A DNA stretch of 64,000 bases from Nitrospira sp. (lineage in GTDB: Bacteria; Nitrospirota; Nitrospiria; Nitrospirales; UBA8639). The notes under the pieces were generated by a model, which searched no databases, had not been told where the DNA came from, and saw only the letters and a program-made list of their open reading frames with translations. Below are positions 1-64,000 of the stretch, in pieces. Positions within the stretch are counted from its first letter, which is position 1. Every line of letters starts with the position of its first letter. The stretch is from positions 21,326-85,325 of the forward strand of contig WTGX01000005.1 of assembly GCA_011523385.1 (NCBI GenBank), read 5' to 3'. Both the position numbers and the translations under genes were made by a program.

Positions 1-10
1 TGCGGAACGG

Positions 11-40
11 AAGCCGAAACCCGGCGGGGTCCGGCTTTTT
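11..40 (+). terminator. Intrinsic terminator of a gene left of the window
   Basis: A GC-rich hairpin (AAGCCG..ACCC / GGGT..CGGCTT) is followed directly by a T run on the + strand. It would end transcription coming from outside the left edge. The minus strand has no T run after the hairpin, so it does not serve nrdR. Confidence 0.6.
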
Positions 41-95
41 GAATGGAACGGCTAGCGGAAGGCATGAGCACACACCACGGTGGCGTCATTGCGCA

Positions 96-560
96 TCAGG
101 TGGTTCCTCGGTCCTGCGCAAGAGACTTGATCGTTTCCATGAATTGATCAATGTCCTTGAACTCACGATACACGGAGGCGAACCGCACGTAGGCCACCTG
201 GTCCAACCCATGGAGTTCCCGCATGACTTCCTCGCCGATCACCCTGGCCCGGACTTCCGATTCACCCGAATCCTGCAGGCGTTTTTCAATCCGGCCCACC
301 GCGGCTTCCAGCATGTCGCTGCTGATCGGCCGCTTTTCACATGCCTTTTTCAGGCCGGCCATGACTTTCGCACGATCGAACGTTTCTCGCCGGTTGTCTT
401 TTTTGACGATTGTGGGAAGATTCTCTTCGATCCGTTCATACGTCGTGAAGCGACGACGACATCCGAAACATTCCCGGCGGCGGCGAATCACCTCGCCTTC
501 TCGGGCCGTGCGGGAATCAATCACCTTGTCGTCGAGTCGATTACAGAACGGACATTTCAT
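96..560 (-). CDS. nrdR: Transcriptional repressor NrdR
   Basis: This 154-residue protein has the normal NrdR length and layout. The N-terminal zinc ribbon has cysteines at residues 3, 6, 31 and 34 (KCPFC and CFGC). An ATP-cone domain follows at about residues 49-139, beginning with [18 protein letters not shown]. NrdR senses ATP/dATP and represses ribonucleotide reductase genes by binding NrdR boxes. It is the last gene of the run rplI-glyA-nrdR on the minus strand, separated from glyA by about 116 bases that hold two short dispersed repeats. The ribosome binding site is weak. No ribonucleotide reductase gene lies in the window. Identification is secure. Confidence 0.95.
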
Positions 561-676
561 GACGGGTTCGGTTCAAATGGACGCCTCGCACCAATCTGTC
601 ATTGGTATGAAAATAGCCCCCTTCTGTCATTCCCGACGCCTATCTGTCATTCCTGCGAAACAATGGCAGCAACGGG

Positions 677-1933
677 TTACGAAAAAACCGGGAAGCGAGC
701 ACACAGGGCTTTGACTTCCTTGCGAATCCGGCTCTGGATTCGTTTCTTCGTGGGATATTGCAATACCTCGTCCATCCACGCCACGATTTGCGACATCTCG
801 GTCACGCCCATCCCCCGAGTCGACACGATGGGTGTTCCGATTCGAATGCCGCTGGCCACCGCCGGCGGTCTTTCGTCATACGGCACGGCATTTTTATTGA
901 CGATGATCCCCGAGGCGTCGAGTGCCTCCTCGGCTTCTTTCCCCGTCACCCCCTTGGAATTGAGATTCAGCAGGAACAGGTGTGTATCCGTCCCGCCGGA
1001 CACCACGTGATAGCCCCGTGCGGCTAACCCATCCGCCAAGGCCCTGGCATTGTCCAGGATACGTTGCTGATAGGCGGTAAAGCTCGGGGCCAAGGCTTCT
1101 TTGAATGCCACGGCCTTGGCTGCGATCACGTGCATGAGTGGACCGCCTTGCAGTCCCGGGAAGACGATCTTATCGACGGCTTTCGCGTGTTCTTCTTTAC
1201 ACATCACCATGCCGGCACGTGGCCCGCGCAGGGTTTTGTGGGTGGTGGTAGTGACAAAATCGGCATAGGGCACCGGACTGGGGTGCAGCCCCGTCGCCAC
1301 CAAGCCGGAAATATGCGCGATATCGACCAGCAGATACGCTCCCACGGATTTCGCAATTTCCTGAAACCGCGGGAAGTCGATGACTTTCGAATAGGCGCTC
1401 GCCCCGACGATAATCATGCGCGGGCGGACTTCTTTGGCCTTTTGCTGTACCCCGTCGTAATCAATCAACTCGGTTTCACGATCGACCCCGTAGGAAAAGG
1501 CCTGGAACAGCTTTCCTGAAAAATTGACTTTGCTGCCGTGGGTCAAATGACCACCCTGTGAGAGGGCCATGCCCAGGATGGTATCGCCGGGTTTCAAGAC
1601 CGCAAGGTATGCCGCCATATTGGCGGTGGAACCCGAGTGAGGCTGGACATTGGCGTGCTCGCACCCGAACAACTGCTTGGCCCGCGCGATGGCCAGTTCT
1701 TCAACCGCATCCACGTACTGACAGCCGCCGTAATAGCGCCGCCGCGGATAGCCTTCCGCATACTTGTTGGTCATGAGCGATCCCTGCGCGGCCAGAACCG
1801 CAGGGCTCGCATAATTTTCGGAAGCGATCAACACCAGCTTGTCGCGCTGCCGTTTCTCTTCGGCGCGAAAAGCTGCGTAGACCTCAGGATCTTCTTGTTG
1901 AACGGCTTTCAGGGTCCCGACAACGTAGGCCAT
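677..1933 (-). CDS. glyA: Serine hydroxymethyltransferase
   Basis: A 418-residue PLP enzyme that interconverts serine and glycine and charges tetrahydrofolate with a one-carbon unit in the cytoplasm. The sequence shows LIASENYAS near residue 36 and the PLP-lysine motif [14 protein letters not shown] with Lys233. The usual SHMT core runs through [17 protein letters not shown]. The ATG at 1933 overlaps the rplI stop as TGATG, so I prefer it over the in-frame GTG three bases earlier. Translation is probably coupled to rplI. The product feeds the same one-carbon pool as metF further along the window. Confidence 0.96.
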
Positions 1934-2472
1934 CACTCGTCCTGCGGCTCAGGCGCTTCCGCCTGAGCAACGACGGCAGCGGTCGCATCCGCGGCTTCAT
2001 CGATTGGAGTCTCAGCCTGAGCCTCTCCACCCTGTTTAACAAGACTCACGGACACATTCGCGATGATGTCCCGATGCAACTTGATGCCGATGGTAAACGT
2101 GCCCAACTCTTTCAGGGGATTTGCCAATTGAATCTTTCGACGGTCCACGTCGAATCCTTCGGCAGACAACCCGGCTTCCAGGTCCTTCGTGGTGATGGAC
2201 CCGAACAGCTTGTCATCCTTGCCGGTCTGGACCGGAAACGTAAGCGAGACGCCAGACAGTTTCGTCGCAAGTTCCTGGATGCCGTGTTCGACTTTCTTTG
2301 CCTTATGGGCCGTCACTCGCTTGGCATGTTCCAAGGCCTTCACGTTACGGGGGTTGGCCTCCAAGGCTTTTTGACGCGGGAGCAAGTAGTTCCGTGCATA
2401 GCCGTCGGCCACGTCGAGCACGTCTCCCACATATCCCAAACTGTCGATATTTTCTTGAAGAATCACCTTCAT
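1933..2472 (-). CDS. rplI: 50S ribosomal protein bL9
   Basis: The 179-residue protein starts [18 protein letters not shown], the canonical bL9 start, and binds 23S rRNA through its N-terminal domain. I set the start at 2472 because an AGGGAGG Shine-Dalgarno lies 8-9 bases upstream. The longer reading frame would begin inside the -10 box of the promoter at 2510-2539. The C-terminal 25-30 residues form an Ala/Glu-rich tail beyond the normal domain. It leads the rplI-glyA-nrdR operon. The rpsF/rpsR partners usual in other bacteria are not adjacent. Confidence 0.95.
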
Positions 2473-2509
2473 CGGTACCCTGCCTCCCTTTCGCTGTCGA
2501 AAGGAATTC

Positions 2510-2539
2510 ATCATACGGTCCGTATGGGGAAAATGTCAA
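2510..2539 (-). promoter_or_regulatory. Sigma-70 promoter of rplI-glyA-nrdR
   Basis: Reading the minus strand, TTGACA (2539-2534) and TATGAT (2515-2510) are separated by 18 bases. Transcription would start about 30 bases before the rplI ATG at 2472. The -10 box contains the ATG of the longer rplI frame, which supports the shorter start. Confidence 0.7.
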
Positions 2540-2593
2540 TTTGAAGCCAGCGCCGGGCACACCCGTCGTTGAACCATCCCGGCTCCATCACGC

Positions 2594-2623
2594 TGGACAC
2601 GTTCGGCAAGTGTCCTCTACAAT
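2594..2623 (+). promoter_or_regulatory. Candidate promoter for the 2630 and 3145 genes
   Basis: TGGACA and TACAAT are spaced by 18 bases on the + strand. The ATG at 2630 lies only 7 bases after the -10 box, which is where transcription would start. If both readings are right, the first gene has a leaderless mRNA. Confidence 0.4.
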
Positions 2624-2629
2624 GCCCTC

Positions 2630-3148
2630 ATGCTGCATCATTGCACCAGGCTTGCTCCCGCGAAAACAGCGATTATGTGGGTCCTGAGCGTGGAGTGCCT
2701 GGCCTTGACCATACTCATGTCTCATGCGTTTGTCGCGCAACGGGCCGAAAACGTCGCCTTGGCGCAGGCCACTGACCGGGATGTCCTCGACCTGACGTCT
2801 TTAAACGTCCGGCTGAGTCAAAGGGCGATTCATCCGCCGAAGCATCTGGTCAAAGCCATCGTAGAATTGCCACACGTTCAAGCGGCCCGCGCCAAGATCG
2901 CGCCTTCGCCGAAATCCGCTGTATTGGAAGATGACAATCACAACCGTGCGCTCATCCTGTCGGTGCTGGACGATGACCTCCTGCAAGCCCACGTGCTCGA
3001 CGACCTCGATTTCGCGCAGCACGTTCCGTTTGTCACGGCCTGTGCCAAGAATCGAGGGTGCGCCTTTGATCGACGCCCAATCACGGGTGGACTGGGCTGC
3101 GTGGCCATTTGTATTCAGCAGTCGCTCGATCCCAGCCGCGAACCATGA
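2630..3148 (+). CDS. Putative exported protein, family not recognised
   Basis: The reading frame gives 172 residues with a hydrophobic stretch early in the protein (WVLSVECLALTILMSHAFVA) that resembles a signal peptide or anchor. The C-terminal third contains four cysteines (TACAKNRGC and GCVAIC). No Shine-Dalgarno precedes ATG 2630, although a promoter-like element ends 7 bases upstream. An alternative start is ATG 2675, which would put the hydrophobic segment at the very N-terminus. The stop overlaps the start of the next gene as ATGA at 3145-3148, which is the best argument that it is real and co-translated. I do not recognise the family. Confidence 0.5.
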   Translation: MLHHCTRLAPAKTAIMWVLSVECLALTILMSHAFVAQRAENVALAQATDRDVLDLTSLNVRLSQRAIHPPKHLVKAIVELPHVQAARAKIAPSPKSAVLEDDNHNRALILSVLDDDLLQAHVLDDLDFAQHVPFVTACAKNRGCAFDRRPITGGLGCVAICIQQSLDPSREP

Positions 3149-4623
3149 AACTGCCTGACCTCCTCAACGCATTTGCCACCCGGTTGGCGGACCATAAAGA
3201 CGCCGCGGGAGCATCCGACGCGTTGATCGAATCCCGCGCCACCCAGGATCTCGGGACAGCCGGCACCCTGCACCTGTATGCCATGGAGGTCCCCGCGGGC
3301 ACGACGTTTCTGGAAGACGTACCCGTCACCATCGTGCCGCCCGGAGACTTGGAACCGACCGGCGGCTTCCTGCTGCGGCGACAGGGCGACACTGCCCTGG
3401 TCCAGACCCAGGAGACATTGGGGCAATCCACACTCGACAATACGCTCGTGCCGGATACCACGGAATTTTTTCGCCTGGCCTCGGAGCGATTGGCCGACAT
3501 GGCGGCGCACCCCGAATCCTACGCCCTGGGACCCGCCGAGCGGCTGGTGCCTTGGCTGGACCCGGAACACAACGAAGCCAATGCCTCGGCGAGGACCGGG
3601 GCATCGGCGGCCGTCCTGACCACCGTCTGGCATGATGACCAAGCCGCGCGTTGGACGAAGCTCGGCACGCTGGCGGTGAACCTGATGCGACACAATAAAC
3701 GCGTGCTGCTGGTGGCGCCTGCACACGACGCCGTGGATCGCTTACTCGGCTTCCTGGCCAAAACCCTGCGGAACGCCGCCTTGCCTTTTGCCAGTCTTTT
3801 GAGCCGCTACGAAATTGCGGTGCTCCGGCAAACCGAAGGAATTTCACTCGGCCAATTGGGATTCGAAGTGCAAATGCACAAATTTTTCGCCAAATCCCGG
3901 TCGCACAAGGATACCCTTCGCCAGAAATATGAGCGCTTTCGCGAACTCATCCCGGTCCTGGCCTACAAAGGGCAGAAACAACGGGACATGGATGAAGTCA
4001 AATTACTGGAATGGCGGCTCATGGCCCAAGTGAGTGAATTCCAGCGGAAAATCAAAGAGATCGACCACCTGCTCGCCAAGTACGAAAGCCTGCCCATCTG
4101 GAAACGGCTCGGCATGCAGACCATGGGCAAGAACGTGGAAACCCTGGGGGAATACCGGAAACTCTATACCGGGAACATCGCGGCACTGATGAAAGAGGTG
4201 GAGATCGCGCAGGTTCGCATCCGTGAACTGTCACCTGAAGCCGCGATGCCGAAAGAGATGCGGCCGGAATACGAAGCGTTGAAAGACGACATTTCCAAGC
4301 TGGGGGGTACCCAGAAAGTTCGTGAACTGCTGGCCGCCAGCGAGGCCACCAACCGGCAGGCATTCATGCAGAACAAACGGTTGGTCGTCTCGACCCCGGG
4401 GAGAATCGTGACCGATCCCTTGTTCAAACGCATGCGCTTCGACGTGTTGATCGCAGAAAATGCCCCGCAGATTCCAGCCCCGTTTTTACTCGGCGTCGCC
4501 GGACTCATTCGAGAACAGATCATCATCGCCGGCGACACCGAGGACCTTGAGGGTCCGCAACGCCTCTGGCGTCAACAATCTCCTGAACTTTCCGAACCGT
4601 CTCGTACCGCTTCGGCACTATGA
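3145..4623 (+). CDS. Degenerate superfamily 1 helicase-like protein
   Basis: This 492-residue protein looks like the first RecA domain of Upf1/Dna2-type SF1 helicases. It has a motif Ia-like segment (RVLLVAPAHDAVDRLL), a long helical insertion at about residues 215-370, a motif II-like segment (FDVLIAENAPQIPAPFLL) and a motif III-like segment (IIIAGDTEDL). The Walker A loop is missing: where GxxGxGKT is expected it reads TTVWHDDQAARWTKLG. DEAxQ is changed to AENAPQ, and no second RecA domain follows. It is therefore probably not an ATPase and may act as a nucleic-acid-binding or structural paralogue. The start at ATG 3145 overlaps the upstream stop. The frame is fully open, so this is not a recent pseudogene. 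Confidence 0.65.
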   Translation: MKLPDLLNAFATRLADHKDAAGASDALIESRATQDLGTAGTLHLYAMEVPAGTTFLEDVPVTIVPPGDLEPTGGFLLRRQGDTALVQTQETLGQSTLDNTLVPDTTEFFRLASERLADMAAHPESYALGPAERLVPWLDPEHNEANASARTGASAAVLTTVWHDDQAARWTKLGTLAVNLMRHNKRVLLVAPAHDAVDRLLGFLAKTLRNAALPFASLLSRYEIAVLRQTEGISLGQLGFEVQMHKFFAKSRSHKDTLRQKYERFRELIPVLAYKGQKQRDMDEVKLLEWRLMAQVSEFQRKIKEIDHLLAKYESLPIWKRLGMQTMGKNVETLGEYRKLYTGNIAALMKEVEIAQVRIRELSPEAAMPKEMRPEYEALKDDISKLGGTQKVRELLAASEATNRQAFMQNKRLVVSTPGRIVTDPLFKRMRFDVLIAENAPQIPAPFLLGVAGLIREQIIIAGDTEDLEGPQRLWRQQSPELSEPSRTASAL

Positions 4624-4691
4624 GTCTTGACGCCCATCCGGGCAAAAGCTGATAATGGCAAGTCCTTCACTTCGTTCAGGACAGGCTCCAT

Positions 4692-4779
4692 GCCGAAGTG
4701 GCGAAACTGGCAGACGCACTAGATTCAGGGTCTAGCGCCCCTTGGGGGTGTGCGGGTTCAAATCCCGCCTTCGGCACCA
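4692..4779 (+). tRNA. tRNA-Leu (anticodon CAG)
   Basis: A complete class II tRNA. The acceptor stem GCCGAAG pairs with CTTCGGC, the anticodon stem CTAGA/TCTAG encloses TTCAGGG with anticodon CAG, and there is a long variable arm and a GGGTTCAAATCCC T arm. The CCA end is encoded. A strong terminator follows. Confidence 0.96.
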
Positions 4780-4784
4780 TACAA

Positions 4785-4816
4785 AAGCCCCCTAACTTCG
4801 ATGAGTTAGGGGGCTT
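4785..4816 (+). terminator. Intrinsic terminator after tRNA-Leu
   Basis: A perfect hairpin with arms AAGCCCCCTAACT and AGTTAGGGGGCTT and a short loop begins six bases after the CCA of tRNA-Leu. The arms are flanked by A-rich and T-containing sequence, so it could also stop transcripts from the opposite strand. Confidence 0.75.
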
Positions 4817-4853
4817 AATCGAGAACCCTGCGGAATACGTAGGATTCTATAAG

Positions 4854-4929
4854 TGGCTCCCCGGGCAGGACTCGAACCTGCGACCAATCGGTTAACAGCC
4901 GACCGCTCTACCAACTGAGCTACCGAGGA
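4854..4929 (-). tRNA. tRNA-Asn (anticodon GTT)
   Basis: On the minus strand a 76-base tRNA folds with acceptor TCCTCGG/CCGGGGA and a D arm containing AGCTCAGTTGGTAGAGC. The anticodon loop is CTGTTAA with GTT, the T arm contains GGTTCGAGTCC, discriminator G is followed by an encoded CCA. Confidence 0.95.
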
Positions 4930-5087
4930 ACGTCTATGTTGGTCTGATGACTATAACAATTCGTGTGTCGCGTCGGATCAATCTGCTCGTAACATTCGTC
5001 ATCATATACCTGGCATGTAAGTTGAGCAATAATGGTAACGGGCTAAAGCGGTCGCTCGACTTGACCTTCCAAGGGTCTTTTGAAGCC

Positions 5088-5351
5088 TCAAAACTGAAAA
5101 TCGTCGGAATCTTCTTCGCCTTCATCGGCTTCCGCCGCGCCGCCTTCGGACAAGGCGACGTAATGCCGCGCCCAAGACATATAGATGTTGGCGCTGTCTT
5201 TCATGGCATCGGCACCGATGGTCAGTTTTTTAACGACGTCGGGGTCCCCACCTATGAGTTCCATTTCCTGGGCCCGGCTCTCCAACCGGTCATGGAATCG
5301 AGTCATGCTCTGATTGATCTCACCCATGAGTTCTCTGAGGTCATCGCTCAT
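5088..5351 (-). CDS. Small conserved-type helical protein, unknown function
   Basis: This 87-residue soluble protein starts MSDDLRELMGEINQSMTRF and is predicted by eye to be helical. It ends in a strongly acidic tail (EADEGEEDSDDFQF). There is no signal peptide, cysteine motif or membrane segment. It stands alone between tRNA-Asn and a MITE-like repeat. Codon use resembles the neighbouring core genes. I do not recognise the family, and I list it because the frame has normal amino acid composition and no better competitor. Confidence 0.6.
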   Translation of the reverse strand: MSDDLRELMGEINQSMTRFHDRLESRAQEMELIGGDPDVVKKLTIGADAMKDSANIYMSWARHYVALSEGGAAEADEGEEDSDDFQF

Positions 5352-5393
5352 GTCCGCACCCTCTGTTTTATGCGAATCGCACGGGGTCTCTCT

Positions 5394-5541
5394 TAAGGAA
5401 CCTCAGATTTACTGCACTATCGGGCGCAGGGCTGCGTTGTGTCCTCGCTCAACCCTCACCTATCTCTCTGATAAGCCTCGGGTTTCGCTCCGGGACGCCT
5501 TGCCCTGCATCCCGCTATCACAATAACTCAGAGGTTCCTCA
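5394..5541. repeat. MITE-like element with AGGAACCTC ends
   Basis: About 148 bases are bounded by inverted ends: AGGAACCTCAGA at 5396-5407 and its near-complement CTCAGAGGTTCCT at 5527-5539. The interior is non-coding and contains short complementary runs. No transposase is present, so it would have to be mobilised in trans. It occupies the gap between the small gene at 5088 and the forE terminator. Confidence 0.5.
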
Positions 5542-5542
5542 A

Positions 5543-5587
5543 GAAAAAATAAAGCCCCGCGACAATCAAGGCGTCTGCCGCAGGGCC
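5543..5587 (-). terminator. Terminator of the forDABGE operon
   Basis: On the minus strand, GCCCTGCG and CGCGGGGC form an 8-bp GC stem around a loop of about 18 bases. The hairpin is followed by a TTTATTTTTTC tract. It lies about 27 bases after the forE stop codon. Confidence 0.65.
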
Positions 5588-5613
5588 CTATGCCGATATC
5601 TGGTGGATGAAAA

Positions 5614-5892
5614 TTACCCCTGATAGGCCTGCCCCAAACCCGCGGATTCGCCGGCCTTCTCCATCAACTGGCCATTGGCACTCACCGCCACCATGTCGAT
5701 AGCTTCATGCTTGGCCGCGTCGCACACGACCTTGCACAACTCACAGCCCTTACACCGATTGATAATGACTTCCGCCACCATTTTCTCGACGTTCAGATCC
5801 AGGGTGTTAGCCTCGGGGCAGTACATGATGCACAACCGGCACCCCTTTTTGGCGACACATTTTTCATCGGTGACTTGCGCTACGTTATACAT
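5614..5892 (-). CDS. forE: 2-oxoacid:ferredoxin oxidoreductase, small ferredoxin-like subunit
   Basis: This 92-residue protein has two 4Fe-4S cluster motifs: cysteines 12, 18, 21 and 25 (CRLCIMYCP), then 47, 50, 53 and 57 (CKGCELCKVVC). It is the electron-transfer subunit of the complex encoded upstream and carries electrons between the TPP site and ferredoxin. It is the last gene of a five-gene operon in the order D-A-B-G-E, 17 bases after forG. The first cluster has the spacing C-x5-C-x2-C-x3-CP, longer than the usual C-x2-C-x2-C. The symbol follows the Hydrogenobacter naming; in other schemes the letter may differ. Confidence 0.82.
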   Translation of the reverse strand: MYNVAQVTDEKCVAKKGCRLCIMYCPEANTLDLNVEKMVAEVIINRCKGCELCKVVCDAAKHEAIDMVAVSANGQLMEKAGESAGLGQAYQG

Positions 5893-5909
5893 AAATGCTC
5901 CGTCTCTAT

Positions 5910-6605
5910 TTATGCCGCCGCAACAGCCAGTTCAATGTTGTTCTTTTCCGCCCATTCGGCCGCGATTTCGTATGACCGGACAACCGTCTCCAGGTTCTTC
6001 TTCAACAACATTTCTTTCTTGGCGAATTTCTTCTTGATGGCTTCATCCAGGGTGGCCGTTCCGCCGGACGCCACGAACTTTTTCCCGAACCGCTCCTGCA
6101 ACGCACCGTCCAGTGCCTCCAGGGAGACGCATTTGGTAATACCGGACACCGACCCGATCATGGTCATGTTCGTGGAAAGCTCCGTCCCCGCCACTTCCAA
6201 TGCCAACTGGGTGCCCTTGATGTAAAACACCGCCACGTCCAGATCCTTCAACCGCTTCACGTCCTCATCCGACAACAGCGGCACGTCGGAATTGATGATG
6301 ACAACGCCGTTTTCCTTGATGCCCGAGTAAAACGGCATGGTGTAACTTTTGCCCATCGTCACGACCTGCGGGTGAAACACTTCGATCACGTCGGGAAACA
6401 CCAACTCTCCACGATCGTAGATCCGGCTCACGCCGATCCGGCAATAACTCTCGGCCGGCGCCATCCGCTTTTCGGCGCCGAAAAAGGGATTCGAAATCGC
6501 AAACTTGCCGTCACGGGACGCCGCCATGGCCAATACGTGCGCTGCCGTCACGGCACCTTGTCCACCAAGACCCGACATGCGAATATTCAATCTCCGCTTG
6601 ATCAT
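5910..6605 (-). CDS. forG: 2-oxoacid:ferredoxin oxidoreductase, gamma subunit
   Basis: A 231-residue gamma subunit with the hallmark GLGGQG at residues 12-17, then the PFFGAEKRMAPAESYCRI segment typical of the family. In pyruvate and 2-oxoglutarate ferredoxin oxidoreductases this domain helps bind coenzyme A. The gene follows forB by 28 bases and precedes forE by 17, so all are probably on one mRNA. The subunit cannot by itself tell pyruvate from 2-oxoglutarate specificity. Confidence 0.88.
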   Translation of the reverse strand: MIKRRLNIRMSGLGGQGAVTAAHVLAMAASRDGKFAISNPFFGAEKRMAPAESYCRIGVSRIYDRGELVFPDVIEVFHPQVVTMGKSYTMPFYSGIKENGVVIINSDVPLLSDEDVKRLKDLDVAVFYIKGTQLALEVAGTELSTNMTMIGSVSGITKCVSLEALDGALQERFGKKFVASGGTATLDEAIKKKFAKKEMLLKKNLETVVRSYEIAAEWAEKNNIELAVAAA

Positions 6606-6633
6606 GACGATGTCCCCTTTCCGCCGGAAAGGC

Positions 6634-7569
6634 TCAGGCCTTTGCAGCCAATTCCTTTTCCACCGCTTGCTTGTCCGCCAATTGCTTCTTCAAGGCGGCC
6701 TTGCGCTCTTTCTCCTTCGCCGCCAGTTCGGTCAACAACTCCTTGGCTTCATCGCTGACGTACTCCTTATACGCAAACCGTTCGGTCGGCTTCTCGGAGT
6801 CCCGCATTTCCTGCAAGCCTTCCATGCTGTTCTTTCCGATTTCCAGGATGCACGGGGTATAGAGTTGCAAATACGTGGGGCCGATCTCGCGGGCCACGTG
6901 GATCGCGTTCTTGATGACCTTTTCCACCAGGTTCGGTTTACTGACCGTGCAATTCACCACGTAGTGGCAGCCGGACTCACGCGCGATTTCGGGCAATTTC
7001 ACCTTTTCAAAGGTCTTGCCCACCGGCGCCATCTTGGCCACGAACCCCTTTTGCATCAGACCGCTCTCCTGGCCGCCCGTGTTGGCGTACAACTCGTTGT
7101 CGAAACAAATGGTCGTGAATTTTTCCTGACGGAACCAGGCTTGCAGCGTCATATCCAAACCGATATCCACTGTGGCACCGTCCCCGGCCAACACCACCAC
7201 GTCCTTGACCTGTCCGGGGAACCGCACGCTGAGCGCGCGTTTGAGCCCGGACGCGATCGCGTTTTGATTGCCGAAGAGGGAATGAATGTTGTGGACGCCC
7301 ACGTGGGGAAAGACCAGGCTGGTGCAACCGGTGGAACCCACCATCACGGTATCTTCCGGGGCGGGCAACGACGCCAGGATGTACCGGAATGCCATGGACT
7401 CCGGACACCCGGCGCACAACGAATGCTCTTCGATCAATTCCTTCGAGGTCCCGATATCCTTCCACCCACGGCCATCCTTCCCGTACGTGGCACGTTCAAC
7501 CAGGTCCTGGTACTCCTCGGGCATGATATCGAACATCTCAGGAGCTATCTTAATGCGTTCCTTGCTCAT
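6634..7569 (-). CDS. forB: 2-oxoacid:ferredoxin oxidoreductase, beta subunit (TPP-binding)
   Basis: A 311-residue beta subunit. CAGCPES at residues 52-58 supplies two cluster or active-site cysteines, and GDG at 129-131 with downstream NELYANTGGQ forms the thiamine pyrophosphate/Mg site. The C-terminal 45 residues are a charged Lys/Glu/Ala-rich tail absent from minimal beta subunits. The complex reversibly joins CO2 to an acyl-CoA using reduced ferredoxin, a key step of the reductive TCA cycle, if the organism is the autotroph that the context suggests. The start ATG is preceded by AGGAGGCG-type sequence. Confidence 0.9.
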   Translation of the reverse strand: MSKERIKIAPEMFDIMPEEYQDLVERATYGKDGRGWKDIGTSKELIEEHSLCAGCPESMAFRYILASLPAPEDTVMVGSTGCTSLVFPHVGVHNIHSLFGNQNAIASGLKRALSVRFPGQVKDVVVLAGDGATVDIGLDMTLQAWFRQEKFTTICFDNELYANTGGQESGLMQKGFVAKMAPVGKTFEKVKLPEIARESGCHYVVNCTVSKPNLVEKVIKNAIHVAREIGPTYLQLYTPCILEIGKNSMEGLQEMRDSEKPTERFAYKEYVSDEAKELLTELAAKEKERKAALKKQLADKQAVEKELAAKA

Positions 7570-7649
7570 GGTCGCCTCCTAGCGCGTATTCAGAATAATC
7601 ACGTTCATTCCGCATGCCGGGTCGATGGTAGTGACGGGTGTATTGCGCG

Positions 7650-8858
7650 TCAGCTCCCTCGTCCGGCCAGGCTTTCGGCTTTAATGCCCAAATGCTTCTT
7701 GAGGTCGGCTGCGATGACTTCCGGCGGCATGGTCATGCCCCCACACACGTGGGGGCCGGCATACACGCGGTCCGCATCCGGAATCGTGGCACGGATTTCT
7801 TTGGCGAGCCAACCCGTCACGTTGAATTCCGGCACGATGATGTGCTTGGCGTTCTTGGTGGCTTGCCGGATTTCCTCTTCCGGCCACGGCCGGAGGGTCT
7901 TGATCTTGACGATACCCACCTCGATGCCGTCCTCTTCCAAGAGCGCCTGGGCCTCACGCCCCTGGGACACCGCGGTCCCCGAGGAGACGATCAGAATCTC
8001 GGCATCGGGCCGGTCCACTTCGATCAGGCCGTCCAACCACCGGATGGCGTGCTTCCGGGATCGTTCCACTGCCGCCCAGACTTCCTGTTGCCAGCTTGCA
8101 TGGGTGGCATAACTGATATAGTTACTCTTCATGACGAACGGGTCACGCATCATGCGGACCGGCGGGCATTCCATGTCCATACACGGGACCGGCGACCGGT
8201 ACGGGTCATAGGGCGGCAGGCACATGTCCGCGGGCGTCAGATTGACCACGTCTTTGGTATGGGTCACGAAAAACCCGTCGCAACACAGCGCCAACGGCAA
8301 ATGCACGTCAGGTTCTTCCGACACCATGTACCCCTTCAAAATCCAGTCATAAAAGTCCTGTGCCGTCTCGGCGTGCCAGACCAGCATCCCGGTGTTCAAC
8401 AGATACGAAATTTCCAAGGTGTCCGGCTGGATGGAGAGCGGCGAGTTGATGCCTCGACAGGTCACGATCATTTGAATGGGCAGCCGCGCCCCGGCCCACA
8501 TCGGAAAGTTCTCCATGGCACGCATCGTGCCCGGACCCGCGGTTGTGGTGAACACGCGCGCGCCGCCGAAAGCCGCCCCGGCGCATTGGGACATAACCGC
8601 GAACTCGCTTTCCCCGCGGAAGTAGTCGCCGATAAACCCTTCGGCAAACAATTCACCGATCAACGCCGCGGCTTCACTCTGCGGAGTAATCGGATAGGCG
8701 ATCATGACGTCGCAGTTGGCCCGCCGGATCGCTTCTTTGATCACTTCACTGCCCGTAAAAAAACACGGCGACCGCTCGGCCTCATGCATCATCTTCCAGG
8801 GGTCCGTCACGACCTGGCCCGATCTATTTTTTGTCCCGACTAATGATTGCGTTGCCAT
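7650..8858 (-). CDS. forA: 2-oxoacid:ferredoxin oxidoreductase, alpha subunit
   Basis: The 402-residue alpha subunit contains the Pyr domain with MIAYPITPQSEAAALIGE and ESEFAVMSQCAGAAFGGAR, followed by the transketolase C-terminal-like domain (ILIVSSGTAVSQGREAQALL). I start it at ATG 8858 (MATQSLVGTKNRS) because AAGGAGG lies 8 bases upstream. The frame is open 14 codons further. The gap to forB is 80 bases, the largest within the forDABGE core after the D-A gap, and holds no feature I could see. Confidence 0.9.
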   Translation of the reverse strand: MATQSLVGTKNRSGQVVTDPWKMMHEAERSPCFFTGSEVIKEAIRRANCDVMIAYPITPQSEAAALIGELFAEGFIGDYFRGESEFAVMSQCAGAAFGGARVFTTTAGPGTMRAMENFPMWAGARLPIQMIVTCRGINSPLSIQPDTLEISYLLNTGMLVWHAETAQDFYDWILKGYMVSEEPDVHLPLALCCDGFFVTHTKDVVNLTPADMCLPPYDPYRSPVPCMDMECPPVRMMRDPFVMKSNYISYATHASWQQEVWAAVERSRKHAIRWLDGLIEVDRPDAEILIVSSGTAVSQGREAQALLEEDGIEVGIVKIKTLRPWPEEEIRQATKNAKHIIVPEFNVTGWLAKEIRATIPDADRVYAGPHVCGGMTMPPEVIAADLKKHLGIKAESLAGRGS

Positions 8859-8983
8859 GATTGCGCCTCCTTCTGCTACCGGATTCTTCTCACAGGGCAT
8901 CTCATGTGAACTGCGTGTCTCGTGTCTCTATTGTAGCGTTTCAAGCACGTGAAATAAATAAAAAATACCGGACTGTTTTGCCC

Positions 8984-9598
8984 TCAGTCTTTCGGCGGCT
9001 CAACCGACCCTTTCAACTTTTTCACCCAATCGGCCAATTTCATGATCTTGTCGGCCGTCGCATCCCGGAACGACACCATGGCGTCTTCATGACCCGCCTG
9101 GGCGCACATGGCGATGGTATAACAATACGTGCCGCCCCGGATAATCTTGAGGGACAGGTTCGCCTGATGGCAATGCACCCCGACGAACATGCAGGCATCG
9201 ATCTTGTTATGCCAAATCGTGAGGTTGGGATGGTTGGGATTGATTTCGATTTCAGGGTTGATCTTCGGATATTTGGGCCGGTAATCGGGCATGGGAATGA
9301 GCATCGCCTGTTGGGACGGGGTGACGCTTTCCTTGATCGTTTCATAGAGATGCCTGATTGCCGTGGCCTTCTTAGCCGCTTTTTCATTCCAGGCCCACAG
9401 AACCAGCGGACCAGGGAAGATCGTCGGAACTTTGGCCGATAAGAACTGACGGGCCGCGACCTCCATGGCCTCATCCTCGTTGACGATTTTCCCATGAATA
9501 TGAGCCTGCCCGGGGTCCGGCAGTCGAATACCCATACTGGCAGCCGCCGGGGGGAGAAAATGCTCCGGACCTCGCAAAACCTGATACATTGTCGACAT
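8984..9598 (-). CDS. forD: 2-oxoacid:ferredoxin oxidoreductase, delta subunit
   Basis: A 204-residue protein at the head of the operon. It lacks classical ferredoxin spacing but has scattered cysteines and histidines (CMFVGVHCHQAN, YCYTIAMC). Its position before alpha, beta, gamma and the small ferredoxin reproduces the forDABGE order described for the five-subunit enzymes of Hydrogenobacter. The assignment therefore rests on synteny plus length rather than on a motif. A GGGGAA sequence about 10 bases upstream supports ATG 9598; ATG 9589 is the alternative. About 125 bases separate it from forA. Confidence 0.75.
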   Translation of the reverse strand: MSTMYQVLRGPEHFLPPAAASMGIRLPDPGQAHIHGKIVNEDEAMEVAARQFLSAKVPTIFPGPLVLWAWNEKAAKKATAIRHLYETIKESVTPSQQAMLIPMPDYRPKYPKINPEIEINPNHPNLTIWHNKIDACMFVGVHCHQANLSLKIIRGGTYCYTIAMCAQAGHEDAMVSFRDATADKIMKLADWVKKLKGSVEPPKD

Positions 9599-9694
9599 AG
9601 GTTTAGTTCCCCAACTTCGTGCAAAAGATAAATGTGTCCTGATAACGCAATTGTCGGATTACTGTATGCCGGTGCAAGGAATTTCGCAACATGG

Positions 9695-9754
9695 AAAAAG
9701 CCCCAACAGGCCGGATATTTAGGCCATTGTCCTGACCGGCTGCATGAGGCTTTT
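9695..9754 (-). terminator. Terminator of the metK-ahcY unit
   Basis: On the minus strand a long imperfect hairpin (AAAAGCCTCATGCAGCCGG paired with CCGGCCTGTTGGGGCTTTTT) ends in five T residues. It starts about 24 bases after the ahcY stop and insulates the forD operon. Confidence 0.65.
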
Positions 9755-9777
9755 GACCCAGCATGCTGCGGCAACAA

Positions 9778-11160
9778 TCAGTACCTGTAGGTTTCCGGTT
9801 TGAACGGGCCTTCGACGGACACATTGATGTAGGAGGCCTGCTCTCCGGTGAGTTTGGTCAACGTCCCACCAAACCCGCGCACCATATGGGCGGCCACTTC
9901 CTCATCCAGCTTCTTCGGCAGCACTTCGACCGTGACCGGAGCCCCGGGAGTATCGGCGAATTTCTTTCCGAACAGATAAATTTGCGCCAGGACCTGGTTG
10001 GAAAAGGACCCGTCCATAATCCGGGAAGGATGACCGGTCGCATTGCCCAGATTCACCAGGCGTCCTTCGGACAGGAGGAGCAGGTGGTCGTTGGCAAGCG
10101 CGCTCCGATAGACTTTATGCACTTGTGGCTTGACTTCCTCCCACTCCCAACGTTTCCGCATGTAGGCCGTATCGATTTCATTGTCGAAATGGCCGATATT
10201 GCAGACCACGGCTCCCGGTTTGAGCGTTTGCAACATGGCGGCGTCACAGACGTTATAGTTGCCGGTAGCCGTCACGACCAGGTCCGTATTGCCCAACAGC
10301 GCCGCGTTGATGTCTTCCACTTTCCCCGTATTGATTCCATCGTTGTAGGGCGACACGACCTCAAAGCCGTCCATGCAGGCCTGCATCGCGCAAATGGGAT
10401 CGACTTCCGACACGCGCACGATCATGCCTTCCTGGCGCAGGGATTGGGCCGACCCTTTCCCCACGTCGCCATACCCCACCACCAGGGCTTTTTTCCCGGA
10501 TAAGAGGTGGTCCGTGCCACGCTTCACCGCATCGTTCAAACTGTGCCGGCATCCGTATTTATTGTCGTTTTTCGATTTCGTGACGGAATCGTTGACGTTG
10601 ATGACCGGCACTTTCAAGGTGCCGTTTTCCAGCCGCTCCTGCAGCCGGTGCACCCCCGTGGTGGTCTCTTCCGTGATGCCGTGGATTTTATCCAACATCG
10701 CCGGATACTTTTCGTGAAGCATCAGGGTCAAATCACCCCCGTCATCCAGGACCATGTTGGCGTCCCAGGGCCGGCCATCCTTCAGAATGGTCTGCTCGAT
10801 GCACCAGTCATATTCTTCGAGCGTTTCGCCTTTCCAGGCGTACACCGGAATGCCCCGGGCCGCGATCGCGGCCGCGGCGTGATCCTGTGTGGAGAAAATG
10901 TTGCACGAGGACCATCGCACTTCGGCCCCCAACTCCATCAGGGTTTCAATCAGGACGGCCGTCTGGATCGTCATATGAATGCACCCGAGAATCCTGGCAC
11001 CCTTGAGGGGCTGCGCCGCTCGATATTTCTCCCTCAAGGCCATCAAGCCGGGCATTTCCGTTTCGGCTATCTGAATCTCTTTCCGGCCCCAATCAGCCAA
11101 GCTGATATCCGCCACCTTATAATCACACACCGTATTCTCCAGTTGCGCGGTTGTACTCAT
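9778..11160 (-). CDS. ahcY: S-adenosylhomocysteine hydrolase
   Basis: The 460-residue enzyme splits S-adenosylhomocysteine into adenosine and homocysteine and so relieves product inhibition of methyltransferases. The sequence has the N-terminal [15 protein letters not shown] segment, the NAD-binding [12 protein letters not shown] and the conserved C-terminus KPETYRY. I start it at ATG 11160 ([18 protein letters not shown]) with GGGAG upstream. The frame stays open to 11304, but that extension is a partial duplication of the leader. It lies downstream of metK with a 153-base gap, so the pair could serve the methyl cycle together. Confidence 0.95.
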
Positions 11161-11165
11161 GCTTA

Positions 11166-11296
11166 TCGCTCCCTTCTGCTTGGACACTCCAGACTCCCTC
11201 GACGCACGAACAACGTCTTCACGAATAACGTCTTCACCGAAACTCGCGAACAAGGTGCGCCATGAGATCATCCTCGTCGCTCCCTTCTGCTTGGAC
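11166..11296. repeat. Duplicated 20-bp ribosome-binding-site segment before ahcY
   Basis: TCGCTCCCTTCTGCTTGGAC occurs at 11166-11185 and again, identical, at 11277-11296. On the minus strand it contains the GGGAG Shine-Dalgarno of ahcY. The upstream copy also precedes a start-like ATG. Between the copies AACGTCTTCAC is tandemly repeated. The arrangement looks like a local duplication within the metK-ahcY spacer. Confidence 0.7.
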
Positions 11297-11313
11297 TCGA
11301 TCAACCCTCAACG

Positions 11314-12471
11314 TCACAGGTACACGTCAACGGCCTGTTTCAAAATCGAGGCCTTATCCGTTTTTTCCCAGGTGAACCCCGGGCCGCTTCGCCCAAAGTG
11401 CCCGTAGGCAGCCGTCTGTTTATAAATAGGACGTCGCAGTTTCAAATAATCAATGATTCCACGCGGGGTCATCGGGAAATGTTTCCGGACCAGTTTGTCG
11501 ATGACCTCAATCGCGACTTTCTCCGTCCCTTTTGCGTCAACCAGCACGGAGACGGGCTCCGGCACCCCGATCGCATACGCCAATTGCACTTCACATTTCT
11601 CGGCCAATTTCGCCGCCACGATATTCTTGGCAATATACCGGGCCATGTACGACGCCGACCGGTCCACCTTACTGGGATCCTTGCCGGAAAAAGCCCCCCC
11701 GCCATGACTCCCCACGCCTCCATAGGTATCGACGATGATCTTGCGACCAGTCAACCCGGTATCACCCATGGGCCCCCCCGTCACGAACCGGCCCGTCGGG
11801 TTGATGTGAAACGTAACCTTGTTCGAGTTGAAGATCCCTTTCGGCATCACGGGTTTGATGACTTTTTCCTTAATTTCCTGCTCGATTTTCTTGGACGTCA
11901 CCTTGTCGCTATGCTGGGTGGAGACCACGATCGTATCAATGCGGACCGGCTTACCGTTCTTATACTCGACGGTCACCTGCGCCTTGCCGTCGGGTCGCAT
12001 CCAAGGCAACAGGTTCGTTTTTCTGACCTCGGCCAAGCGTTTCGTCAGGCGATGGGCCAACACGATCGGCATGGGCATCAATTCGCTCGTCTCGTTGGTG
12101 GCGTAGCCGAACATCAATCCCTGATCACCTGCTCCGCCGGTATCCACACCCATGGCAATATCACCTGATTGGGCATCAATCGCCGTCAACACCGAGCAGG
12201 TGCGGTAATCGAACCCCCACGTGGCATCGGTATAGCCCGCGTCACGGATGGTTTCTCGAATAATATCCGGTATTTCCACGTAGGCCTTCGTGGAAATTTC
12301 TCCCGCCACGAACGCCAAACCGGTCGTCAGAATCGTCTCACAGGCCACGCGGCAATTCTTATCCTTGGCCATAATGGCATCCAGGATGCCATCGGATATC
12401 TGGTCGGCGATTTTGTCCGGATGGCCCTCGGTCACGGACTCGGAGGTAAACAAAAAATTCTGTTGACTCAT
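11314..12471 (-). CDS. metK: S-adenosylmethionine synthetase
   Basis: The 385-residue enzyme makes SAM from methionine and ATP. It begins [24 protein letters not shown] in meaning, with the ATP-binding TEGHPDK near residue 16. The loop [12 protein letters not shown] and the glycine-rich [17 protein letters not shown] follow. I chose ATG 12471, which has AAGGAAAGGTGA just upstream and is the family start. The open frame reaches 13 codons further into the leader. Upstream lies an attenuator-like leader with its own promoter. The 3' neighbour is ahcY. Confidence 0.96.
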
Positions 12472-12497
12472 TACGGTCACCTTTCCTTGGCTCAATA

Positions 12498-12542
12498 AAC
12501 AAAAAGGCATCCCCTGTCCATCCTATCGGAGAGGAATGCCTT
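12498..12542 (-). terminator. Terminator hairpin inside the metK leader
   Basis: On the minus strand AAGGCATTCCTCT pairs with AGGGGATGCCTT and is followed by TTTTTGTTT, only about 27 bases before the metK start. Its place between promoter and gene suggests premature termination as a control. Confidence 0.7.
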
Positions 12543-12603
12543 GTTGAACTGTTAAAGAATGGGGTTGCCCGGAACGCCACGGATGGCAGCCCAAAGACCG
12601 CCT
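12543..12603 (-). ncRNA. Candidate metK leader RNA (attenuator or riboswitch)
   Basis: The transcribed leader upstream of the terminator hairpin holds a small hairpin GCCA-TCCG-TGGC and a CCGGGCAACCCC run. The CCATCC of this hairpin is complementary to GGATGG inside the terminator (minus strand), so an alternative antiterminator pairing is possible. Position before metK makes SAM the obvious ligand, but I cannot match it to a known SAM riboswitch class. Confidence 0.45.
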
Positions 12604-12634
12604 ACCATAAAGAAAAACGAGGTAGGTTTGTCAA
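12604..12634 (-). promoter_or_regulatory. Promoter of metK
   Basis: TTGACA lies at 12634-12629 and TATGGT at 12609-12604 on the minus strand, spaced by 19 bases. An overlapping alternative -10 with 17-base spacing is possible but matches less well. Confidence 0.55.
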
Positions 12635-13066
12635 ATACAACATTCTCGCATTGAAAAAAATCAAGTATTTTCAAATAGTTGACAGCATTTCCCATATAGG
12701 CCAAACCGGAACGAACTCAAGAGTCCTCGCAGATCCTCTCTCGATATGGACAAAGAGCCCCCCTCCTCGCACCCCCAGGAGTCTCCCATACCTTTCCCGC
12801 CGTGAACGGATGCGGCAGATACTAAACGGATTTCAAAAATTTTTCAATGCCGACAGGAATCGCATGATTGCAAAGACGACTCGATCAGTCATTTCAGCGG
12901 GCCGGACCCTATCCACGAGTGATGGCACCCACATTTTGTTGCATTGCCTGAATGCCAGGTGCTAAGATCCGTCTTCAATTTTTTTGCGCTTGAGATGCGA
13001 CTTCTCGCATTCCGCTGCAGGTGTGGGACTCGAATAGACCCGTGAAGTTTCGTAAGGAGGCTTCTC
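12635..13066. other. 432-base intergenic region between divergent metK and the UspA operon
   Basis: No convincing gene. The left part is AT-rich and contains TTGACA near 12688. Closer to the UspA gene, ATGCGA-CTTC-TCGCAT at 12995-13010 is a perfect hairpin or operator candidate. AAGGAGG at 13054-13060 is the Shine-Dalgarno of the UspA gene. A 104-codon frame at 12651-12965 has no coding character. Confidence 0.5.
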
Positions 13067-15118
13067 ATGTATAAAACCATCTACATCCCGGTCGACAATT
13101 CCGACCATTCCAATATGGCCGTCGACCTGGGTGTGCGGTTGGCGCAGGAATTCGGATCGAAAATCGTCGGCAGCCACGTCTATGCCGCCAAGATGCACGA
13201 CAAGCGGTTCAAGCAGATGGAAGCGGGCCTGCCCGAAGAATATCACGACGAAAAAGAACTCGACCGCCAACGCAAGATTCACGACTCTCTCATCACACGC
13301 GGGCTCCAGATTATCACCGATTCCTACCTGGACTACGTGGACCAGAGGTGTACCGAGTCGAATCTCCCCCTGGAACGCCGGTCCCTCGAGGGTCGCAATT
13401 GGAAGGTGTTGGCCGAAGACATCAACGCCAACGCCTACGATCTGACCATTATGGGCTCGCTCGGCGTGGGCGCCGTGAAAGATTCCGTGATCGGCAGCAA
13501 TACCGAACGGGTCCTGCGCCGGGTGCGCAATTCGGACATGTTCGTCGTGAAAGACCTGAAGCCCATGAACGGGGGGAAAATCGTCGTGGCCGTGGACGGC
13601 AGCCCGTACAGCTTCGGCGGGTTGAAAACCGGCCTCGCCCTGGGTAAAGCCCTGAACAAACAGGTCGAGGCCATTTCCGCGTTCGATCCCTATTTCCACT
13701 ACGCCGCGTTCCACAGCATTTCCGGGGTCCTGAACGAAGAGGCAGGCAAGGTCTTTCGCTTCAAGGAACAGGAAAAATTGCACGAGGAAGTGATCGACAG
13801 CGGCCTGGCGAAAATTTACCAATCGCACCTGGATATTTCCCGCGAAGTGGCCCAGGAAGAGGGGTCGGACATCCGCACCACGCTCCTGGACGGCAAGGTA
13901 TTCGAGAAAGTCCTCCAGTACGTGCGCAAGGAGCAACCCTGGCTGCTGATCGTCGGGCGCATCGGCGTACACAGCGACGACGACATGGACATCGGCAGCA
14001 ACACCGAGAACCTGCTCCGGGCGGCTTCCTGCAACGTCCTGATTTCCAACAAGAAATTCGTGCCTCCCATCGACACCCAGGCGGAATACACCATCGCCTG
14101 GACCGAGGAAGCCCTGTTACGCATGGAAAAGGTGCCGGTCTTCGCGCGCGGGGTCGCCAAGACCGCGATTCACCGTTATGCCATTGAAAAAGGCCATACC
14201 ATCATCAGCAACTCGGTAGTGGACGACGCGGTGGGCGACATCCTGCCCAAGGGCGCCATGGACGCGATGAAAGCCCTGGGGGGCCAGCTCGACGAGGCGG
14301 GCATCGACCGCGACCGGATGCAGGCCGACGATGCCGTGGCCCAGGACCTCATGGGCTCGACCCTCAGCGGCATGGTCAATCAAGTGGTCGAGGAAAAGGA
14401 GCCCGTAGCGAATCCCGCGGTGAGCCCGTCCACGCAATCCTATCTGGACCGCATGGCCCAACCATATTACGTCTGCAACAGGTGCGGGTACATCGGAAAA
14501 GGCGCCCAACCCGTCAAATGCCCGATTTGCGGGGGAGCGGGCGACGACTTCAAGACCGTCGACAAGAGCGTGTTCGACGCCGCGGCCCAGCAGGAAGGGG
14601 TCCTGGAAACACAACTGGCGTACGACGACGTGCCCATGCAATGGACCAAGGACGCCAAGGAAGCCATCCGGGCGGTGCCCGCGGGGTTCCAGCGACGGCG
14701 CGCCAAGGCCAAGATCGAAAAGTCCGCGAGAAAACTCGGCATGACCACGATCACCCTGGAGTATGCCTCGCCCATGATCGACGAAGCCGCCAACGAAGAC
14801 TACACCCCGATTTTCGCCAACAAGGAGGCGGAAATGGAACAACCTGCCCCTCAGCCGAACGGGCCGAAGCCCCACTCTCCCTACGATTGGGAGCCCGAAG
14901 CCTTGCAACGCCTGGAACGCGCGCCCGAAGGGTTCATGCGCGATTGCACCCGGGCACTCATCATCAAGCACGCCGACAAGCTGGGGACCACCCGGATCAC
15001 CATCGACGTGGCGAACGAAGGGATCGAGCAGGCCAAGCAGACTATGGAAGAAGCCATGAAGTCCGGCAACGTCAAGGAAATCATCGCCAAACTGACCGGC
15101 GCGGGCGCCCAGCAATAG
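13067..15118 (+). CDS. Tandem UspA protein with rubredoxin and three PCP_red modules
   Basis: This 683-residue protein joins several domains. Two universal-stress-protein folds occupy residues 1-165 and about 168-335; each ends in a GSxxxSVIGSNTERVLR- or GSNTENLLR-like nucleotide-binding segment. Three short PCP_red-type modules, named after the C-terminus of light-independent protochlorophyllide reductase, begin near Trp345, Trp526 and Trp608. Between the first and second lies a rubredoxin/rubrerythrin-like iron site with Cys470, 473, 485 and 488. An AAGGAGG site precedes the ATG. It leads a three-gene operon with a radical SAM enzyme that carries the same module. A redox-sensing or tetrapyrrole-linked role is my inference. 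Confidence 0.85.
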   Translation: MYKTIYIPVDNSDHSNMAVDLGVRLAQEFGSKIVGSHVYAAKMHDKRFKQMEAGLPEEYHDEKELDRQRKIHDSLITRGLQIITDSYLDYVDQRCTESNLPLERRSLEGRNWKVLAEDINANAYDLTIMGSLGVGAVKDSVIGSNTERVLRRVRNSDMFVVKDLKPMNGGKIVVAVDGSPYSFGGLKTGLALGKALNKQVEAISAFDPYFHYAAFHSISGVLNEEAGKVFRFKEQEKLHEEVIDSGLAKIYQSHLDISREVAQEEGSDIRTTLLDGKVFEKVLQYVRKEQPWLLIVGRIGVHSDDDMDIGSNTENLLRAASCNVLISNKKFVPPIDTQAEYTIAWTEEALLRMEKVPVFARGVAKTAIHRYAIEKGHTIISNSVVDDAVGDILPKGAMDAMKALGGQLDEAGIDRDRMQADDAVAQDLMGSTLSGMVNQVVEEKEPVANPAVSPSTQSYLDRMAQPYYVCNRCGYIGKGAQPVKCPICGGAGDDFKTVDKSVFDAAAQQEGVLETQLAYDDVPMQWTKDAKEAIRAVPAGFQRRRAKAKIEKSARKLGMTTITLEYASPMIDEAANEDYTPIFANKEAEMEQPAPQPNGPKPHSPYDWEPEALQRLERAPEGFMRDCTRALIIKHADKLGTTRITIDVANEGIEQAKQTMEEAMKSGNVKEIIAKLTGAGAQQ

Positions 15119-15124
15119 GGAGCC

Positions 15125-16489
15125 ATGGGCAAATCACTCCCTGTCATCAATGCCCCGCAACGGGAAGGGCTCGACTCCCGCGTCACCGGGTTTGCCTCGC
15201 CTGGCGCCGGTCCCGGCGACGGCCGGACCGTCGATGATTTCAAGCCCTACCTCGTCGCCCTGAACCTCACCAAACGCTGCAACCTGAAGTGCGACCACTG
15301 TTACCTGGACGCCACCACCAAAGCCGGCGGAGGATCCGACGAGCTTTCGACGGAAGAATGCTACCGGCTGATCGACCAGATCGCCGAGGTCAATAAAGGC
15401 TGCCTGCTGGTCATCACCGGGGGCGAACCCCTGGTCCGGCCGGACATCCTGGACATCGCCCGTCACGCCGTGGCCCAGGGGTTCATGGTCGTGTTCGGCA
15501 CCAACGGCATGCTCATCAACGACCGCCTGGCCCGCGAACTCGTCGAGATCGGCGTCATGGGCATGGGCATCAGCATCGACTCCCTGGACGCGGGCAAACA
15601 CGACGCGTTTCGCGGCATACCCGGGGCCTGGGAGGCCGCGGTCGCGGGCATCGAAGCCTGCAAACGGAACGGCCTGCAATTCCAAGTGCATTTCAGCGCC
15701 CAACCCATGAACTACAAGGAACTGCCGGACGTCATCGACTGGGCCCACGACCTGGGCGCCCGCGTGCTGAACGTCTTCTTCATGGTCTGCACGGGCCGCG
15801 GCGAGGAACTGACCGACATCACCCCCGAACAGTACGAGGAGGTGCTGGCCTTCCTGGTGGAGAGCCAGGACCGGTACTCGGACATGCTGGTGCGCGCGCG
15901 GTGCGCCCCGCACTTCAAACGCCTCGCCTATGAAAAAGACCCAGACTCCCCGATCACCAAGGCCCAAGGGTACATGGGCGGGGGCTGCCTGGCCGGGACG
16001 AATTACGCGCGGGTTACGCCCAACGGGGACCTGACCCCCTGTCCCTACATGCCCCTGTCGGCCGGGAACATCAGGACCACGAGTTTCGTGGACCTGTGGG
16101 AGAAGTCGGACATCTTCGATTCGTTCCGGTATCCGCACCTGAAGGGCAAATGCGGCGACTGCGAATACAGCGATATCTGCGGCGGTTGCCGGGCGCGTCC
16201 CTACGTGGACCACGGGGACTGGATGGACGAGGACCAGTGGTGCCTGTATACACCCAAGGGCGGGGAAAAGATCCGGGTCGCGTTCAACGTGCCCGAGGAG
16301 GTCGAGGTGGAATGGGAGGAGGCCGCGCAGGCGCGGTTGAGCCGGATCCCCTACTTCCTGCGCGCCATGGTGAAAAAAGGCACCGAGCGGCACGCCCGCG
16401 AGCACAACGTCCCGCGCATCACCGTGGATCTGATGGAAGAGCTTCGCCAAAAACGCTTCGGTAACGAAAAACCGGTGTTCAAATTCTGA
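15125..16489 (+). CDS. Radical SAM/SPASM enzyme with C-terminal PCP_red module
   Basis: The 454-residue protein has the radical SAM cluster CNLKCDHC (Cys52, 56, 59), the SAM-binding ITGGEPL near residue 98 and a SPASM region rich in cysteine (GGGCLAGTN, CPYMP, KCGDCEYSDICGGC). This layout is that of heme-biosynthesis proteins NirJ and AhbD and of peptide-modifying enzymes. The last 55 residues from Trp397 (EWEEAAQARLSRIPYFLRAM) are a PCP_red module like those of the gene before it. It starts 6 bases after the upstream stop and its own stop overlaps the next start as TGATG. The substrate is unknown; a tetrapyrrole is the best guess. Confidence 0.85.
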   Translation: MGKSLPVINAPQREGLDSRVTGFASPGAGPGDGRTVDDFKPYLVALNLTKRCNLKCDHCYLDATTKAGGGSDELSTEECYRLIDQIAEVNKGCLLVITGGEPLVRPDILDIARHAVAQGFMVVFGTNGMLINDRLARELVEIGVMGMGISIDSLDAGKHDAFRGIPGAWEAAVAGIEACKRNGLQFQVHFSAQPMNYKELPDVIDWAHDLGARVLNVFFMVCTGRGEELTDITPEQYEEVLAFLVESQDRYSDMLVRARCAPHFKRLAYEKDPDSPITKAQGYMGGGCLAGTNYARVTPNGDLTPCPYMPLSAGNIRTTSFVDLWEKSDIFDSFRYPHLKGKCGDCEYSDICGGCRARPYVDHGDWMDEDQWCLYTPKGGEKIRVAFNVPEEVEVEWEEAAQARLSRIPYFLRAMVKKGTERHAREHNVPRITVDLMEELRQKRFGNEKPVFKF

Positions 16490-17016
16490 TGGATGCCCTC
16501 CTGGCCACGCTGTCCGATATCAACAAAATCATTCCCATTGTCAACCACTGGCTGCACCTGCTCTCCGCCGTCGTGTGGATCGGCGGGCTCGCCTTCCTGG
16601 TCATGGCGGTGACGCCGGGGCTGCAATCGTCCGTGCCCAGGGAATACATCAAGCCCATCTGCGACACGTTCTATAAACAGTATCGCAAGGTAGTGGGCAT
16701 GCTGCTGGTCGTGATTCTGTTCACGGGCGGCATCAACCTGCATTACGTGGGCGAAGCCATGGAAATGCAGACCGGCTTCGGCCTCTCCAACAACGCCAAG
16801 TATTTGACCGTCTTCTTCATCAAGCTCACCCTGGTGCTCGGCATCCTGACCCTGTTCCTCTACACCGTCATCTTCCGCATCGAACCCACGGGCGACGAAG
16901 ACGAACAGGAAAAAGAAGAACAGATTGTCGAACCCATCCCCTTCCAAAAAGCCGGCCTCTGGATGGGCGTCTTCATCATCCTCTGCGCCGCCGCCATGAA
17001 ACATTTGCATATGTAA
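16489..17016 (+). CDS. CopD-like integral membrane protein
   Basis: A 175-residue protein with four probable membrane helices (about residues 22-42, 66-88, 105-128 and 155-172). It resembles the copper-resistance D family: NHWLHLLSAVVWIGGLAFL opens it, with histidines that could bind a metal or heme, and a final MKHLHM repeats the pattern. An acidic cytoplasmic or periplasmic loop (GDEDEQEKEEQ) precedes the last helix. Its start overlaps the stop of the radical SAM gene, so the three genes are translationally linked. It could anchor the system to the membrane as a heme or copper protein, which is inference. Confidence 0.78.
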   Translation: MDALLATLSDINKIIPIVNHWLHLLSAVVWIGGLAFLVMAVTPGLQSSVPREYIKPICDTFYKQYRKVVGMLLVVILFTGGINLHYVGEAMEMQTGFGLSNNAKYLTVFFIKLTLVLGILTLFLYTVIFRIEPTGDEDEQEKEEQIVEPIPFQKAGLWMGVFIILCAAAMKHLHM

Positions 17017-17017
17017 C

Positions 17018-17175
17018 TTCCCCTCCTTTGTAAGGAGGGGCAAGGGGAGGTAGAGGCATTCGCCTTTTCTCCCTCGCCCTCTGGGAGAGGGCCGGGGTGA
17101 AGGCGCTTTCCCTCCTTCTGTCATTCCGAGCTTGTCCTGAGCAGCGCGAAGGACCTGCGAGGAATCTCGTAGTTG
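17018..17175. repeat. Palindrome plus dispersed repeat block after the UspA operon
   Basis: CCCCTCCTT-TGT-AAGGAGGGG at 17020-17040 forms a 9-bp hairpin that may end the operon. The segment through GGCAAGGGGAGGTAGAG recurs in inverted orientation at about 31647-31682. From 17117 a second family begins (GTCATTCCGAGCTTGTCCTG ... GAGGAATCTCGTAG), with relatives near 44395 and 48229. Confidence 0.7.
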
Positions 17176-17209
17176 TGACGACATCATCTGTTGACAAAAG
17201 GCACACAAC

Positions 17210-17272
17210 ATGAGACGGTTTCTCAAAACCATCATCCCGAGCAGGAAAGCGACAAAGGAGTATCTCGAATGA
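17210..17272 (+). pseudogene. Remnant of a BrnT-like toxin C-terminus
   Basis: A 20-codon frame, MRRFLKTIIPSRKATKEYLE, ends in TGA overlapping the ATG of the antitoxin gene (ATGA). Its IIPSRKATKEYLE tail resembles the IISARKATKKERQYY tail of the intact BrnT at 33470-33757. The rest of the toxin is missing; a dispersed repeat lies immediately upstream. This is inference from a short match. Confidence 0.4.
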
Positions 17273-17550
17273 AAAACTCTCTTAAATTAGACCGGGAAGA
17301 AGTGAAGATCCTCCAGGACTTTGAACGCGGGGAATTGACAAGCATCAACAACTTCAAAGAAGCGAAACGTCAAATGGAAGAGGCAGCCGACGCGTTCCTT
17401 CAAAAGGACAAGCGAATCAACATTCGCATCTCGTCACGCGACTTGAACAGCCTGCAAAAAAGGGCGGCAAAGGAAGGGATGCCCTACCAAACCCTCATCT
17501 CCAGCACCCTCCACAAATTCGTGACGGGAAAATTGAAGAGTATCGAGTAA
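17269..17550 (+). CDS. CopG-type antitoxin without partner
   Basis: The 93-residue protein (from ATG 17269, MKNSLKLDREEVK) matches the CopG antitoxin family of type II systems. An N-terminal region DFERGELTSINNFKEAK is followed by a ribbon-helix-helix DNA-binding part (DKRINIRISSRDLNSLQKRA) and EGMPYQTLISSTLHKFV. AAAGGAG precedes the start. A BrnT/RelE-type toxin normally sits upstream in an overlapping frame, but only a 20-codon stub remains there. The antitoxin may persist as an anti-addiction or regulatory protein. The position at the left border of the restriction island fits a decayed module. Confidence 0.8.
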   Translation: MKNSLKLDREEVKILQDFERGELTSINNFKEAKRQMEEAADAFLQKDKRINIRISSRDLNSLQKRAAKEGMPYQTLISSTLHKFVTGKLKSIE

Positions 17551-17579
17551 CGGATCAAATAAAACCACCCCCTCCCCCT

Positions 17580-17680
17580 TCTGTCATTCCGAGCATCGCG
17601 ACGAATCTGCTTTTCTTTTTCTGTCATCCTCGACATCTTTAATCGAGGATCCAGCGTCTTTATCTTTGTCATCCAGCGCA
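17580..17680. repeat. Dispersed repeat, GTCAT-GACATC-TTTAATCG family
   Basis: The block includes CTGTCATCCTCGACATCTTT, AATCGAGGATCCAGCGTCTT and TGTCATCCAGCG, a palindromic unit found again near 31520, 33105, 38700, 46700 and 52318. It precedes the hsdR promoter. Confidence 0.75.
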
Positions 17681-17682
17681 CA

Positions 17683-17711
17683 TTGTGCAACTTGAACGCA
17701 ACCTATAAAAT
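17683..17711 (+). promoter_or_regulatory. Candidate promoter of the hsd operon
   Basis: TTGTGC and TAAAAT are spaced by 17 bases. The hsdR ATG lies 10 bases after the -10 box and has no Shine-Dalgarno, so a nearly leaderless mRNA is possible. Confidence 0.4.
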
Positions 17712-17720
17712 CATGCGCTT

Positions 17721-20153
17721 ATGAATAAAAAAGACCTGAGCGAGCGCGACATTTGTACCAAGTTCATCACCCCGGCCCTGCGCAAGGCAGGCTGGGACGA
17801 GATGACGCAAATCCGCGAGGAGGTCAGTTTCACCAAGGGTCGCATCATCGTGCGCGGGAAGTTGGTCAGCAGGGGCAAGGCCAAGCGGGCTGACTACATC
17901 CTCTGTTACAAGCCCAACGTCCCCATTGCGGTGATCGAAGCCAAGGACAATACTCATGCCATCGGCGACGGCATGCAACAGGCCCTCGACTATGCCGAAA
18001 CGTTGCAGGCGCCCTTCGTCTTCTCCTCCAACGGTGATGGGTTCGTCTTCCATGACCGGAGCGGCACCGGCGTTGAAAAAGAAACCACGTTCGATAACGA
18101 TTCCTTCCCCTCGCCAAAAGACCTGTGGGCACGCTATTGCGCGTGGAAAGGCCTGACCGCCGAAGAAGAGGCCATCGTCCTTCAGGATTATTTTTACGAT
18201 GGCAGCGGCAAAACCCCGCGCTACTATCAGGTCAATGCCATCAACGCCGCCATCGAAGCCATCGCCAAAGGACGCAACCGCATTCTGCTTGTCATGGCGA
18301 CGGGAACCGGCAAAACCTACACCGCCTTTCAGATCATCTGGCGACTGTGGAAGGCAGGGCGCAAAAAACGAATCCTGTTCCTGGCTGACCGCAACGTGCT
18401 GGTGGACCAAACCATGGTCAACGACTTCCGGCCCTTTGGTCCGGCTATGACCAAGCTTTCGACCAGAGCGGGAACCATCGAACGCGACGACGGTTCCTCA
18501 GAGGACTCGCCTGCCACCGTCGGGCGTATCGATAAAGCCTACGAAGTCTATCTCAGCCTGTATCAGGCAATTACCGGACCGGAAGAACGCCAGAAGATAT
18601 TCCGCGAATTTTCACCCACCTTCTTCGACCTCATCGTGATTGATGAGTGTCACCGTGGCAGTGCCGCCGACGACTCGGCTTGGCGGGAAATCCTGGAATA
18701 CTTCACCACAGCCACGCAGATCGGCCTCACCGCCACGCCCAAGGAAACTCGTTACGTTTCCAACATCCATTACTTCGATGAGCCGGTCTACTCCTACTCC
18801 CTGAAACAGGGAATCAGGGACGGCTTCCTCGCCCCCTACAAAGTCATCAAAGTCCATATCGACCGGGACGTGGAAGGGTACCGGCCGGAAAAAGGCCAAC
18901 GCGACCGGAGCGGAAAAGAAATTGAAGACCGCATCTACAACACCAAAGATTTCGACCGTAACCTGGTGCTGGACGGCCGGACCAACGTCGTCGCCCGAAA
19001 GGTGACGGAATTCTTGCAGGAAAGCGGCGACCTCTTCCAGAAGACGATCATCTTCTGCGTCGACCAGGAACACGCCACACGCATGCGGCAGACGCTCGTC
19101 AACCAGAACGCTGGCTTGGTGGACCGAAACTACCGCTACGTGATGCGCATCACCGGCGACGACCCCGAAGGGCAAGCGGAATTGGGCAACTTCGTCGACC
19201 CGGAATCCAGATACCCCGTGCTGGTCACTACCTCGCGGCTGCTGTCCACGGGTGTCGATGTGCAAACGTGCAGGCTCATCGTGCTCGACCGTGAAGTCGG
19301 ATCCATGACCGAGTTCAAGCAGATACTCGGACGTGGCACCCGCGTACACGACGAAACGCACAAATTTTACTTCACCCTGATGGATTTTCGGGGTGCGACC
19401 AATCACTTCGCCGACCCGGATTTCGATGGTGAGCCGGTACAGATTTACGAACCGGGCGGAGGCGATTCCATCATGCCGCCTGACGACATGCCACCTAGAG
19501 ACGATGACGACGATCCCATCCCGGCGGAACCTGGGGAGGATGAAACCATCATCGATGACCCTCCCCCGCCGTATCCTCGCGATAGTCCGCGCAAAGTTTA
19601 CGTGGATGGTATCGAGGCCACAGTCATAGGCGAGCGGGTGGAACACCTCGATGAACACGGCAAATTGGTCACCGAGTCCTTGCGCGACTTCACCAAGAGG
19701 GCTCTGAAAAAGCGCTTCGCCAGCCTCGACGATTTCCTCCGGCACTGGGGAGCGGCAGAGCGCAAGCAGGCAATTGTCAAAGAACTGGAAGACGAGGGTC
19801 TGCGGCTCGATATTATCACCGAGGAACTGGGCAAAGACCTCGATCCCTTCGATCTCATCTGCCACGTCGCCTTTGACGCCAAGCCGCTCACCCGCCGCGA
19901 GCGCGCCGAGAACGTCAAGAAACGCGATGTGTTCAACAAATACGGGGAACAGGCCCGCGCCGTGCTCGACGCCCTGCTTGCCAAATACGCCGACCAAGGG
20001 GTGTTCAACTTGGATGACGTCAGCGTACTGCGCATCCCGCCGTTGACCGAAATCGGCACCCCGGTGCAGTTGATTAACGCCTTCGGCGGCAAGGACAAGT
20101 TCGTTGCCGCCGTGCACGACCTGCAAGCGGCGCTCTACCAGGAAATCGCGTAG
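17721..20153 (+). CDS. hsdR: Type I restriction enzyme, R subunit
   Basis: The 810-residue protein carries a PD-(D/E)xK nuclease at the N-terminus (Asp58 in ADYILCYK, then EAK at 73-75). A DEAD-like translocase follows with Walker A GTGKT near residue 195, DECH near 306 and the helicase segment GRGTRVHDETHKF. A C-terminal EcoEI-type domain completes it. The length fits the type IB (EcoAI/EcoEI) branch rather than the longer EcoKI type. It cuts unmodified DNA after translocation, together with HsdM and HsdS. It is followed by hsdM after 3 bases. All motifs are intact, so it should be active. Confidence 0.93.
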   Translation: MNKKDLSERDICTKFITPALRKAGWDEMTQIREEVSFTKGRIIVRGKLVSRGKAKRADYILCYKPNVPIAVIEAKDNTHAIGDGMQQALDYAETLQAPFVFSSNGDGFVFHDRSGTGVEKETTFDNDSFPSPKDLWARYCAWKGLTAEEEAIVLQDYFYDGSGKTPRYYQVNAINAAIEAIAKGRNRILLVMATGTGKTYTAFQIIWRLWKAGRKKRILFLADRNVLVDQTMVNDFRPFGPAMTKLSTRAGTIERDDGSSEDSPATVGRIDKAYEVYLSLYQAITGPEERQKIFREFSPTFFDLIVIDECHRGSAADDSAWREILEYFTTATQIGLTATPKETRYVSNIHYFDEPVYSYSLKQGIRDGFLAPYKVIKVHIDRDVEGYRPEKGQRDRSGKEIEDRIYNTKDFDRNLVLDGRTNVVARKVTEFLQESGDLFQKTIIFCVDQEHATRMRQTLVNQNAGLVDRNYRYVMRITGDDPEGQAELGNFVDPESRYPVLVTTSRLLSTGVDVQTCRLIVLDREVGSMTEFKQILGRGTRVHDETHKFYFTLMDFRGATNHFADPDFDGEPVQIYEPGGGDSIMPPDDMPPRDDDDDPIPAEPGEDETIIDDPPPPYPRDSPRKVYVDGIEATVIGERVEHLDEHGKLVTESLRDFTKRALKKRFASLDDFLRHWGAAERKQAIVKELEDEGLRLDIITEELGKDLDPFDLICHVAFDAKPLTRRERAENVKKRDVFNKYGEQARAVLDALLAKYADQGVFNLDDVSVLRIPPLTEIGTPVQLINAFGGKDKFVAAVHDLQAALYQEIA

Positions 20154-20156
20154 CCC

Positions 20157-21614
20157 ATGTCCGTCCGCAACCTCGTCAAAACCATTCAGGATATCATGCG
20201 TCAGGACTCCGGCGTGGACGGCGACGCCCAGCGCATCAGCCAGTTGTGCTGGATGTTCTTCCTCAAGATCATCGACGATAAGGACGAGGAACTCGAACTG
20301 ATGCAGCCGGGCTATGAATCCCCGGTCCCGGAGCGGTTCCGGTGGCGCGCATGGGCAGCCGACCCCGAGAGTATTACCGGCGAAGCATTGCTCGCCTTTA
20401 TCGACAACGATCTGTTCCCCGCCCTGAAGAAGATCCGGCCGACCGGTCAACATGCCAACCGCGCCCGCGTGGTGCGCGACGTGTTCAAGGACGCCAATAA
20501 CTACATGAAGTCCGGCCAATTGATGCGCCAAGTCGTCAACAAGATCAACGGCATCGACTTCAACAATCTGACCGAACGCCAGCACTTCGGCGACATCTAC
20601 GAACAGATCCTCAACGACCTGCAATCCGCAGGAAACGCAGGCGAGTACTACACGCCGCGAGCCGTTACCGCCTTCATGGCCGACCGCATCGATCCTAAAC
20701 CCGGGGAAACCCTGTTCGACCCTGCCTGCGGCACGGGCGGCTTCCTGACCTGCTCGCTACGCCACATGCGCGCCCGCTACGTCAAACAGCCTTCGGATGA
20801 ACCGAAGATGCAAGCCGCACTGCGCGCCGTAGAGAAGAAGCAACTGCCGCATATGCTGTGCGTCACCAACATGCTACTGCACGACATCGGGGATCCAAGC
20901 TTCGTCCGCCATGAGAACACCCTGGCGCGGCCCTACATCGGTTGGGAGCGGAAAGACCGGGTGGACATCGTGCTGACCAACCCGCCCTTTGGCGGCAAGG
21001 AAGAAGACGGGATCGAGAGCAACTTCCCCCAGCATTTCCGAACCAAGGAAACCGCAGACCTGTTCCTTGCCCTGATCGTTCGGCTGTTGAAGCCGGGCGG
21101 GCGGGCCGCAGTCGTCTTGCCAGACGGCTCCCTGTTTGGCGAAGGCGTCAAGACGCGGCTCAAGGAGCATCTCATGGAGGAGTGCAACCTGCACACCATC
21201 GTCCGCCTGCCCAACTCCGTGTTCAAGCCCTACGCCTCCATCGGCACCAACCTGCTGTTCTTCGAGAAAGGCGAAGCGACCAAGGATATCTGGTTCTACG
21301 AACACCTCGTCCCCGAAGGCCAGAAAGCCTACTCCATGACAAAGCCCATCAAGCTGGAACACCTGCAACCCTGCATCGACTGGTGGGGCGGTGCAACACG
21401 CAAAGGCCGCAAGGAAACGGACCGCGCGTGGAAGGTGACTGCTGAAAAGATCAAGTCGCGCGGATACAACCTCGACATCAAGAACCCGCACACAACCGAG
21501 GACGACCACGGTGACCCGCAGGAACTACTGGCAAAATTGGCCGCCGCCGAGGCCGAAGCAGCGTCGCTACGCGACCAATTGAAAGCGATTCTGGCAGAGG
21601 CATTGTTGCGATAG
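20157..21614 (+). CDS. hsdM: Type I restriction enzyme, M subunit
   Basis: A 485-residue adenine-N6 methyltransferase. The N-terminal helical domain (MSVRNLVKTIQDIMRQ) is followed by the SAM-binding FDPACGTGGF at about 187-196 and the catalytic NPPFGG near 275. The C-terminal part has a coiled segment (AKLAAAEAEAASLRDQLKAI) that probably contacts HsdS. It protects host DNA and forms M2S with HsdS. The start is 3 bases after the hsdR stop, consistent with coupling. The order R-M-S with toxin-antitoxin genes between M and S is unusual. Confidence 0.94.
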   Translation: MSVRNLVKTIQDIMRQDSGVDGDAQRISQLCWMFFLKIIDDKDEELELMQPGYESPVPERFRWRAWAADPESITGEALLAFIDNDLFPALKKIRPTGQHANRARVVRDVFKDANNYMKSGQLMRQVVNKINGIDFNNLTERQHFGDIYEQILNDLQSAGNAGEYYTPRAVTAFMADRIDPKPGETLFDPACGTGGFLTCSLRHMRARYVKQPSDEPKMQAALRAVEKKQLPHMLCVTNMLLHDIGDPSFVRHENTLARPYIGWERKDRVDIVLTNPPFGGKEEDGIESNFPQHFRTKETADLFLALIVRLLKPGGRAAVVLPDGSLFGEGVKTRLKEHLMEECNLHTIVRLPNSVFKPYASIGTNLLFFEKGEATKDIWFYEHLVPEGQKAYSMTKPIKLEHLQPCIDWWGGATRKGRKETDRAWKVTAEKIKSRGYNLDIKNPHTTEDDHGDPQELLAKLAAAEAEAASLRDQLKAILAEALLR

Positions 21615-21716
21615 AGGTGCAAGTGACGTTCAGCCAGCCGGAGCTTGCGGTACGTGAGACGCTTGAGTTGATTTTTCCTTCATTCCTCCGTATGTTAAAC
21701 CATGGAGGATTTATCG

Positions 21717-21971
21717 ATGCCACTGAATATCAAAGACGACGACACGCAAGCCTTGACAAAACGGCTCGCAAGCCTGACCGGAGAATCGTTGACCCAAGCC
21801 GTCAAACAAGCCGTCCGGGAAAGACTGGCGCAGGTGGAAAAAACCCGGCGTGCCATCCGGCTTGCCGATGAACTAGATCATATTGCTCTGCATTGCGCTG
21901 ATCTGCCTCGCCGCGACGGGCGAAGCGCGGAACAGATCATCGGTTACGACGAACGAGGCCTTCCGGTCTGA
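21717..21971 (+). CDS. VapB-like antitoxin
   Basis: An 84-residue protein (MPLNIKDDDTQALTKRLASL) of the Rv0623/PSK-like VapB family. The N-terminal dimerisation and DNA-binding part includes GESLTQAVKQAVRERL and the C-terminal half would wrap the toxin (GRSAEQIIGYDERGLPV). I chose ATG 21717 since GGAGG sits 9 bases upstream; the ATG at 21702 includes that site. The stop overlaps vapC as TGATG. The pair lies inside the hsd operon between hsdM and hsdS. Confidence 0.85.
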   Translation: MPLNIKDDDTQALTKRLASLTGESLTQAVKQAVRERLAQVEKTRRAIRLADELDHIALHCADLPRRDGRSAEQIIGYDERGLPV

Positions 21972-22396
21972 TGGTGATCGACACATCGGCACTCATCGCC
22001 ATCATGGAAAACGAACCGGAACGCCGCCGTTTCAATGAATTGATCGAAGCGGCGACAGCCACCTATGTCAGTGCCGCCAGCCTGCTCGAGACCCGGATGG
22101 TTCTGTTTGCCCGATCCGGCGACAGCGCAGTCATGGCGTTGGATGCCTTCCTGCTCAAGAGCCGCATGATCGTCATGGAGGTCTCTCCTCGTATCGCCGA
22201 CATAGCCTTCGATGCCTACCGGAGGTACGGTAAGGTCAGCGGTCATGAAGCAGCCCTGAACTATGGCGACTGCTTTTCTTACGCCTTGGCCAAGCATTTG
22301 GCCGCCCCACTTCTGTTCAAGGGTGGTGACTTTTCGAAAACGGACATCCGGTCGGCCGCAGACGAGCGCACGGAGCATCGACCGGTGGACCCGTAG
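21971..22396 (+). CDS. VapC-like PIN-domain ribonuclease toxin
   Basis: The 141-residue PIN protein has the acidic residues expected for Mg binding: Asp4 (VIDTSALIAI), Glu40 (LLETRMV) and Asp100 (NYGDCFSYALA), with Asp120 as a fourth candidate. VapC toxins usually cut tRNA or rRNA when freed from VapB. The last 15 residues (RSAADERTEHRPVDP) are a charged tail. It overlaps vapB and is followed after 80 bases by hsdS, so it may be co-transcribed with the restriction genes and could punish loss of the locus. Confidence 0.87.
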   Translation: MVIDTSALIAIMENEPERRRFNELIEAATATYVSAASLLETRMVLFARSGDSAVMALDAFLLKSRMIVMEVSPRIADIAFDAYRRYGKVSGHEAALNYGDCFSYALAKHLAAPLLFKGGDFSKTDIRSAADERTEHRPVDP

Positions 22397-22476
22397 CGGC
22401 AACTCCCAGTCTCCTGGCGACACGGAGATCTGATTTAATCGGGGATTCATTTTTCACCGGCCGGCATGTTGGCCCC

Positions 22477-24168
22477 ATGAACGCCCAACAGTTACTCACG
22501 CACTTCGACCATATCGCCGACGCCCCCGACGCCATCCCACGCCTGCGTCGCTTCATTCTCGACCTCGCCGTCCGCGGCAAGCTCGTTCCGCAAGACCCCA
22601 ACAATGAACCGGCGTCGGAGTTGCTGAAGCGCATCGCGACCGAGAAAGCGCGGTGGGTGAAGTCGGAGAAGATAAGGAAGTCCAAGCCTCTGCCACCTGT
22701 GACCGAAGATCCGTATGAGTTGCCGTTTAACTGGCTATGGACACGTATTCGAGAAGTAACGAGTGACAGGGGGCAGACTGTGCCAGACAGCCCGTTCACT
22801 TACATAGATGTCACGGCAATTGACAAAGAGGCAGGCTGCATAGCAGAGGCAAAGAGCTTATATGCGCATGAGGCACCAAGCCGTGCGCGAAAATTGATAA
22901 GAAAAGGCGATGTGATCTACTCTTGCGTCAGACCCTATCTTCTCAACATCGCGGTAGTAGATGAAGATCTAAAACCTGAGCCCATCGCCAGCACGGCTTT
23001 TGCCGTTCTGAATGGATTTGGTCTTGTGCTGGCACGATATCAATGGATTGTGCTTCGGAGCCCGTTTATAGTTGGCATTGTTGAAGCAAGTATGCGCGGT
23101 CAGGCTTATCCGGCTATAAACGACTCAGATTTTGCGCTTCTTCCGTTTCCCCTTCCACCCCTCGCCGAACAACACCGCATCGTCGCCAAAGTAGATGAAC
23201 TCATGGCCCTCTGCGACCGCCTAGAGGCCGCGCGAATGAAGCGAGAGGCGGCACGCGACCGAATGACGACAGCGAACCTCGCCCGTCTCAACGCACCCGA
23301 TCCTGACTTGGCGACATTTCAGAATCACGCAGCCTTCGTACTCAATAACCTCACCCCACTCACCAGCCGCCCCGACCAGATCAAAGCCCTCCGCCAAACC
23401 ATCCTCAACCTCGCCATCCGCGGCAAGCTCGTCCCACAAGATACGAATGACGAACCGGCTTCAGAGTTGTTGAAGCATAAAAAGATTTCAGTTCCAGACG
23501 CAGGCTCATTCGAGCTACCCAAATCGTGGGCTTGGGTGAACGTGGGTGCAGTAGCCGACTCCCGCCTTGGCAAGATGCTCGACAAAGCCAAGAACAAGGG
23601 AACGCCTCGTAAATATCTCCGCAACATCAACGTGAGATGGTTCGACTTTGATCTATCCAACCTGCTGGAAATGCAGTTTGAGGATTTGGAGCTTCCAGAG
23701 TTCACTCTCCAAGATGGCGATGTGTTGATATGCGAAGGGGGTGAACCCGGTCGAGCGGCGGTGTGGGACAACCGCAGGACCGACATCTACTTTCAGAAGG
23801 CAATTCATCGTGTTCGTTTTTTGGACTTCGTGGATAGCGAATTTTTTGTAAAGGCGCTACGGGCAAGTGCCGATGACGGACGTTTAGCGGAGTATTTCAC
23901 CGGAACTGGCATCAAACATTTCACAGGCAAGGGTCTTGCAAGGTACATTTTTCCTCTCCCCCCCCTCGCTGAACAACACCGCATCGTCGCCAAAGTCGAT
24001 GAACTGATGACGCTATGTAATCAAGTGGAAGCGAACTTGACCACTGATGATGAAACACGAGGGCGCTTGGTTGAGGCGATGTTGAATGAGGCACTGCTGA
24101 CGGACACTCCAGTGCAAGAGAGAATCTCTGCGGACATCCCAGCTATATCTGTTATTCGGAACGCTTGA
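22477..24168 (+). CDS. hsdS: Type I restriction enzyme, specificity subunit
   Basis: A 563-residue protein with two target-recognition domains. Each half starts with a FILDLAVRGKLVPQD- or TILNLAIRGKLVPQD-type helix (near residues 25 and 308). Each then has a variable domain and ends in PLPPLAEQHRIVAKVDELM (near 230 and 495), the conserved helix pair. It selects the bipartite DNA sequence for methylation and cleavage. The matching repeats are also alike at DNA level. No frameshift or truncation is visible. A SEFIR remnant follows 15 bases downstream. Confidence 0.93.
   Translation: MNAQQLLTHFDHIADAPDAIPRLRRFILDLAVRGKLVPQDPNNEPASELLKRIATEKARWVKSEKIRKSKPLPPVTEDPYELPFNWLWTRIREVTSDRGQTVPDSPFTYIDVTAIDKEAGCIAEAKSLYAHEAPSRARKLIRKGDVIYSCVRPYLLNIAVVDEDLKPEPIASTAFAVLNGFGLVLARYQWIVLRSPFIVGIVEASMRGQAYPAINDSDFALLPFPLPPLAEQHRIVAKVDELMALCDRLEAARMKREAARDRMTTANLARLNAPDPDLATFQNHAAFVLNNLTPLTSRPDQIKALRQTILNLAIRGKLVPQDTNDEPASELLKHKKISVPDAGSFELPKSWAWVNVGAVADSRLGKMLDKAKNKGTPRKYLRNINVRWFDFDLSNLLEMQFEDLELPEFTLQDGDVLICEGGEPGRAAVWDNRRTDIYFQKAIHRVRFLDFVDSEFFVKALRASADDGRLAEYFTGTGIKHFTGKGLARYIFPLPPLAEQHRIVAKVDELMTLCNQVEANLTTDDETRGRLVEAMLNEALLTDTPVQERISADIPAISVIRNA
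23159..24009 (+). repeat. Paired 47-bp repeats within hsdS
   Basis: The segment at 23159-23205 (CCCTCGCCGAACAACACCGC onward) recurs at 23963-24009 with only three differences by eye. A second pair lies at about 22562-22628 and 23410-23476. They border the two target-recognition domains. Confidence 0.8.
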
Positions 24169-24183
24169 ATAGAGAGGGAGCAG

Positions 24184-24364
24184 ATGAAGCCACCATCAAA
24201 CGTATTTCGTTTCCTATTCGCATAACAGTGAAGAGCATTCGGAGCGGGTGCTTGGGCTTGCGACACGCTTACGCTCTAATGGCGTAGATACGATTTGTGA
24301 TCGGTGGAATCTGAGTCTCGGTCAAGACCTTGCAACATTCATTTATGTAAAGAGGGCTGCCTAG
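24184..24364 (+). pseudogene. Truncated, frameshifted SEFIR-domain gene
   Basis: ATG 24184 reads MKPPSNVF and then hits a stop. If one T of the GTATTTCG run near 24203 is removed, the frame continues as VFVSYSHNSEEHSERVLGLA, then TRLRSNGVDTICDRWNLSLG and QDLATF before stopping at 24362-24364. The pattern (SYSH, SERVL, RLR.NGVD, DRW, GQD) is that of SEFIR domains, the TIR-related domain found in bacterial anti-phage proteins. Only about 55 residues survive of a domain that normally exceeds 130. The following 217 bases up to the next gene show nothing I recognise. Confidence 0.7.
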
Positions 24365-24581
24365 TTCCCACCGCGTTCTCTGCAATCAGTTCCCCAGAAG
24401 TCTTTATCGAATTTGAAGGTAGGATATCGACATTACTACTTATTACAGCATTCGTTCTTGGGCTATAGCATTCTAGAGACGACTTTTAGAGGGTACAGAG
24501 TAAAGAACATTGCGGTTTCACCCCTCTCGCCCCATTGTGATATTTCTTTACTCGTCATTATGCGTTGTTGCTTTTGAGGAT

Positions 24582-25439
24582 TTATCTTGAACCATCGGGA
24601 CGCACCGTTATTTTATCACTTTCAACCACTGGAGTACTTATTGTCTGGCCCAACACACGATCTACTGATACGACGACAGCAAATGCTTGAGCCTTGCCTA
24701 CTCGTTTTGCAACCAATGTTGCGTTGGTCAATACCTGACCCTGTATTTCTCCTTCCTCACTTTCAGCCATAGAAAATGCCTTAACCGCACCCGTCACTCC
24801 AATCGTGTGACACCCCCCGATGAGAACAATACTCCTCTCCGGATTATTTGGATTGGCGACCCTTTCGAAGTATCCAAAATCCCGGTTGTTAGCTCCATCA
24901 CCCGGATTCTCGGTGGGAAAGCAATATTCTTTTTGATTCAATTTGTCGTAAAGGACGATCTCTTCGGGGTTCTCTTCAGATCGAGTGTCTCCATATGGGC
25001 TTCGATAATTGAATTGTGTGATATCCCGACTTAGAATTTGTTCTGTCAAGGCATTGTAGTCGGGTCCCCCAATCAGAATGAGATGTTTCGCGAAGTCCAC
25101 TCGCGTCGCAGTTGCTTCACCTGCCGACATGATACGGAGTTTGATGGCAGGATAGAGCCTAAGGAGTGTTGTAACTACCTCAAAGTATGCATCCACATCA
25201 CCGTATTTGAGACTATAGATGAACTCACGGGGCGGTTCTACAAGTTGCCTTTCCTTTGGATTATCAAGCTCTGAGCACACAACAATCACGGAGTCGCCAT
25301 CTTTGATTCCCCAAACCTTTTGGAGATGACGAGTCCTCCACCAGTGAAGAAGCTTCTTCGTAGACAGTCGTACGGTCGGTAGTGCTGTGATCAGCGCATA
25401 GGCGGCTAGCAAAGTCTTAATAGATTCGAGAATCGACAT
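24582..25439 (-). CDS. Membrane-anchored protein of unknown function
   Basis: The 285-residue protein begins with a hydrophobic segment (residues 5-24, ESIKTLLAAYALITALPTV) and a basic stretch, suggesting an N-terminal anchor with a cytoplasmic body. The body has two glycine-rich beta-loop segments, HLILIGGPDYNALTEQIL and IVLIGGCHTIGVTGAVKAFS, which look like a Rossmann-type fold. I cannot name a family. It is the last gene of a four-gene minus-strand unit with a glycosyltransferase, a hydrolase and an acyltransferase, 13 bases after the latter. Base composition is AT-richer than the surrounding core genes, as for its partners. Confidence 0.7.
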   Translation of the reverse strand: MSILESIKTLLAAYALITALPTVRLSTKKLLHWWRTRHLQKVWGIKDGDSVIVVCSELDNPKERQLVEPPREFIYSLKYGDVDAYFEVVTTLLRLYPAIKLRIMSAGEATATRVDFAKHLILIGGPDYNALTEQILSRDITQFNYRSPYGDTRSEENPEEIVLYDKLNQKEYCFPTENPGDGANNRDFGYFERVANPNNPERSIVLIGGCHTIGVTGAVKAFSMAESEEGEIQGQVLTNATLVAKRVGKAQAFAVVVSVDRVLGQTISTPVVESDKITVRPDGSR

Positions 25440-25452
25440 TATTGGCTATTGC

Positions 25453-26124
25453 CTACTGAGTTCCCTGAGATCTTGAGGCCCCATGATATTGTTGGAAGAG
25501 GGGAGAACTTTGAAGGTCTCCTTGCCATTTTGAATAGTGAATTATCTTGTTCACACCGTATGCGACGTGCTGTGGCGGTACAGGCTTGGTGACTATGGCA
25601 CCAGCGCAGATGTAGGCGCCTGATTCGATCTCAATCGGACCTACAACAGTTGCATTACAGCCAATAAACACATCATCCCCAATAATAGCGGAACCTTCCT
25701 CCGCATCAGAAGCATCCCATGCGATTTTTGGGTCGTGCTGAGAATGTACAATCCTGCCAAACACTCGAGACCTTTTCCCTACAACCACCCGCTCCGCCAT
25801 AAAGCCACCAATTACACATTCTTCACCAATAGATGCCTCGTTGCAAACCTGCGCGCGGTAGATTACGAGGGTGCCGCTACCGAGGGTCACCTCGCACTCG
25901 ATGATACTGAAATCATCGAGAATCACCTTCTCCTTAATCACAGTTCCTGAACCAACAATAGAGTAGTACCCAACATAGACTTCCTTCTCGATAGTCGTCG
26001 TTATATCCAGCGAATCTTCGGTACTACCTCCAAGCAGCGGACGAAACGGCTTGCCAATAACAGCACCGGAACAAATCTGCGCACTTGCATCGATATGACA
26101 CGTTCCAATCTTGGTAAAAGTCAC
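25453..26124 (-). CDS. Left-handed beta-helix acyltransferase-like protein
   Basis: A 223-residue hexapeptide-repeat protein. Repeated [IV]-G-x-x-x turns run through the chain, for instance IGKPF, VGYYSIVGSGTVIKE, IGEECVIGG, IGDDVFIGCNATVVG and ESGAYICAGAIVTKPVP. This architecture belongs to acetyl- and acyltransferases that modify sugars or amino sugars. Translation probably starts at GTG 26124, with GGGGAGG nine bases upstream. It lies 5 bases after the hydrolase gene. With a glycosyltransferase in the same unit, a role in building a modified glycan or metabolite is reasonable but unproven. Confidence 0.82.
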   Translation of the reverse strand: MTFTKIGTCHIDASAQICSGAVIGKPFRPLLGGSTEDSLDITTTIEKEVYVGYYSIVGSGTVIKEKVILDDFSIIECEVTLGSGTLVIYRAQVCNEASIGEECVIGGFMAERVVVGKRSRVFGRIVHSQHDPKIAWDASDAEEGSAIIGDDVFIGCNATVVGPIEIESGAYICAGAIVTKPVPPQHVAYGVNKIIHYSKWQGDLQSSPLFQQYHGASRSQGTQ

Positions 26125-26129
26125 GCGAT

Positions 26130-26945
26130 TCAGCCTCCCCTTATGAAATCTATGAACTGACGATAGATTTCTTTCTTGTTCACAATCGATTTTGGGTCCA
26201 ATCCTTCATCATCTCCCAGCACCATGTAGCCATGGTCGATACCGTCCATAGTCACCAATCGCACATGATTAAGACCTCGACAGGCTTCAACAGTCGCGTC
26301 ATACGGAACCATTGAGTCGCAGTTGCCGTGGAAAACCAGGACCGATTGACTCAGTTCACGTAGTGCGACGTCGGGGCGGACTATGTGCATTTCCTCGACT
26401 AGGCGCCGCGAAATACAAAACTTTGAATCCAACTGGAGTCGCCCAGTGCGTTCCAGCATCTGCATCTGTTCCTCTCCAAAGAGCTCAGTTGCCCACTCAG
26501 TTTCTGGCTTGAGGAAGGTTCGTTGGTAGGAGAGAACAGGAGATATAAGGCTTACCGTCTGGATCATATCGGGATGTCTTGCTGCTGCAAACACAGCCGG
26601 TGGTGCCCCAAAGCTGGCGGCAACCAAGTGGAGACGCAAAGGCGAGGACCCATATGTGTTTTGAACGAATTCGATGACTGCCTCCACATCTAGACTCTGA
26701 TTGACAATCGAGAAATCCAGCGAGTTTCCCTGGCTGTCACCATGCCCCCGAAAGTCGAAGCGAATGGAAGAATAGCCCTCGCGGGAAAGGGCGTTGGCAC
26801 CATCATAAAAAAAGCCCAAGTATTCATCTTTATCCACTGAAATACCATGCATCCAAATTACAATGTCACTATGCTCACCATGCGTGGTGACAGTAGCAAG
26901 CTCAAAGCCATCGGCCGTTTGTATCCGAGTTTGCTGATCCATCAT
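26130..26945 (-). CDS. Alpha/beta hydrolase (serine aminopeptidase-like lipase/esterase)
   Basis: The 271-residue protein has the alpha/beta hydrolase pattern: oxyanion region WMHGISVDKDEY, FDFRGHGDSQG, nucleophile Ser111 in AASFG, an acid near GNCDSMVPYD and the histidine in DGIDHGYMV. The nucleophile elbow has Ala in place of the first Gly, which is common. Its start overlaps the glycosyltransferase stop by four bases (ATGA). Members of this group cleave esters or thioesters; the substrate is unknown. In this cassette it could release an acyl chain handled by the neighbouring acyltransferase. Confidence 0.82.
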   Translation of the reverse strand: MMDQQTRIQTADGFELATVTTHGEHSDIVIWMHGISVDKDEYLGFFYDGANALSREGYSSIRFDFRGHGDSQGNSLDFSIVNQSLDVEAVIEFVQNTYGSSPLRLHLVAASFGAPPAVFAAARHPDMIQTVSLISPVLSYQRTFLKPETEWATELFGEEQMQMLERTGRLQLDSKFCISRRLVEEMHIVRPDVALRELSQSVLVFHGNCDSMVPYDATVEACRGLNHVRLVTMDGIDHGYMVLGDDEGLDPKSIVNKKEIYRQFIDFIRGG

Positions 26946-28057
26946 CTAAGCTCCTGAAGTGTCTGATCCCATTGTTTACGGTCGGACTCCCAATCACTCA
27001 TGAAACGGACACAGTCCGCCTCGGTTATTTCCGCACATTTTGTCTGTGCGACTTCGATAATTGATCGATGTCGATTGTCCGAGGCACGATTTGACAACTC
27101 CATCAGCCAGTCGCGCCGTAGGTTCAGGAGTTTTCGCCAAACCCTAGGATTGAGTCGTTCTGGATAGCGATTACTGGCCACTAAGGCGAAGAGGCTATCC
27201 GCAATGATCTCCCCAAACTCCTGAAATAAAGCTACATCAGGATTGGCGAACGGATCGTATGACTTCTGGTAAACACGCCCAAGGGAGCAAACACGTCCCC
27301 GGGCTATATGCGGAACCATGAAGAGCCAATCCTCGTTGTAGATGGGGGGGAAAAATCCAACATCTTCATCCGTTCTGGCAAAAAGACAACTGCCGCTCAA
27401 GAACGTAGAAACTGACTCGCCCAACTCAATTTCAGCATGGCCAATTGCAGACGTATCGGGAAAGTCATCGACGAAGAAACCAGACACAATAAAATCCTGA
27501 AGTGCGTTCGCACCGGCTAGAAAAGCAGTGGGGTGAAGGTCTCGTATGTCGTCATCCAGCAGCATTATGCGGTTCAGGCGATGCTTGCGTGCATACCAAA
27601 GGGCATAGTTGCGCTTTGCAGGGAGGTCCCACTCAACAAAGTATGACATGCACAGTCTGTTAGAAGAGCAACGTAGGCCGTGCAGCATAGCTATGAAATC
27701 GGGATTGTCCATAAAAAGGGCTTCTACATGCCGTCTGCGTCCTATTTTGACCAAATCAAGGTCAAGACTTGTCGAAGGAAGCAGAAAGATCGGAGTCTCA
27801 TTTTCCGGGAGAATCTTGAGCAGTTCTGATACATATTCGGGACGATTGCGAAAGGGGATAAAAATGGCGTCCAGTGAAGGAGAGGGGTTATCGGAAGCCA
27901 ATGAATAGGATGTGGAACTATCCACGACGAGCGATCTCGGATTAAAGTCGAGAGAAAGGGGAAGGCACATGCGATCAGTTCTTTCTCGGTGGTACCTATA
28001 TCTGGGGAACAGCAGCTTATGAATAAATAACGACCCAAGGTTGCCTTCAGTCGTCAT
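26942..28057 (-). CDS. Putative GT-A glycosyltransferase
   Basis: A 371-residue protein that begins a four-gene unit. LDAIFIPFRNRPEYVSELL opens a Rossmann-like half and the metal-binding acidic triad appears as LLDDDIRD (Asp168-170), followed by GSCLFAR and NEDWLFMVPHIARG, which fits a GT-A fold acting on a nucleotide sugar. No membrane segment is obvious. GGGAGG lies six bases before the ATG. The closest family cannot be fixed by eye. Base composition is AT-richer than core genes, in line with horizontal transfer with the rest of the island. Confidence 0.65.
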   Translation of the reverse strand: MTTEGNLGSLFIHKLLFPRYRYHRERTDRMCLPLSLDFNPRSLVVDSSTSYSLASDNPSPSLDAIFIPFRNRPEYVSELLKILPENETPIFLLPSTSLDLDLVKIGRRRHVEALFMDNPDFIAMLHGLRCSSNRLCMSYFVEWDLPAKRNYALWYARKHRLNRIMLLDDDIRDLHPTAFLAGANALQDFIVSGFFVDDFPDTSAIGHAEIELGESVSTFLSGSCLFARTDEDVGFFPPIYNEDWLFMVPHIARGRVCSLGRVYQKSYDPFANPDVALFQEFGEIIADSLFALVASNRYPERLNPRVWRKLLNLRRDWLMELSNRASDNRHRSIIEVAQTKCAEITEADCVRFMSDWESDRKQWDQTLQELR

Positions 28058-28411
28058 ACCTTACCTCCCGATCCTTTTTAAGGAACCATGTGGGTTGTCG
28101 TGGAAGACGTTCAATGCATTTGCAGGTTGGAATTTTGAGATAGTTTCGCAACTGCTCAAGTATGTGCATAGGAGAAGCGATTGAGCTGTGGTGCGGTTCA
28201 TCCTGTCGGAAGGCATATATAATGAACTGACCCGAAGAGCATCAAGGTCTCCGGGATGTCCCAGCCCTCCTTTCGCGCCGTAATGATACCGCTATGCAGA
28301 AGGACAAAGGACGCAGCAACTGACTCGGCGCGAAAGCCCTCAATATCTTCTGGTGGAGTTTCATCATCAGCAAGTCGCGCTCCTATCTCTCCAATGTGGT
28401 TCTCTATTTTT
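28058..28411. other. 354-base gap, possible gene debris
   Basis: No intact gene. On the minus strand directly after the DUF5131 stop, a frame reading GARLADDETPPEDIEGFRAE and SVAASFVLLHSGIITARKEG looks protein-like but has no start of its own within the gap. It may be the end of a lost gene. The glycosyltransferase promoter should lie in the left part. Confidence 0.35.
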
Positions 28412-29158
28412 TTACCTGAACAGCCGCTCGGAGGGTCCGGAGACGGACGCACGGGCAGGCATGGCATCCCAGGTTTGGTTATCCAGTTCGCGTCCTCTCC
28501 GATGTTTTTGGACACCACCCCATTGCTTGAAAAAGAACGCCGTGTCTGCTCGCTCGCATTGGTCTTTGATTGACCGCACCCACGTAGCTTCCATCGGTCT
28601 TGCACCTGGGCCTGACTCGCCGCCCACAATCACCCACTGGATGCCTTGTAGCGGAAGTTTTTCGGTCGGCCCAAGCAACGGTTCGCAGGACAGGAAACGT
28701 ACATGGGCAGGAACCTCACGGAGATCATGTATGCGGTGGTACATCCGGTCGTTTTCCACGCTGACGCCCATCCAAATGTTCGCCGTCCACCTGATCTTGT
28801 GTGCCAACGCTTTCAGGCGCACGCTACGTTTTGTCAAAACTTGAAACGTGTGTTGAGGGCAATCGTTCATTGTCTGGAATATGCGCTGAATAAACTCGGT
28901 TGGCACATCTTCGTGAAACAGGTCGCTCATGGAGTTGACGAAGATGAGCCGCGGGGAACGCCATCTGTGCGGGGCGTCGAGTAGATCTTCGTGAAGTGTC
29001 ACCCTGAATCCATTATGGTAGCGTACATTGCCCATCGCCTGCAGCCGGAGTGCCAGTCGCTCGGCGTAGCAGTTCGTGCATCCCTCACTAATCTTTGAGC
29101 AGCCCGTCACCGGATTCCAGGTTGCCTCAGTCCACTCGATTGACGAATGGCTACCCAT
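28412..29158 (-). CDS. DUF5131 (phage Gp37/Gp68-type) three-Cys radical-SAM-like protein
   Basis: The 248-residue protein starts with [16 protein letters not shown] and has a three-cysteine motif C-x6-C-x2-C (Cys20, 27, 30) typical of the Gp37/Gp68 family. Conserved family segments follow: [39 protein letters not shown] and [15 protein letters not shown]. The cluster motif and barrel-like layout suggest radical SAM-like chemistry, but the reaction is unknown. It overlaps the 3' end of tcmP, its usual partner. The C-terminus is short and peculiar ([12 protein letters not shown]), so the very end may be altered. Confidence 0.88.
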
Positions 29159-30293
29159 TGTTTATTCCTTCACGAACAGGAAAAGTCACTCGAACAGTGT
29201 CTGCAAACGTGCCCTTTCGATGAGTGGACGCCATAATCTTTTGCTGTTCTTCCAACTGCTTAAGGACGTCCTTGTAATTTTTCTTTATGTAGGGACGGTC
29301 GACATTGTGCTGTTTGTAAATCTGATCCATTGTGAGCGTCTGTCCGGCAAAATCCCGGAGTAGCATGTCGCCCAAATCATCAAGGGGACGCGACAACTGA
29401 AATAGGAGCAATTGTTGCGTAGCCATGCGATCTTCCACGGGGCTGTACTCGAAATTGGCGACGCCCTGTTCGGTGTCGGACGACTCCTTGGCCATGATTT
29501 CCTTCATTATTTCATAACCCTTGAAGTTCTTGCTCACGAATATCAGATGGTGGCTTGTTCGTGAACCTCTATCGTCTTTGAAGCGAAACGGAAGTACGTA
29601 CTTTGGACCCAAATTTCGTATCGTTTTGCACAATTCTCCGATGATGGTCAACTCGCGCTGTTCCGAAGTGAGCGAGTGAAGTCGTATTCGTAGGTCGTTA
29701 GCTGGTCCCTCACCGAATAGCGCATTCATATGGTCTCACACCGCCTCGTTATTCAGTCCCATGTTGATACGGTTGTAGTTGAAGAAGAATATACAGTCAC
29801 ACCCCCAATCTTTTAGCACCGAGTTGACTAGACGAAGCGACAGCCCCTTATAGCCCCACGGGTCCACGAAGAAAAGAGTCGGAATGAGTTTCATTTTCTC
29901 GAACATCTTGATGATGTTTTCGCCAACTTCTTGCGTATAGATTTGCGGTTTGTGCTTAAGCCTATTTACGCCGGACAACTGGTTGATAGCTTCCGACAGG
30001 GGTTTCGTGTTCTTTTCATCTTTGTCGTTGAAGACCGTGATGAGGCGTTGACGCATATCAGCATCCTCGATGGCCTTCTTCAGAATGAGTAACGGCGTCG
30101 AAGTTGTGCCATCCTTATATCGACCCGGTCCGGCGAACAGGTCGATATACGCGATTCTCTTGTCAGCATTCTCTGTGAGATGATTTTGAGCGCCGATAAT
30201 GACCCGCGCCCATGCCCAAAAATACTTGGTGACGATAGCAGACTTTACCTGCGATTGGTCTGAACTTTCGTCGAAGAACTTTGCGTTGGTCAT
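29151..30293 (-). pseudogene. tcmP: Three-Cys-motif partner protein TcmP, interrupted by in-frame TGA
   Basis: Reading from ATG 30293 (MTNAKFFDESSDQSQVKSAI) the protein shows YIDLFAGPGRY, similar to a SAM-binding motif, and FFVDPWGYKGLS. After NRINMGLNNEAV it meets TGA at 29738-29736. The frame then goes on without shift as DHMNALFGEGPAND to GSRTSHHLIFVSKNFKGYEI and a winged-helix-like end, stopping at 29151. Both halves belong to one normal TcmP of about 380 residues. The stop probably replaced CGA (Arg) by a C-to-T change. ATG 29729 could restart the C-terminal half. Partner of the DUF5131 protein; function unknown. Confidence 0.82.
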
Positions 30294-30378
30294 TGGTCCA
30301 CCGATTATTACCGAAGCGCCGCAGCCGATTGAGCGACGTCGCTCAGCCGCCGTTTCTCCCAGGTCAACTGCGAAAGTC

Positions 30379-30604
30379 TCACTCGACTTGGATGCCGTGC
30401 CAGAATAGGTCGGACTGGCCGAAGAAGGCACAAAAACGAAACGACACGGCCGGCGTAATCGATCGCCGGCCATGCACGATTTCATTGATCGCGCGCGGGG
30501 CTACCCCGATGGCGCGCGCCATGGCGTTCTGCAAAATCCCCGTGGGCTTAAGGTACTCCTCAAGCAAAATCTCTCCGGGTATGATGGGGCCTGTCCATGT
30601 TCAT
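30379..30604 (-). pseudogene. Frameshifted, shortened HigA-type antitoxin
   Basis: The main frame encodes [20 protein letters not shown] and [20 protein letters not shown], the XRE core of HigA/VapI antitoxins. The expected start MNMDRP (ATG 30604) is in another frame. Dropping one C of the GGCCCCAT run near 30588 joins it to [13 protein letters not shown]. The C-terminus stops early at FWHGIQVE. No HigB toxin is visible upstream, so this is decay of an old module. Confidence 0.7.
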
Positions 30605-31040
30605 GTCCCGTGAAGTTGCAGGTTGGCATTCAAAGTTTAGCATATTTTAATCGCCTTTCAGCAGTGCATAGCTTTCTAGATTGCCAATGTGGGGATCCAG
30701 TTTCGGTTTTAACTTCTTTACTTTTTCATTGGACAAATCCTCGATGTCCAATATGTAACGACTTGTCTTTTCTCCTTACCCGCCCGTAGACTGGCTTTTT
30801 AGTTTTTCATTTCCTCCACCTGCCGGAGTACATTCTTTTTCACGTTGTAGCGGCAGCATCCCGGGTCAAAGCCCGGGACATACCTTATGCGGCTTGCAGG
30901 AAAGCGCCATGTGGCGCGGCTACAATGACAAGCGAGATGAAAACAAAACGGGCTGTGTTGCACAGGTGTAGCTGTGCGATCCCTGTTTAAGGGGCAGGGA
31001 CATGCCTTCTGAAGCTTGGATGAAGGGGGCGGGGAAAGAA
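30605..31040. other. Gene-free AT-rich stretch with a palindromic repeat
   Basis: 436 bases with no gene that I can support. The left half is AT-rich. The right half contains a repeat at 30844-30926 bounded by TTGTAGCGGC and GCGCGGCTACAA, a family also seen at 31458, 35201 and 63303. It marks the return from the defence region to core sequence. Confidence 0.5.
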
Positions 31041-31080
31041 TGAAGAAGGGGGTGCTACCTCGGTAGCACCCCCTTCTTCA
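31041..31080 (-). terminator. 40-base near-perfect palindrome, terminator-like
   Basis: Arms of 19 bases (TGAAGAAGGGGGTGCTACC and its complement) enclose a two-base centre, directly after the stop of the small secreted gene. The T run after it is poor on the minus strand, so termination is likely but not certain. Confidence 0.6.
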
Positions 31081-31081
31081 T

Positions 31082-31291
31082 TTATGACTTTTTCGGTTCG
31101 GGTTCGGGTTCGGGTTCAGGGCAAGGTTTATCGGGAGCAGGCGTACAGGGCTCTGGTTCAGGAGCAGGTGCAGGGTCTTCCTGAATCATGCCATGCACAG
31201 CACTCCCAGGCCAAGAATGAGCGAACACCGGAACCGACAATACGAATGAACACATCAACACCAACAGCAGATAAGCAGCGAGTCTCATCAT
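31082..31291 (-). CDS. Small secreted protein with proline-glutamate tail
   Basis: From ATG 31291 the frame encodes 69 residues. A signal peptide (MMRLAAYLLLVLMCSFVLSV, with cleavage probably after PVFA) is followed by HSWPGSAVHGMIQEDPAPAP. The tail consists of Pro-Glu repeats with two cysteines (EPCTPAPDKPCPEPE). GGGGGAG lies just before the start, so the much longer open frame is not needed. The tail is encoded by a tandem hexamer. Function unknown; Pro-rich acidic tails of this type often act as extended periplasmic spacers or metal binders. Confidence 0.65.
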   Translation of the reverse strand: MMRLAAYLLLVLMCSFVLSVPVFAHSWPGSAVHGMIQEDPAPAPEPEPCTPAPDKPCPEPEPEPEPKKS

Positions 31292-31358
31292 GACTCCCCC
31301 CTTTTTTGAATTGTGGATACTACGCACAAGGGCTGATAATGTGGCAACAACTGAACGA

Positions 31359-31382
31359 AGAGTCAAGCGAAAATTTGACTCT
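31359..31382 (-). promoter_or_regulatory. Inverted repeat over the promoter of the small secreted gene
   Basis: AGAGTCAA-N8-TTGACTCT is a perfect 8-bp palindrome. On the minus strand its second arm supplies a TTGACT -35 box with CATTAT 19 bases downstream, so a repressor bound here could block the gene at 31082-31291. Confidence 0.4.
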
Positions 31383-31454
31383 CCTTTGAGATTTCGCCTA
31401 GTGTTCGCACCGCAACGAAGAGAGCCCGCGACCAGTCTATGTGTTCCCTTTCTC

Positions 31455-31684
31455 GCGTTGTAGCGACGGCATTCCTGCCCGGAGGCAGGGATGGCGCGGC
31501 TACGAATGTAAAGGCAAAAGACAAAGACACTGGATCCCCGATCAGAGCCTGTCCTTGACCCCCGATTACAAACGTCGAGGGCAGGCTGTTTGTAATCGGG
31601 GATCGAGGACAAGCGTCGAGGATGACAGAAAGAAGCAAAGGCGCTCTACCTCCCCTTGCCCCTCCTTACAAAGGAGGGGAATCG
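31455..31684. repeat. Composite block of dispersed repeats
   Basis: In order: a TTGTAGCG...GGCGCGGCTACG unit (31458-31506), a doubled GGATCCCCGAT / AATCGGGGATC unit with an internal CCTGTCC...GGGCAGG palindrome (about 31520-31630), and the CCTCCCCTTGCCCCTCCTTA palindrome (31647-31682) that mirrors 17018-17055. No gene lies here. Confidence 0.7.
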
Positions 31685-31707
31685 GAAAGGCGTGACCACA
31701 TTTGGCC

Positions 31708-33081
31708 ATGAAACGGAAATCTTCAGCGCGAGCGAGCCGGCAGGCGTTTTTGCCCGGGTTGCGGCCGTCGGGGGTGCCGCTGGTGGCCGTGATCGGTCGG
31801 CCGAACGTGGGCAAATCCACCCTGTTCAACCGGATTTTGGGGACCCGGAACGCCATCGTGGATGACCGGCCGGGCGTCACCCGCGACCGGATTTACGCCG
31901 AGTGCACGTACCAGGGATGTCGTTTCCAACTCGTCGATACCGGCGGGCTCGATCCCACCGCCGACGACGGCATGCTCGGGCTCATCCGCCGGCAATCGCA
32001 GGCCGCGCTCGCCGCGGCTGACATTCTGCTCGTTATCATGGACGGTCGCGCCGGGCTCACGCTGGTGGACCGGGAAATCGTGGGCAGGCTCCACGGGGTG
32101 GACAAACCCACGTTCTGGGTGGTCAATAAAATCGATACCCCGGCCCTGGAACCCCTGCTAGCGGACTTCTATCATCTCGGCAAGGACACGTTGTTCCCCG
32201 TCTCCGCGGAACACGGCAACGGGGTGGATGACTTGCTTGAGGCGTTCCTGCATCTCCTGCCGACGCAAGACGAGGACCTGACGGAAACCGCCACGACCCG
32301 GGTGGCCGTGGTGGGGCGACCCAACGTGGGCAAATCCACGCTGGTGAATACCATCCTGGGAGAGGAACGCGCCGTCGTCAGCGAGGTGCCCGGCACCACC
32401 CGGGACCCCATCGACACGCACCTGGAACGCGAGGGCCGGCCGTTTCTGTTGACGGATACGGCGGGGTTGCGGCGTCGCGGCCGCGTGGAGCCGGGCATCG
32501 AAGGCTACAGCGTGGCCCGGACCATGAGAGCGTTGGGCCGGTCGGATATCGGCGTGTTGTTACTCGACGGGGTCGAGGGCGTCACGGACCAGGACACCAA
32601 GATTGCGGGGCTCATCCAACGGCAAGGACGGGGTTGCGTCATGCTCGTCAATAAATGGGACCTGCGCGGGGATCAACCCGACGTCAAGAAGAAATTTTCT
32701 CTGGAGTTGCAGCGACAATTTCCCTTCTTCACCTTCGTGCCCGTGCTCTTCGGGTCGGCGCTGGCGCCCAGGACCGTCGATCAGGTGTTCGCGGCAGTCA
32801 CCCGGGTGATGGACGCGTTCTCGTACCGGGTGCCGACCAATCGCCTGAATCTATTTCTTCAAAAGGCGCTGGCGGACAATCCCATTCCCGTCAAAAAAGG
32901 GAATCCGCCGAAATCGCTCTATATCACCCAGGTCGCGACCAAACCGCCGACGTTCGCGCTGTTCACGGGCAAGTCGGCCATGATCACCCCCGCGTACCTG
33001 CGTTACCTGGAAAACCAACTTCGGGCGACGTTCGGGTTCGAGGGTTCACCATTACGGATTTTGGTGCGCAAAAAAGCGTGA
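31708..33081 (+). CDS. der: Ribosome-assembly GTPase Der (EngA)
   Basis: The 457-residue protein has two GTPase domains in a row, each with a GRPNVGKST P-loop (near residues 28 and 212), DTGG or DTAG switch motifs and NKID/NKWD specificity motifs, then a KH-like C-terminal domain ending GSPLRILVRKK. Der helps 50S subunit maturation. ATG 31708 is the first good start. The in-frame TTG two codons earlier is less likely. It stands alone between repeat blocks. Confidence 0.95.
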   Translation: MKRKSSARASRQAFLPGLRPSGVPLVAVIGRPNVGKSTLFNRILGTRNAIVDDRPGVTRDRIYAECTYQGCRFQLVDTGGLDPTADDGMLGLIRRQSQAALAAADILLVIMDGRAGLTLVDREIVGRLHGVDKPTFWVVNKIDTPALEPLLADFYHLGKDTLFPVSAEHGNGVDDLLEAFLHLLPTQDEDLTETATTRVAVVGRPNVGKSTLVNTILGEERAVVSEVPGTTRDPIDTHLEREGRPFLLTDTAGLRRRGRVEPGIEGYSVARTMRALGRSDIGVLLLDGVEGVTDQDTKIAGLIQRQGRGCVMLVNKWDLRGDQPDVKKKFSLELQRQFPFFTFVPVLFGSALAPRTVDQVFAAVTRVMDAFSYRVPTNRLNLFLQKALADNPIPVKKGNPPKSLYITQVATKPPTFALFTGKSAMITPAYLRYLENQLRATFGFEGSPLRILVRKKA

Positions 33082-33099
33082 AGGGTCTGGGGCGAGAGA

Positions 33100-33215
33100 G
33101 AAATACGAAAACAAAGACCCTGGATTCCCGATTACGAACGTCGGGAATGACAGATAAAGACAAAAAAAAGAAAAAGACCCTGGATTCCCGCGTGCGCGAG
33201 AATGACAGAAGGAGG
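33100..33215. repeat. Two tandem copies of the GACCCTGGATTCCCG repeat
   Basis: AAGACCCTGGATTCCCGATT...GTCGGGAATGACAG (about 33114-33152) is followed by a shorter version AAGACCCTGGATTCCCGCGT...GAGAATGACAGAAGG (about 33175-33214), separated by an A-rich spacer. They belong to the same family as the blocks near 38700 and 46700. Confidence 0.75.
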
Positions 33216-33254
33216 GAGCGGGGAGACAGCAAAAGGGCCAGGGGCGAGGGTCAG

Positions 33255-33473
33255 TCAAAGCTGCCACTGGATATCGACCTTCCGGCGTCCCTGTACACAA
33301 TCGCGCAGGTACAGGTTGATTAAACTTTGATAGGGCATCCCCGACGCCTCAGCCATTTCCTTGAAATACGCAATCACGTCCTCGCTCAGACGAATCGTTA
33401 CCGGTTTTTTTAGCTTGGACACGTAAGGGTTCTTACGAGATTTCATTTTGGAAAAATCATACTCTCTTTTCAT
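33255..33473 (-). CDS. brnA: BrnA-family antitoxin
   Basis: A 72-residue DNA-binding antitoxin. It ends in a ribbon-helix-helix-like part (KKPVTIRLSEDVIAYFKEMA followed by EASGMPYQSLINLYLRDCV). Its start overlaps the brnT stop by four bases (ATGA), so translation is coupled. BrnA neutralises BrnT and represses the shared promoter. Complete and probably functional. Confidence 0.88.
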   Translation of the reverse strand: MKREYDFSKMKSRKNPYVSKLKKPVTIRLSEDVIAYFKEMAEASGMPYQSLINLYLRDCVQGRRKVDIQWQL

Positions 33474-33757
33474 GACACATCACCTCGGTAGTACTGCCGT
33501 TCTTTCTTTGTGGCCTTCCGTGCTGAAATAATACGAAGTTCTTCACCATCCTTCCCTCGCTCACCATGTACGACGACCAGAACACGGGCTTTATTGCTCA
33601 TGCCAAGTAGAATGAACCTGTCTTCGACAACGACACTCTCATCATAGAATTGTCTTGCGAACTCGTCGTAGAAGACAGATCGGGCTTCCTCAAAAGAAAT
33701 CCCATGCTTCCTGAGATTGGACTTCGCTTTGTCCTGATCCCAACTAAAAAGAATCAT
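33470..33757 (-). CDS. brnT: BrnT-family ribonuclease toxin
   Basis: The 95-residue toxin shows the family pattern: FSWDQDKAKSNLRKHGISFE, then EDRFILLGMSNKARVLVVVH and the C-terminal RIISARKATKKERQYY with the basic catalytic residues. BrnT is a RelE-like ribonuclease. No Shine-Dalgarno precedes ATG 33757, and a palindrome touches the start codon, so translation may be leaderless or the start may be a little downstream. It pairs with brnA and is intact, unlike the stub at 17210. Confidence 0.88.
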   Translation of the reverse strand: MILFSWDQDKAKSNLRKHGISFEEARSVFYDEFARQFYDESVVVEDRFILLGMSNKARVLVVVHGERGKDGEELRIISARKATKKERQYYRGDVS

Positions 33758-33774
33758 ACATATACTGTATGTAC
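33758..33774 (-). promoter_or_regulatory. Operator candidate of brnTA
   Basis: TACATA-TACTG-TATGTA is a perfect 6-bp inverted repeat immediately before the brnT ATG. TATAAT and TTGACA lie just upstream on the minus strand. It is a natural binding site for the BrnA antitoxin. Confidence 0.45.
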
Positions 33775-33823
33775 ATTATATGCTTTGTCAAGAGCTTTCA
33801 CAGTTATTTGCAGCCGCGCCCGC

Positions 33824-35173
33824 TTACAAGGCTGCCACGCGGGAGAAGTAGTCGACGAACGTGCGGATGCCGCCGGACGCCTGGCCCCAATCGAAGTTTT
33901 CGTTCGGCGCATGGTAACCGTGCTCGGGCAGGCTCAGCCCGCAGAAGAGGATCGGCACCTTCCACGCCCGTTCCATCAGAGAAATCGCGCCGATCGAGCC
34001 CCCTTCCCGGACCAATGACGGGTTCTTCCCGAATCCCGTTTGCATCGCTTGACGAAGCGCGTCGGCGTATGGGCCCTGCGTCACGCCCCGAAACGGTTCG
34101 AGTTGCCCGTCGGCTTCGACCCGGATGTCGGAGTTCAGTTTCCTGAGATGGACCTTCAGCCGTGAGAGGATCGTGGAGGGCTTCTGGTTCGGGACCAGCC
34201 GCATGCTCACCTTCAATTCCCCGAATGGCGGAACCACGGTTTTCACGCCGGGTCCCATGTGCCCGCCCACCAATCCGTGCACCTCGAAGGTGGGGGCGGC
34301 CCAGATCCGTTGAATCAACTCGGCGCGGTTTCGTGTCCGGATCGACCGGAACCCGTACGCCTTCTTGAACCGGTCCACCTGAAAGCCCGAGGAGAGGAAT
34401 TGCTTCATTTCCCCGGCCGTGGGCGAGACCACCTCATCGTAAAATCCGGGAATGGTCACGCGGCCGGTTCGCGCATCCACACACGACTGCGCGGCTTCGC
34501 ACAATTCGGCCAGCGGATTTCTGGCCCCGCCGCCCGTCAACCCGGAATGCACGTCGGTGGTGCCCGTGCGCAGGGTCAGCCTGACGGCCAACATCCCGCG
34601 CAGCCCCGTGGAAATCGCCGGGCGTTGGCGCGACACCCAGATGGTATCCGACACCAGGACCGAATCCGGGCGCGGCACCGCGCTCCGCTGATCCAGGGCA
34701 TCCTGGAAATTCGGGCTGCCGATTTCCTCTTCCAACTCCCAGAGAAACCGGATATTCAATGCAACGCCCTGCTCCACGGCATATCTGGCGGCCAGAAGCG
34801 CGGCCAGCGCCGGACCTTTGTCATCGGTCGTGCCCCGGCCCCGATAGGTATCCCCCTGTTTGCGGAACACGAATGGGTCCTGTTTCCACTCCGGTTCCTG
34901 GGCGGGCTGCACGTCCAGATGATTGTAAATCGTCAACGTGGGATATGACTTCCCGGACTGCCAGCCGCCCGACACCACGGGATAGCCGTTGGTCGTCACG
35001 ATCCGCGCCCGCGCGCCGAGACTCCGCAGATACTGCGCCGCGACGGTAGCCATCCGGGCCATATCCTGCTTTCGCCCGGGATCGGAACTCACCGACGGGA
35101 TCTCCACCGCCTGTGCGAGCATGTCCTCAAACTGCGGCCGGACCGACCGGATATAGGATTCCAGATGATTCAT
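33824..35173 (-). CDS. M20-family metallopeptidase (dipeptidase-like)
   Basis: The 449-residue protein starts MNHLESYIRSVRPQFEDMLA. Zinc ligands and catalytic residues appear in order: IYNHLDVQPA (His, Asp), GRGTTDDKGP (bridging Asp), ELEEEIGS (catalytic Glu and zinc Glu), SDTIW and a late HAPNENF histidine. A dimerisation domain interrupts the catalytic one at about residues 180-300. Enzymes of this group hydrolyse dipeptides or related amides in the cytoplasm. ATG 35173 is preferred; the open frame extends 31 codons upstream into a dispersed repeat. Confidence 0.88.
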   Translation of the reverse strand: MNHLESYIRSVRPQFEDMLAQAVEIPSVSSDPGRKQDMARMATVAAQYLRSLGARARIVTTNGYPVVSGGWQSGKSYPTLTIYNHLDVQPAQEPEWKQDPFVFRKQGDTYRGRGTTDDKGPALAALLAARYAVEQGVALNIRFLWELEEEIGSPNFQDALDQRSAVPRPDSVLVSDTIWVSRQRPAISTGLRGMLAVRLTLRTGTTDVHSGLTGGGARNPLAELCEAAQSCVDARTGRVTIPGFYDEVVSPTAGEMKQFLSSGFQVDRFKKAYGFRSIRTRNRAELIQRIWAAPTFEVHGLVGGHMGPGVKTVVPPFGELKVSMRLVPNQKPSTILSRLKVHLRKLNSDIRVEADGQLEPFRGVTQGPYADALRQAMQTGFGKNPSLVREGGSIGAISLMERAWKVPILFCGLSLPEHGYHAPNENFDWGQASGGIRTFVDYFSRVAAL

Positions 35174-35200
35174 CGAGGTGCTCTCTTTCTCTATCCATTT

Positions 35201-35325
35201 AGCGGCATAAGATACCGCCGCTACAACTGCGGAGAGGCCGCCGCCAAGTATCTGTAGCTGCGCCATCTCATGGCGCTTCTTTTCTGGCGGCCTCTCTTGG
35301 CGGCATAAGATGCCGCCCTACAAAT
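35201..35325. repeat. Repeat pair GCGGCATAAGAT-CCGCC-CTACAA
   Basis: GCGGCATAAGATACCGCCGC near 35202 recurs as GCGGCATAAGATGCCGCC near 35300, with TATCTGTAGCTGCGCCATCT between. It belongs to the TTGTAGCGGC-type family seen at 30844, 31458 and 63303. Confidence 0.65.
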
Positions 35326-35345
35326 TTCTTGCCTGCGTACAGCCG

Positions 35346-36326
35346 TCACCCGAAATAAAAGGGGACCGGCGAAAAGCTGAGGAGGAAAATGACGAGGGCG
35401 CTCCACCCCACCCAGATCCGGCCGCGACCCAATTCCGTTGCCGGATCGATCACCGGTGGATGGCTGATCCCGACCAGGCCGGCTAGAAACGTCCATAAAA
35501 TCCATCCCGGCCATCCCCACAGCCCCAACACCAGCAGGATCGGAATCGACGCCAACGCCAACGTCCGTTGTCGATGGCCGAACAGCGCGTAGGCCACGTG
35601 CCCGCCGTCGAGTTGCCCGATCGGGATCAAATTCAACGCGGTAATGAAGAACCCGAACCACGCCGCAAAGGCCACGGGGTGCAGCACGATGTCATAGGTG
35701 TCGGGGAGCGGTCCGAACATGAGCCACGCGAAGAATTGCAGCAACAGCGGCTCGCCCAGTTGCAGGCCATAGACGCCTATCGTGTGTTCGACTCTCGATA
35801 AGGACAACCCGATCAGCAAGGCCGGCACGGCTACGACAAATCCCGCGATCGGGCCGGCCACACCGATGTCGAACAAAGCGCGACGATTCATAATGGGTGA
35901 GCGCATGCGAATCACGGCGCCGAACGTCCCGATAAATTGCGGAGGGCCGGGAATAAACAGCGGCAGAGACGCCGGGACCCGATGTACGCGCGACAAATAG
36001 AAATGTCCGAATTCGTGCGTGACGAGGATCCCCAACAACGTACAGGCGAACGGCCACCCGTTCCACAGGCTGCCGGGATAGCGCGCAAGGAAATCCCATG
36101 CGCCTGACACCGGCTCGGTATTGACCTGATACGCACCAGCCCAAAACGTGGTGAAGACGGTCACCAGGAACAAGCCGAGCGGGAGATACAGGACCGATAC
36201 CGCACTTTCCGGCTCGGGCCCGGAACGTTCCCAATCCGGCGACCATTCATCGTGTGTATGCGGCCGGTCCTCCGGGTCATCGGGAAACCCTTTTTGCGGT
36301 CCGGGAGGAAATTGTTGTTGATCCAT
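35346..36326 (-). CDS. Site-2-protease-like membrane metalloprotease (M50)
   Basis: A 326-residue membrane protein. A hydrophilic N-terminus rich in Pro and Asp is followed by about six or seven membrane segments. The zinc motif THEFGHFYLS lies in one helix and the third ligand motif NLIPIGQLDGGHVAYAL in a later helix, as in site-2 proteases. Such enzymes cut transmembrane substrates, often anti-sigma factors, within the bilayer. There is no PDZ domain, and the FIPGPPQFIGTFGAVIRM loop is typical of the plant/cyanobacterial EGY branch. No obvious substrate gene is adjacent. Confidence 0.87.
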   Translation of the reverse strand: MDQQQFPPGPQKGFPDDPEDRPHTHDEWSPDWERSGPEPESAVSVLYLPLGLFLVTVFTTFWAGAYQVNTEPVSGAWDFLARYPGSLWNGWPFACTLLGILVTHEFGHFYLSRVHRVPASLPLFIPGPPQFIGTFGAVIRMRSPIMNRRALFDIGVAGPIAGFVVAVPALLIGLSLSRVEHTIGVYGLQLGEPLLLQFFAWLMFGPLPDTYDIVLHPVAFAAWFGFFITALNLIPIGQLDGGHVAYALFGHRQRTLALASIPILLVLGLWGWPGWILWTFLAGLVGISHPPVIDPATELGRGRIWVGWSALVIFLLSFSPVPFYFG

Positions 36327-36350
36327 AACGAGTGAAGCGCGGTGATCGAA

Positions 36351-37691
36351 TCAGCCAAAGGGATTCATGAGACGTTCTTCGTTGACCGTGGTCGGCGGAC
36401 CGTGCCCGGGGAGCAACACCGTGTCCGGATCCAACGGCAAGACCCGGCGGCGAACCGATGCCAAATGTTCCGCATATAATGACAGCGGATTGGACCCGCC
36501 CACGGACCCGGCAAACAGCGTATCCCCGACGAAACAGAGCGTCTGGCCTTGAGAGTGAATTTTATAGCAAATCCCGCCGGGAGTATGGCCGGGTGTGACG
36601 AGACACTCGACCTTCAGGTCTCCCGCGGCAATGATCCGGCCATCCTCGGGAACAACGACTGTGTCTTTTGGTGGCTTCCAGGGCAACAAGGGAAAATCTC
36701 CTTCTCCAAGATACACCGGTACGGGCCATTCGGACAAAATCCGATCCAGGCCCCCGGCATGATCCATATGCCCGTGCGTGAGGCACACGCCGGTCAACGT
36801 CGCGTGTTGTTCTTCGAGCACAGCCAGCATGGCCTCCGCATTGTAGGCCGTATCGATAAAGACCGCTTGTTTGGTTTGCGGATCGATCAGGACGTACCCC
36901 TTGACTTCGTAGCCCCCGATGTCACCCAGGACCGTCACCACCAGCGAAGAGATCCACGCCGGAGATGAATGCGGCACCCATCCCCCTATGGACACCGCAC
37001 TCAGCGCCTCGCTTTTGAGGGCAAGCGTCCGGGCCATGGCCTGGACCTCGTGTTCTGACGGGGCGCGGGCGCCCTGTTCCAGGCTCTCCCAATCGTCTTT
37101 GCGAAGCTGCGCGGTTTCCGCCGCGCCGGCGATCGTTTGCCCTCTCCCCTTCCGTGCCTTTTTCACGATGTCGCAGAATTCGTCTTCGAGTCCCACGGGC
37201 CGCGACAGTACAGCCTGCCAGGCCCGGACCATCACGGGATCAACGTCCACCAACGTGACCGATCGCAGGGATTGAGGATGAAACTCGCGAATTTCCTCGA
37301 CCATGCCTTGCGCGGCTTCCTCAGGAGCGACCCTGCCGACCCCCGTGCCCATGCCGGGAATAGCCAGGGAGACAAAGCCCTGTTCATCGGCCAGCCGGAG
37401 CGCAGCTCGCGTGGCCAATTTCACGTTTTCGACGGGAATGCGCATAGATGGTTCGGGCATGGTTGGCGCGTGAATGATTGCCGCAAAGCGGGTACGGCCA
37501 CCCGACGTCAGCACGGCCTCTCCCACGGGTATCGGCGCCTGTCGTCTCGCCTCGTCTTCCACGATTGATCCTGCGGCGCGCCGGATGATCCCGGCCACGC
37601 CTCCGCCCATGAGGCCGTGACTGTTCGCCGCATTGACGATAACCTGGGTCTCCACGTCGAGGAGGCTACCTTGAACACACGTGATGTCCAT
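36351..37691 (-). CDS. Macro domain - XRE-like - metallo-beta-lactamase fusion
   Basis: This single open frame encodes about 446 residues with three parts. First a macro domain (DITCVQGSLLDVETQVIVNA, GGGVAGIIRRAAG, IPGMGTGVGR), which binds or hydrolyses ADP-ribose derivatives. Then an XRE-like helix-turn-helix at about 170-235 (FCDIVKKARKGRGQTIAGAA). Finally a metallo-beta-lactamase fold with THGHMDHAGGLD, TPGHTPGG and FVGDTLFAGS, like glyoxalase II. I prefer ATG 37691, 9 bases after GAGG; ATG 37706 is the alternative. It faces metF divergently. I know of each domain separately but not of a common family with this order. Confidence 0.8.
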   Translation of the reverse strand: MDITCVQGSLLDVETQVIVNAANSHGLMGGGVAGIIRRAAGSIVEDEARRQAPIPVGEAVLTSGGRTRFAAIIHAPTMPEPSMRIPVENVKLATRAALRLADEQGFVSLAIPGMGTGVGRVAPEEAAQGMVEEIREFHPQSLRSVTLVDVDPVMVRAWQAVLSRPVGLEDEFCDIVKKARKGRGQTIAGAAETAQLRKDDWESLEQGARAPSEHEVQAMARTLALKSEALSAVSIGGWVPHSSPAWISSLVVTVLGDIGGYEVKGYVLIDPQTKQAVFIDTAYNAEAMLAVLEEQHATLTGVCLTHGHMDHAGGLDRILSEWPVPVYLGEGDFPLLPWKPPKDTVVVPEDGRIIAAGDLKVECLVTPGHTPGGICYKIHSQGQTLCFVGDTLFAGSVGGSNPLSLYAEHLASVRRRVLPLDPDTVLLPGHGPPTTVNEERLMNPFG

Positions 37692-37768
37692 CCAGTATTG
37701 CCTCATCTCCTCCGGTTTAGTACTGTTGGGCGAAACTCGAACCTCTCATTTCACCAAATGAGTCCCGC

Positions 37769-38656
37769 ATGCATATAGCAGAAGTCTTTCAGCAAAGCCA
37801 GCCTGCAATCAGTTTTGAGTTTTTTCCTCCAAAGAGTAAGGCTGCGTCCGAGTCGTTGTTTCATACTATTCAGAAGTTGATTCCTCTGAAACCCGCCTAC
37901 GTCAGCGTCACCTATGGCGCGGGTGGGTCAACGCGTGAACTGACTCATGACCTGGTCGTCAAATTGCACAATGAGACGAATCTGACGATCGTGTCGCACC
38001 TGACGTGTGTGAAGTCGAGCCGGGATGAAATTTTCCGGATTCTCCAACGGTATGACGAACACAGCATCCGTAACATCATGGCCCTGCACGGCGACCCGCC
38101 CAGCCGGGAGCCGTGGGATTCGTCCGAACAGGACTTCCGCCACGCCGTGGAACTGGTCGCCTTTATCAAAAAACATTTTCCTCATATGGGGATCGGCGTA
38201 GCGGGATTCCCCGAAGGCCATCCCGACACGCCCAACCGGCTCCAGGAAATCGAGTATCTCAAGGCCAAAGTCGACGCCGGCGCCGACTACATCTGCACGC
38301 AACTTTTTTTCGACAATCGCGACTTCTACGATTTCTGCGAACGGTGCCGGCTGGCCGGGATCCACGTCCCCATCATCGCGGGCATCATGCCGATTACCTC
38401 ACTGCAAGGGATGAAGCGGATGGCGGAACTCGCCCTGGGCGCACGCTTTCCGGGAAGATTGCTTCGCGCCCTGGCGAGCGCAAAGGATGACGCCCAAGCC
38501 GAAAAGATCGGCACCCATTGGGCCACGGAACAGGTCTTGGACCTGTTGGATAACAAAGTCCTTGGGGTGCATCTCTACACCCTGAACAAATCCAGGGCCT
38601 CGTTACACATCTATGAAACGCTGGGGCTCCAGCGTGTCGACATGATCATGGAATAG
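37769..38656 (+). CDS. metF: 5,10-methylenetetrahydrofolate reductase
   Basis: The 295-residue flavoenzyme reduces methylene-THF to methyl-THF for methionine synthesis. It shows the barrel segments ISFEFFPPKS, VSVTYGAGGSTRE, NIMALHGDPP, GVAGFPEGHP and TQLFFDN, all family signatures, and has normal bacterial length. It complements glyA, metK and ahcY elsewhere in the window for the methyl cycle. The divergent gap to the macro-MBL gene is only 77 bases and must hold both promoters. Confidence 0.95.
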   Translation: MHIAEVFQQSQPAISFEFFPPKSKAASESLFHTIQKLIPLKPAYVSVTYGAGGSTRELTHDLVVKLHNETNLTIVSHLTCVKSSRDEIFRILQRYDEHSIRNIMALHGDPPSREPWDSSEQDFRHAVELVAFIKKHFPHMGIGVAGFPEGHPDTPNRLQEIEYLKAKVDAGADYICTQLFFDNRDFYDFCERCRLAGIHVPIIAGIMPITSLQGMKRMAELALGARFPGRLLRALASAKDDAQAEKIGTHWATEQVLDLLDNKVLGVHLYTLNKSRASLHIYETLGLQRVDMIME

Positions 38657-38684
38657 AAACGAGGTCCTTTTGTTTCGGCATTCT

Positions 38685-38810
38685 CTGTCATCCTTGACAT
38701 TTCCCCCCTCCCGTCATCCCCGACATCTTTAATCGGGGATCCAGCGTCTTTGCTTTTTCGTTCATAAAGACCCTGGATTCCTGCTTTCGCAGGAATGACG
38801 GAAAAAGAAA
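38685..38810. repeat. Dispersed repeat block between convergent metF and glnS
   Basis: CCCCGACATCTTTAATCGGG with GATCCAGCGTCTTTG is followed by GACCCTGGATTCCTGC and a GCTTTCGCAGGAATGAC half. Both are members of the GTCAT...GACATC family. As a palindrome it could end transcription from both sides. Confidence 0.75.
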
Positions 38811-38820
38811 GGAGAGGAAC

Positions 38821-40500
38821 TTATTTTTTCTCGAGTTTCGACCAGGAATCGCGAAGGGCGACGGTGCGGTTGAACACGAGTTGCCGACCGGTTGAATCGG
38901 GATCGACGCAAAAATAGCCCTGCCGTTCGAACTGAAACCGTTGGCCGGCAACCGCTCCCTGCAACGCCGGTTCGACCCGGCAGCCCTGTAACCGTTCCAC
39001 CGAGTTCGGATTGAGGACAGTCCGGTAATCCCGGCCGTCCTTTTCGGGATTGGGATCGGAAAACAGATGATCGAACAGCCGCACTTCGGCTTCGAGCGCA
39101 TGAGGCTCGGACACCCAGTGAATGGTGCCCTTCACCTTTCGACCGGGCTGTCCTGATCCGCTCTTCGTGTCCGGATCATACGTGCAGCGGACTTCAACGA
39201 CCTCTCCCTGCTCATCCTTGATCACGTCCACGCATCGAATGATGTAGGCATAGCGCAACCGCACCTCCTGGCCGGGCGCGAGCCGGAAGTACTTTTTCGG
39301 CGGATCTTCACGAAAATCTTCACGCTCGATATAAAGGACGCGGGAAAACGGCACCGCCCGGCTCCCCATCCCGGGATCTTCGGGGTTGTTCACCGCCTGT
39401 AACTCTTCCGCCTGGCCGTCCGGGTAATTGGTCAAGACGACGCGCAGGGGACGGAGCACGGCCATGACCCGTTGCGCGCTCGCATTCAGGTTCTCCCTGA
39501 CAACATGCTCCAACAGGCTCACCTCCACCACGCTGTCGCGTTTCGCCACCCCGACGTGCTCGCAAAACCGTCGGATCGCCTCCGGGGGATACCCGCGGCG
39601 TCGCAAGCCCATCAACGTGGGGAGGCGCGGATCATCCCATCCGGACACGTGCGACTCTTCGATGAGTTCTAATAGCTTCCGCTTGCTCATCACCGTGTGC
39701 GTCAGGTTCAAGCGCGCGAATTCAATCTGCCGGGAATGACAGGCCACTTCACATTCGTCCAGCAGCCAATCGTACAAGGACCGATGATCCTCAAACTCCA
39801 GGGTGCAGAGGGAATGCGTGATTCCTTCGAGGGAGTCGGACAGGGGATGCGCGAAATCATACGTGGGATAAATATTCCAATCCGATCCAGTCCGGTGATG
39901 CGGCACCCGACGGATCCGGTAGAGCGTGGGGTCGCGCATGTTGATGTTGGGTGAGGCCATGTCGATTTTAGCACGGAGCACGTGCGCCCCTTCTTCGCAG
40001 TCGCCGTCACGCATCCGCAAGAACAGGTCGAGATTCTCCTCCACAGATCGCGTCCGGTACGGGCTCTCCTTGCCCGGTTCCGTCAGGGTTCCCCGGTAGG
40101 CTCGAATCTCGTCCGCCGTCAGACTGTCCACGTAGGCCTTGCCTTTCCTGATCAACAACACCGCATACTCGTACAACTTCTCGAAATAATCCGAGGCGAA
40201 GAAACACCGGTCCTGCCAGTCGAATCCCAACCAGCGCACGTCTTCCTGAATAGACTCCACGTATTCCACGTCTTCCTTGGCGGGGTTGGTGTCGTCGAAC
40301 CGCAAATTGCACAACCCCCCGGCAAATTCCTGGGCAATGCCGAAATTCAAACAAATGGATTTGGCGTGTCCAATGTGGAGATAGCCGTTGGGTTCCGGAG
40401 GGAACCGCGTATGCACGGCGCCGTCGAATTTCCCCGTCTCCCGGTCCTGCGCCACGATCGCGCGAATAAAGTCCCGGGAAGCCGGTTGAGGGTTGGACAT
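38821..40500 (-). CDS. glnS: Glutaminyl-tRNA synthetase
   Basis: The 559-residue class I synthetase starts [19 protein letters not shown] at ATG 40500. HIGH appears in [14 protein letters not shown] and KMSKS as VMSKRKL. The C-terminal anticodon-binding beta-barrels follow ([20 protein letters not shown]). It charges tRNA-Gln directly; a tRNA-Gln gene lies 1.4 kb away and gltX further on. GlnRS is not universal in bacteria, so its presence means direct glutaminylation. The longer frame to 40551 lacks a ribosome binding site. Confidence 0.96.
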
Positions 40501-40557
40501 GCTCAAGAGCCCTTTGATTCCGTTACCATGCTGTCGCCAGGAACGAGTCAAATATCC

Positions 40558-40653
40558 CTAATACGGCTTCTTGCCTTTGAACAACACCAGCAAGCCGATC
40601 ACCCCGACGATCAACAACAATCCGCCATAAAAGAAATATTGGTCATCCATCAT
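40558..40653 (-). CDS. 31-residue single-pass membrane peptide
   Basis: A short frame encodes MMDDQYFFYGG, a hydrophobic helix (LLLIVGVIGLLVLF) and a basic end KGKKPY. GGGAGGGACG lies directly before the double ATG at 40653/40650, a strong ribosome binding site. The charge pattern suggests an N-out, C-in orientation. It precedes glnS by 57 bases on the same strand. Small membrane peptides of this type are often missed; the function is unknown. Confidence 0.6.
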   Translation of the reverse strand: MMDDQYFFYGGLLLIVGVIGLLVLFKGKKPY

Positions 40654-40833
40654 CGTCCCTCCCGGATTCTGTTCTTCGCGCGGCGGTCCAGCTCCAGGTC
40701 GGATTACGCCTGTCCTGAGCGAAGTCGAAGGGCTCCGCTAATCCGGCCTGCACAAAACTGTCTCAGTACGTGCGGAGCGTTTTTGATCAGGAAGTGTCAA
40801 GGACCCACATGTGGCCTATCCGAAGCACCAGGG

Positions 40834-41775
40834 TCAAAAGGCGTACTTCAGCCCGAAGCTGAGCGCCCAGTATTGGATATCGCTGAACGTCAGCGTACTG
40901 TCGTACGGAGTTGTCCCGTCAGCCCGGACAGGTTTATGACTTCTGATGAGGGTCCACACGGTGTCGCCTTCAAGATCCTGGAAGGAAGCCCAGCGCGCTT
41001 TCATTCCGATCGAGACCTTTTCCGTCAGCGCGTAATCCAGGCCGCCCATGAATTGGAAGCCGAAGAGCGTGTCGGTGAATTCGCTATTCAGAAGACTTAA
41101 CGTGCCTGCAGCAGCCTGTGGTTTGTCGGCCGGGTAGCCTTGCTCAACCGTCTTGCGCAAGAAGCGGGCCTGATAGTCCAAACTGGTGCGGGCCCACCCG
41201 ACACCCGCGCCCACATAGGGCGTCCAACGCGAGGCGTTCAGAAAATCGTAGTAGGCGTTCAAGAAGAATTGATGGGCGCTGAAGTCCGATACCCGTTCCG
41301 AGGGCGGGTCGATTTGGCTCACCTCATCATTTTTGTCCACCAGCGCCACGTTCTCACCAGGGGTCCTCCAAAGCGAGGAATCGCCACCATGAGACCGGTT
41401 CAGGTATTCGAATTCAACGCGAAACCTGTCCAGCGCATACCCGACGCTAACGCCGCCCAGGAAGCCTGTGCTTAGATCAAACGAATTGGTGGTCATCGGT
41501 TGTGGGGTATTGCCCGCGCAGTCCGCGTCGCTGAGTGGAACCACGTTGTGGTTTTCCCCGCTACCTTTAAGAAGCTGGTCGCATTTCGTCGGATGGTTCA
41601 CTCCGGACAGGACGGACCCCACGTCCGCAGCATTCGCAAACCCCAATTCAATGCCGGCGTAGAACCCTTGACGACTTGTTTCGGCGTTCACCACGCCTGC
41701 GGAAGCGAGCAGCCAGACACCCAGGACCAGGACAAGACGCCTGAATGGAATAAGGATCATGATGTTTGTCATCAT
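40834..41775 (-). CDS. Outer membrane beta-barrel protein, OmpA/opacity-like
   Basis: The 313-residue protein has a signal peptide (IPFRRLVLVLGVWLLASAGV, cleaved near VNAE) and then alternating beta strands such as FYAGIELGFAN, GGVSVGYALDRFRVEFEYL, TPYVGAGVGWA and IGMKARWASF. It ends in Phe (FGLKYAF), the usual signal for barrel assembly. About eight strands can be counted. GGGGAGG precedes the paired ATGs at 41775/41772. Two extracellular loops have one cysteine each (PTKCDQLL, DADCAGN) that may form a disulphide. It belongs to the broad outer-membrane-beta-barrel group; no ligand can be named. Confidence 0.85.
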   Translation of the reverse strand: MMTNIMILIPFRRLVLVLGVWLLASAGVVNAETSRQGFYAGIELGFANAADVGSVLSGVNHPTKCDQLLKGSGENHNVVPLSDADCAGNTPQPMTTNSFDLSTGFLGGVSVGYALDRFRVEFEYLNRSHGGDSSLWRTPGENVALVDKNDEVSQIDPPSERVSDFSAHQFFLNAYYDFLNASRWTPYVGAGVGWARTSLDYQARFLRKTVEQGYPADKPQAAAGTLSLLNSEFTDTLFGFQFMGGLDYALTEKVSIGMKARWASFQDLEGDTVWTLIRSHKPVRADGTTPYDSTLTFSDIQYWALSFGLKYAF

Positions 41776-41864
41776 CACTTGCCTCCCCGGTGGTGAATAC
41801 ACGTCACACCCCTGACTTCTATTCGTCATCAGATCATACACTGAACTTTGACGGCCACGGAGAT

Positions 41865-41938
41865 TGGCTGGGGGAGAAGGATTCGAACCCTCACGCTCAG
41901 ATCCAGAATCTGATGTCCTACCCTTAGACGATCCCCCA
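41865..41938 (-). tRNA. tRNA-Gln (anticodon CTG)
   Basis: On the minus strand the 74-base tRNA has acceptor TGGGGGA/TCCCCCA and a D arm containing GTCTAAGGGTAGGAC. Anticodon stem TCAGA/TCTGA encloses TTCTGGA, giving CTG. The T arm contains GGTTCGAATCC and the CCA end is encoded. Confidence 0.95.
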
Positions 41939-42211
41939 GTCCAAGGAAAAGCTTAAACGGAGACTTTTCTTTGAGTCAAGAAATGACTTCGATTGTGAAC
42001 CTGTCCTGACTCTGCTTAACGACTTCCCCATGGAATTGGGAAAGGTACCTTTATGGATCACGGATGCCGGCAAGAAGCCCCCCAACGTCGAGTCTTCGTC
42101 TTTTTAGACCGTTCGTATCAGAATGAGCATTCCGAAATGCTTGAAATTATTGTTTTTTACGTATAACCTTAGACTTTAAGGACATCGTTTTTATTATTCA
42201 GCGGGTTGGTG

Positions 42212-42865
42212 ATGCCTAGAAAAAAAGAATTCGACGTCGATGAAGTCTTGGACAAGGCTATGAGGGCCTTCTGGAAACGTGGCTATGAAGCCACGTCCTT
42301 AAACGACCTCCTGGACCACATGCAGATCCAACGCGCCAGCCTGTATAACGCGTTCAGCGATAAGCGCACCCTCTTCCTCGATACATTGCGCCGGTACGAC
42401 CGTGTCCACCGCCGAGCCGAGGTTGCAAAGCGGTTGAAAATGCCGTCGCCACGCCAGGCCATCCTCGGACTATTCCAGGACGCGATCAAGGCGGTGGAGA
42501 AACGCCGGGCACGCTATGGGTGTTTTCTGGTCAATACGGCCATGGAGTTATCACCACATGACAAGGAGGTGGCCAAGTTCGTCCGCCAGGCCTTCACCCA
42601 CATGGAGCGACAATTTTTCAAAAAAAGGATCGAACAGGGTCTCGCCATCGGAGAAATCGCCAAGTCGGTGGCGCCGGCCCAGGCCGCAAGCGCCATCCTG
42701 AGTTTGTACATGGGATTGCTTGTACTCTCCCGCAGCCGTCCCGAAAAACTTTCACTTGAGTCAATCGCGAAACAAGTGGAAATCCTTTTGCCTCATGGTG
42801 ATAAGCCGACTCTTGACTTCGCCCCGGCGCATCCTAGAGAGAAACTGACAAGCGCCTTGGTCTGA
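42212..42865 (+). CDS. TetR-family transcriptional regulator
   Basis: A 217-residue regulator. The N-terminal helix-turn-helix (KEFDVDEVLDKAMRAFWKRG, then YEATSLNDLLDHMQIQRASL and YNAFSDKRTLF) is typical for TetR. The C-terminal ligand domain contains YGCFLVNTAMEL, as in the YcdC/AcuR-like subgroup. The ligand and target are unknown. ATG 42212 is preferred over TTG 42206. The gene stands alone between tRNA-Gln and gltX; about 270 upstream bases show no palindrome clear enough to name an operator. Confidence 0.9.
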   Translation: MPRKKEFDVDEVLDKAMRAFWKRGYEATSLNDLLDHMQIQRASLYNAFSDKRTLFLDTLRRYDRVHRRAEVAKRLKMPSPRQAILGLFQDAIKAVEKRRARYGCFLVNTAMELSPHDKEVAKFVRQAFTHMERQFFKKRIEQGLAIGEIAKSVAPAQAASAILSLYMGLLVLSRSRPEKLSLESIAKQVEILLPHGDKPTLDFAPAHPREKLTSALV

Positions 42866-42882
42866 CGCAGAATTTTCAGACA

Positions 42883-44322
42883 CTACGAACCAATTCGATT
42901 GAGCGCCTGTTCGATGCGTATGAGGGTGCGATTCTTACCCAGTAATTCCATAACTTCATAAATTCCCGGGCTAAAGGTTCTTCCGGTTAGGGCAACACGT
43001 AGCGGTTGCGCCAATTTTCCCATCTTCAACTGTTCTTCCTCGAGGATGGCGTGCACCACGGGTTCGAGCGTCTCCTTGGAAAAGGGCTCGATTGTCTTAG
43101 CCCGTTCGGCAAACTTGTGCAGACTGGGCGCAATTGCGGGAGTGAGAAACTTGCCGGCCGCGGCTTCGTCCATCGCCACGGGGTCCACAATATAAGGCAT
43201 GGTCCAGTCCGCCATTTCGACCAGTGTTTTGGCGCGCTCGCGCAGGTGCGCGACCACTGCTTCAATGCCACCGCGTGGCTGAACGACTCCATTCGGGTCG
43301 TATCCCTGCTTTTCCAAAAAGGGACCTAACAATTTCGCGAGGTGCCGGGACTCACCTTGCTTGATGTATTCCGCGTTGAGCCACTGCAATTTTTCCGGGT
43401 TGAACACCGCGGCGGATGATTGCACGTGGGCGAAGGAAAATTTCTCGATCATTTCCTGGAGCGAAAAAATTTCCTGGTCGCCGTGCGACCACCCCAGCCT
43501 GACCAGATAATTGACCAGTGCTTGCGGCAAATATCCCATGTCCTGATACGCCAGCACCGACGTGGCGCCGTGTCGTTTGGACAGCCGGGATTTGTCCGCA
43601 CCCAGAATCATCGGCACGTGGGCGAACTTGGGCACCGGATACTCCAACGCTTCGAACAAGGCCACTTGGCGGGGCGTGTTGTTGACGTGATCGTCACCGC
43701 GGATCACGTGCGTGATCCCCATGAGCGTGTCATCGATCACAACGGACAAATTATACGTGGGATAGCCGTTCGATCGAAGAATGATGAGGTCGTCCAGCAC
43801 GGCGTTATCGAACACGATCGTCCCTTTGATCAGGTCCTCGACAACGGTTTGCCCTTCATGCGGAGATCGAAACCGGAGCGCCGCGTGTTCCGTGGGATCG
43901 GTCAGTCCCCGTTCCCGACACCGGCCATCGTATTTGAGGGGTTCTCCCTTGGCCTGGGCTTCTTTCCTCCGCGCTTCGAGTTCGTCAGGAGTGCACACGC
44001 ACCAATAGGCTTGACCCCCTTCGAACAATGCCATGGCTTTCTCTCGATAGAACTCCAACCGGTCGCTTTGACGATGGGGACCTTCATCCCAATCCAGCCC
44101 GACCCAGCGCATGCCGTTCAGGATCGCGTCGATGGCGGCATCGGTTGACCTGTCGCGGTCCGTGTCCTCAATCCGCAAGATGAATGTGCCGCCGTGCCGC
44201 CGGGCGAACAACCAGTTGAACAAGGCCGTGCGCAGGCCGCCAATATGGAGATACCCCGTGGGACTGGGTGCAAACCGAACCCTGACGTCGCTCATGACTT
44301 TCTTCATATCAAAGTGTGCCAT
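42883..44322 (-). CDS. gltX: Glutamyl-tRNA synthetase
   Basis: The 479-residue class I synthetase shows RFAPSPTGYLHIGGLRTALF with HIGH-type GYLHIGG, the WCVCTPDEL insertion and the KMSKS variant DKSRLSKRHG. The C-terminal anticodon-binding domain is complete. AAGGTGG seven bases upstream supports ATG 44322; internal ATGs at 44307 and 44295 are alternatives. With GlnRS present this enzyme probably charges only tRNA-Glu. Confidence 0.95.
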   Translation of the reverse strand: MAHFDMKKVMSDVRVRFAPSPTGYLHIGGLRTALFNWLFARRHGGTFILRIEDTDRDRSTDAAIDAILNGMRWVGLDWDEGPHRQSDRLEFYREKAMALFEGGQAYWCVCTPDELEARRKEAQAKGEPLKYDGRCRERGLTDPTEHAALRFRSPHEGQTVVEDLIKGTIVFDNAVLDDLIILRSNGYPTYNLSVVIDDTLMGITHVIRGDDHVNNTPRQVALFEALEYPVPKFAHVPMILGADKSRLSKRHGATSVLAYQDMGYLPQALVNYLVRLGWSHGDQEIFSLQEMIEKFSFAHVQSSAAVFNPEKLQWLNAEYIKQGESRHLAKLLGPFLEKQGYDPNGVVQPRGGIEAVVAHLRERAKTLVEMADWTMPYIVDPVAMDEAAAGKFLTPAIAPSLHKFAERAKTIEPFSKETLEPVVHAILEEEQLKMGKLAQPLRVALTGRTFSPGIYEVMELLGKNRTLIRIEQALNRIGS

Positions 44323-44394
44323 GCGGTTGCCACCTTATTTTTGGTACATCGGTGGGTAATCTTCAGGATGTGAGGCTGGCGACACCCAAAAATG

Positions 44395-44502
44395 TCATTC
44401 CGAGTGAAATGAGGAATCTCTCCCTGAATAACCGAACAGATCAACTACGAGATCCTTCGCCAGGTCCTTCGCGTTGCTCAGGACAAGCTCAGGATGACAA
44501 AC
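44395..44502. repeat. Dispersed repeat, GTCATTCCGAG-GAGGAATCTC family
   Basis: GTCATTCCGAGTGAAATGAG begins a unit of about 108 bases that ends with CAGGACAAGCTCAGGATGAC. The same two borders bracket the block at 48229-48367, and the left half is shared with 17117-17175. The ends are inverted copies of each other (GTCAT/ATGAC). Confidence 0.75.
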
Positions 44503-44607
44503 CGGGCGAGTTGTGCTGGATTGAACAGCCCGTCCCGTACCCACAACCTTGACCGATCCTACCCTGCATGTTAGATTCCCTCGTTGTCGCCGAACATCCT
44601 TTTGAGT

Positions 44608-44683
44608 GGGGCTGTGGCGCAGTTGGGAGCGCGCGTGAATGGCATTCACGAGGTCGCCGGTTCAATCCCGGCCAGCTCCACCA
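44608..44683 (+). tRNA. tRNA-Ala (anticodon GGC)
   Basis: The 76-base tRNA has acceptor GGGGCTG/CAGCTCC and a D arm with GGCGCAGTTGGGAGCGC. Anticodon stem CGTGA/TCACG encloses ATGGCAT, giving GGC. The T arm contains CGGTTCAATCCCG and the CCA end is encoded. Confidence 0.95.
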
Positions 44684-44776
44684 ACTACTCGTAGTGGTCG
44701 GATCTCACCTCGCTTTCCTTTATTTTTCTCCCGTTTTTGACAGCTCAATCCCGTCCTTGAATTGCCGGATTGAACG

Positions 44777-46612
44777 ATGATCCACATTAAATCCTTGACC
44801 AAACACTATCCCACGAAAACACTTTTCTCGGAGGCGTCGGCCCACCTCCGCCCGGAAACCCGTGTTGGCCTCGTGGGTCGAAACGGCACGGGGAAAACCA
44901 CCTTGCTCAGAATGATTGTCGGTGAGGATTCGCCTGACGACGGGACCATCCGGAAACGACCCTGGCTCCGTATCGGGCATCTCCCTCAAGAACTCGACGC
45001 CCCCACGGACCTGACCGTGCTCCAGGCGGCCCACCGCGAACAGTACCCCGAACATGAAGCCAAACGGATTTTATCGGGGCTTGGGTTCGGCGAGACGGAC
45101 TGGCATCGATTCCTGCACACCTGTTCCGGCGGCTATCGCATGCGGGTGGCGCTCGGGCACCTCTTGCTTGCCAACCCCGACGTGTTGCTGCTCGACGAAC
45201 CGACGAACCACCTGGACAAACCCACGCAGGCCTGGTTCGAGTCCTTTCTGCTCGCCTCGAAAATGACGATGCTCGTCATCAGCCACGATACGAAATTTCT
45301 CGACCGGTTGACCACGCACATCTGGGAAATCCGCAATCACCAGATCCAGGAATATCGAGGGAATTACCAGACCTTTCAGGCCCTGCGGACTCAGCTCGAT
45401 ACGCAACAAACCGCAGCCGCCCAACGTCAGGCCAAGGAGGTCGCGCGCGTGCAAAAGTTCGTGGATCGCTTCCGGTACAAGGCAACCAAAGCCAAACAGG
45501 TGCAATCCCGCATCAAGCAGTTGGAAAAGATCAAACTCCTCGAAACCAAGCGGGATCCCAAACGGCTCCGGTTCCGGTTTCCACAACCCGCGAAGAGCGG
45601 GGTCCGCGTGCTGGAACTGAACGACATCCGCAAACAATACGGCGACAACGTCGTCTATGAAGGGCTGCACTTTTTCATCGACTGCGGGCAACGGGTCGCA
45701 TTGGTCGGAGAAAACGGCGCGGGAAAAAGCACCCTGTTGAAAATGCTGGCAGGGGTGTTACCCTTCGAGGCCGGCACCCGGCAGGAAGGCCACGGCGTGA
45801 CGCTGCATTATTTCGCCCAGCACCAAGCCGACATCCTGAACCCCGAGCATTCGATCCTGGAATCCCTGACCGAAGCCGCACCCCAGGCCGAGACCAATTA
45901 TTTGCGCAGTACCGCCGGGGTCTTTCTGTTTTCCGGGCAGGATCAGAAAAAGCCGGTCAAGGCCCTGAGCGGTGGGGAGCGTAACCGGGTCGCCCTGGCT
46001 CGCATGCTCGTGGAACCGGCGAACACGCTCCTGTTGGACGAGCCCACCAATCACCTGGACCCCGCCTCCGTGGACGTGCTCACCGACGCGCTGATCGACT
46101 TTCAGGGCACAATCGTGTTCATCTCCCATGATCCGGTTTTTCTCAGCCGGGTTTCGACCCGGGTCGTGGAGATCGAAGAAGGCCGTGTCAAGGATTACCT
46201 GGGAGACTATGAATATTATCTCTGGAAGCGGACGCAGGAACTCGACGCGCTCAAGGCAGAAGAAGAGGCGCTGGCGAGACCTAAACAACGCAAAACCCGC
46301 CGAACCCTGACCCCCAAGGAATCATCCTTGACGTCCCCAAAACCCACCCGCCGCGAGATGACCAAAACCATCAACCGCTTGGAGAAACAGGTTGCCCGGT
46401 CGGAAGAGGACATTACGGCCTTGGAGGAACGGATCAAAGCCCGGGCCGCAGAACTCTCAGCGCCGGAATTGTACCGGGATTTCCCCAAATGGAACGAGTT
46501 GCATCAGGAACATGAACGTTGGAAAGAGGAACTGGACGTCCTGACAAATCGGTGGTCGGCCCTTTCCACCGAACTCGCGGACCTCAAAGATCAACTGGCC
46601 CGGGTGGAGTAG
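44777..46612 (+). CDS. ABC-F family ATPase (Uup/YheS-like)
   Basis: The 611-residue protein has two ABC domains without membrane segments: Walker A GRNGTGKTT near residue 35 and GENGAGKST near 313, Walker B LLLDEPTNHLD in both halves. The second signature is a standard LSGGE; the first is the divergent TCSGGYRMRV. The basic interdomain linker (about 210-275) is the ribosome-probing arm of ABC-F factors. A C-terminal coiled coil (RREMTKTINRLEKQVARSEE) is as in Uup/YheS. ABC-F proteins act at the ribosomal E site; some protect from antibiotics, but nothing here shows that. Confidence 0.92.
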   Translation: MIHIKSLTKHYPTKTLFSEASAHLRPETRVGLVGRNGTGKTTLLRMIVGEDSPDDGTIRKRPWLRIGHLPQELDAPTDLTVLQAAHREQYPEHEAKRILSGLGFGETDWHRFLHTCSGGYRMRVALGHLLLANPDVLLLDEPTNHLDKPTQAWFESFLLASKMTMLVISHDTKFLDRLTTHIWEIRNHQIQEYRGNYQTFQALRTQLDTQQTAAAQRQAKEVARVQKFVDRFRYKATKAKQVQSRIKQLEKIKLLETKRDPKRLRFRFPQPAKSGVRVLELNDIRKQYGDNVVYEGLHFFIDCGQRVALVGENGAGKSTLLKMLAGVLPFEAGTRQEGHGVTLHYFAQHQADILNPEHSILESLTEAAPQAETNYLRSTAGVFLFSGQDQKKPVKALSGGERNRVALARMLVEPANTLLLDEPTNHLDPASVDVLTDALIDFQGTIVFISHDPVFLSRVSTRVVEIEEGRVKDYLGDYEYYLWKRTQELDALKAEEEALARPKQRKTRRTLTPKESSLTSPKPTRREMTKTINRLEKQVARSEEDITALEERIKARAAELSAPELYRDFPKWNELHQEHERWKEELDVLTNRWSALSTELADLKDQLARVE

Positions 46613-46664
46613 TCGTAGCCTGCCGTCTGATTACGTTGCGCTGATCCGACCTACGCAGAACTCA

Positions 46665-46765
46665 CTGTCATTCCCGCGAAAGCGGGAATCCAGAGTCGTA
46701 AAACCGAAAAAGCAAAGACGCTGGATTCTCGATTAAAGATGTCGAGAATGACAGAAGGAGAGGTA
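46665..46765. repeat. Dispersed repeat block between convergent ABC-F and rarA genes
   Basis: TGTCATTCCCGCGAAAGCGG and GAATCCAGAG are followed by AGACGCTGGATTCTCGATTA and AAGATGTCGAGAATGACAGA. This is the same doubled palindrome as at 38685-38810. Confidence 0.75.
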
Positions 46766-46770
46766 GGCGG

Positions 46771-48075
46771 TCAGGGCCGGTAATACTTTTTCTTGTCCAG
46801 TTCTTTCGGTAAATGGGTTTGTTCGGTTCGCGCCCCCTGATCATGGTGGACGTACCGATACCCTTTCCCATACCCCAGATCCTTCATCAGCGTCGTCACG
46901 GCATTTCGTAAATGCAAGGGGACCGGCAGGTTGCCGAATGCCTTGGCATCCTTTCGCGCTTCGATCAGCCCGGCGTAGGACGCGTTGCTCTTGGGACAGG
47001 ACGCCAAATACGTGGTGCCCTGCGCCAAATTGATTTGCGCTTCGGGCAGCCCGATCACTTCCACGGCGTGGAAAATCGACGTGGCCACGACCACGGCCAT
47101 GGGCTCGGCATTGCCCACGTCTTCCGAGGCGAAGATGACCATGCGTCGCGCAATGAATTTGGGATCTTCACCGCCCTCCAGCATCCGGGCCAACCAATAC
47201 AACGCGGCATCGGCGTCGGAATCCCGCATGCTCTTGATGTAGGCGGAAATCAGGTTGTAGTGCTCTTCGCCATCCTTGTCGTATCGCACCCGTTGCTGAA
47301 GGATCTCCTCCAGTTGCGGACGATCCAGAGTGATCGGCTTATCGGTGGAAGAGGCTGCCTGCCAGACCACGTATTCCAGAGCCGTCAGCATTGACCGGGC
47401 GTCGCCGTTTCCATACCGGATCACATACTGCCTGGCTTCATCCGTGAAAGTCGCTCCGGATTTCCCGAGCCCGCGCTCGACGTCGTTCAGGGCCCGGTCC
47501 AGGATCATGCCCATCGCCTCATCATCCAACGCATTGAGCGTCACGACCATGGACCGGGACAGGAGCGGGGCAATGACCTCAAAGGAAGGGTTTTGTGTGG
47601 TCGCGCCGATGAGAATAATCTCCCCTTTTTCGACGTGAGGCAGAAAGGCGTCCTGCTGCGCTTTGTTGAACCGGTGAATTTCATCTACGAAGAGAATCGT
47701 GGCCTGGTCATGGATGCGCCGTCGCTGCACGGCTTCCTTGATGATCCCTCGCAGCTCGGGCACACCGCTGATCACTGCGGAAAACGCCACGAATGCTGCT
47801 TTCGTCTTTTGAGCGATGATGTGGGCCAGGGTTGTTTTTCCCGACCCGGGCGGACCCCAAAGAATGAGCGACGGAACCCGGTCGTTTTCAATGGCCTGCC
47901 GGAGCGATTGATGCCCGGCGAGCACGTGGTCCTGACCGACAAATTCGTCGAACGTTCGGGGACGAAGCCGCTCGGCCAGCGGGGTGGACGGCATTTGCGC
48001 CGGTGTACGTTTTGACTTAGGATTCGACCGTGGAGCGGCAGAGAACAGGTCAGGTGGAGTCTCGTCAGACATCAC
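46771..48075 (-). CDS. rarA: Replication-associated recombination protein RarA (MgsA)
   Basis: A 434-residue AAA+ ATPase: LAERLRPRTFDEFVGQDHVL, Walker A GPPGSGKTT near residue 75, Walker B ILFVDEIHRFNKAQQDAFLP, sensor 1 GATTQNPSFEV and arginine finger APLLSRSMV. The C-terminal oligomerisation domain has SDADAALYWLARMLEGGEDP. It acts at stalled replication forks. The N-terminal 28 residues are a low-complexity extension that may contain a clamp- or SSB-binding peptide (PDLFSAAP resembles a QxxxLF-like clamp motif). It is convergent with the ABC-F gene. Confidence 0.94.
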   Translation of the reverse strand: MMSDETPPDLFSAAPRSNPKSKRTPAQMPSTPLAERLRPRTFDEFVGQDHVLAGHQSLRQAIENDRVPSLILWGPPGSGKTTLAHIIAQKTKAAFVAFSAVISGVPELRGIIKEAVQRRRIHDQATILFVDEIHRFNKAQQDAFLPHVEKGEIILIGATTQNPSFEVIAPLLSRSMVVTLNALDDEAMGMILDRALNDVERGLGKSGATFTDEARQYVIRYGNGDARSMLTALEYVVWQAASSTDKPITLDRPQLEEILQQRVRYDKDGEEHYNLISAYIKSMRDSDADAALYWLARMLEGGEDPKFIARRMVIFASEDVGNAEPMAVVVATSIFHAVEVIGLPEAQINLAQGTTYLASCPKSNASYAGLIEARKDAKAFGNLPVPLHLRNAVTTLMKDLGYGKGYRYVHHDQGARTEQTHLPKELDKKKYYRP

Positions 48076-48471
48076 GTTTTCCGTAAGTCAACGTCATTGA
48101 TACGAAAATATTCAAAGACACTCCGAATCCGTCATTGGTATGAAAATGTCCTCAATCTGTCATTCCCGCGCACCCTTCGACTATGCTCAGGGCAGGCGTT
48201 GACAGAATGAAGAGACTAATCACACCAGAATGGTCATTCCGAAGCTTGCCCTGAACGGAGTGAAGGGCCTAGCGAGGAATCTCGTCGTTTCAGCCGCCGA
48301 ACGTCTGGAACAGCAGATCCGTTCGCTAGATCCTTCGCTCCGCTCAGGACAAGCTCAGGATGACAACTGGCGCGTACTCGTACGGATGGTGATTCCTCAA
48401 GCCATCGACGGAAATTGTCAACGAATTAGTGAACATTTACAATCCCCGCCTGTAAACTTCAGAAGTCCCCA
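48076..48471. other. 396-base intergenic stretch made of dispersed repeats
   Basis: GTCATTGGTATGAAAATG near 48131 repeats a sequence found at 599-616. A REP-like TTCGACTATGCTCAGGGCAG follows. The block at 48229-48367 is the largest copy of the GTCATTCCGA...CAGGATGAC family. No gene is supported, and the hydrolase promoter should lie in the last 100 bases. Confidence 0.6.
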
Positions 48472-49275
48472 ATGAAAGCACGCATCAATGACATCGACCT
48501 GGCCTATTCGGATGAGGGGCAAGGGCCTCCGGTTGTGTTTCTCCACGCGTTTCCGCTCAATCGGACGATGTGGGCGCCGCAGGTGGCGGACCTGTCGGAT
48601 CGCTATCGCGTCGTCACGATCGATCTGCGCGGGCATGGAGAATCCGATGCGCCGATGTGGCGCTATACCCTGGACCAGTTTGCAGATGACGTCCACGGCT
48701 TGCTCGCGCACCTGGGTATTGCGCGAGCGACGTTCGTGGGACTGTCCATGGGCGGGTACATCCTCTTCGCGCTGTATCGAACGCACCCTGAATTGTTTCA
48801 CGCACTCGTGCTGGCCGATACCAGGGCTACGGCCGATACGCCTGACGCCACGGCCGCTCGATTCTCCATGGCCCAGATCGCGTATCGCCGGGGAGCGTCG
48901 GTCATCGCCGATCTCATGTTGCCCAAACTGTTGAGCCCCGCTGCCTGTGAACACCGCACAGACCTGCAGGATCACTTGCGCACGATCATCACCGACAACC
49001 AGGTGTCCGGAATTGTGGGCGATCTCATGGCCATGGAAGAGCGGCCGGATTCGACTCCGCTGTTGAGCACCATTTCCGTTCCAACGTTGGTGCTGGCTGG
49101 CGAAGAGGACCTCGCCTCACCACCCGTAGAAGTGCAAGGCATGGCCAAACAGATCCCCGGCGCAACCTTTGTGCGTATCCCCCAGGCCGGGCATCTCTCG
49201 AACCTGGAAAACCCCGGCGCCTTCAACGCCGCGCTCCTGAGTTTCTTAACGTCGGTGGAGAATTCGAATGGGTAG
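48472..49275 (+). CDS. Alpha/beta hydrolase, enol-lactonase/esterase-like
   Basis: A 267-residue hydrolase of the 3-oxoadipate enol-lactonase/BioH-like type. It has VVFLHAFPLNRTMW (oxyanion), TIDLRGHGESDAP, nucleophile Ser92 in GLSMGGYI, the acid in AGEEDLASP and histidine in QAGHLSNLENP, so all triad residues are present. The substrate cannot be deduced, and no lactone or aromatic pathway genes are near. The Shine-Dalgarno is weak. It is followed by a palindromic repeat and then the convergent folE operon. Confidence 0.87.
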   Translation: MKARINDIDLAYSDEGQGPPVVFLHAFPLNRTMWAPQVADLSDRYRVVTIDLRGHGESDAPMWRYTLDQFADDVHGLLAHLGIARATFVGLSMGGYILFALYRTHPELFHALVLADTRATADTPDATAARFSMAQIAYRRGASVIADLMLPKLLSPAACEHRTDLQDHLRTIITDNQVSGIVGDLMAMEERPDSTPLLSTISVPTLVLAGEEDLASPPVEVQGMAKQIPGATFVRIPQAGHLSNLENPGAFNAALLSFLTSVENSNG

Positions 49276-49323
49276 GGATAACGTCGGGGTACGCTCCGCC
49301 AACCCGCCCTGCTCCCGCTAATT

Positions 49324-49402
49324 TGTAGGGGCAGGCCCCCGTGCCTGCCCACCGCGCAATGTCCTCGGACAAGGGCAACCACGGGGAGTTGCCCCTACGA
49401 GT
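49324..49402. repeat. GTAGGGGCAGG...TGCCCCTAC palindromic repeat
   Basis: TGTAGGGGCAGGCCCCCGTG at the left and GAGTTGCCCCTACGA at the right form inverted ends of a unit of about 79 bases between convergent genes. It is a REP-like element distinct from the other families in the window. Confidence 0.65.
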
Positions 49403-49439
49403 TGTGTAGCGGCTCCGCTCAGGGGAGGAAATAGCCAGC

Positions 49440-50087
49440 TCAAACGGATCGACCGATGAGCCTCAGAAATTCTTCGCGGGTTTGCTGTTGCTTGCGAAAC
49501 CCTCCCAGCATGTGACTCGTGACGGCGATGGTATTTTGCTTTTCGACGCCGCGCATCATCATGCACAGGTGCTGGGCCTCGACGACGACCCCCACCCCCA
49601 AGGGGTTCAGTTCCGTCTTAAGCGTCTCCGCGATTTCCACGGTCAGGCGTTCCTGCACCTGAAGCCGCCGGCTCAGCGCTTCGACGATCCTCGGCAGTTT
49701 GCTGAGGCCAACAACTTGTTTGTTCGGGATATACCCCACGTGACACTTTCCAAAAAACGGGAGCAGGTGATGCTCGCATAAGCTGTAAAAATCAATGTCG
49801 CGGACAATGACCATCTCGTCATATTCAAGCGGGAACAGGGCCCCATTGATGATCTCTTTGATGTCCTGATTATACCCTTTGGTCAAAAACGCGAGGGACT
49901 TGGCGATGCGCTCGGGCGTTTTCTCCAATCCGCTGCGTTTCGGATCTTCTCCCAGCGCTTTGAGGAGTTGTGTGATCAACGGTTGGATCGCGTTGGCGTC
50001 GCCGGGCTTTTGGGCGGAGCCCGAAAACGTCTTCGTCGCCCGCGCGCGCTGCTTTGGCGAGGCATTGGGAGATTGACGCTTATTCAT
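49440..50087 (-). CDS. folE: GTP cyclohydrolase I
   Basis: The 215-residue enzyme converts GTP to dihydroneopterin triphosphate, the first step to folates and also to queuosine and other pterins. Zinc and catalytic residues are visible in [20 protein letters not shown] and in [12 protein letters not shown]. The first 30 residues are a basic, low-complexity extension. It is the last gene of nuoF-fdx-queD-folE, 21 bases after the queD-like gene, which uses the same product; this links the two functionally. Confidence 0.95.
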
Positions 50088-50108
50088 CGGGTATCGAACG
50101 ACTTCTTC

Positions 50109-50546
50109 TCAGGTCGCTTGAGGTTCAGATAACACGGACTCCTGATATTCGAAATAATTGTCACGCGTTTCAATCAGCCCGATTTTTTCCAATTGTCCCA
50201 CTGGGACGTCGTTCACCAATTCATCCCAAATGAATTTGACGAGATTTTCACCGGTCGTCACGACCTGCTGAAACGCCGGGTCGTGATTCAGATGACGGTG
50301 ATCAAAGCGTTCCACAATTTTCCGGTTCACCAGACGGTCCAAGGCCTCGACGTCCGTCACGTCGCCGGTCTTGGGATCCAATTCGCCGGTGACCGTCACG
50401 AACACGGTGTAGTTGTGGCCATGTCCATTGGGATTGTTGCACTTGTCGTAGATTTTGCGATTGACGTCATCGGGCAAGGCATTGGTATGCAAACGATGCG
50501 CTGCGCAGAACCGGTATGGACGGGTTACACAGATTTTTTCCTTCAT
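50109..50546 (-). CDS. queD: 6-pyruvoyl/6-carboxy-tetrahydropterin synthase family protein
   Basis: The 145-residue protein (from ATG 50546, MKEKICVTRPYRFCAAHRLH) has the three zinc histidines in CAAHRL and GHGHNY, and the catalytic cysteine in KCNNPNGHGHNY. The CNNPNGHGHNY spacing resembles 6-pyruvoyl-tetrahydropterin synthases as much as QueD. The product may therefore be 6-carboxy- or 6-pyruvoyl-tetrahydropterin, and the symbol is provisional. GGAG lies five bases before ATG 50546; ATG 50567 is the other choice. No queC, queE or queF is adjacent. It is located directly upstream of folE. Confidence 0.82.
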   Translation of the reverse strand: MKEKICVTRPYRFCAAHRLHTNALPDDVNRKIYDKCNNPNGHGHNYTVFVTVTGELDPKTGDVTDVEALDRLVNRKIVERFDHRHLNHDPAFQQVVTTGENLVKFIWDELVNDVPVGQLEKIGLIETRDNYFEYQESVLSEPQAT

Positions 50547-50570
50547 CGCCGCTCCGCTCCGGCTCATGGG

Positions 50571-50918
50571 TCAACTTTCTGTGGCATTCGAGGAGTCCGG
50601 CTGATCGGCAGCCGCGGACGCCCATTTTTCTTCGGGCACTTGCACGACAACATCTCCCAGGATCAAGGCCTGGCAACCCAGACGATGATAGGATTCGGTT
50701 AATGCTTCACGATCAAGCAGATCCTGCTCTTCAAAATCTATTTCGGATAAATGCTCCCCGCCCATAATCACTTCGACGCGGCAGGTCGAACACGAAGCAC
50801 TCCCTCCGCAATCATGATTGAGCGGAAACCCCAACTGTTCGGCGGCATCGAGCAGGGAGACGTTCTCCGGAACCTCTCCGCTCGCGCCTTCAGGATGGAT
50901 AAAGGTGACACGCGGCAT
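50571..50918 (-). CDS. 2Fe-2S ferredoxin
   Basis: A 115-residue plant/adrenodoxin-like ferredoxin. Cysteines 37, 43, 46 and 82 have the C-x5-C-x2-C...C pattern (HDCGGSASCSTCRVEV; RLGCQALIL). A short acidic tail follows. It sits 6 bases after the NuoF-like gene, so it may be the electron partner that exchanges electrons between NADH and other acceptors. The partner in the other direction is not identified. Confidence 0.9.
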   Translation of the reverse strand: MPRVTFIHPEGASGEVPENVSLLDAAEQLGFPLNHDCGGSASCSTCRVEVIMGGEHLSEIDFEEQDLLDREALTESYHRLGCQALILGDVVVQVPEEKWASAAADQPDSSNATES

Positions 50919-50924
50919 CGGACG

Positions 50925-52232
50925 TCATCCAACGGCAACTGCCGGTTCCGTGGCGGTGGGATGAAACGGACATGCTCGCTTGGCGACGTGCTCCTCGAAT
51001 TCGTGCCGGAACAGCCGAAGACTGTTTTGGACCAGGACGGCGGCGCCCGTCACCAGCGTGCAGTAGCCCGTGCCTTTGACGAACCCGCAAATCTGCAAGA
51101 GTTTATCCAGATCTTCCTGCACCCCGGCACCATTCTCGATTTTCGCCACCAGTTCTTCCAGGTGCTCGGTCCCGATCCGGCAGGGCGGACATTGCCCGCA
51201 ACTTTCCTCCCGAAAAAACGTGGAGAGCTTGAGCGTCTGACTCACCATACAGGTGGCATCATCGACGACAATCACCCCTGCAGACCCGAGTCCGGTCCCG
51301 GCCTTTTTCAAGGCATCGAAATCCATGGACAGGTCCAAGGCTTCAGGCCCCATCATGGCAAAGGACGGTCCCCCCGGAAAGATGGCTTTGATCTCGCGGC
51401 CATGGGGAACGCCGCCTCCGCATTCTTCGATCAAATGACGCAGGGGCGTGCCCAAGGGCAATTCATAGACACCCGGCCGATTCACGGCCCCGCTCAACGA
51501 AAACAACATCGTTCCCGGACTCTTTTCCGCGCCCACTTCCGCAAACCATTGAGCCCCGTGGCGCAGCAGGTGCGGAACGTGGGACAGGGTTTCGACGTTA
51601 TTCACCAGGGTCGGCTTGCCATGCAGTCCGAACTCGGTGGGGTAAAACGGCGGCTTTTCCTTAGGTTGCGCCGGGCGGCCCTGCATGGACTCCAACATCG
51701 CGGTTTCTTCACCCGCGACGTAGCTTCCATGCCCTTCAAAAATCTCCAATTCCAGGTCCATCCCGGACCCCAGAACGTTTTGGCCAAGGAACCCGCGCAT
51801 CCGGGCTTGCGCCAAGGCCTTTTCCAGACTCGCCCGCGCCTCCAGGAATTCAGCATTCAAGTAGATGTGGGCCTCCCGCGCGCCGATGGTGAAGGCCGCG
51901 ATCAGACACCCTTCAATCAACTGGTGCGGGTGATGTTGGACCAAGTACCGGTCTTTGAAGGTGCCTGGCTCGTGCTCGCCGGCGTTACAGACGAAATATC
52001 GCTCCTGCTCGCGATGGTGCACCACCTTATCCCATTTCAAGCCCGTGGGAAATCCGGCTCCGCCCCGGCCCCGGAGACCCGCCCGTTTCAGCTCATCAAT
52101 CACCCGGTCGGGATCGGCATCCCGGACCACTTGCCGCCACGCCTCATACCCGCCCCGTTTGACGTAGCCGTCAATATCCCACGGCTCACCATCGAATGGA
52201 GCCAGTAACCGAAGTGGAAATTCGTCTTTCAT
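50925..52232 (-). CDS. Stand-alone NuoF-like NADH dehydrogenase subunit
   Basis: The 435-residue protein is a full NuoF/HoxF-type flavoprotein. It has GLRGRGGAGFPTGLKW (NADH loop), YFVCNAGEHEPGTFKDR, GEETAMLESMQGRPAQPK (FMN site) and the 4Fe-4S motif SCGQCPPCRIGTEHL with a fourth cysteine further on. No nuoE, nuoG or other complex I genes surround it. It is followed by a 2Fe-2S ferredoxin instead, suggesting a small soluble NADH:ferredoxin-type module. It leads the operon with fdx, queD and folE. Confidence 0.87.
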   Translation of the reverse strand: MKDEFPLRLLAPFDGEPWDIDGYVKRGGYEAWRQVVRDADPDRVIDELKRAGLRGRGGAGFPTGLKWDKVVHHREQERYFVCNAGEHEPGTFKDRYLVQHHPHQLIEGCLIAAFTIGAREAHIYLNAEFLEARASLEKALAQARMRGFLGQNVLGSGMDLELEIFEGHGSYVAGEETAMLESMQGRPAQPKEKPPFYPTEFGLHGKPTLVNNVETLSHVPHLLRHGAQWFAEVGAEKSPGTMLFSLSGAVNRPGVYELPLGTPLRHLIEECGGGVPHGREIKAIFPGGPSFAMMGPEALDLSMDFDALKKAGTGLGSAGVIVVDDATCMVSQTLKLSTFFREESCGQCPPCRIGTEHLEELVAKIENGAGVQEDLDKLLQICGFVKGTGYCTLVTGAAVLVQNSLRLFRHEFEEHVAKRACPFHPTATEPAVAVG

Positions 52233-52715
52233 AAAAAATGTTTCAATCCGGGCAACGCACCCTGGCAGTCATTGTATGCATTCATGCATTCGTTGACCAT
52301 CTTCACTGCCTCCTTCCGTCATTCCCGACGCCTGTCCCCGACGTTTTTAATCGGGGATCTAATCGGGAATCCAGTGTCTTTCTCTTTACGGACGAAGAAA
52401 AAACCCTGGATCCCCGATCGGGTCGGGGATGACAGCAAGGAGATTCCTTCCTTCGACAAGCTCAGGACAGGCGCTTGGCTCGGAATGACAAATCCAGTGT
52501 GGTCAGCCCCTATCCTATCAACGAATCAGCGAACATTTTGTACAGGCTCTAATCCATTCCGTCAAGCCATTCTCCTGCACCAGGGCACCAAAATCCTTTG
52601 CACGTCAATGAGTTATGCTGTATCCAATTCCTTCGGCAAACGGGTTGGAAGATCCAGGGAAGCCATGTTTCCCACGCCACAGAAACCGTTCCCCGCTCTT
52701 TACCCGACCGTATGA
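52233..52715. other. Long intergenic region with a dispersed repeat block
   Basis: From about 52316 to 52445 lie nested copies of the GTCATTCCCGACG / TTTTTAATCGGGGATC / AACCCTGGATCCCCGATC family, then a TTCGACAAGCTCAGGACAGG unit near 52455-52474. The remaining sequence to 52715 shows no gene that I can support. Confidence 0.6.
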
Positions 52716-52744
52716 TTGTAAATCACATGACGAGTGAGTACACT
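52716..52744 (+). promoter_or_regulatory. Candidate promoter of purE
   Basis: TTGTAA and TACACT are separated by 17 bases. They lie about 75 bases upstream of the purE start, leaving a 5' leader that ends in AAGGAGG. Confidence 0.4.
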
Positions 52745-52818
52745 CTCATCCGGTCATCAAGGAGTTATCGGGAACTCTCTCACTTCAACGCTCTCATTTC
52801 GGTTAAGGAGGAACGCTT

Positions 52819-53316
52819 GTGGCTTCAGCAAACGATACACCGTTAGTCGGTATTGTGATGGGCAGTAAAAGCGATTGGGACGTCATGCGATTGGCCAGTG
52901 AGACGCTGACGCAACTCGGCATTGCCAATGAATGTCGTGTGATTTCCGCGCACCGGGCCCCCGACGCCTTATTCGACTACGTGAGCCAGGCCGAGTCGCG
53001 AGGGCTCCGCGTCATGATCGCGGGAGCCGGCGGCGCGGCGCACCTGCCGGGCGTGATTGCGGCGAAGACGACCCTGCCGGTTCTCGGCGTGCCCATGCAA
53101 TCCAAAGCGCTCCAAGGCCTCGATTCCCTGCTCTCCATCGTCCAAATGCCCAAGGGTATTCCCGTCGCCACCCTGGCCATCGGCGAAGCCGGGTCGGCAA
53201 ATGCCGCCCTATTCGCCGCCGCGATCCTGGCCCTAGAAGATTCGGGGATTAAGAAAAACCTGGAAGAGTACCGGAGGAAACAAACGGAAAAGGTTCTTGC
53301 TGAAAAATTGCAGTAA
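52819..53316 (+). CDS. purE: N5-carboxyaminoimidazole ribonucleotide mutase
   Basis: The 165-residue class I PurE shows [13 protein letters not shown], the catalytic SAHRAPD and [11 protein letters not shown]. It moves the carboxyl group from N5-CAIR to give CAIR in purine synthesis. Translation starts at GTG 52819 after AAGGAGGAACGCTT. purK is not next to it. The last codons, for [12 protein letters not shown], are also found at 61689-61728, which shows that DNA was inserted at the 3' end of this gene without harming it. Confidence 0.95.
53269..53316 (+). repeat. Left junction of the purE island (purE 3' end in use)
   Basis: The 48 bases ending in the purE stop match the right junction at 61681-61728. 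AAACAAACGG and GCTGAAAAATTGCAGTA are identical, and the five differences between them keep the protein [12 protein letters not shown]. An att-like core probably lies in the identical 3' part. Confidence 0.75.
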
Positions 53317-53463
53317 TGACTTGGCGTATTGCAGTTTCGTAAATTTCCATGCTCGGCTTTTTACAACAGATCTGATACTGCGAGAGCCCCCTGCCTTTTT
53401 CCCCGTATTCCTCTCCTCGTTAGGCAACATTCTGATGCGTTCCCTAGATAACGAGCAGACTCC

Positions 53464-54636
53464 ATGAGCAGCCGAAGCTTGAAGATAACGTTGCAGCCTG
53501 ATGTGTTGCGATGGGCGCGAGAGCGACTGCGCATCAGCCAAGATGAACTTGCCCAAAAGATGCAGGTGAGACCAGAACTCGTGTTGGAGTGGGAACAATC
53601 CGGTAGGATCAGTGTTGCCCAAGCAGATAGGCTTGCCCAACGTACCCATACCCCTCTGGGCTTTCTGTACCTAACAGAACCGCCTGAGGACCACTTACCA
53701 ATACCTGATTTCCGGACCCGAAGCGATGACACACTACCGCGGCCAAGTCCAGACCTTCTCGAAACCGTGGAGACTATGCAGCGACGTCAGGCCTGGATGC
53801 GCGATGAACTCATTGAAGATGACGCCGCACCTCTGGACTTTGTTGGAGCCTACAGAATTGATGCACCTCCACGGCAAGTAGCCGCTGCCATGCGTGATGC
53901 GTTGCAATTATCCTACGACTGGGCCTCGCAAGTGTCTACTTGGACGGATGCGCTTAAGGTTCTACGGGATCAAGCAGAAGATGCTGGTGTCCTGGTGGTT
54001 TTCAATGGAATCGTGGGAAACAATACGCGACGCAAGCTAGTCCCTGATGAGTTTCAAGGTTTTGCTCTCGTTGACGAGCATGCTCCACTTATCTTTGTAA
54101 ATAGCGCTGACTTCAAGGCAGCGCAGATGTTCACTTTCGCCCACGAACTGGCACACCTCTTTGTGGGAGAAACAGGCGTATCCATTTTCCAAAACTTGCA
54201 GCCAGTGCCCCATGCCACAGAGCGTTTCTGCAATCAGACGGCTGCTGAATTTCTAGTACCGAAGGATGATTTAAACAATTTCTGGCATACCGCCAAGCAA
54301 ACGAATGATCGTTACCAGGCGATTGCTCGTCACTTCAAAGTCAGTTCTCTTGTAGCAGCGCGTCGTACCCTTGATCTTGACCTAATCGACCAGGATGAAT
54401 TCTTCAGGTTCTATCAGGAATATCAGGACACTGAATGGCACAGCAGACAACAGGACCAGGCAAGTGGCGGCGATTTTTGGAACACCCAGAAATGGCGCAT
54501 AGGCCCACGCTTTGGCACGGCAATCATCCGCGCGGTTAAGGAAGGTCGACTGCTCTATCGTGAAGCGTATAGCCTCACCGGTCTGAAAGGAGATACCTTT
54601 GAAAGAATGCCGAAGAAGATGGGAATGCTACTTTGA
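53464..54636 (+). CDS. XRE-ImmA/IrrE-type metallopeptidase regulator
   Basis: The 390-residue protein has an N-terminal XRE helix-turn-helix (about residues 10-62, RWARERLRISQDELAQKMQV) and a ImmA/IrrE-like zinc protease with HELAH at 227-231 (TFAHELAHLFVGE), followed by a long helical tail. Such proteins control mobile elements or toxin-antitoxin loci by cleaving a repressor or acting as antitoxin. Its stop overlaps the next start (ATGATGA), a gene pairing often seen with PIN-like DUF4411 toxins. It is the first gene of the purE island. Confidence 0.88.
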   Translation: MSSRSLKITLQPDVLRWARERLRISQDELAQKMQVRPELVLEWEQSGRISVAQADRLAQRTHTPLGFLYLTEPPEDHLPIPDFRTRSDDTLPRPSPDLLETVETMQRRQAWMRDELIEDDAAPLDFVGAYRIDAPPRQVAAAMRDALQLSYDWASQVSTWTDALKVLRDQAEDAGVLVVFNGIVGNNTRRKLVPDEFQGFALVDEHAPLIFVNSADFKAAQMFTFAHELAHLFVGETGVSIFQNLQPVPHATERFCNQTAAEFLVPKDDLNNFWHTAKQTNDRYQAIARHFKVSSLVAARRTLDLDLIDQDEFFRFYQEYQDTEWHSRQQDQASGGDFWNTQKWRIGPRFGTAIIRAVKEGRLLYREAYSLTGLKGDTFERMPKKMGMLL

Positions 54637-55172
54637 TGAACCAAGCGCACAAATTGTTTGTGTTAGATACGAACATCTTCATAGAGGCACACCGTCGCTA
54701 CTACGCGCAAGACCTGTGCCCCGGTTTCTGGGAATGCATGACACACTATTGCCAAGAGAGACGAATGTTGAGCATAGATCGGGTTCGTGCTGAATTGATG
54801 GAAGGGCCAAATAATCAGGATATTCCAGACAAGTTGGCTGAGTGGGTGAAAAATGCACCAAACGATCTCTTCATATCATCAGCGGAGCAGTCAGTCGTAG
54901 ATGCTTTCGCAGAAATGATGGACTGGGTCCGAAGAAATGACCAATTTCGACCTGACGCGAAAGCGGAGTTCGCAAGAGTAGCCGATGGGTGGGTTGCCGC
55001 CTACGCCAAGGTACATAACGCGATCGTGGTTACCCAGGAGAAATTCAACCCAGATGTCAAGAAACGAGTGCCTCTGCCCAACGTTTGCCGACAGTTCAGC
55101 GTCAGTTACCAGGATACTTTTGACATGCTGCGGGAGATTGAAGTTCGTTTTGATTGGAGGCAGCACCGATGA
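54633..55172 (+). CDS. DUF4411-type PIN-like toxin
   Basis: A 179-residue protein with the PIN-like opening KLFVLDTNIFIEA (Asp12), a middle acidic region (DRVRAELMEG) and a late VVTQEKFNPDVKKRVPLPNV, all typical of DUF4411. It is probably a ribonuclease kept in check by the XRE/ImmA protein with which it overlaps by four bases. The segment from residue 100 on (ADGWVAAYAKVHNAIVVTQE) carries the second group of acidic residues. Intact by eye. Confidence 0.83.
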   Translation: MMNQAHKLFVLDTNIFIEAHRRYYAQDLCPGFWECMTHYCQERRMLSIDRVRAELMEGPNNQDIPDKLAEWVKNAPNDLFISSAEQSVVDAFAEMMDWVRRNDQFRPDAKAEFARVADGWVAAYAKVHNAIVVTQEKFNPDVKKRVPLPNVCRQFSVSYQDTFDMLREIEVRFDWRQHR

Positions 55173-55302
55173 TTACTGACAGCGCGGCAGCTATAATGCC
55201 GCCACATCTTCACGTTCGAAGTGGTCCTTCATTGGAGGAGGGTCAGTGCAGCTTATACAAATTGAAATGATTTTGGAAACGTAACCGTCTCTGAACTGGA
55301 CC

Positions 55303-58300
55303 ATGAAAAGAAAACGTGAAGATTCGTTTTTCGATTACTTCAAAGCCATCAAAGAGACTGATCTCTCCGACGCCACTGAATACACCCTACGAACACCACT
55401 TCATAACCTACTTGACTCCCTCGCCAAAGACAAGAAACCTCCACCCAAGATCATTCCCGAACCAAAGCGGGATAAGACCAAACTCGGTGCGCCGGATTTC
55501 AAGGTCAAGTTTAAAGAAGCAATAGTCGGCTATGTGGAAACTAAGAAGGTCGGCGAAAACTTAGATGCTGTTCTAAAATCCGATCAGATCGCAAAATACA
55601 AAAAACTATCGGACAATATAATCCTTACCAACTATTTGGAATGGATTTGGCTGAAAGATGACTCTATCGCAAAAAGAGAGACGCTTTGCTACATCAGCGA
55701 CGTGGGCTATCACCGGGCGAGGCTGGACAAGGACAAAGCAGACAAAGTAGCCGAACTGATCGCCGGATTTCTATCCACGCCGCCGCAGAAACTAGCAGAC
55801 TCGAAAAAGTTGGCATACGCCTTGGCCGTGCGCTGTCACGTCCTACGCGATTTCCTTTTTGAAGAACTGAAACGCCAAACAAGGGAGGGACAGGAAGGCC
55901 GACTTCATGGCCTGTATGCAGCGTTCCAAAAAGACGTATTCCATCAATTGGAATTGATCGAATTCGCAGATGCCTTCGCGCAAACGCTGGGCTACGGGCT
56001 GTTCCTAGCCAAACTGAAAGCAGGAGAGTCGATTACGATAACTCTGCAAAACGCCAAGAAATACGTGCCTACCAATTTTGAATTGATCCGCGAGTTGGTG
56101 AATTTCCTTGATGAGTTGGAACAAGATGAATACCGGAAAGTCAAATGGCTGGTGGAAGAAATCCTCAGCATTTTCGACACGCTAGACTTGACCGCCATTC
56201 ATGAGAACCTCGCCTTCGTCCCGAGACAAAGTAGGCTATATCCCCCAACCGAAGAAGAACGCCTACTTTTCGCCAAAGACCCGTATGTCTATTTTTACGA
56301 AGACTTTCTGAAAGCCTATGACAAGGCCACCAGTAAGGCTCGTGGCGTCTACTATACTCCACGACCAGTCGTGAATTTTATCGTCCGCGCAATAAATGAC
56401 CTGCTGAAAGATACCTTTAACATCAACAAGGGGCTCGCCGCGCACAAGCATGTGACCGTGCTGGATTTTGCTGCTGGCACAGGAACCTTTCTGCTGGAGA
56501 TACTCCACCAGATATTCGAGTCGGTCTCCGAGGGCATCCGACACAAGATCGTGAAAGACCACGTCCTGAAAAACCTGTACGGCTTTGAATATCTCATTGC
56601 GCCGTACACCGTCGCGCACCTGAAACTGTCTCAGTTCCTCCATAACAAGAACCTTCCCATGCAGCCCGGTGAACGGTTAAACATCTATCTCACCAACACG
56701 CTGGAACCGATCGAGCCGTTAGTCAACCGTCTGCTGCCCGCGCTCTCGCGTGAAGTAGCGGCTGCACAGCAAATCAAAGAGAAGCCCATTCTGGTAATTA
56801 CTGGCAACCCGCCTTACAACGTAAAATCTCGAAATACAGGAGAGTGGATTACAAATCTACTCAAAAACGACTATTTCAAAGTGGATGGCAAGAAGCTGGA
56901 AGAGAAAAACCCTAAAAACCTGCTTGATGACTACGTTAAGTTTATCCGTTTCGCTCAATGGAAAATGGAACAGGTGGAGGAAGGCATTGTCGGCATCATC
57001 ACCAATCATTCTTTTCTGGACAATCCAACCTTCAGGGGGATGCGCCAATCTTTGATGAAAACCTTCAATCAGATATACGTACTCGACCTACACGGCAACA
57101 AGAAGAAGAAAGAGAGAGCACCCGATGGTGGCAATGACGAAAACGTGTTCGACATCGAACAGGGTGTGGCCATTTCTCTGCTAGTGAAAAAGAACGACGC
57201 AATGCAGAAGGTCTTTCGTGCTGACCTTTGGGGCCATCGCAAGGGAAAATACGCAGCCGTATTAGAAGCAGAGATATCTAATATACCGTGGCAAGAATTG
57301 CAGCCAGACAGCCCATTCTATCTTTTTGTGCCGCAAAACAAAGAGCTACGCGAGCAATACAATAAGGGCTGGAAAATTTCGGATATATTCAAGATACAAT
57401 CCACTGGAGTCAAAACGCATCGCGACCATTTCGTGACTGATTTTGAAGAAACTCCTCTGCGAAAGCGCATTGAAGCATTTTGTGATCTCTCGATTCCTAA
57501 CGAAGAGATAGCAAAGAAATATGCCTTGAAAAGTAATCGCGATTGGGATCTGCCAGAGCGCAGAAAATCTATAGCAGCAGATAAAGGATATAAGGCTGCT
57601 TTTACGAAGTTGCTCTACCGCCCATTCGACATCATTGCCTATTTCCATCACGACGACATAGTGGACTGGCCACGACGCGAAGTCATGCATCACATGATTG
57701 CCAATCAAAACATTGGTCTAGTTACTGTACGGCAAGTGACAGCTGGCCAATTTAATCATGCGATCTGTTCGAGCGTTCCTGTTGAAATGAAAACCTGCTC
57801 CCATGATAGAGGTACAAATCTCTTCCCTCTCTACCTTTATCCCTCGCATAAGGATTTGCTCGAAGAAGACGACGCATTCAAGGGCAAGGAACGCATTGAG
57901 AACTTCGAGTCGAAATTCCGAGTGTTCGTGGACAAAAAGTATAAGCACTGCTACAGCCCCGAAGAAATCCTGGGCTATCTCTACGCCGTGCTCCACAGTC
58001 CGACCTACCGAGAAAAATACCTGGAGTTTCTGAAGAGAGATTTTCCATGCATTCCTTTCGTTAACAACAGCAAGACGTTCGAGACATTATCCACCCTCGG
58101 TTGGGAATTGGTGCAGGCACATTTGTACGGACCCGTAACGCAAAAGTTGAAGGTGGATATTAGCACAGGGAATTTCAAGGTCGAAAAACCCACCTACAAC
58201 GCCCAAAGCCAACGACTAAACATCAACAAAACACAGTATTTCACTCCCGTGCCGCAGGACGTGTGGGACTTCCATATTGGTGGCTACCAAGTGCTTAACC

Positions 58301-58428
58301 AATACCTCAAAGCCCGCAAAGGCCGGCCCCTATCCCTCGACGAAATCGAAAACATTCAGAATATGGTCAATGTTCTCCGCTTTACCATCGACCAGATGCA
58401 GCTCATCGAAAGCTGCTGGAAGCCGTGA
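55303..58428 (+). CDS. Type IIG-like restriction endonuclease-methyltransferase
   Basis: A 1041-residue single-chain enzyme. The N-terminal nuclease is suggested by APDFKVKF...VGYVETKK (Asp65, Glu79, Lys81). A helical connector follows. The gamma-type N6-adenine methyltransferase has the SAM motif DFAAGTGTF near residue 388 and GNPPYNV near 502. The C-terminal third should recognise the target sequence. No helicase domain is present, which separates it from type ISP. Such enzymes cut and methylate DNA without partner subunits. Codon and base composition differ from the core genes, and it lies within the purE island. Confidence 0.87.
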   Translation: MKRKREDSFFDYFKAIKETDLSDATEYTLRTPLHNLLDSLAKDKKPPPKIIPEPKRDKTKLGAPDFKVKFKEAIVGYVETKKVGENLDAVLKSDQIAKYKKLSDNIILTNYLEWIWLKDDSIAKRETLCYISDVGYHRARLDKDKADKVAELIAGFLSTPPQKLADSKKLAYALAVRCHVLRDFLFEELKRQTREGQEGRLHGLYAAFQKDVFHQLELIEFADAFAQTLGYGLFLAKLKAGESITITLQNAKKYVPTNFELIRELVNFLDELEQDEYRKVKWLVEEILSIFDTLDLTAIHENLAFVPRQSRLYPPTEEERLLFAKDPYVYFYEDFLKAYDKATSKARGVYYTPRPVVNFIVRAINDLLKDTFNINKGLAAHKHVTVLDFAAGTGTFLLEILHQIFESVSEGIRHKIVKDHVLKNLYGFEYLIAPYTVAHLKLSQFLHNKNLPMQPGERLNIYLTNTLEPIEPLVNRLLPALSREVAAAQQIKEKPILVITGNPPYNVKSRNTGEWITNLLKNDYFKVDGKKLEEKNPKNLLDDYVKFIRFAQWKMEQVEEGIVGIITNHSFLDNPTFRGMRQSLMKTFNQIYVLDLHGNKKKKERAPDGGNDENVFDIEQGVAISLLVKKNDAMQKVFRADLWGHRKGKYAAVLEAEISNIPWQELQPDSPFYLFVPQNKELREQYNKGWKISDIFKIQSTGVKTHRDHFVTDFEETPLRKRIEAFCDLSIPNEEIAKKYALKSNRDWDLPERRKSIAADKGYKAAFTKLLYRPFDIIAYFHHDDIVDWPRREVMHHMIANQNIGLVTVRQVTAGQFNHAICSSVPVEMKTCSHDRGTNLFPLYLYPSHKDLLEEDDAFKGKERIENFESKFRVFVDKKYKHCYSPEEILGYLYAVLHSPTYREKYLEFLKRDFPCIPFVNNSKTFETLSTLGWELVQAHLYGPVTQKLKVDISTGNFKVEKPTYNAQSQRLNINKTQYFTPVPQDVWDFHIGGYQVLNQYLKARKGRPLSLDEIENIQNMVNVLRFTIDQMQLIESCWKP

Positions 58429-58512
58429 CAAATCCCAAGGACTTCCCGCTGTCGTAACACGACTCGCCGAAGAAACAGACACCAATAATACGTCAGGAAG
58501 GGCTAACAAGAG

Positions 58513-59481
58513 ATGGAAACCAACAAGGAGCTATGCCCCATTTGGGACGATATCGTAACGCGCATAATACGTTGCGACGACAGGGATGCTTTTGTTGTCG
58601 AGGGTTCTCCACGAATTGGCGGGGACTATAAAATTTCCGCCCAAGCCATGCAAGATGTCGGCACCCTAAATTCGAAAGACAAGGCCAAGCTCACCACCTT
58701 TCTCCTCGAATTGGGGAGAGCGGGTGATCGTACGCCACTAGTCGACTCCGACCTCGTCGAGAAAGCCAAATTCGAAAATCCTCTTCCCGTGTATGTCCGT
58801 GCCGAAAGACTCCTGCGTTACTTAGTTAACAGTGCGACGTGGATTGGACATTCGTTCCAGAGTAACATCATCTTCGTCGACCCAGAGGCCTTAGCAGGGT
58901 CCGAGTCAACTCTGTCAAAAGATATCTCGTATTTTGTCAATTATTTAACTGACATGGGGTGACTCAAACCTCATCATCGAGATAGATATTTCATGATAAT
59001 GGTCCCTGGTTATCAGCATGTTGCCGAACAGACTACAAAAAAAGATCTGTCCCAATGCTTTGTCGCCATGTGGTTTGATCTCTCGATGAATTCGGCGTAT
59101 GAAGAGGACATCAAAAAAGCAGTCGAAGAGTGCGGGTACACGCCCTTGCGGATCGACCAGAAACAACACCTAAACAAGATTGACGACGAGATTATTGCCG
59201 AAATTCGCCGCTCTCGCTTCGTGGTAGCTGATTTCACGCATGATGCGGAGAAGGGTGTTCGTGGCGGTGTCTACTTCGAAGCAGGCTTCGCCTATGGTCT
59301 TGGTCTGCCAGTCCTTTATACCTGCCGGGAAGATCTGAAGGAAAAACTCCACTTTGATACACGACAATACCCCCACATCCTTTGGAAAACCCCAGAGGAC
59401 CTGTACGCCGAACTCAGAGATAGGATCCGGGCGCGCGTCGGCGACTACAGGACTGAACCTGCCCCTGCCATGAGCGAGTAA
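58513..59481 (+). pseudogene. Nucleoside deoxyribosyltransferase/TIR-like protein split by in-frame TGA
   Basis: METNKELCPIWDDIVTRIIR begins a frame that reaches TGA at 58960-58962 (LTDMG stop) and then continues, unshifted, as LKPHHRDRYFMIMVPGYQHV. The second half has the Rossmann-like signature CFVAMWFDLSMNSAYEEDI, IRRSRFVVADFTH and GGVYFEAGFAYGLGLPVLYT, found in nucleoside 2-deoxyribosyltransferase-like and TIR-related defence proteins. Together they give a normal protein of about 322 residues. The TGA probably replaced TGG or CGA. ATG 58993 could permit a separate C-terminal domain to be made. Confidence 0.75.
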
Positions 59482-59725
59482 CGTTCCATCGCCTCAGAAG
59501 AAACTTCAAGCGTCCCCTCCTTTCTGGGAAAGAAAACCCCCACAAGTTCGTGTTCACGGGCGTCCAAGGGCTCCAGGGGCAAGTGTGAATTGAGTGTGAA
59601 GTCTGGAGGACGTCCAGCTAGAAGCAGAGAACGGGTGGGGGATCTTGCTATAAACGGACGCTTATGGGGCAGCCAACGTGAGCAAATTGCTGCTTATTCC
59701 CAGTTGCGATTTCCCAGGCTGTCCC

Positions 59726-61648
59726 TCACGTAAGGTTTTGACTATCGTTTATCCTTTGTAGAAGAGCGTCCAGCATTGCCGTGATTTTTTCCTTCATCAC
59801 GTTTCTTTCTTTGACTGTGTTAGCGCATTCTAGCTTTATTTCACCGTTGATTTGTTTCACCATGCCAGCAGCATCTTCAAGGTTGTTTGCTTTTGCACTA
59901 TTCTCAAGGAGGTCTTTGTGTCTTCTGAGGAGAAAGCGTTTGATGAATTCCATTCTGTTGTTTTCTTCCGACGAAAATGACTCCGCCAGGTCAATTCCAT
60001 ATTTCTTTAGAATCTTTTGAACAACACTCATGAAGAAAGCTTCCTCGTAGAAGTCCTCAATAGTAATTGCGTCGCTGCCCAAATCTCTGTACGTGTACCA
60101 AAAATCAGGATCCCTCATTTCCCTTTTCTTGCTTTTCGCAGCCTCATCCATGTCTGAAAGCACGAAATATTTTCGGCTTGCCAACTCAAGGATTGAAATG
60201 ACAGGCTTAATGTTTCTGACACCCCCTGTGTAGCATATACCAACGCCTTTCCAAGCCCTGCCCTTCATAAACAAACTAAGAGGTTGTTTGTCTGTGTATC
60301 CTTCAAGCAGAATGTTTTTCTGTTTCAGGTCTTCGTATATTGAATGTCCTATCACCTGATATACGTTTTCAGGCGGCGATGTACCATGTTCCTTAGCCTC
60401 TTTAATGGTGGTATTTTCATTATCTTTCTCGACAAGCAGATTGTTTTGAATGTTCTCTGTATCAATCATTGAGATGGAGTGAGTGGCATAAATTATCGTG
60501 TTGGTTTTGCCTAATTTTATTAGTTTGTATTTCAAATCTTTCGCACTGCTAGGGTGCAGTCCAGTTTCCGGTTCATCAATCAAGATCAAAGGCGTATCCA
60601 AATACTGCTTTGTGTCCAATTCAGTACTTATCAACAACAAAAAGGAGACAAATCTCCGAAACCCGTCGCTCCTTTGACTAAAGTTAAATAAGTTTTCTGA
60701 ATCTCGTATCCCTACCACAATCCTTTCACCATCTGAACGTAATTTTATTGCTACATTGTTATATTCTTTCCAGGTTTTCTTGATGTACTCATTTGTTTTG
60801 TTGCTCACACGGTCATATAAATTTTGGAGTCGATTGTGCCCGATATTGTTAGCTTCGGAAATCCTGCCTTGAATGTCCTTTTCTTCGATACCAGCCAATA
60901 GAAACATATTCTTTAGTGGAATGCAGGAATCCGGTCTTTGGGAAAATGCTTCTCTTTCGATGCTAGAAGGCAAATCATGCGCCTGTGCAGCATATTGCCA
61001 ATAACGAATTGGGAAGTTGTAATTTTCCGGCGCAGCTATGGCCCTTACTAGTTGGCGGAGAAAGTTATAGACATCCTCCAAGCTTATAGGTGACAGACAA
61101 TTTCTTATTGAGGCTCGGTCATTTTCATCTATCTGTTTTTCAATATATCGTTCACTAATGTATGAGTCGGCGGGAATCTGCTTCTGTAGTTCGTAGTCAA
61201 CAATTTGTGGGCTTACAGAATACCAGCCTTCTTCAATTGTGAGACCTTCCTCGAGTAGCCAATGTGTCCAGAAGCCATTCTTGCTACATTGAATTTCATA
61301 CAAAATATATTTTGAATGTTTTTCAAAGAATGAGCTGACAGTATGACCCTTAGTCAATTTTGCGTTTTGGCCTTCAAGAAATTTCTCAACGAATTGGGCT
61401 TTGCACTTGTCAATTTCATCTTTGTCTAACTCAAAGTCAAATCGGACAAAGGCAGGTTTGTTGTATGACTCCTTCGCATCTTCTTGCCTAAAACTTGCAT
61501 CGTCTGCAAGCAAATTCAGGGCATTCAATATGTTTGATTTCCCGCTTTCGTTTTTGCCAACCAGAATTTTGTGGTCGTTCGCGTCGAAAGAAATTTTCAT
61601 TTCTTCTATCGAACGAAATCCGTGTATCTGAACTCTTTTCAACCTCAT
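59726..61648 (-). CDS. OLD-family ATPase-nuclease
   Basis: The 640-residue protein has an SMC/ABC-like ATPase: Walker A VGKNESGKSN at about 30-39, signature FSQRSDGFRRFVSF, Walker B LILIDEPETGLHPS near 350 and a HSISMID switch. A TOPRIM-like nuclease follows (ILLEGYTDKQ near 447, VLSDMDEA near 497). This is the OLD architecture, shared with GajA and other anti-phage nucleases. No gajB-like UvrD gene or other partner is adjacent, so it may act alone. The gene is AT-rich relative to mdh and lies on the opposite strand to the rest of the island. It lies directly inside the right junction. Confidence 0.88.
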   Translation of the reverse strand: MRLKRVQIHGFRSIEEMKISFDANDHKILVGKNESGKSNILNALNLLADDASFRQEDAKESYNKPAFVRFDFELDKDEIDKCKAQFVEKFLEGQNAKLTKGHTVSSFFEKHSKYILYEIQCSKNGFWTHWLLEEGLTIEEGWYSVSPQIVDYELQKQIPADSYISERYIEKQIDENDRASIRNCLSPISLEDVYNFLRQLVRAIAAPENYNFPIRYWQYAAQAHDLPSSIEREAFSQRPDSCIPLKNMFLLAGIEEKDIQGRISEANNIGHNRLQNLYDRVSNKTNEYIKKTWKEYNNVAIKLRSDGERIVVGIRDSENLFNFSQRSDGFRRFVSFLLLISTELDTKQYLDTPLILIDEPETGLHPSSAKDLKYKLIKLGKTNTIIYATHSISMIDTENIQNNLLVEKDNENTTIKEAKEHGTSPPENVYQVIGHSIYEDLKQKNILLEGYTDKQPLSLFMKGRAWKGVGICYTGGVRNIKPVISILELASRKYFVLSDMDEAAKSKKREMRDPDFWYTYRDLGSDAITIEDFYEEAFFMSVVQKILKKYGIDLAESFSSEENNRMEFIKRFLLRRHKDLLENSAKANNLEDAAGMVKQINGEIKLECANTVKERNVMKEKITAMLDALLQRINDSQNLT

Positions 61649-61680
61649 AAGTGCCCCCTAATACTTTTAGGGTTGTAACC

Positions 61681-61728
61681 TACCCCTGGAAACAAACGGA
61701 GAAAGTGTTGGCTGAAAAATTGCAGTAG
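61681..61728 (+). repeat. Right junction: displaced purE 3' end
   Basis: AAACAAACGGAGAAAGTG and the bases to TAG 61726-61728 encode [12 protein letters not shown] followed by a stop, the same as the end of PurE. They lack any gene in front. Synonymous differences from the left copy suggest that this is the resident end, displaced when an element bringing its own 3' end integrated. Confidence 0.75.
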
Positions 61729-61732
61729 CGGA

Positions 61733-62674
61733 TTACAAGCCGAGGATTTTATCGACCTCTTGGCATAATTCCCGGACGCTCTGGGCCGACTCCTCGAATG
61801 CGGCTTTTTCTTCAGGTGTCAGGTCATATTCGAGGATTTCTTCGACGCCGTTTTTCCCCAAGCGGATCGGCACTCCCATATAGGTTCCTTTCAGGCCGTA
61901 CTCGCCTTCACAGAACGCCGCACAGGGCAGGACTTTGTGGTCATCCCGGACAATGGCCTCGACCATTTCGACCACGGACGCCGCCGGGGCGTAGTAGGCG
62001 CTCCCCGTCTTGAGGAGACTGACGATTTCTCCGCCCCCTCCTCGCGTTCGCTTTACCAGGGCATCGAGCCGTTCTTTCGACATCCATTGATCCACGGGAC
62101 GACCGGCCACGGTCGTATAGCGTATCAGGGGCACCATCGCGTCCCCATGTCCCCCCAACACCATGGCCTGGACGTTGTGGACCGAGACGTTCAACTCCTG
62201 TGCGATAAACGTGCAGAACCGGGCGGAGTCCAGAATGCCGGCCATGCCCACGACCCGCTGTTTGGGAAACCCGCTTACCCGGTAGGCGACGTACGTCATG
62301 GCGTCCAACGGATTGGCCACGATGACCAGCACGGCCGCGGGAGAACGGGTGGCCACTTCCTGCACGACGGATCGAACGATGTTGGTGTTGGTTTCCAGTA
62401 ATTCGGACCTGCTCATGCCGGGCTTCCGGGCAATCCCGGACGTCACCACCACCACGTCGGAACCCGTCGTATCCTCATACCTGTCGGTCCCGCGAATCGG
62501 CGAGTCGTAGCCGCACACCGCGCCTGCCTGCGCCAAGTCCAAGGCCTTGCCCTGCGGCAGGCCTTCCACAATATCCACCAGAACGATGTCGTACCCGCTC
62601 TTTTCGGCCAATCGCTGCGCCACGGACCCGCCTACGTTCCCCGCTCCGACGATGGTAATTTTCTGGCGACTCAT
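61733..62674 (-). CDS. mdh: Malate dehydrogenase (LDH-like type)
   Basis: A 313-residue NAD enzyme: [19 protein letters not shown] with the dinucleotide loop, [14 protein letters not shown], the catalytic [12 protein letters not shown] and substrate arginine in [16 protein letters not shown]. It interconverts malate and oxaloacetate and would serve an oxidative or reductive TCA cycle together with the For complex. AGGTGA precedes the ATG. The stop lies four bases from the displaced purE end, so before the insertion purE and mdh probably faced each other tail to tail. Confidence 0.94.
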
Positions 62675-62766
62675 GACTCACCTGACGTTAGATGATTATT
62701 TGGATTCGCCGACGACCCATGCACACGAACACACCCTGCGCGCGTTGCCGTCCGGCGTTCCGATGC

Positions 62767-63177
62767 CTAGTCGTCGTCGTGACTGGCCCAGCCTCCGACT
62801 TTGAAATTGATGGTGCAGACGAAATTTTCTCCGTCGTAAAAATTCACCTTGATTTTTTTTCTTCCATATTCCCGTGCCAGGAATTCTTCCGGCGCGTCCA
62901 CCAGTTCCTGATAGCCGCCGGGCGGATAGGACCCCAATTCCGTGAAGCTCACGATCATGCCCTGTTTCACTTCCTGCAAAATTCTGGCCGATGATCGAGG
63001 ATACACTTCCCAGAATTTGGCATCAATCTCTTCGGGAGACGGCTCGGAACTCATGTCGCCGCGTTTCCGATCTTTTTTCTCAAACTTGGCCAGGCGACGG
63101 ACGTATGGATACTGGTGCCCGGTAAACAGCTTGTACAGCCAGGGCGGAACCGTTCGTTCTCGGGAGTCAGCGCTCAT
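62767..63177 (-). CDS. Protein of unknown function, 136 residues
   Basis: A soluble protein with a basic N-terminal half (LYKLFTGHQYPYVRRLAKFE) and a C-terminal part that looks like a small beta domain (KIKVNFYDGENFVCTINFKV). It ends in acidic residues (WASHDDD). No catalytic motif or membrane segment is visible. It lies between mdh and the VWA gene on the same strand; the gap to mdh is 92 bases. I do not recognise a family, but composition and spacing support a real gene. Confidence 0.65.
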   Translation of the reverse strand: MSADSRERTVPPWLYKLFTGHQYPYVRRLAKFEKKDRKRGDMSSEPSPEEIDAKFWEVYPRSSARILQEVKQGMIVSFTELGSYPPGGYQELVDAPEEFLAREYGRKKIKVNFYDGENFVCTINFKVGGWASHDDD

Positions 63178-63234
63178 TGCTGGGAATCATCCATGACCAT
63201 AGCATTATTCATTCGTTCGGTGACCATGTCCCCA

Positions 63235-63345
63235 CATCCATTCCCCTCCTATCCTCCCCTTACCCTTCGGCTACGCTCAGGGCAGGCAAAGGGGAGGTAA
63301 AAAGGCGCCATGAGATGTCGCCGCTACAAAAGAAGGGGAGGGAAG
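63235..63345. repeat. Dispersed repeat block before the VWA gene end
   Basis: CCCTTCGGCTACGCTCAGGG with surrounding TCCCCTTA...AAGGGGAGGTAA, followed by GGCGCCATGAGATGTCGCCG and CTACAAAAG. It combines a REP-like palindrome with the CTACAA family. No gene present. Confidence 0.65.
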
Positions 63346-63357
63346 CCGCGAAAAGCG

Positions 63358-64000
63358 TCATGACCTTCCCGTCAGCCGTTGATACACGCGCGGCAGCCGT
63401 TCAGGCAAGGTCAGGATATCATCCAGGACGAGGTATTGAACGTCGCCGTACATGCGTTTGAGATAGCCGCTCGCCTGTTGGTCAATGGTTAAACAAAAGG
63501 GATTGATCCCCTGCTGCCGCGCCTCTCGTAGCGCCATGCGGGTATCCTCCACGGCATATTCTTCTCCATAATCCCCGTCAAGGGGGCGCCCGTCACTCAA
63601 TAGCACGAGCAACCGGTGCCGGGCCGGACAGCGCAGCAGTTTCCGGACGGCATGCCGGATCGCGGCCCCGTCACGGTTTTGCTGTAGCGGCGTCATGGCC
63701 GCAATGCGCTGGCCGATTTGATAGCGCCGGGTGTCGCTGAATTCCTTCAGCACCATGAAATCCACCTGATGCCGGCCTTGGCCGGAAAACCCGTATAGCG
63801 CATATTGATCCCCAATGGCTTCCAATGCCTCGATGAGCACAATCAAGCCTTCCTTCTCCACGTCGATCACGCGCCGCTGTCCCGTTTCCAATTGCCGGCC
63901 CGTGGAGCCGCTCATATCGACCAAAAACGCCACGGCGACCTGGCGTTCACGTTTATCCCGCCGGTCATAGATCCGGTCGGAGGGGTCGATGCCCGCACGC
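63358..64000 (-). CDS. VWA-domain protein, NorD/CbbO-like (5' end outside window)
   Basis: The C-terminal 213 residues are visible. IDPSDRIYDRRDKRERQVAV leads into the metal-site motif FLVDMSGST, and LLVLLSDGRPLDGDYGEEYA and TIDQQASGYLKRMYGD follow, as at the end of NorD and CbbO proteins. These work with a MoxR-type AAA+ ATPase (NorQ/CbbQ) to insert metals or remodel enzymes such as nitric oxide reductase or Rubisco. The ATPase gene is not in this window; it may lie beyond the right edge. The frame is open to the window end, so the gene continues. Confidence 0.85.
   Translation of the reverse strand, partial: RAGIDPSDRIYDRRDKRERQVAVAFLVDMSGSTGRQLETGQRRVIDVEKEGLIVLIEALEAIGDQYALYGFSGQGRHQVDFMVLKEFSDTRRYQIGQRIAAMTPLQQNRDGAAIRHAVRKLLRCPARHRLLVLLSDGRPLDGDYGEEYAVEDTRMALREARQQGINPFCLTIDQQASGYLKRMYGDVQYLVLDDILTLPERLPRVYQRLTGRS

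Follow-up and report, generated by a model that had tools for sequence, protein, structure and literature searches.

Three adjacent genes of a nitrite-oxidising Nitrospira sp. (GCA_011523385.1, contig WTGX01000005.1), at positions 13067–17016 of the 64000-nt stretch of DNA that was analysed (the window), encode a tandem Usp protein, a radical SAM enzyme and a small membrane protein, and this trio has a genomic tie to bd-like oxidases. Because it is kept together across the order Nitrospirales and occurs with these oxidases, the trio is probably a helper system, and we tentatively propose, at somewhat less than an even chance, that it is the Nitrospirales form of an undescribed, Nitrospirota-wide maturation system for bd-like (CydA-like, OR-N-type) oxidases. 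A heme-copper oxidase is absent from most Nitrospira, which are believed to respire via bd-like OR-N oxidases, the biochemistry of which is unproven (PMC6606698, PMC12342949), and genetic manipulation of Nitrospira is not yet possible (PMC12324825). The proposed client is the OR-N-type cytochrome bd-like oxidase of Nitrospirales (PMC12342949, PMC6606698). A bd-like gene cluster is reported to be common to Nitrospira, Nitrospina and anammox bacteria (PMC6606698). In the literature searched we found no maturation factor described for these enzymes, no earlier description of a system with this gene set, in keeping with the original prediction, and nothing relevant linking PCP_red or PCP reductase to radical SAM or Usp proteins.

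Architecture of the three proteins

The ORF coordinates bear out the tight coupling that had been predicted, all three genes lying on the + strand with a 6-nt gap between the Usp gene (13067–15118, 683 residues) and the radical SAM gene (15125–16489, 454 residues), which is joined to the membrane protein gene (16489–17016, 175 residues) by a TGATG stop/start overlap. Scans of the locus for promoters, terminators and repeats gave nothing informative. The first protein has the order Usp-Usp-PCP_red-rubredoxin-like site-PCP_red-PCP_red. In a Pfam profile search the two predicted UspA folds were recovered as two Usp domains (E=7.8e-31), the first at 13067–13561 (approximately residues 1–165; ATP-type motif G-2x-G-9x-GS; invariant His44 and His72) and the second at 13577–14044 (residues 171–326; ATP-type motif; invariant His211 and His239). 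With two Usp domains, the ATP-type motif and the fold all present, it is a tandem Usp protein; its predicted model matched solved tandem Usp structures with E values of about 1e-14 to 1e-12, and this was the only fold that the search recovered. The motif and the fold suggest that it binds ATP.

PCP_red (PF08369), predicted near residues 345, 526 and 608, was indeed found three times, with 107.4 bits and E=3.6e-31 for the whole protein against a gathering cut-off of 32.5 bits. These copies lie at 14099–14230 (residues 345–388; 52.3 bits), 14642–14761 (Trp526; 41.8 bits) and 14888–15013 (Trp608; 31.4 bits, alone slightly below the cut-off), and the module has three helices in the predicted model. 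The rubredoxin-like Cys4 knuckle (PF21349), likewise anticipated, corresponds to two CxxC pairs at 14468–14551 (residues 468–495), in which Cys470, Cys473, Cys485 and Cys488 are invariant among 29 sequences; it scored 22.1 bits in the Pfam search and 27.3 bits in the genome search, with a cut-off of 26.5. The protein resembles the tandem universal stress proteins Rv2623, UspE and TTHA0350 in its two Usp repeats with ATP-type motifs, but differs from them in a conserved H...F...Q...H element in both repeats, in the knuckle and three PCP_red modules, and in its conserved radical SAM neighbour.

The second protein combines a radical SAM core (15263–15742, residues 47–206; E=1.8e-23), with the CxxxCxxC motif formed by Cys52, Cys56 and Cys59, a SPASM domain (E=1.1e-9) and an auxiliary cluster region (15902–16243) containing Cys260, Cys288, Cys306, Cys343, Cys346, Cys352, Cys355 and Cys373. 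All 11 of these cysteines are conserved in 24/24 sequences and shared with AhbD-like enzymes, and the enzyme probably carries one SAM cluster and two auxiliary [4Fe-4S] clusters. The PCP_red module expected at its C-terminus is found at 16313–16447 (residues 397–441; 53.9 bits with E=1.8e-14 in one search and 59.2 bits in another), above the cut-off. The top family-profile scores of the enzyme were 331.7 bits for NirJ2 (TIGR04055) and 315.9 bits for AhbD (heme b synthase, TIGR04545), both under the 500-bit equivalog cut-offs. These nearest relatives act on tetrapyrroles (PMC7242693), in support of the tetrapyrrole option in the original prediction, and in the proposed maturation system the enzyme probably tailors or handles a tetrapyrrole. 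Judged by its sequence, it is a sister paralog of AhbD, the coproheme decarboxylase: it shares the radical SAM/SPASM fold and the cluster cysteines and has 37–41% identity with the AhbD-like enzymes of anaerobic Nitrospirota, but falls in a separate clade and carries changes from Arg to Tyr60, Gly to Ser153, Pro to Cys222 and Ile/Leu to Tyr294/Arg296. It also differs from AhbD and NirJ2 in its C-terminal PCP_red, in its tandem Usp partner and in its neighbourhood, no hem genes having been seen directly beside the Usp/radical SAM pair in the surveyed loci.

The membrane protein had been described as histidine-bearing and CopD-like. The histidines held, His20, His23 and His174 being invariant in 35 sequences, but the CopD assignment is not secure: it is weakly CopD/DUF4149-like, with a CopD score of 23.9 bits against a Pfam cut-off of 32.1 and an NCBIfam score of 35.8 against a 195-bit cut-off. 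An identification as CopD by structure was set aside, the all-helical predicted model having low confidence (pLDDT 70.7) and the fold search returning no PDB match below E=1. The protein may carry heme.

Conservation in Nitrospirota and the PCP_red module

Our genome surveys covered the phylum Nitrospirota, to which all 80 loci listed by a scan of named genomes belong. All 64 Nitrospirales loci with a long enough contig had the full trio in a single orientation, which is well beyond chance and bears out a conserved operon-like unit; neither of the two outcomes set beforehand as refuting, absence of PCP_red similarity and a trio that is not conserved, was observed. The core pair of tandem Usp protein and radical SAM-PCP_red enzyme spans Nitrospirota down to about 40% identity, and its genes are adjacent in most loci, some of which also contain other respiratory genes (molybdopterin oxidoreductases and a NirJ-bearing cluster). 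In distant relatives the Usp partner lacks any PCP_red, whereas the enzyme always has one. From this sequence comparison, the PCP_red tail of the enzyme is ancestral and the Usp protein gained its modules and rubredoxin later. It had been proposed that a module shared by enzyme and partner means handling of the same ligand; the modules are genuine, but the system does not have their sharing at its core, because the distant Usp partners do without them.

PCP_red is also carried by zinc-ribbon and pure-repeat proteins of the window's genome, and for that reason it may serve for docking and not as a place where ligand binds. One such zinc-ribbon gene lies beside DUF420 and bd-like genes and another beside Mrp/NUBPL. 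The occurrence of PCP_red repeats in proteins without a tetrapyrrole enzyme was counted against the maturation reading. The module is also the point of likeness with BchB/ChlB of dark-operative protochlorophyllide reductase, but the trio proteins lack the nitrogenase-like catalytic domains: the BchB/ChlB profiles match from position 455 (TIGR01278) or 477 (NF002789) onward, i.e. the C-terminal module only, and score 58–67 bits against cut-offs of 490–509, which excludes a full-length catalytic subunit.

Association with bd-like oxidases

Among 145 Nitrospirota genomes outside the class Nitrospiria, 19 have a CydA-like gene and all 19 of these have a radical SAM-PCP_red gene; of the 126 without a CydA-like gene, three have the enzyme and 123 have neither (p=5.5e-21). 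The association was also seen within mixed families (product of within-family probabilities 1.4e-5) and among heme-copper-oxidase genomes (p=7e-17). As the pair and the CydA-like genes of one family (f27) are mostly far apart or on other contigs (about 516 kb in G115), co-occurrence is not solely due to co-transfer of one cluster. Elsewhere the genes are linked. In six loci (L125, L128, L131, L132, L135 and L138) the pair has a CydA-like gene no more than about 4 kb away, although the CydA-like query was itself drawn from a pair-linked locus, so that near-identical linked matches do not form evidence separate from the linkage. In one family a stretch of about 17 kb holds the trio along with further PCP_red genes, an Mrp-type Fe-S carrier, DUF420 and a bd-like oxidase. 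In the window's genome, the trio is not adjacent to a bd-like gene. The bd-like oxidase does not always need the enzyme, because within the class Nitrospiria no radical SAM-PCP_red match of the full-length type was obtained in f7, f10, f11, f12 and part of f9, families that do carry bd-like genes; conversely, G061, G067 and G240 have the enzyme and no CydA-like match. The link that had been suggested to stress in general thus gives way to one with bd-like oxidases. We also considered whether the trio simply marks oxygen respiration in general; outside Nitrospiria, 22/22 carriers have COX1 but so do 70/123 non-carriers, and this idea, which leaves the bd-like link unexplained, was rejected.

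Proposed function and alternatives

In the maturation system that we propose, the AhbD-derived enzyme would act by radical chemistry on a side chain or the ring of an iron tetrapyrrole, or hand such a molecule over, to the benefit of the bd-like oxidases or of the cytochromes that partner them. The tandem Usp protein would bind ATP and act as a scaffold gating the enzyme; in its Nitrospirales form the rubredoxin knuckle would pass electrons and the PCP_red repeats would dock the enzyme, the ligand or other PCP_red proteins, with the small histidine-bearing membrane protein as the membrane acceptor. We infer the electron transfer, the substrate class and the direction of transfer. A more specific version, in which the enzyme makes a tailored heme or other tetrapyrrole for OR-N bd-like oxidases that is delivered on the Usp/PCP_red scaffold, is doubtful; if true, the terminal oxidase of Nitrospira, nitrite oxidisers and comammox members alike, would have a prosthetic-group pathway of its own.

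Peptides are the substrates of many SPASM enzymes that have two auxiliary clusters, and PqqE and SkfB are among the solved-structure matches of the enzyme. It might therefore modify a protein or peptide (a bd-like oxidase subunit, a c-type cytochrome or the Usp protein), with PCP_red as a mere docking tag, as would suit the presence of this module in non-enzymatic zinc-ribbon and repeat proteins and its accretion on the Usp protein, which resembles a growing scaffold. We consider this unlikely, since the nearest family profiles are AhbD and NirJ2 rather than any peptide maturase, and an unsystematic look noticed no conserved small precursor ORF beside the genes. Alternatively, the Usp-rubredoxin protein could be an ATP- and redox-sensing regulator of the respiratory chain for which the enzyme makes or removes a signal ligand. 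In N. marina, four UspA proteins that may or may not include the one of the trio increase when O2 is low and adjoin induced operons (PMC8115632), and the invariant His pairs in both Usp repeats could bind metal or heme. Yet the Pfam search found no DNA-binding or kinase domain in the protein, its ancestral form lacks rubredoxin, and its strict pairing with the enzyme, which persists down to 40% identity, suits a catalytic role more than a signalling one, so that a regulatory role seems quite unlikely.

Methyl-plastoquinone biosynthesis came into view through the genes directly upstream of the trio, mpqE and/or a B12-binding radical SAM gene in 44/57 testable Nitrospirales loci. It is a very improbable role and was dropped, as the distributions differ: f13, f21, f7, f10 and others have MpqE but not the enzyme, f14, f18, f27 and others have the enzyme but not MpqE, and the window's genome has mpqE on another contig. 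A place for the enzyme in core heme synthesis as its coproheme decarboxylase, with true AhbD function, would agree with its closest relatives and common Cys set, but we hold this to be very improbable and it too was discarded, as a ChdC-family protein is present in the window's genome and relatives (12/13), the AhbD score of 316 bits falls short of 500, hem neighbours were not seen, and other Nitrospirota have a separate short AhbD-like enzyme by hemE/hemH alongside the trio-type enzyme. The trio-type enzyme would widen the AhbD/NirJ group to take in more than the heme routes known so far, and for the maturation reading the conserved candidate helper genes would provide a list of factors for co-expression when a bd-like oxidase is made in a laboratory host.

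Conservation of the trio across Nitrospirota

Re-examination of the window bore out the three ORFs, the spacing and the modules of the original prediction. All three genes lie on the + strand: protein 1 (13067-15118) reads Usp-Usp-PCP_red-rubredoxin knuckle-PCP_red-PCP_red, protein 2 (15125-16489; the enzyme) is radical SAM-SPASM-PCP_red, and protein 3 (16489-17016) is indeed a small membrane protein, although its proposed CopD similarity is weak. The predicted model of the Usp protein matches tandem universal stress proteins, with an ATP-type motif kept in both repeats. Alignment of 18 distant members also revealed conserved elements in repeat 1 (H44...F48...Q68...H72) and repeat 2 (H211...F215...Q235...H239), which we infer to be a putative metal or heme site.

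The window's genome is a member of Nitrospirales, its nearest named relatives being Nitrospira MAGs. Our survey covered Nitrospirota, and neighbouring genes in distant loci were named by Pfam where cited and elsewhere from reading the sequence. Among the relatives searched, 55/60 genomes carry the enzyme; in one of those missing it (G041), the contig stops within the Usp gene. The trio first recognised in the window is conserved, being complete and co-oriented in all 64 loci with enough contig among 80 loci of named genomes, with minimum identities to the window of 81% (enzyme), 66% (Usp protein) and 59% (membrane protein). Enzymes with a PCP_red tail also occur in some other Nitrospiria families outside Nitrospirales (54-61% identity) and in approximately ten further Nitrospirota families (40-57%). 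By tblastn, almost every locus with sufficient flank has a tandem-Usp gene adjoining the enzyme gene; L120, L121 and L137 have none. The membrane protein adjoins this pair only in Nitrospirales and in loci L118 and L119.

In many anaerobic Nitrospirota the slot of the membrane protein gene is taken by a PNPOx-like (split-barrel) gene 3' of the radical SAM gene (L125, L127, L131, L133, L134, L136, L139 and L142). In L140 (5325-12400) and L141 (2451-9536) two genes for c-type cytochromes and one for a NirJ-like radical SAM protein come immediately 3' of the pair; read by eye, these may form a nitrite reductase cluster of the heme d1 type. Also by eye, window 9778-12510 holds genes for adenosylhomocysteinase and S-adenosylmethionine synthase, transcribed divergently from the trio; both precede it in several related loci as well. 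Type I restriction-modification-like genes, likewise read by eye, lie just 3' of the trio (window 17721-24165), with none seen in the related loci examined.

The enzyme, its PCP_red tail and heme synthesis

The enzyme scores 332 bits for NirJ2 and 316 bits for AhbD in NCBIfam, under the cut-off of 500 for both, and our tree puts the PCP_red clade next to the AhbD-like enzymes found in anaerobic Nitrospirota. The three SAM-cluster cysteines are kept in all 24 enzyme sequences where the sequence reaches them. Eight further cysteines (24/24) are shared with the AhbD-like enzymes, whereas Y60, S153, C222, Y294 and R296 depart uniformly from them.

The coproporphyrin route to heme ends with either AhbD or ChdC (PMC7242693). 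As hemE and hemH, recognised by eye, adjoin the AhbD-like genes, and ChdC-family proteins are present in Nitrospirales, core heme synthesis can do without the enzyme, and this role was rejected for it. The hemE- and hemH-linked AhbD-like genes of anaerobic Nitrospirota (L145-L155) suggest a coproporphyrin pathway ending with AhbD instead of ChdC. In nine genomes of the window's genus, its own and eight others, ferrochelatase had no Pfam match (9/9), protoporphyrinogen/coproporphyrinogen oxidase was present in 9/9 and a ChdC-family protein in 8/9; hemE and hemY are direct neighbours there (L167:6050-8573), and hemH adjoins hemY in sister families.

A profile built from the PCP_red modules themselves detected a C-terminal module in all enzymes of this clade, and three or more in that of L122. 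The same profile found none in the Usp partners of L127, L128, L131-L136 and L138-L142; those of L123-L125 have two, and those of L119, L129 and Nitrospirales have three as well as the rubredoxin knuckle. Since every enzyme has the module while distant Usp partners have none, the enzyme tail is probably the older state. The original argument, from a module shared by enzyme and partner to a shared ligand, is right about the modules, but would then concern an elaboration that came later. In all, 12 PCP_red modules are spread over five ORFs of the window's genome: proteins 1 and 2, a protein with a 4x repeat, a zinc-ribbon protein adjoining Mrp/NUBPL, and another adjoining DUF420 and bd-like oxidase genes.

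Association with bd-like oxidases

OR-N bd-like CydAA' oxidases have been proposed for Nitrospirales (PMC12342949, PMC6606698), most of which are missing heme-copper oxidases. Six distant loci have a CydA-like gene no more than approximately 4 kb from the pair, and we searched 246 genomes with a query from one locus so linked. The gene occurs throughout the class Nitrospiria genomes (n=101). Outside this class it was found in 19/145 genomes, all 19 of which carry the enzyme; of the 126 without it, three do. A heme-copper oxidase is present in 22/22 enzyme carriers compared with 70/123 non-carriers; among genomes with such an oxidase the bd-like link still gives p 7e-17, although genome p-values overstate because species are not independent, and the safer figure is 1.4e-5, for the match within families mixed for the trait. 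Several Nitrospiria families with bd-like genes and no enzyme are exceptions.

In L180 the trio shares approximately 17 kb with a bd-like oxidase, two further PCP_red genes (the 4x and a zinc-ribbon one), an iron-containing redox enzyme, Mrp/NUBPL, DUF420, a thioredoxin-like protein and cytochromes c. The window's genome has these pieces dispersed, with part of this neighbourhood retained at L115 and L117.

Because it is tied to bd-like oxidases by presence and linkage, and shares loci with the likely assembly genes Mrp/NUBPL, DUF420 and thioredoxin-like, the system is best read as one for bd-like oxidase maturation, in which a conserved AhbD-derived radical enzyme would work with an ATP-binding-type scaffold. 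Elsewhere, BchB/ChlB are the best-known bearers of PCP_red; this context and the AhbD kinship indicate that the substrate is probably a tetrapyrrole, the main rival being that the enzyme carries out peptide modification.

Between two bd-like oxidase genes of the window's genome (L117:2744-4606) lie two FGE-sulfatase-domain proteins. Elsewhere in this genome (L144:6132-8546, contig C10), as in L066 (3161-5724), a slr0320-like gene for a B12-binding radical SAM protein follows mpqE closely. In L066, mpqE scores over the methyl-plastoquinone methyltransferase cut-off of NCBIfam, and the two genes, retained together in several Nitrospirales loci, could serve ring methylation of methyl-plastoquinone.
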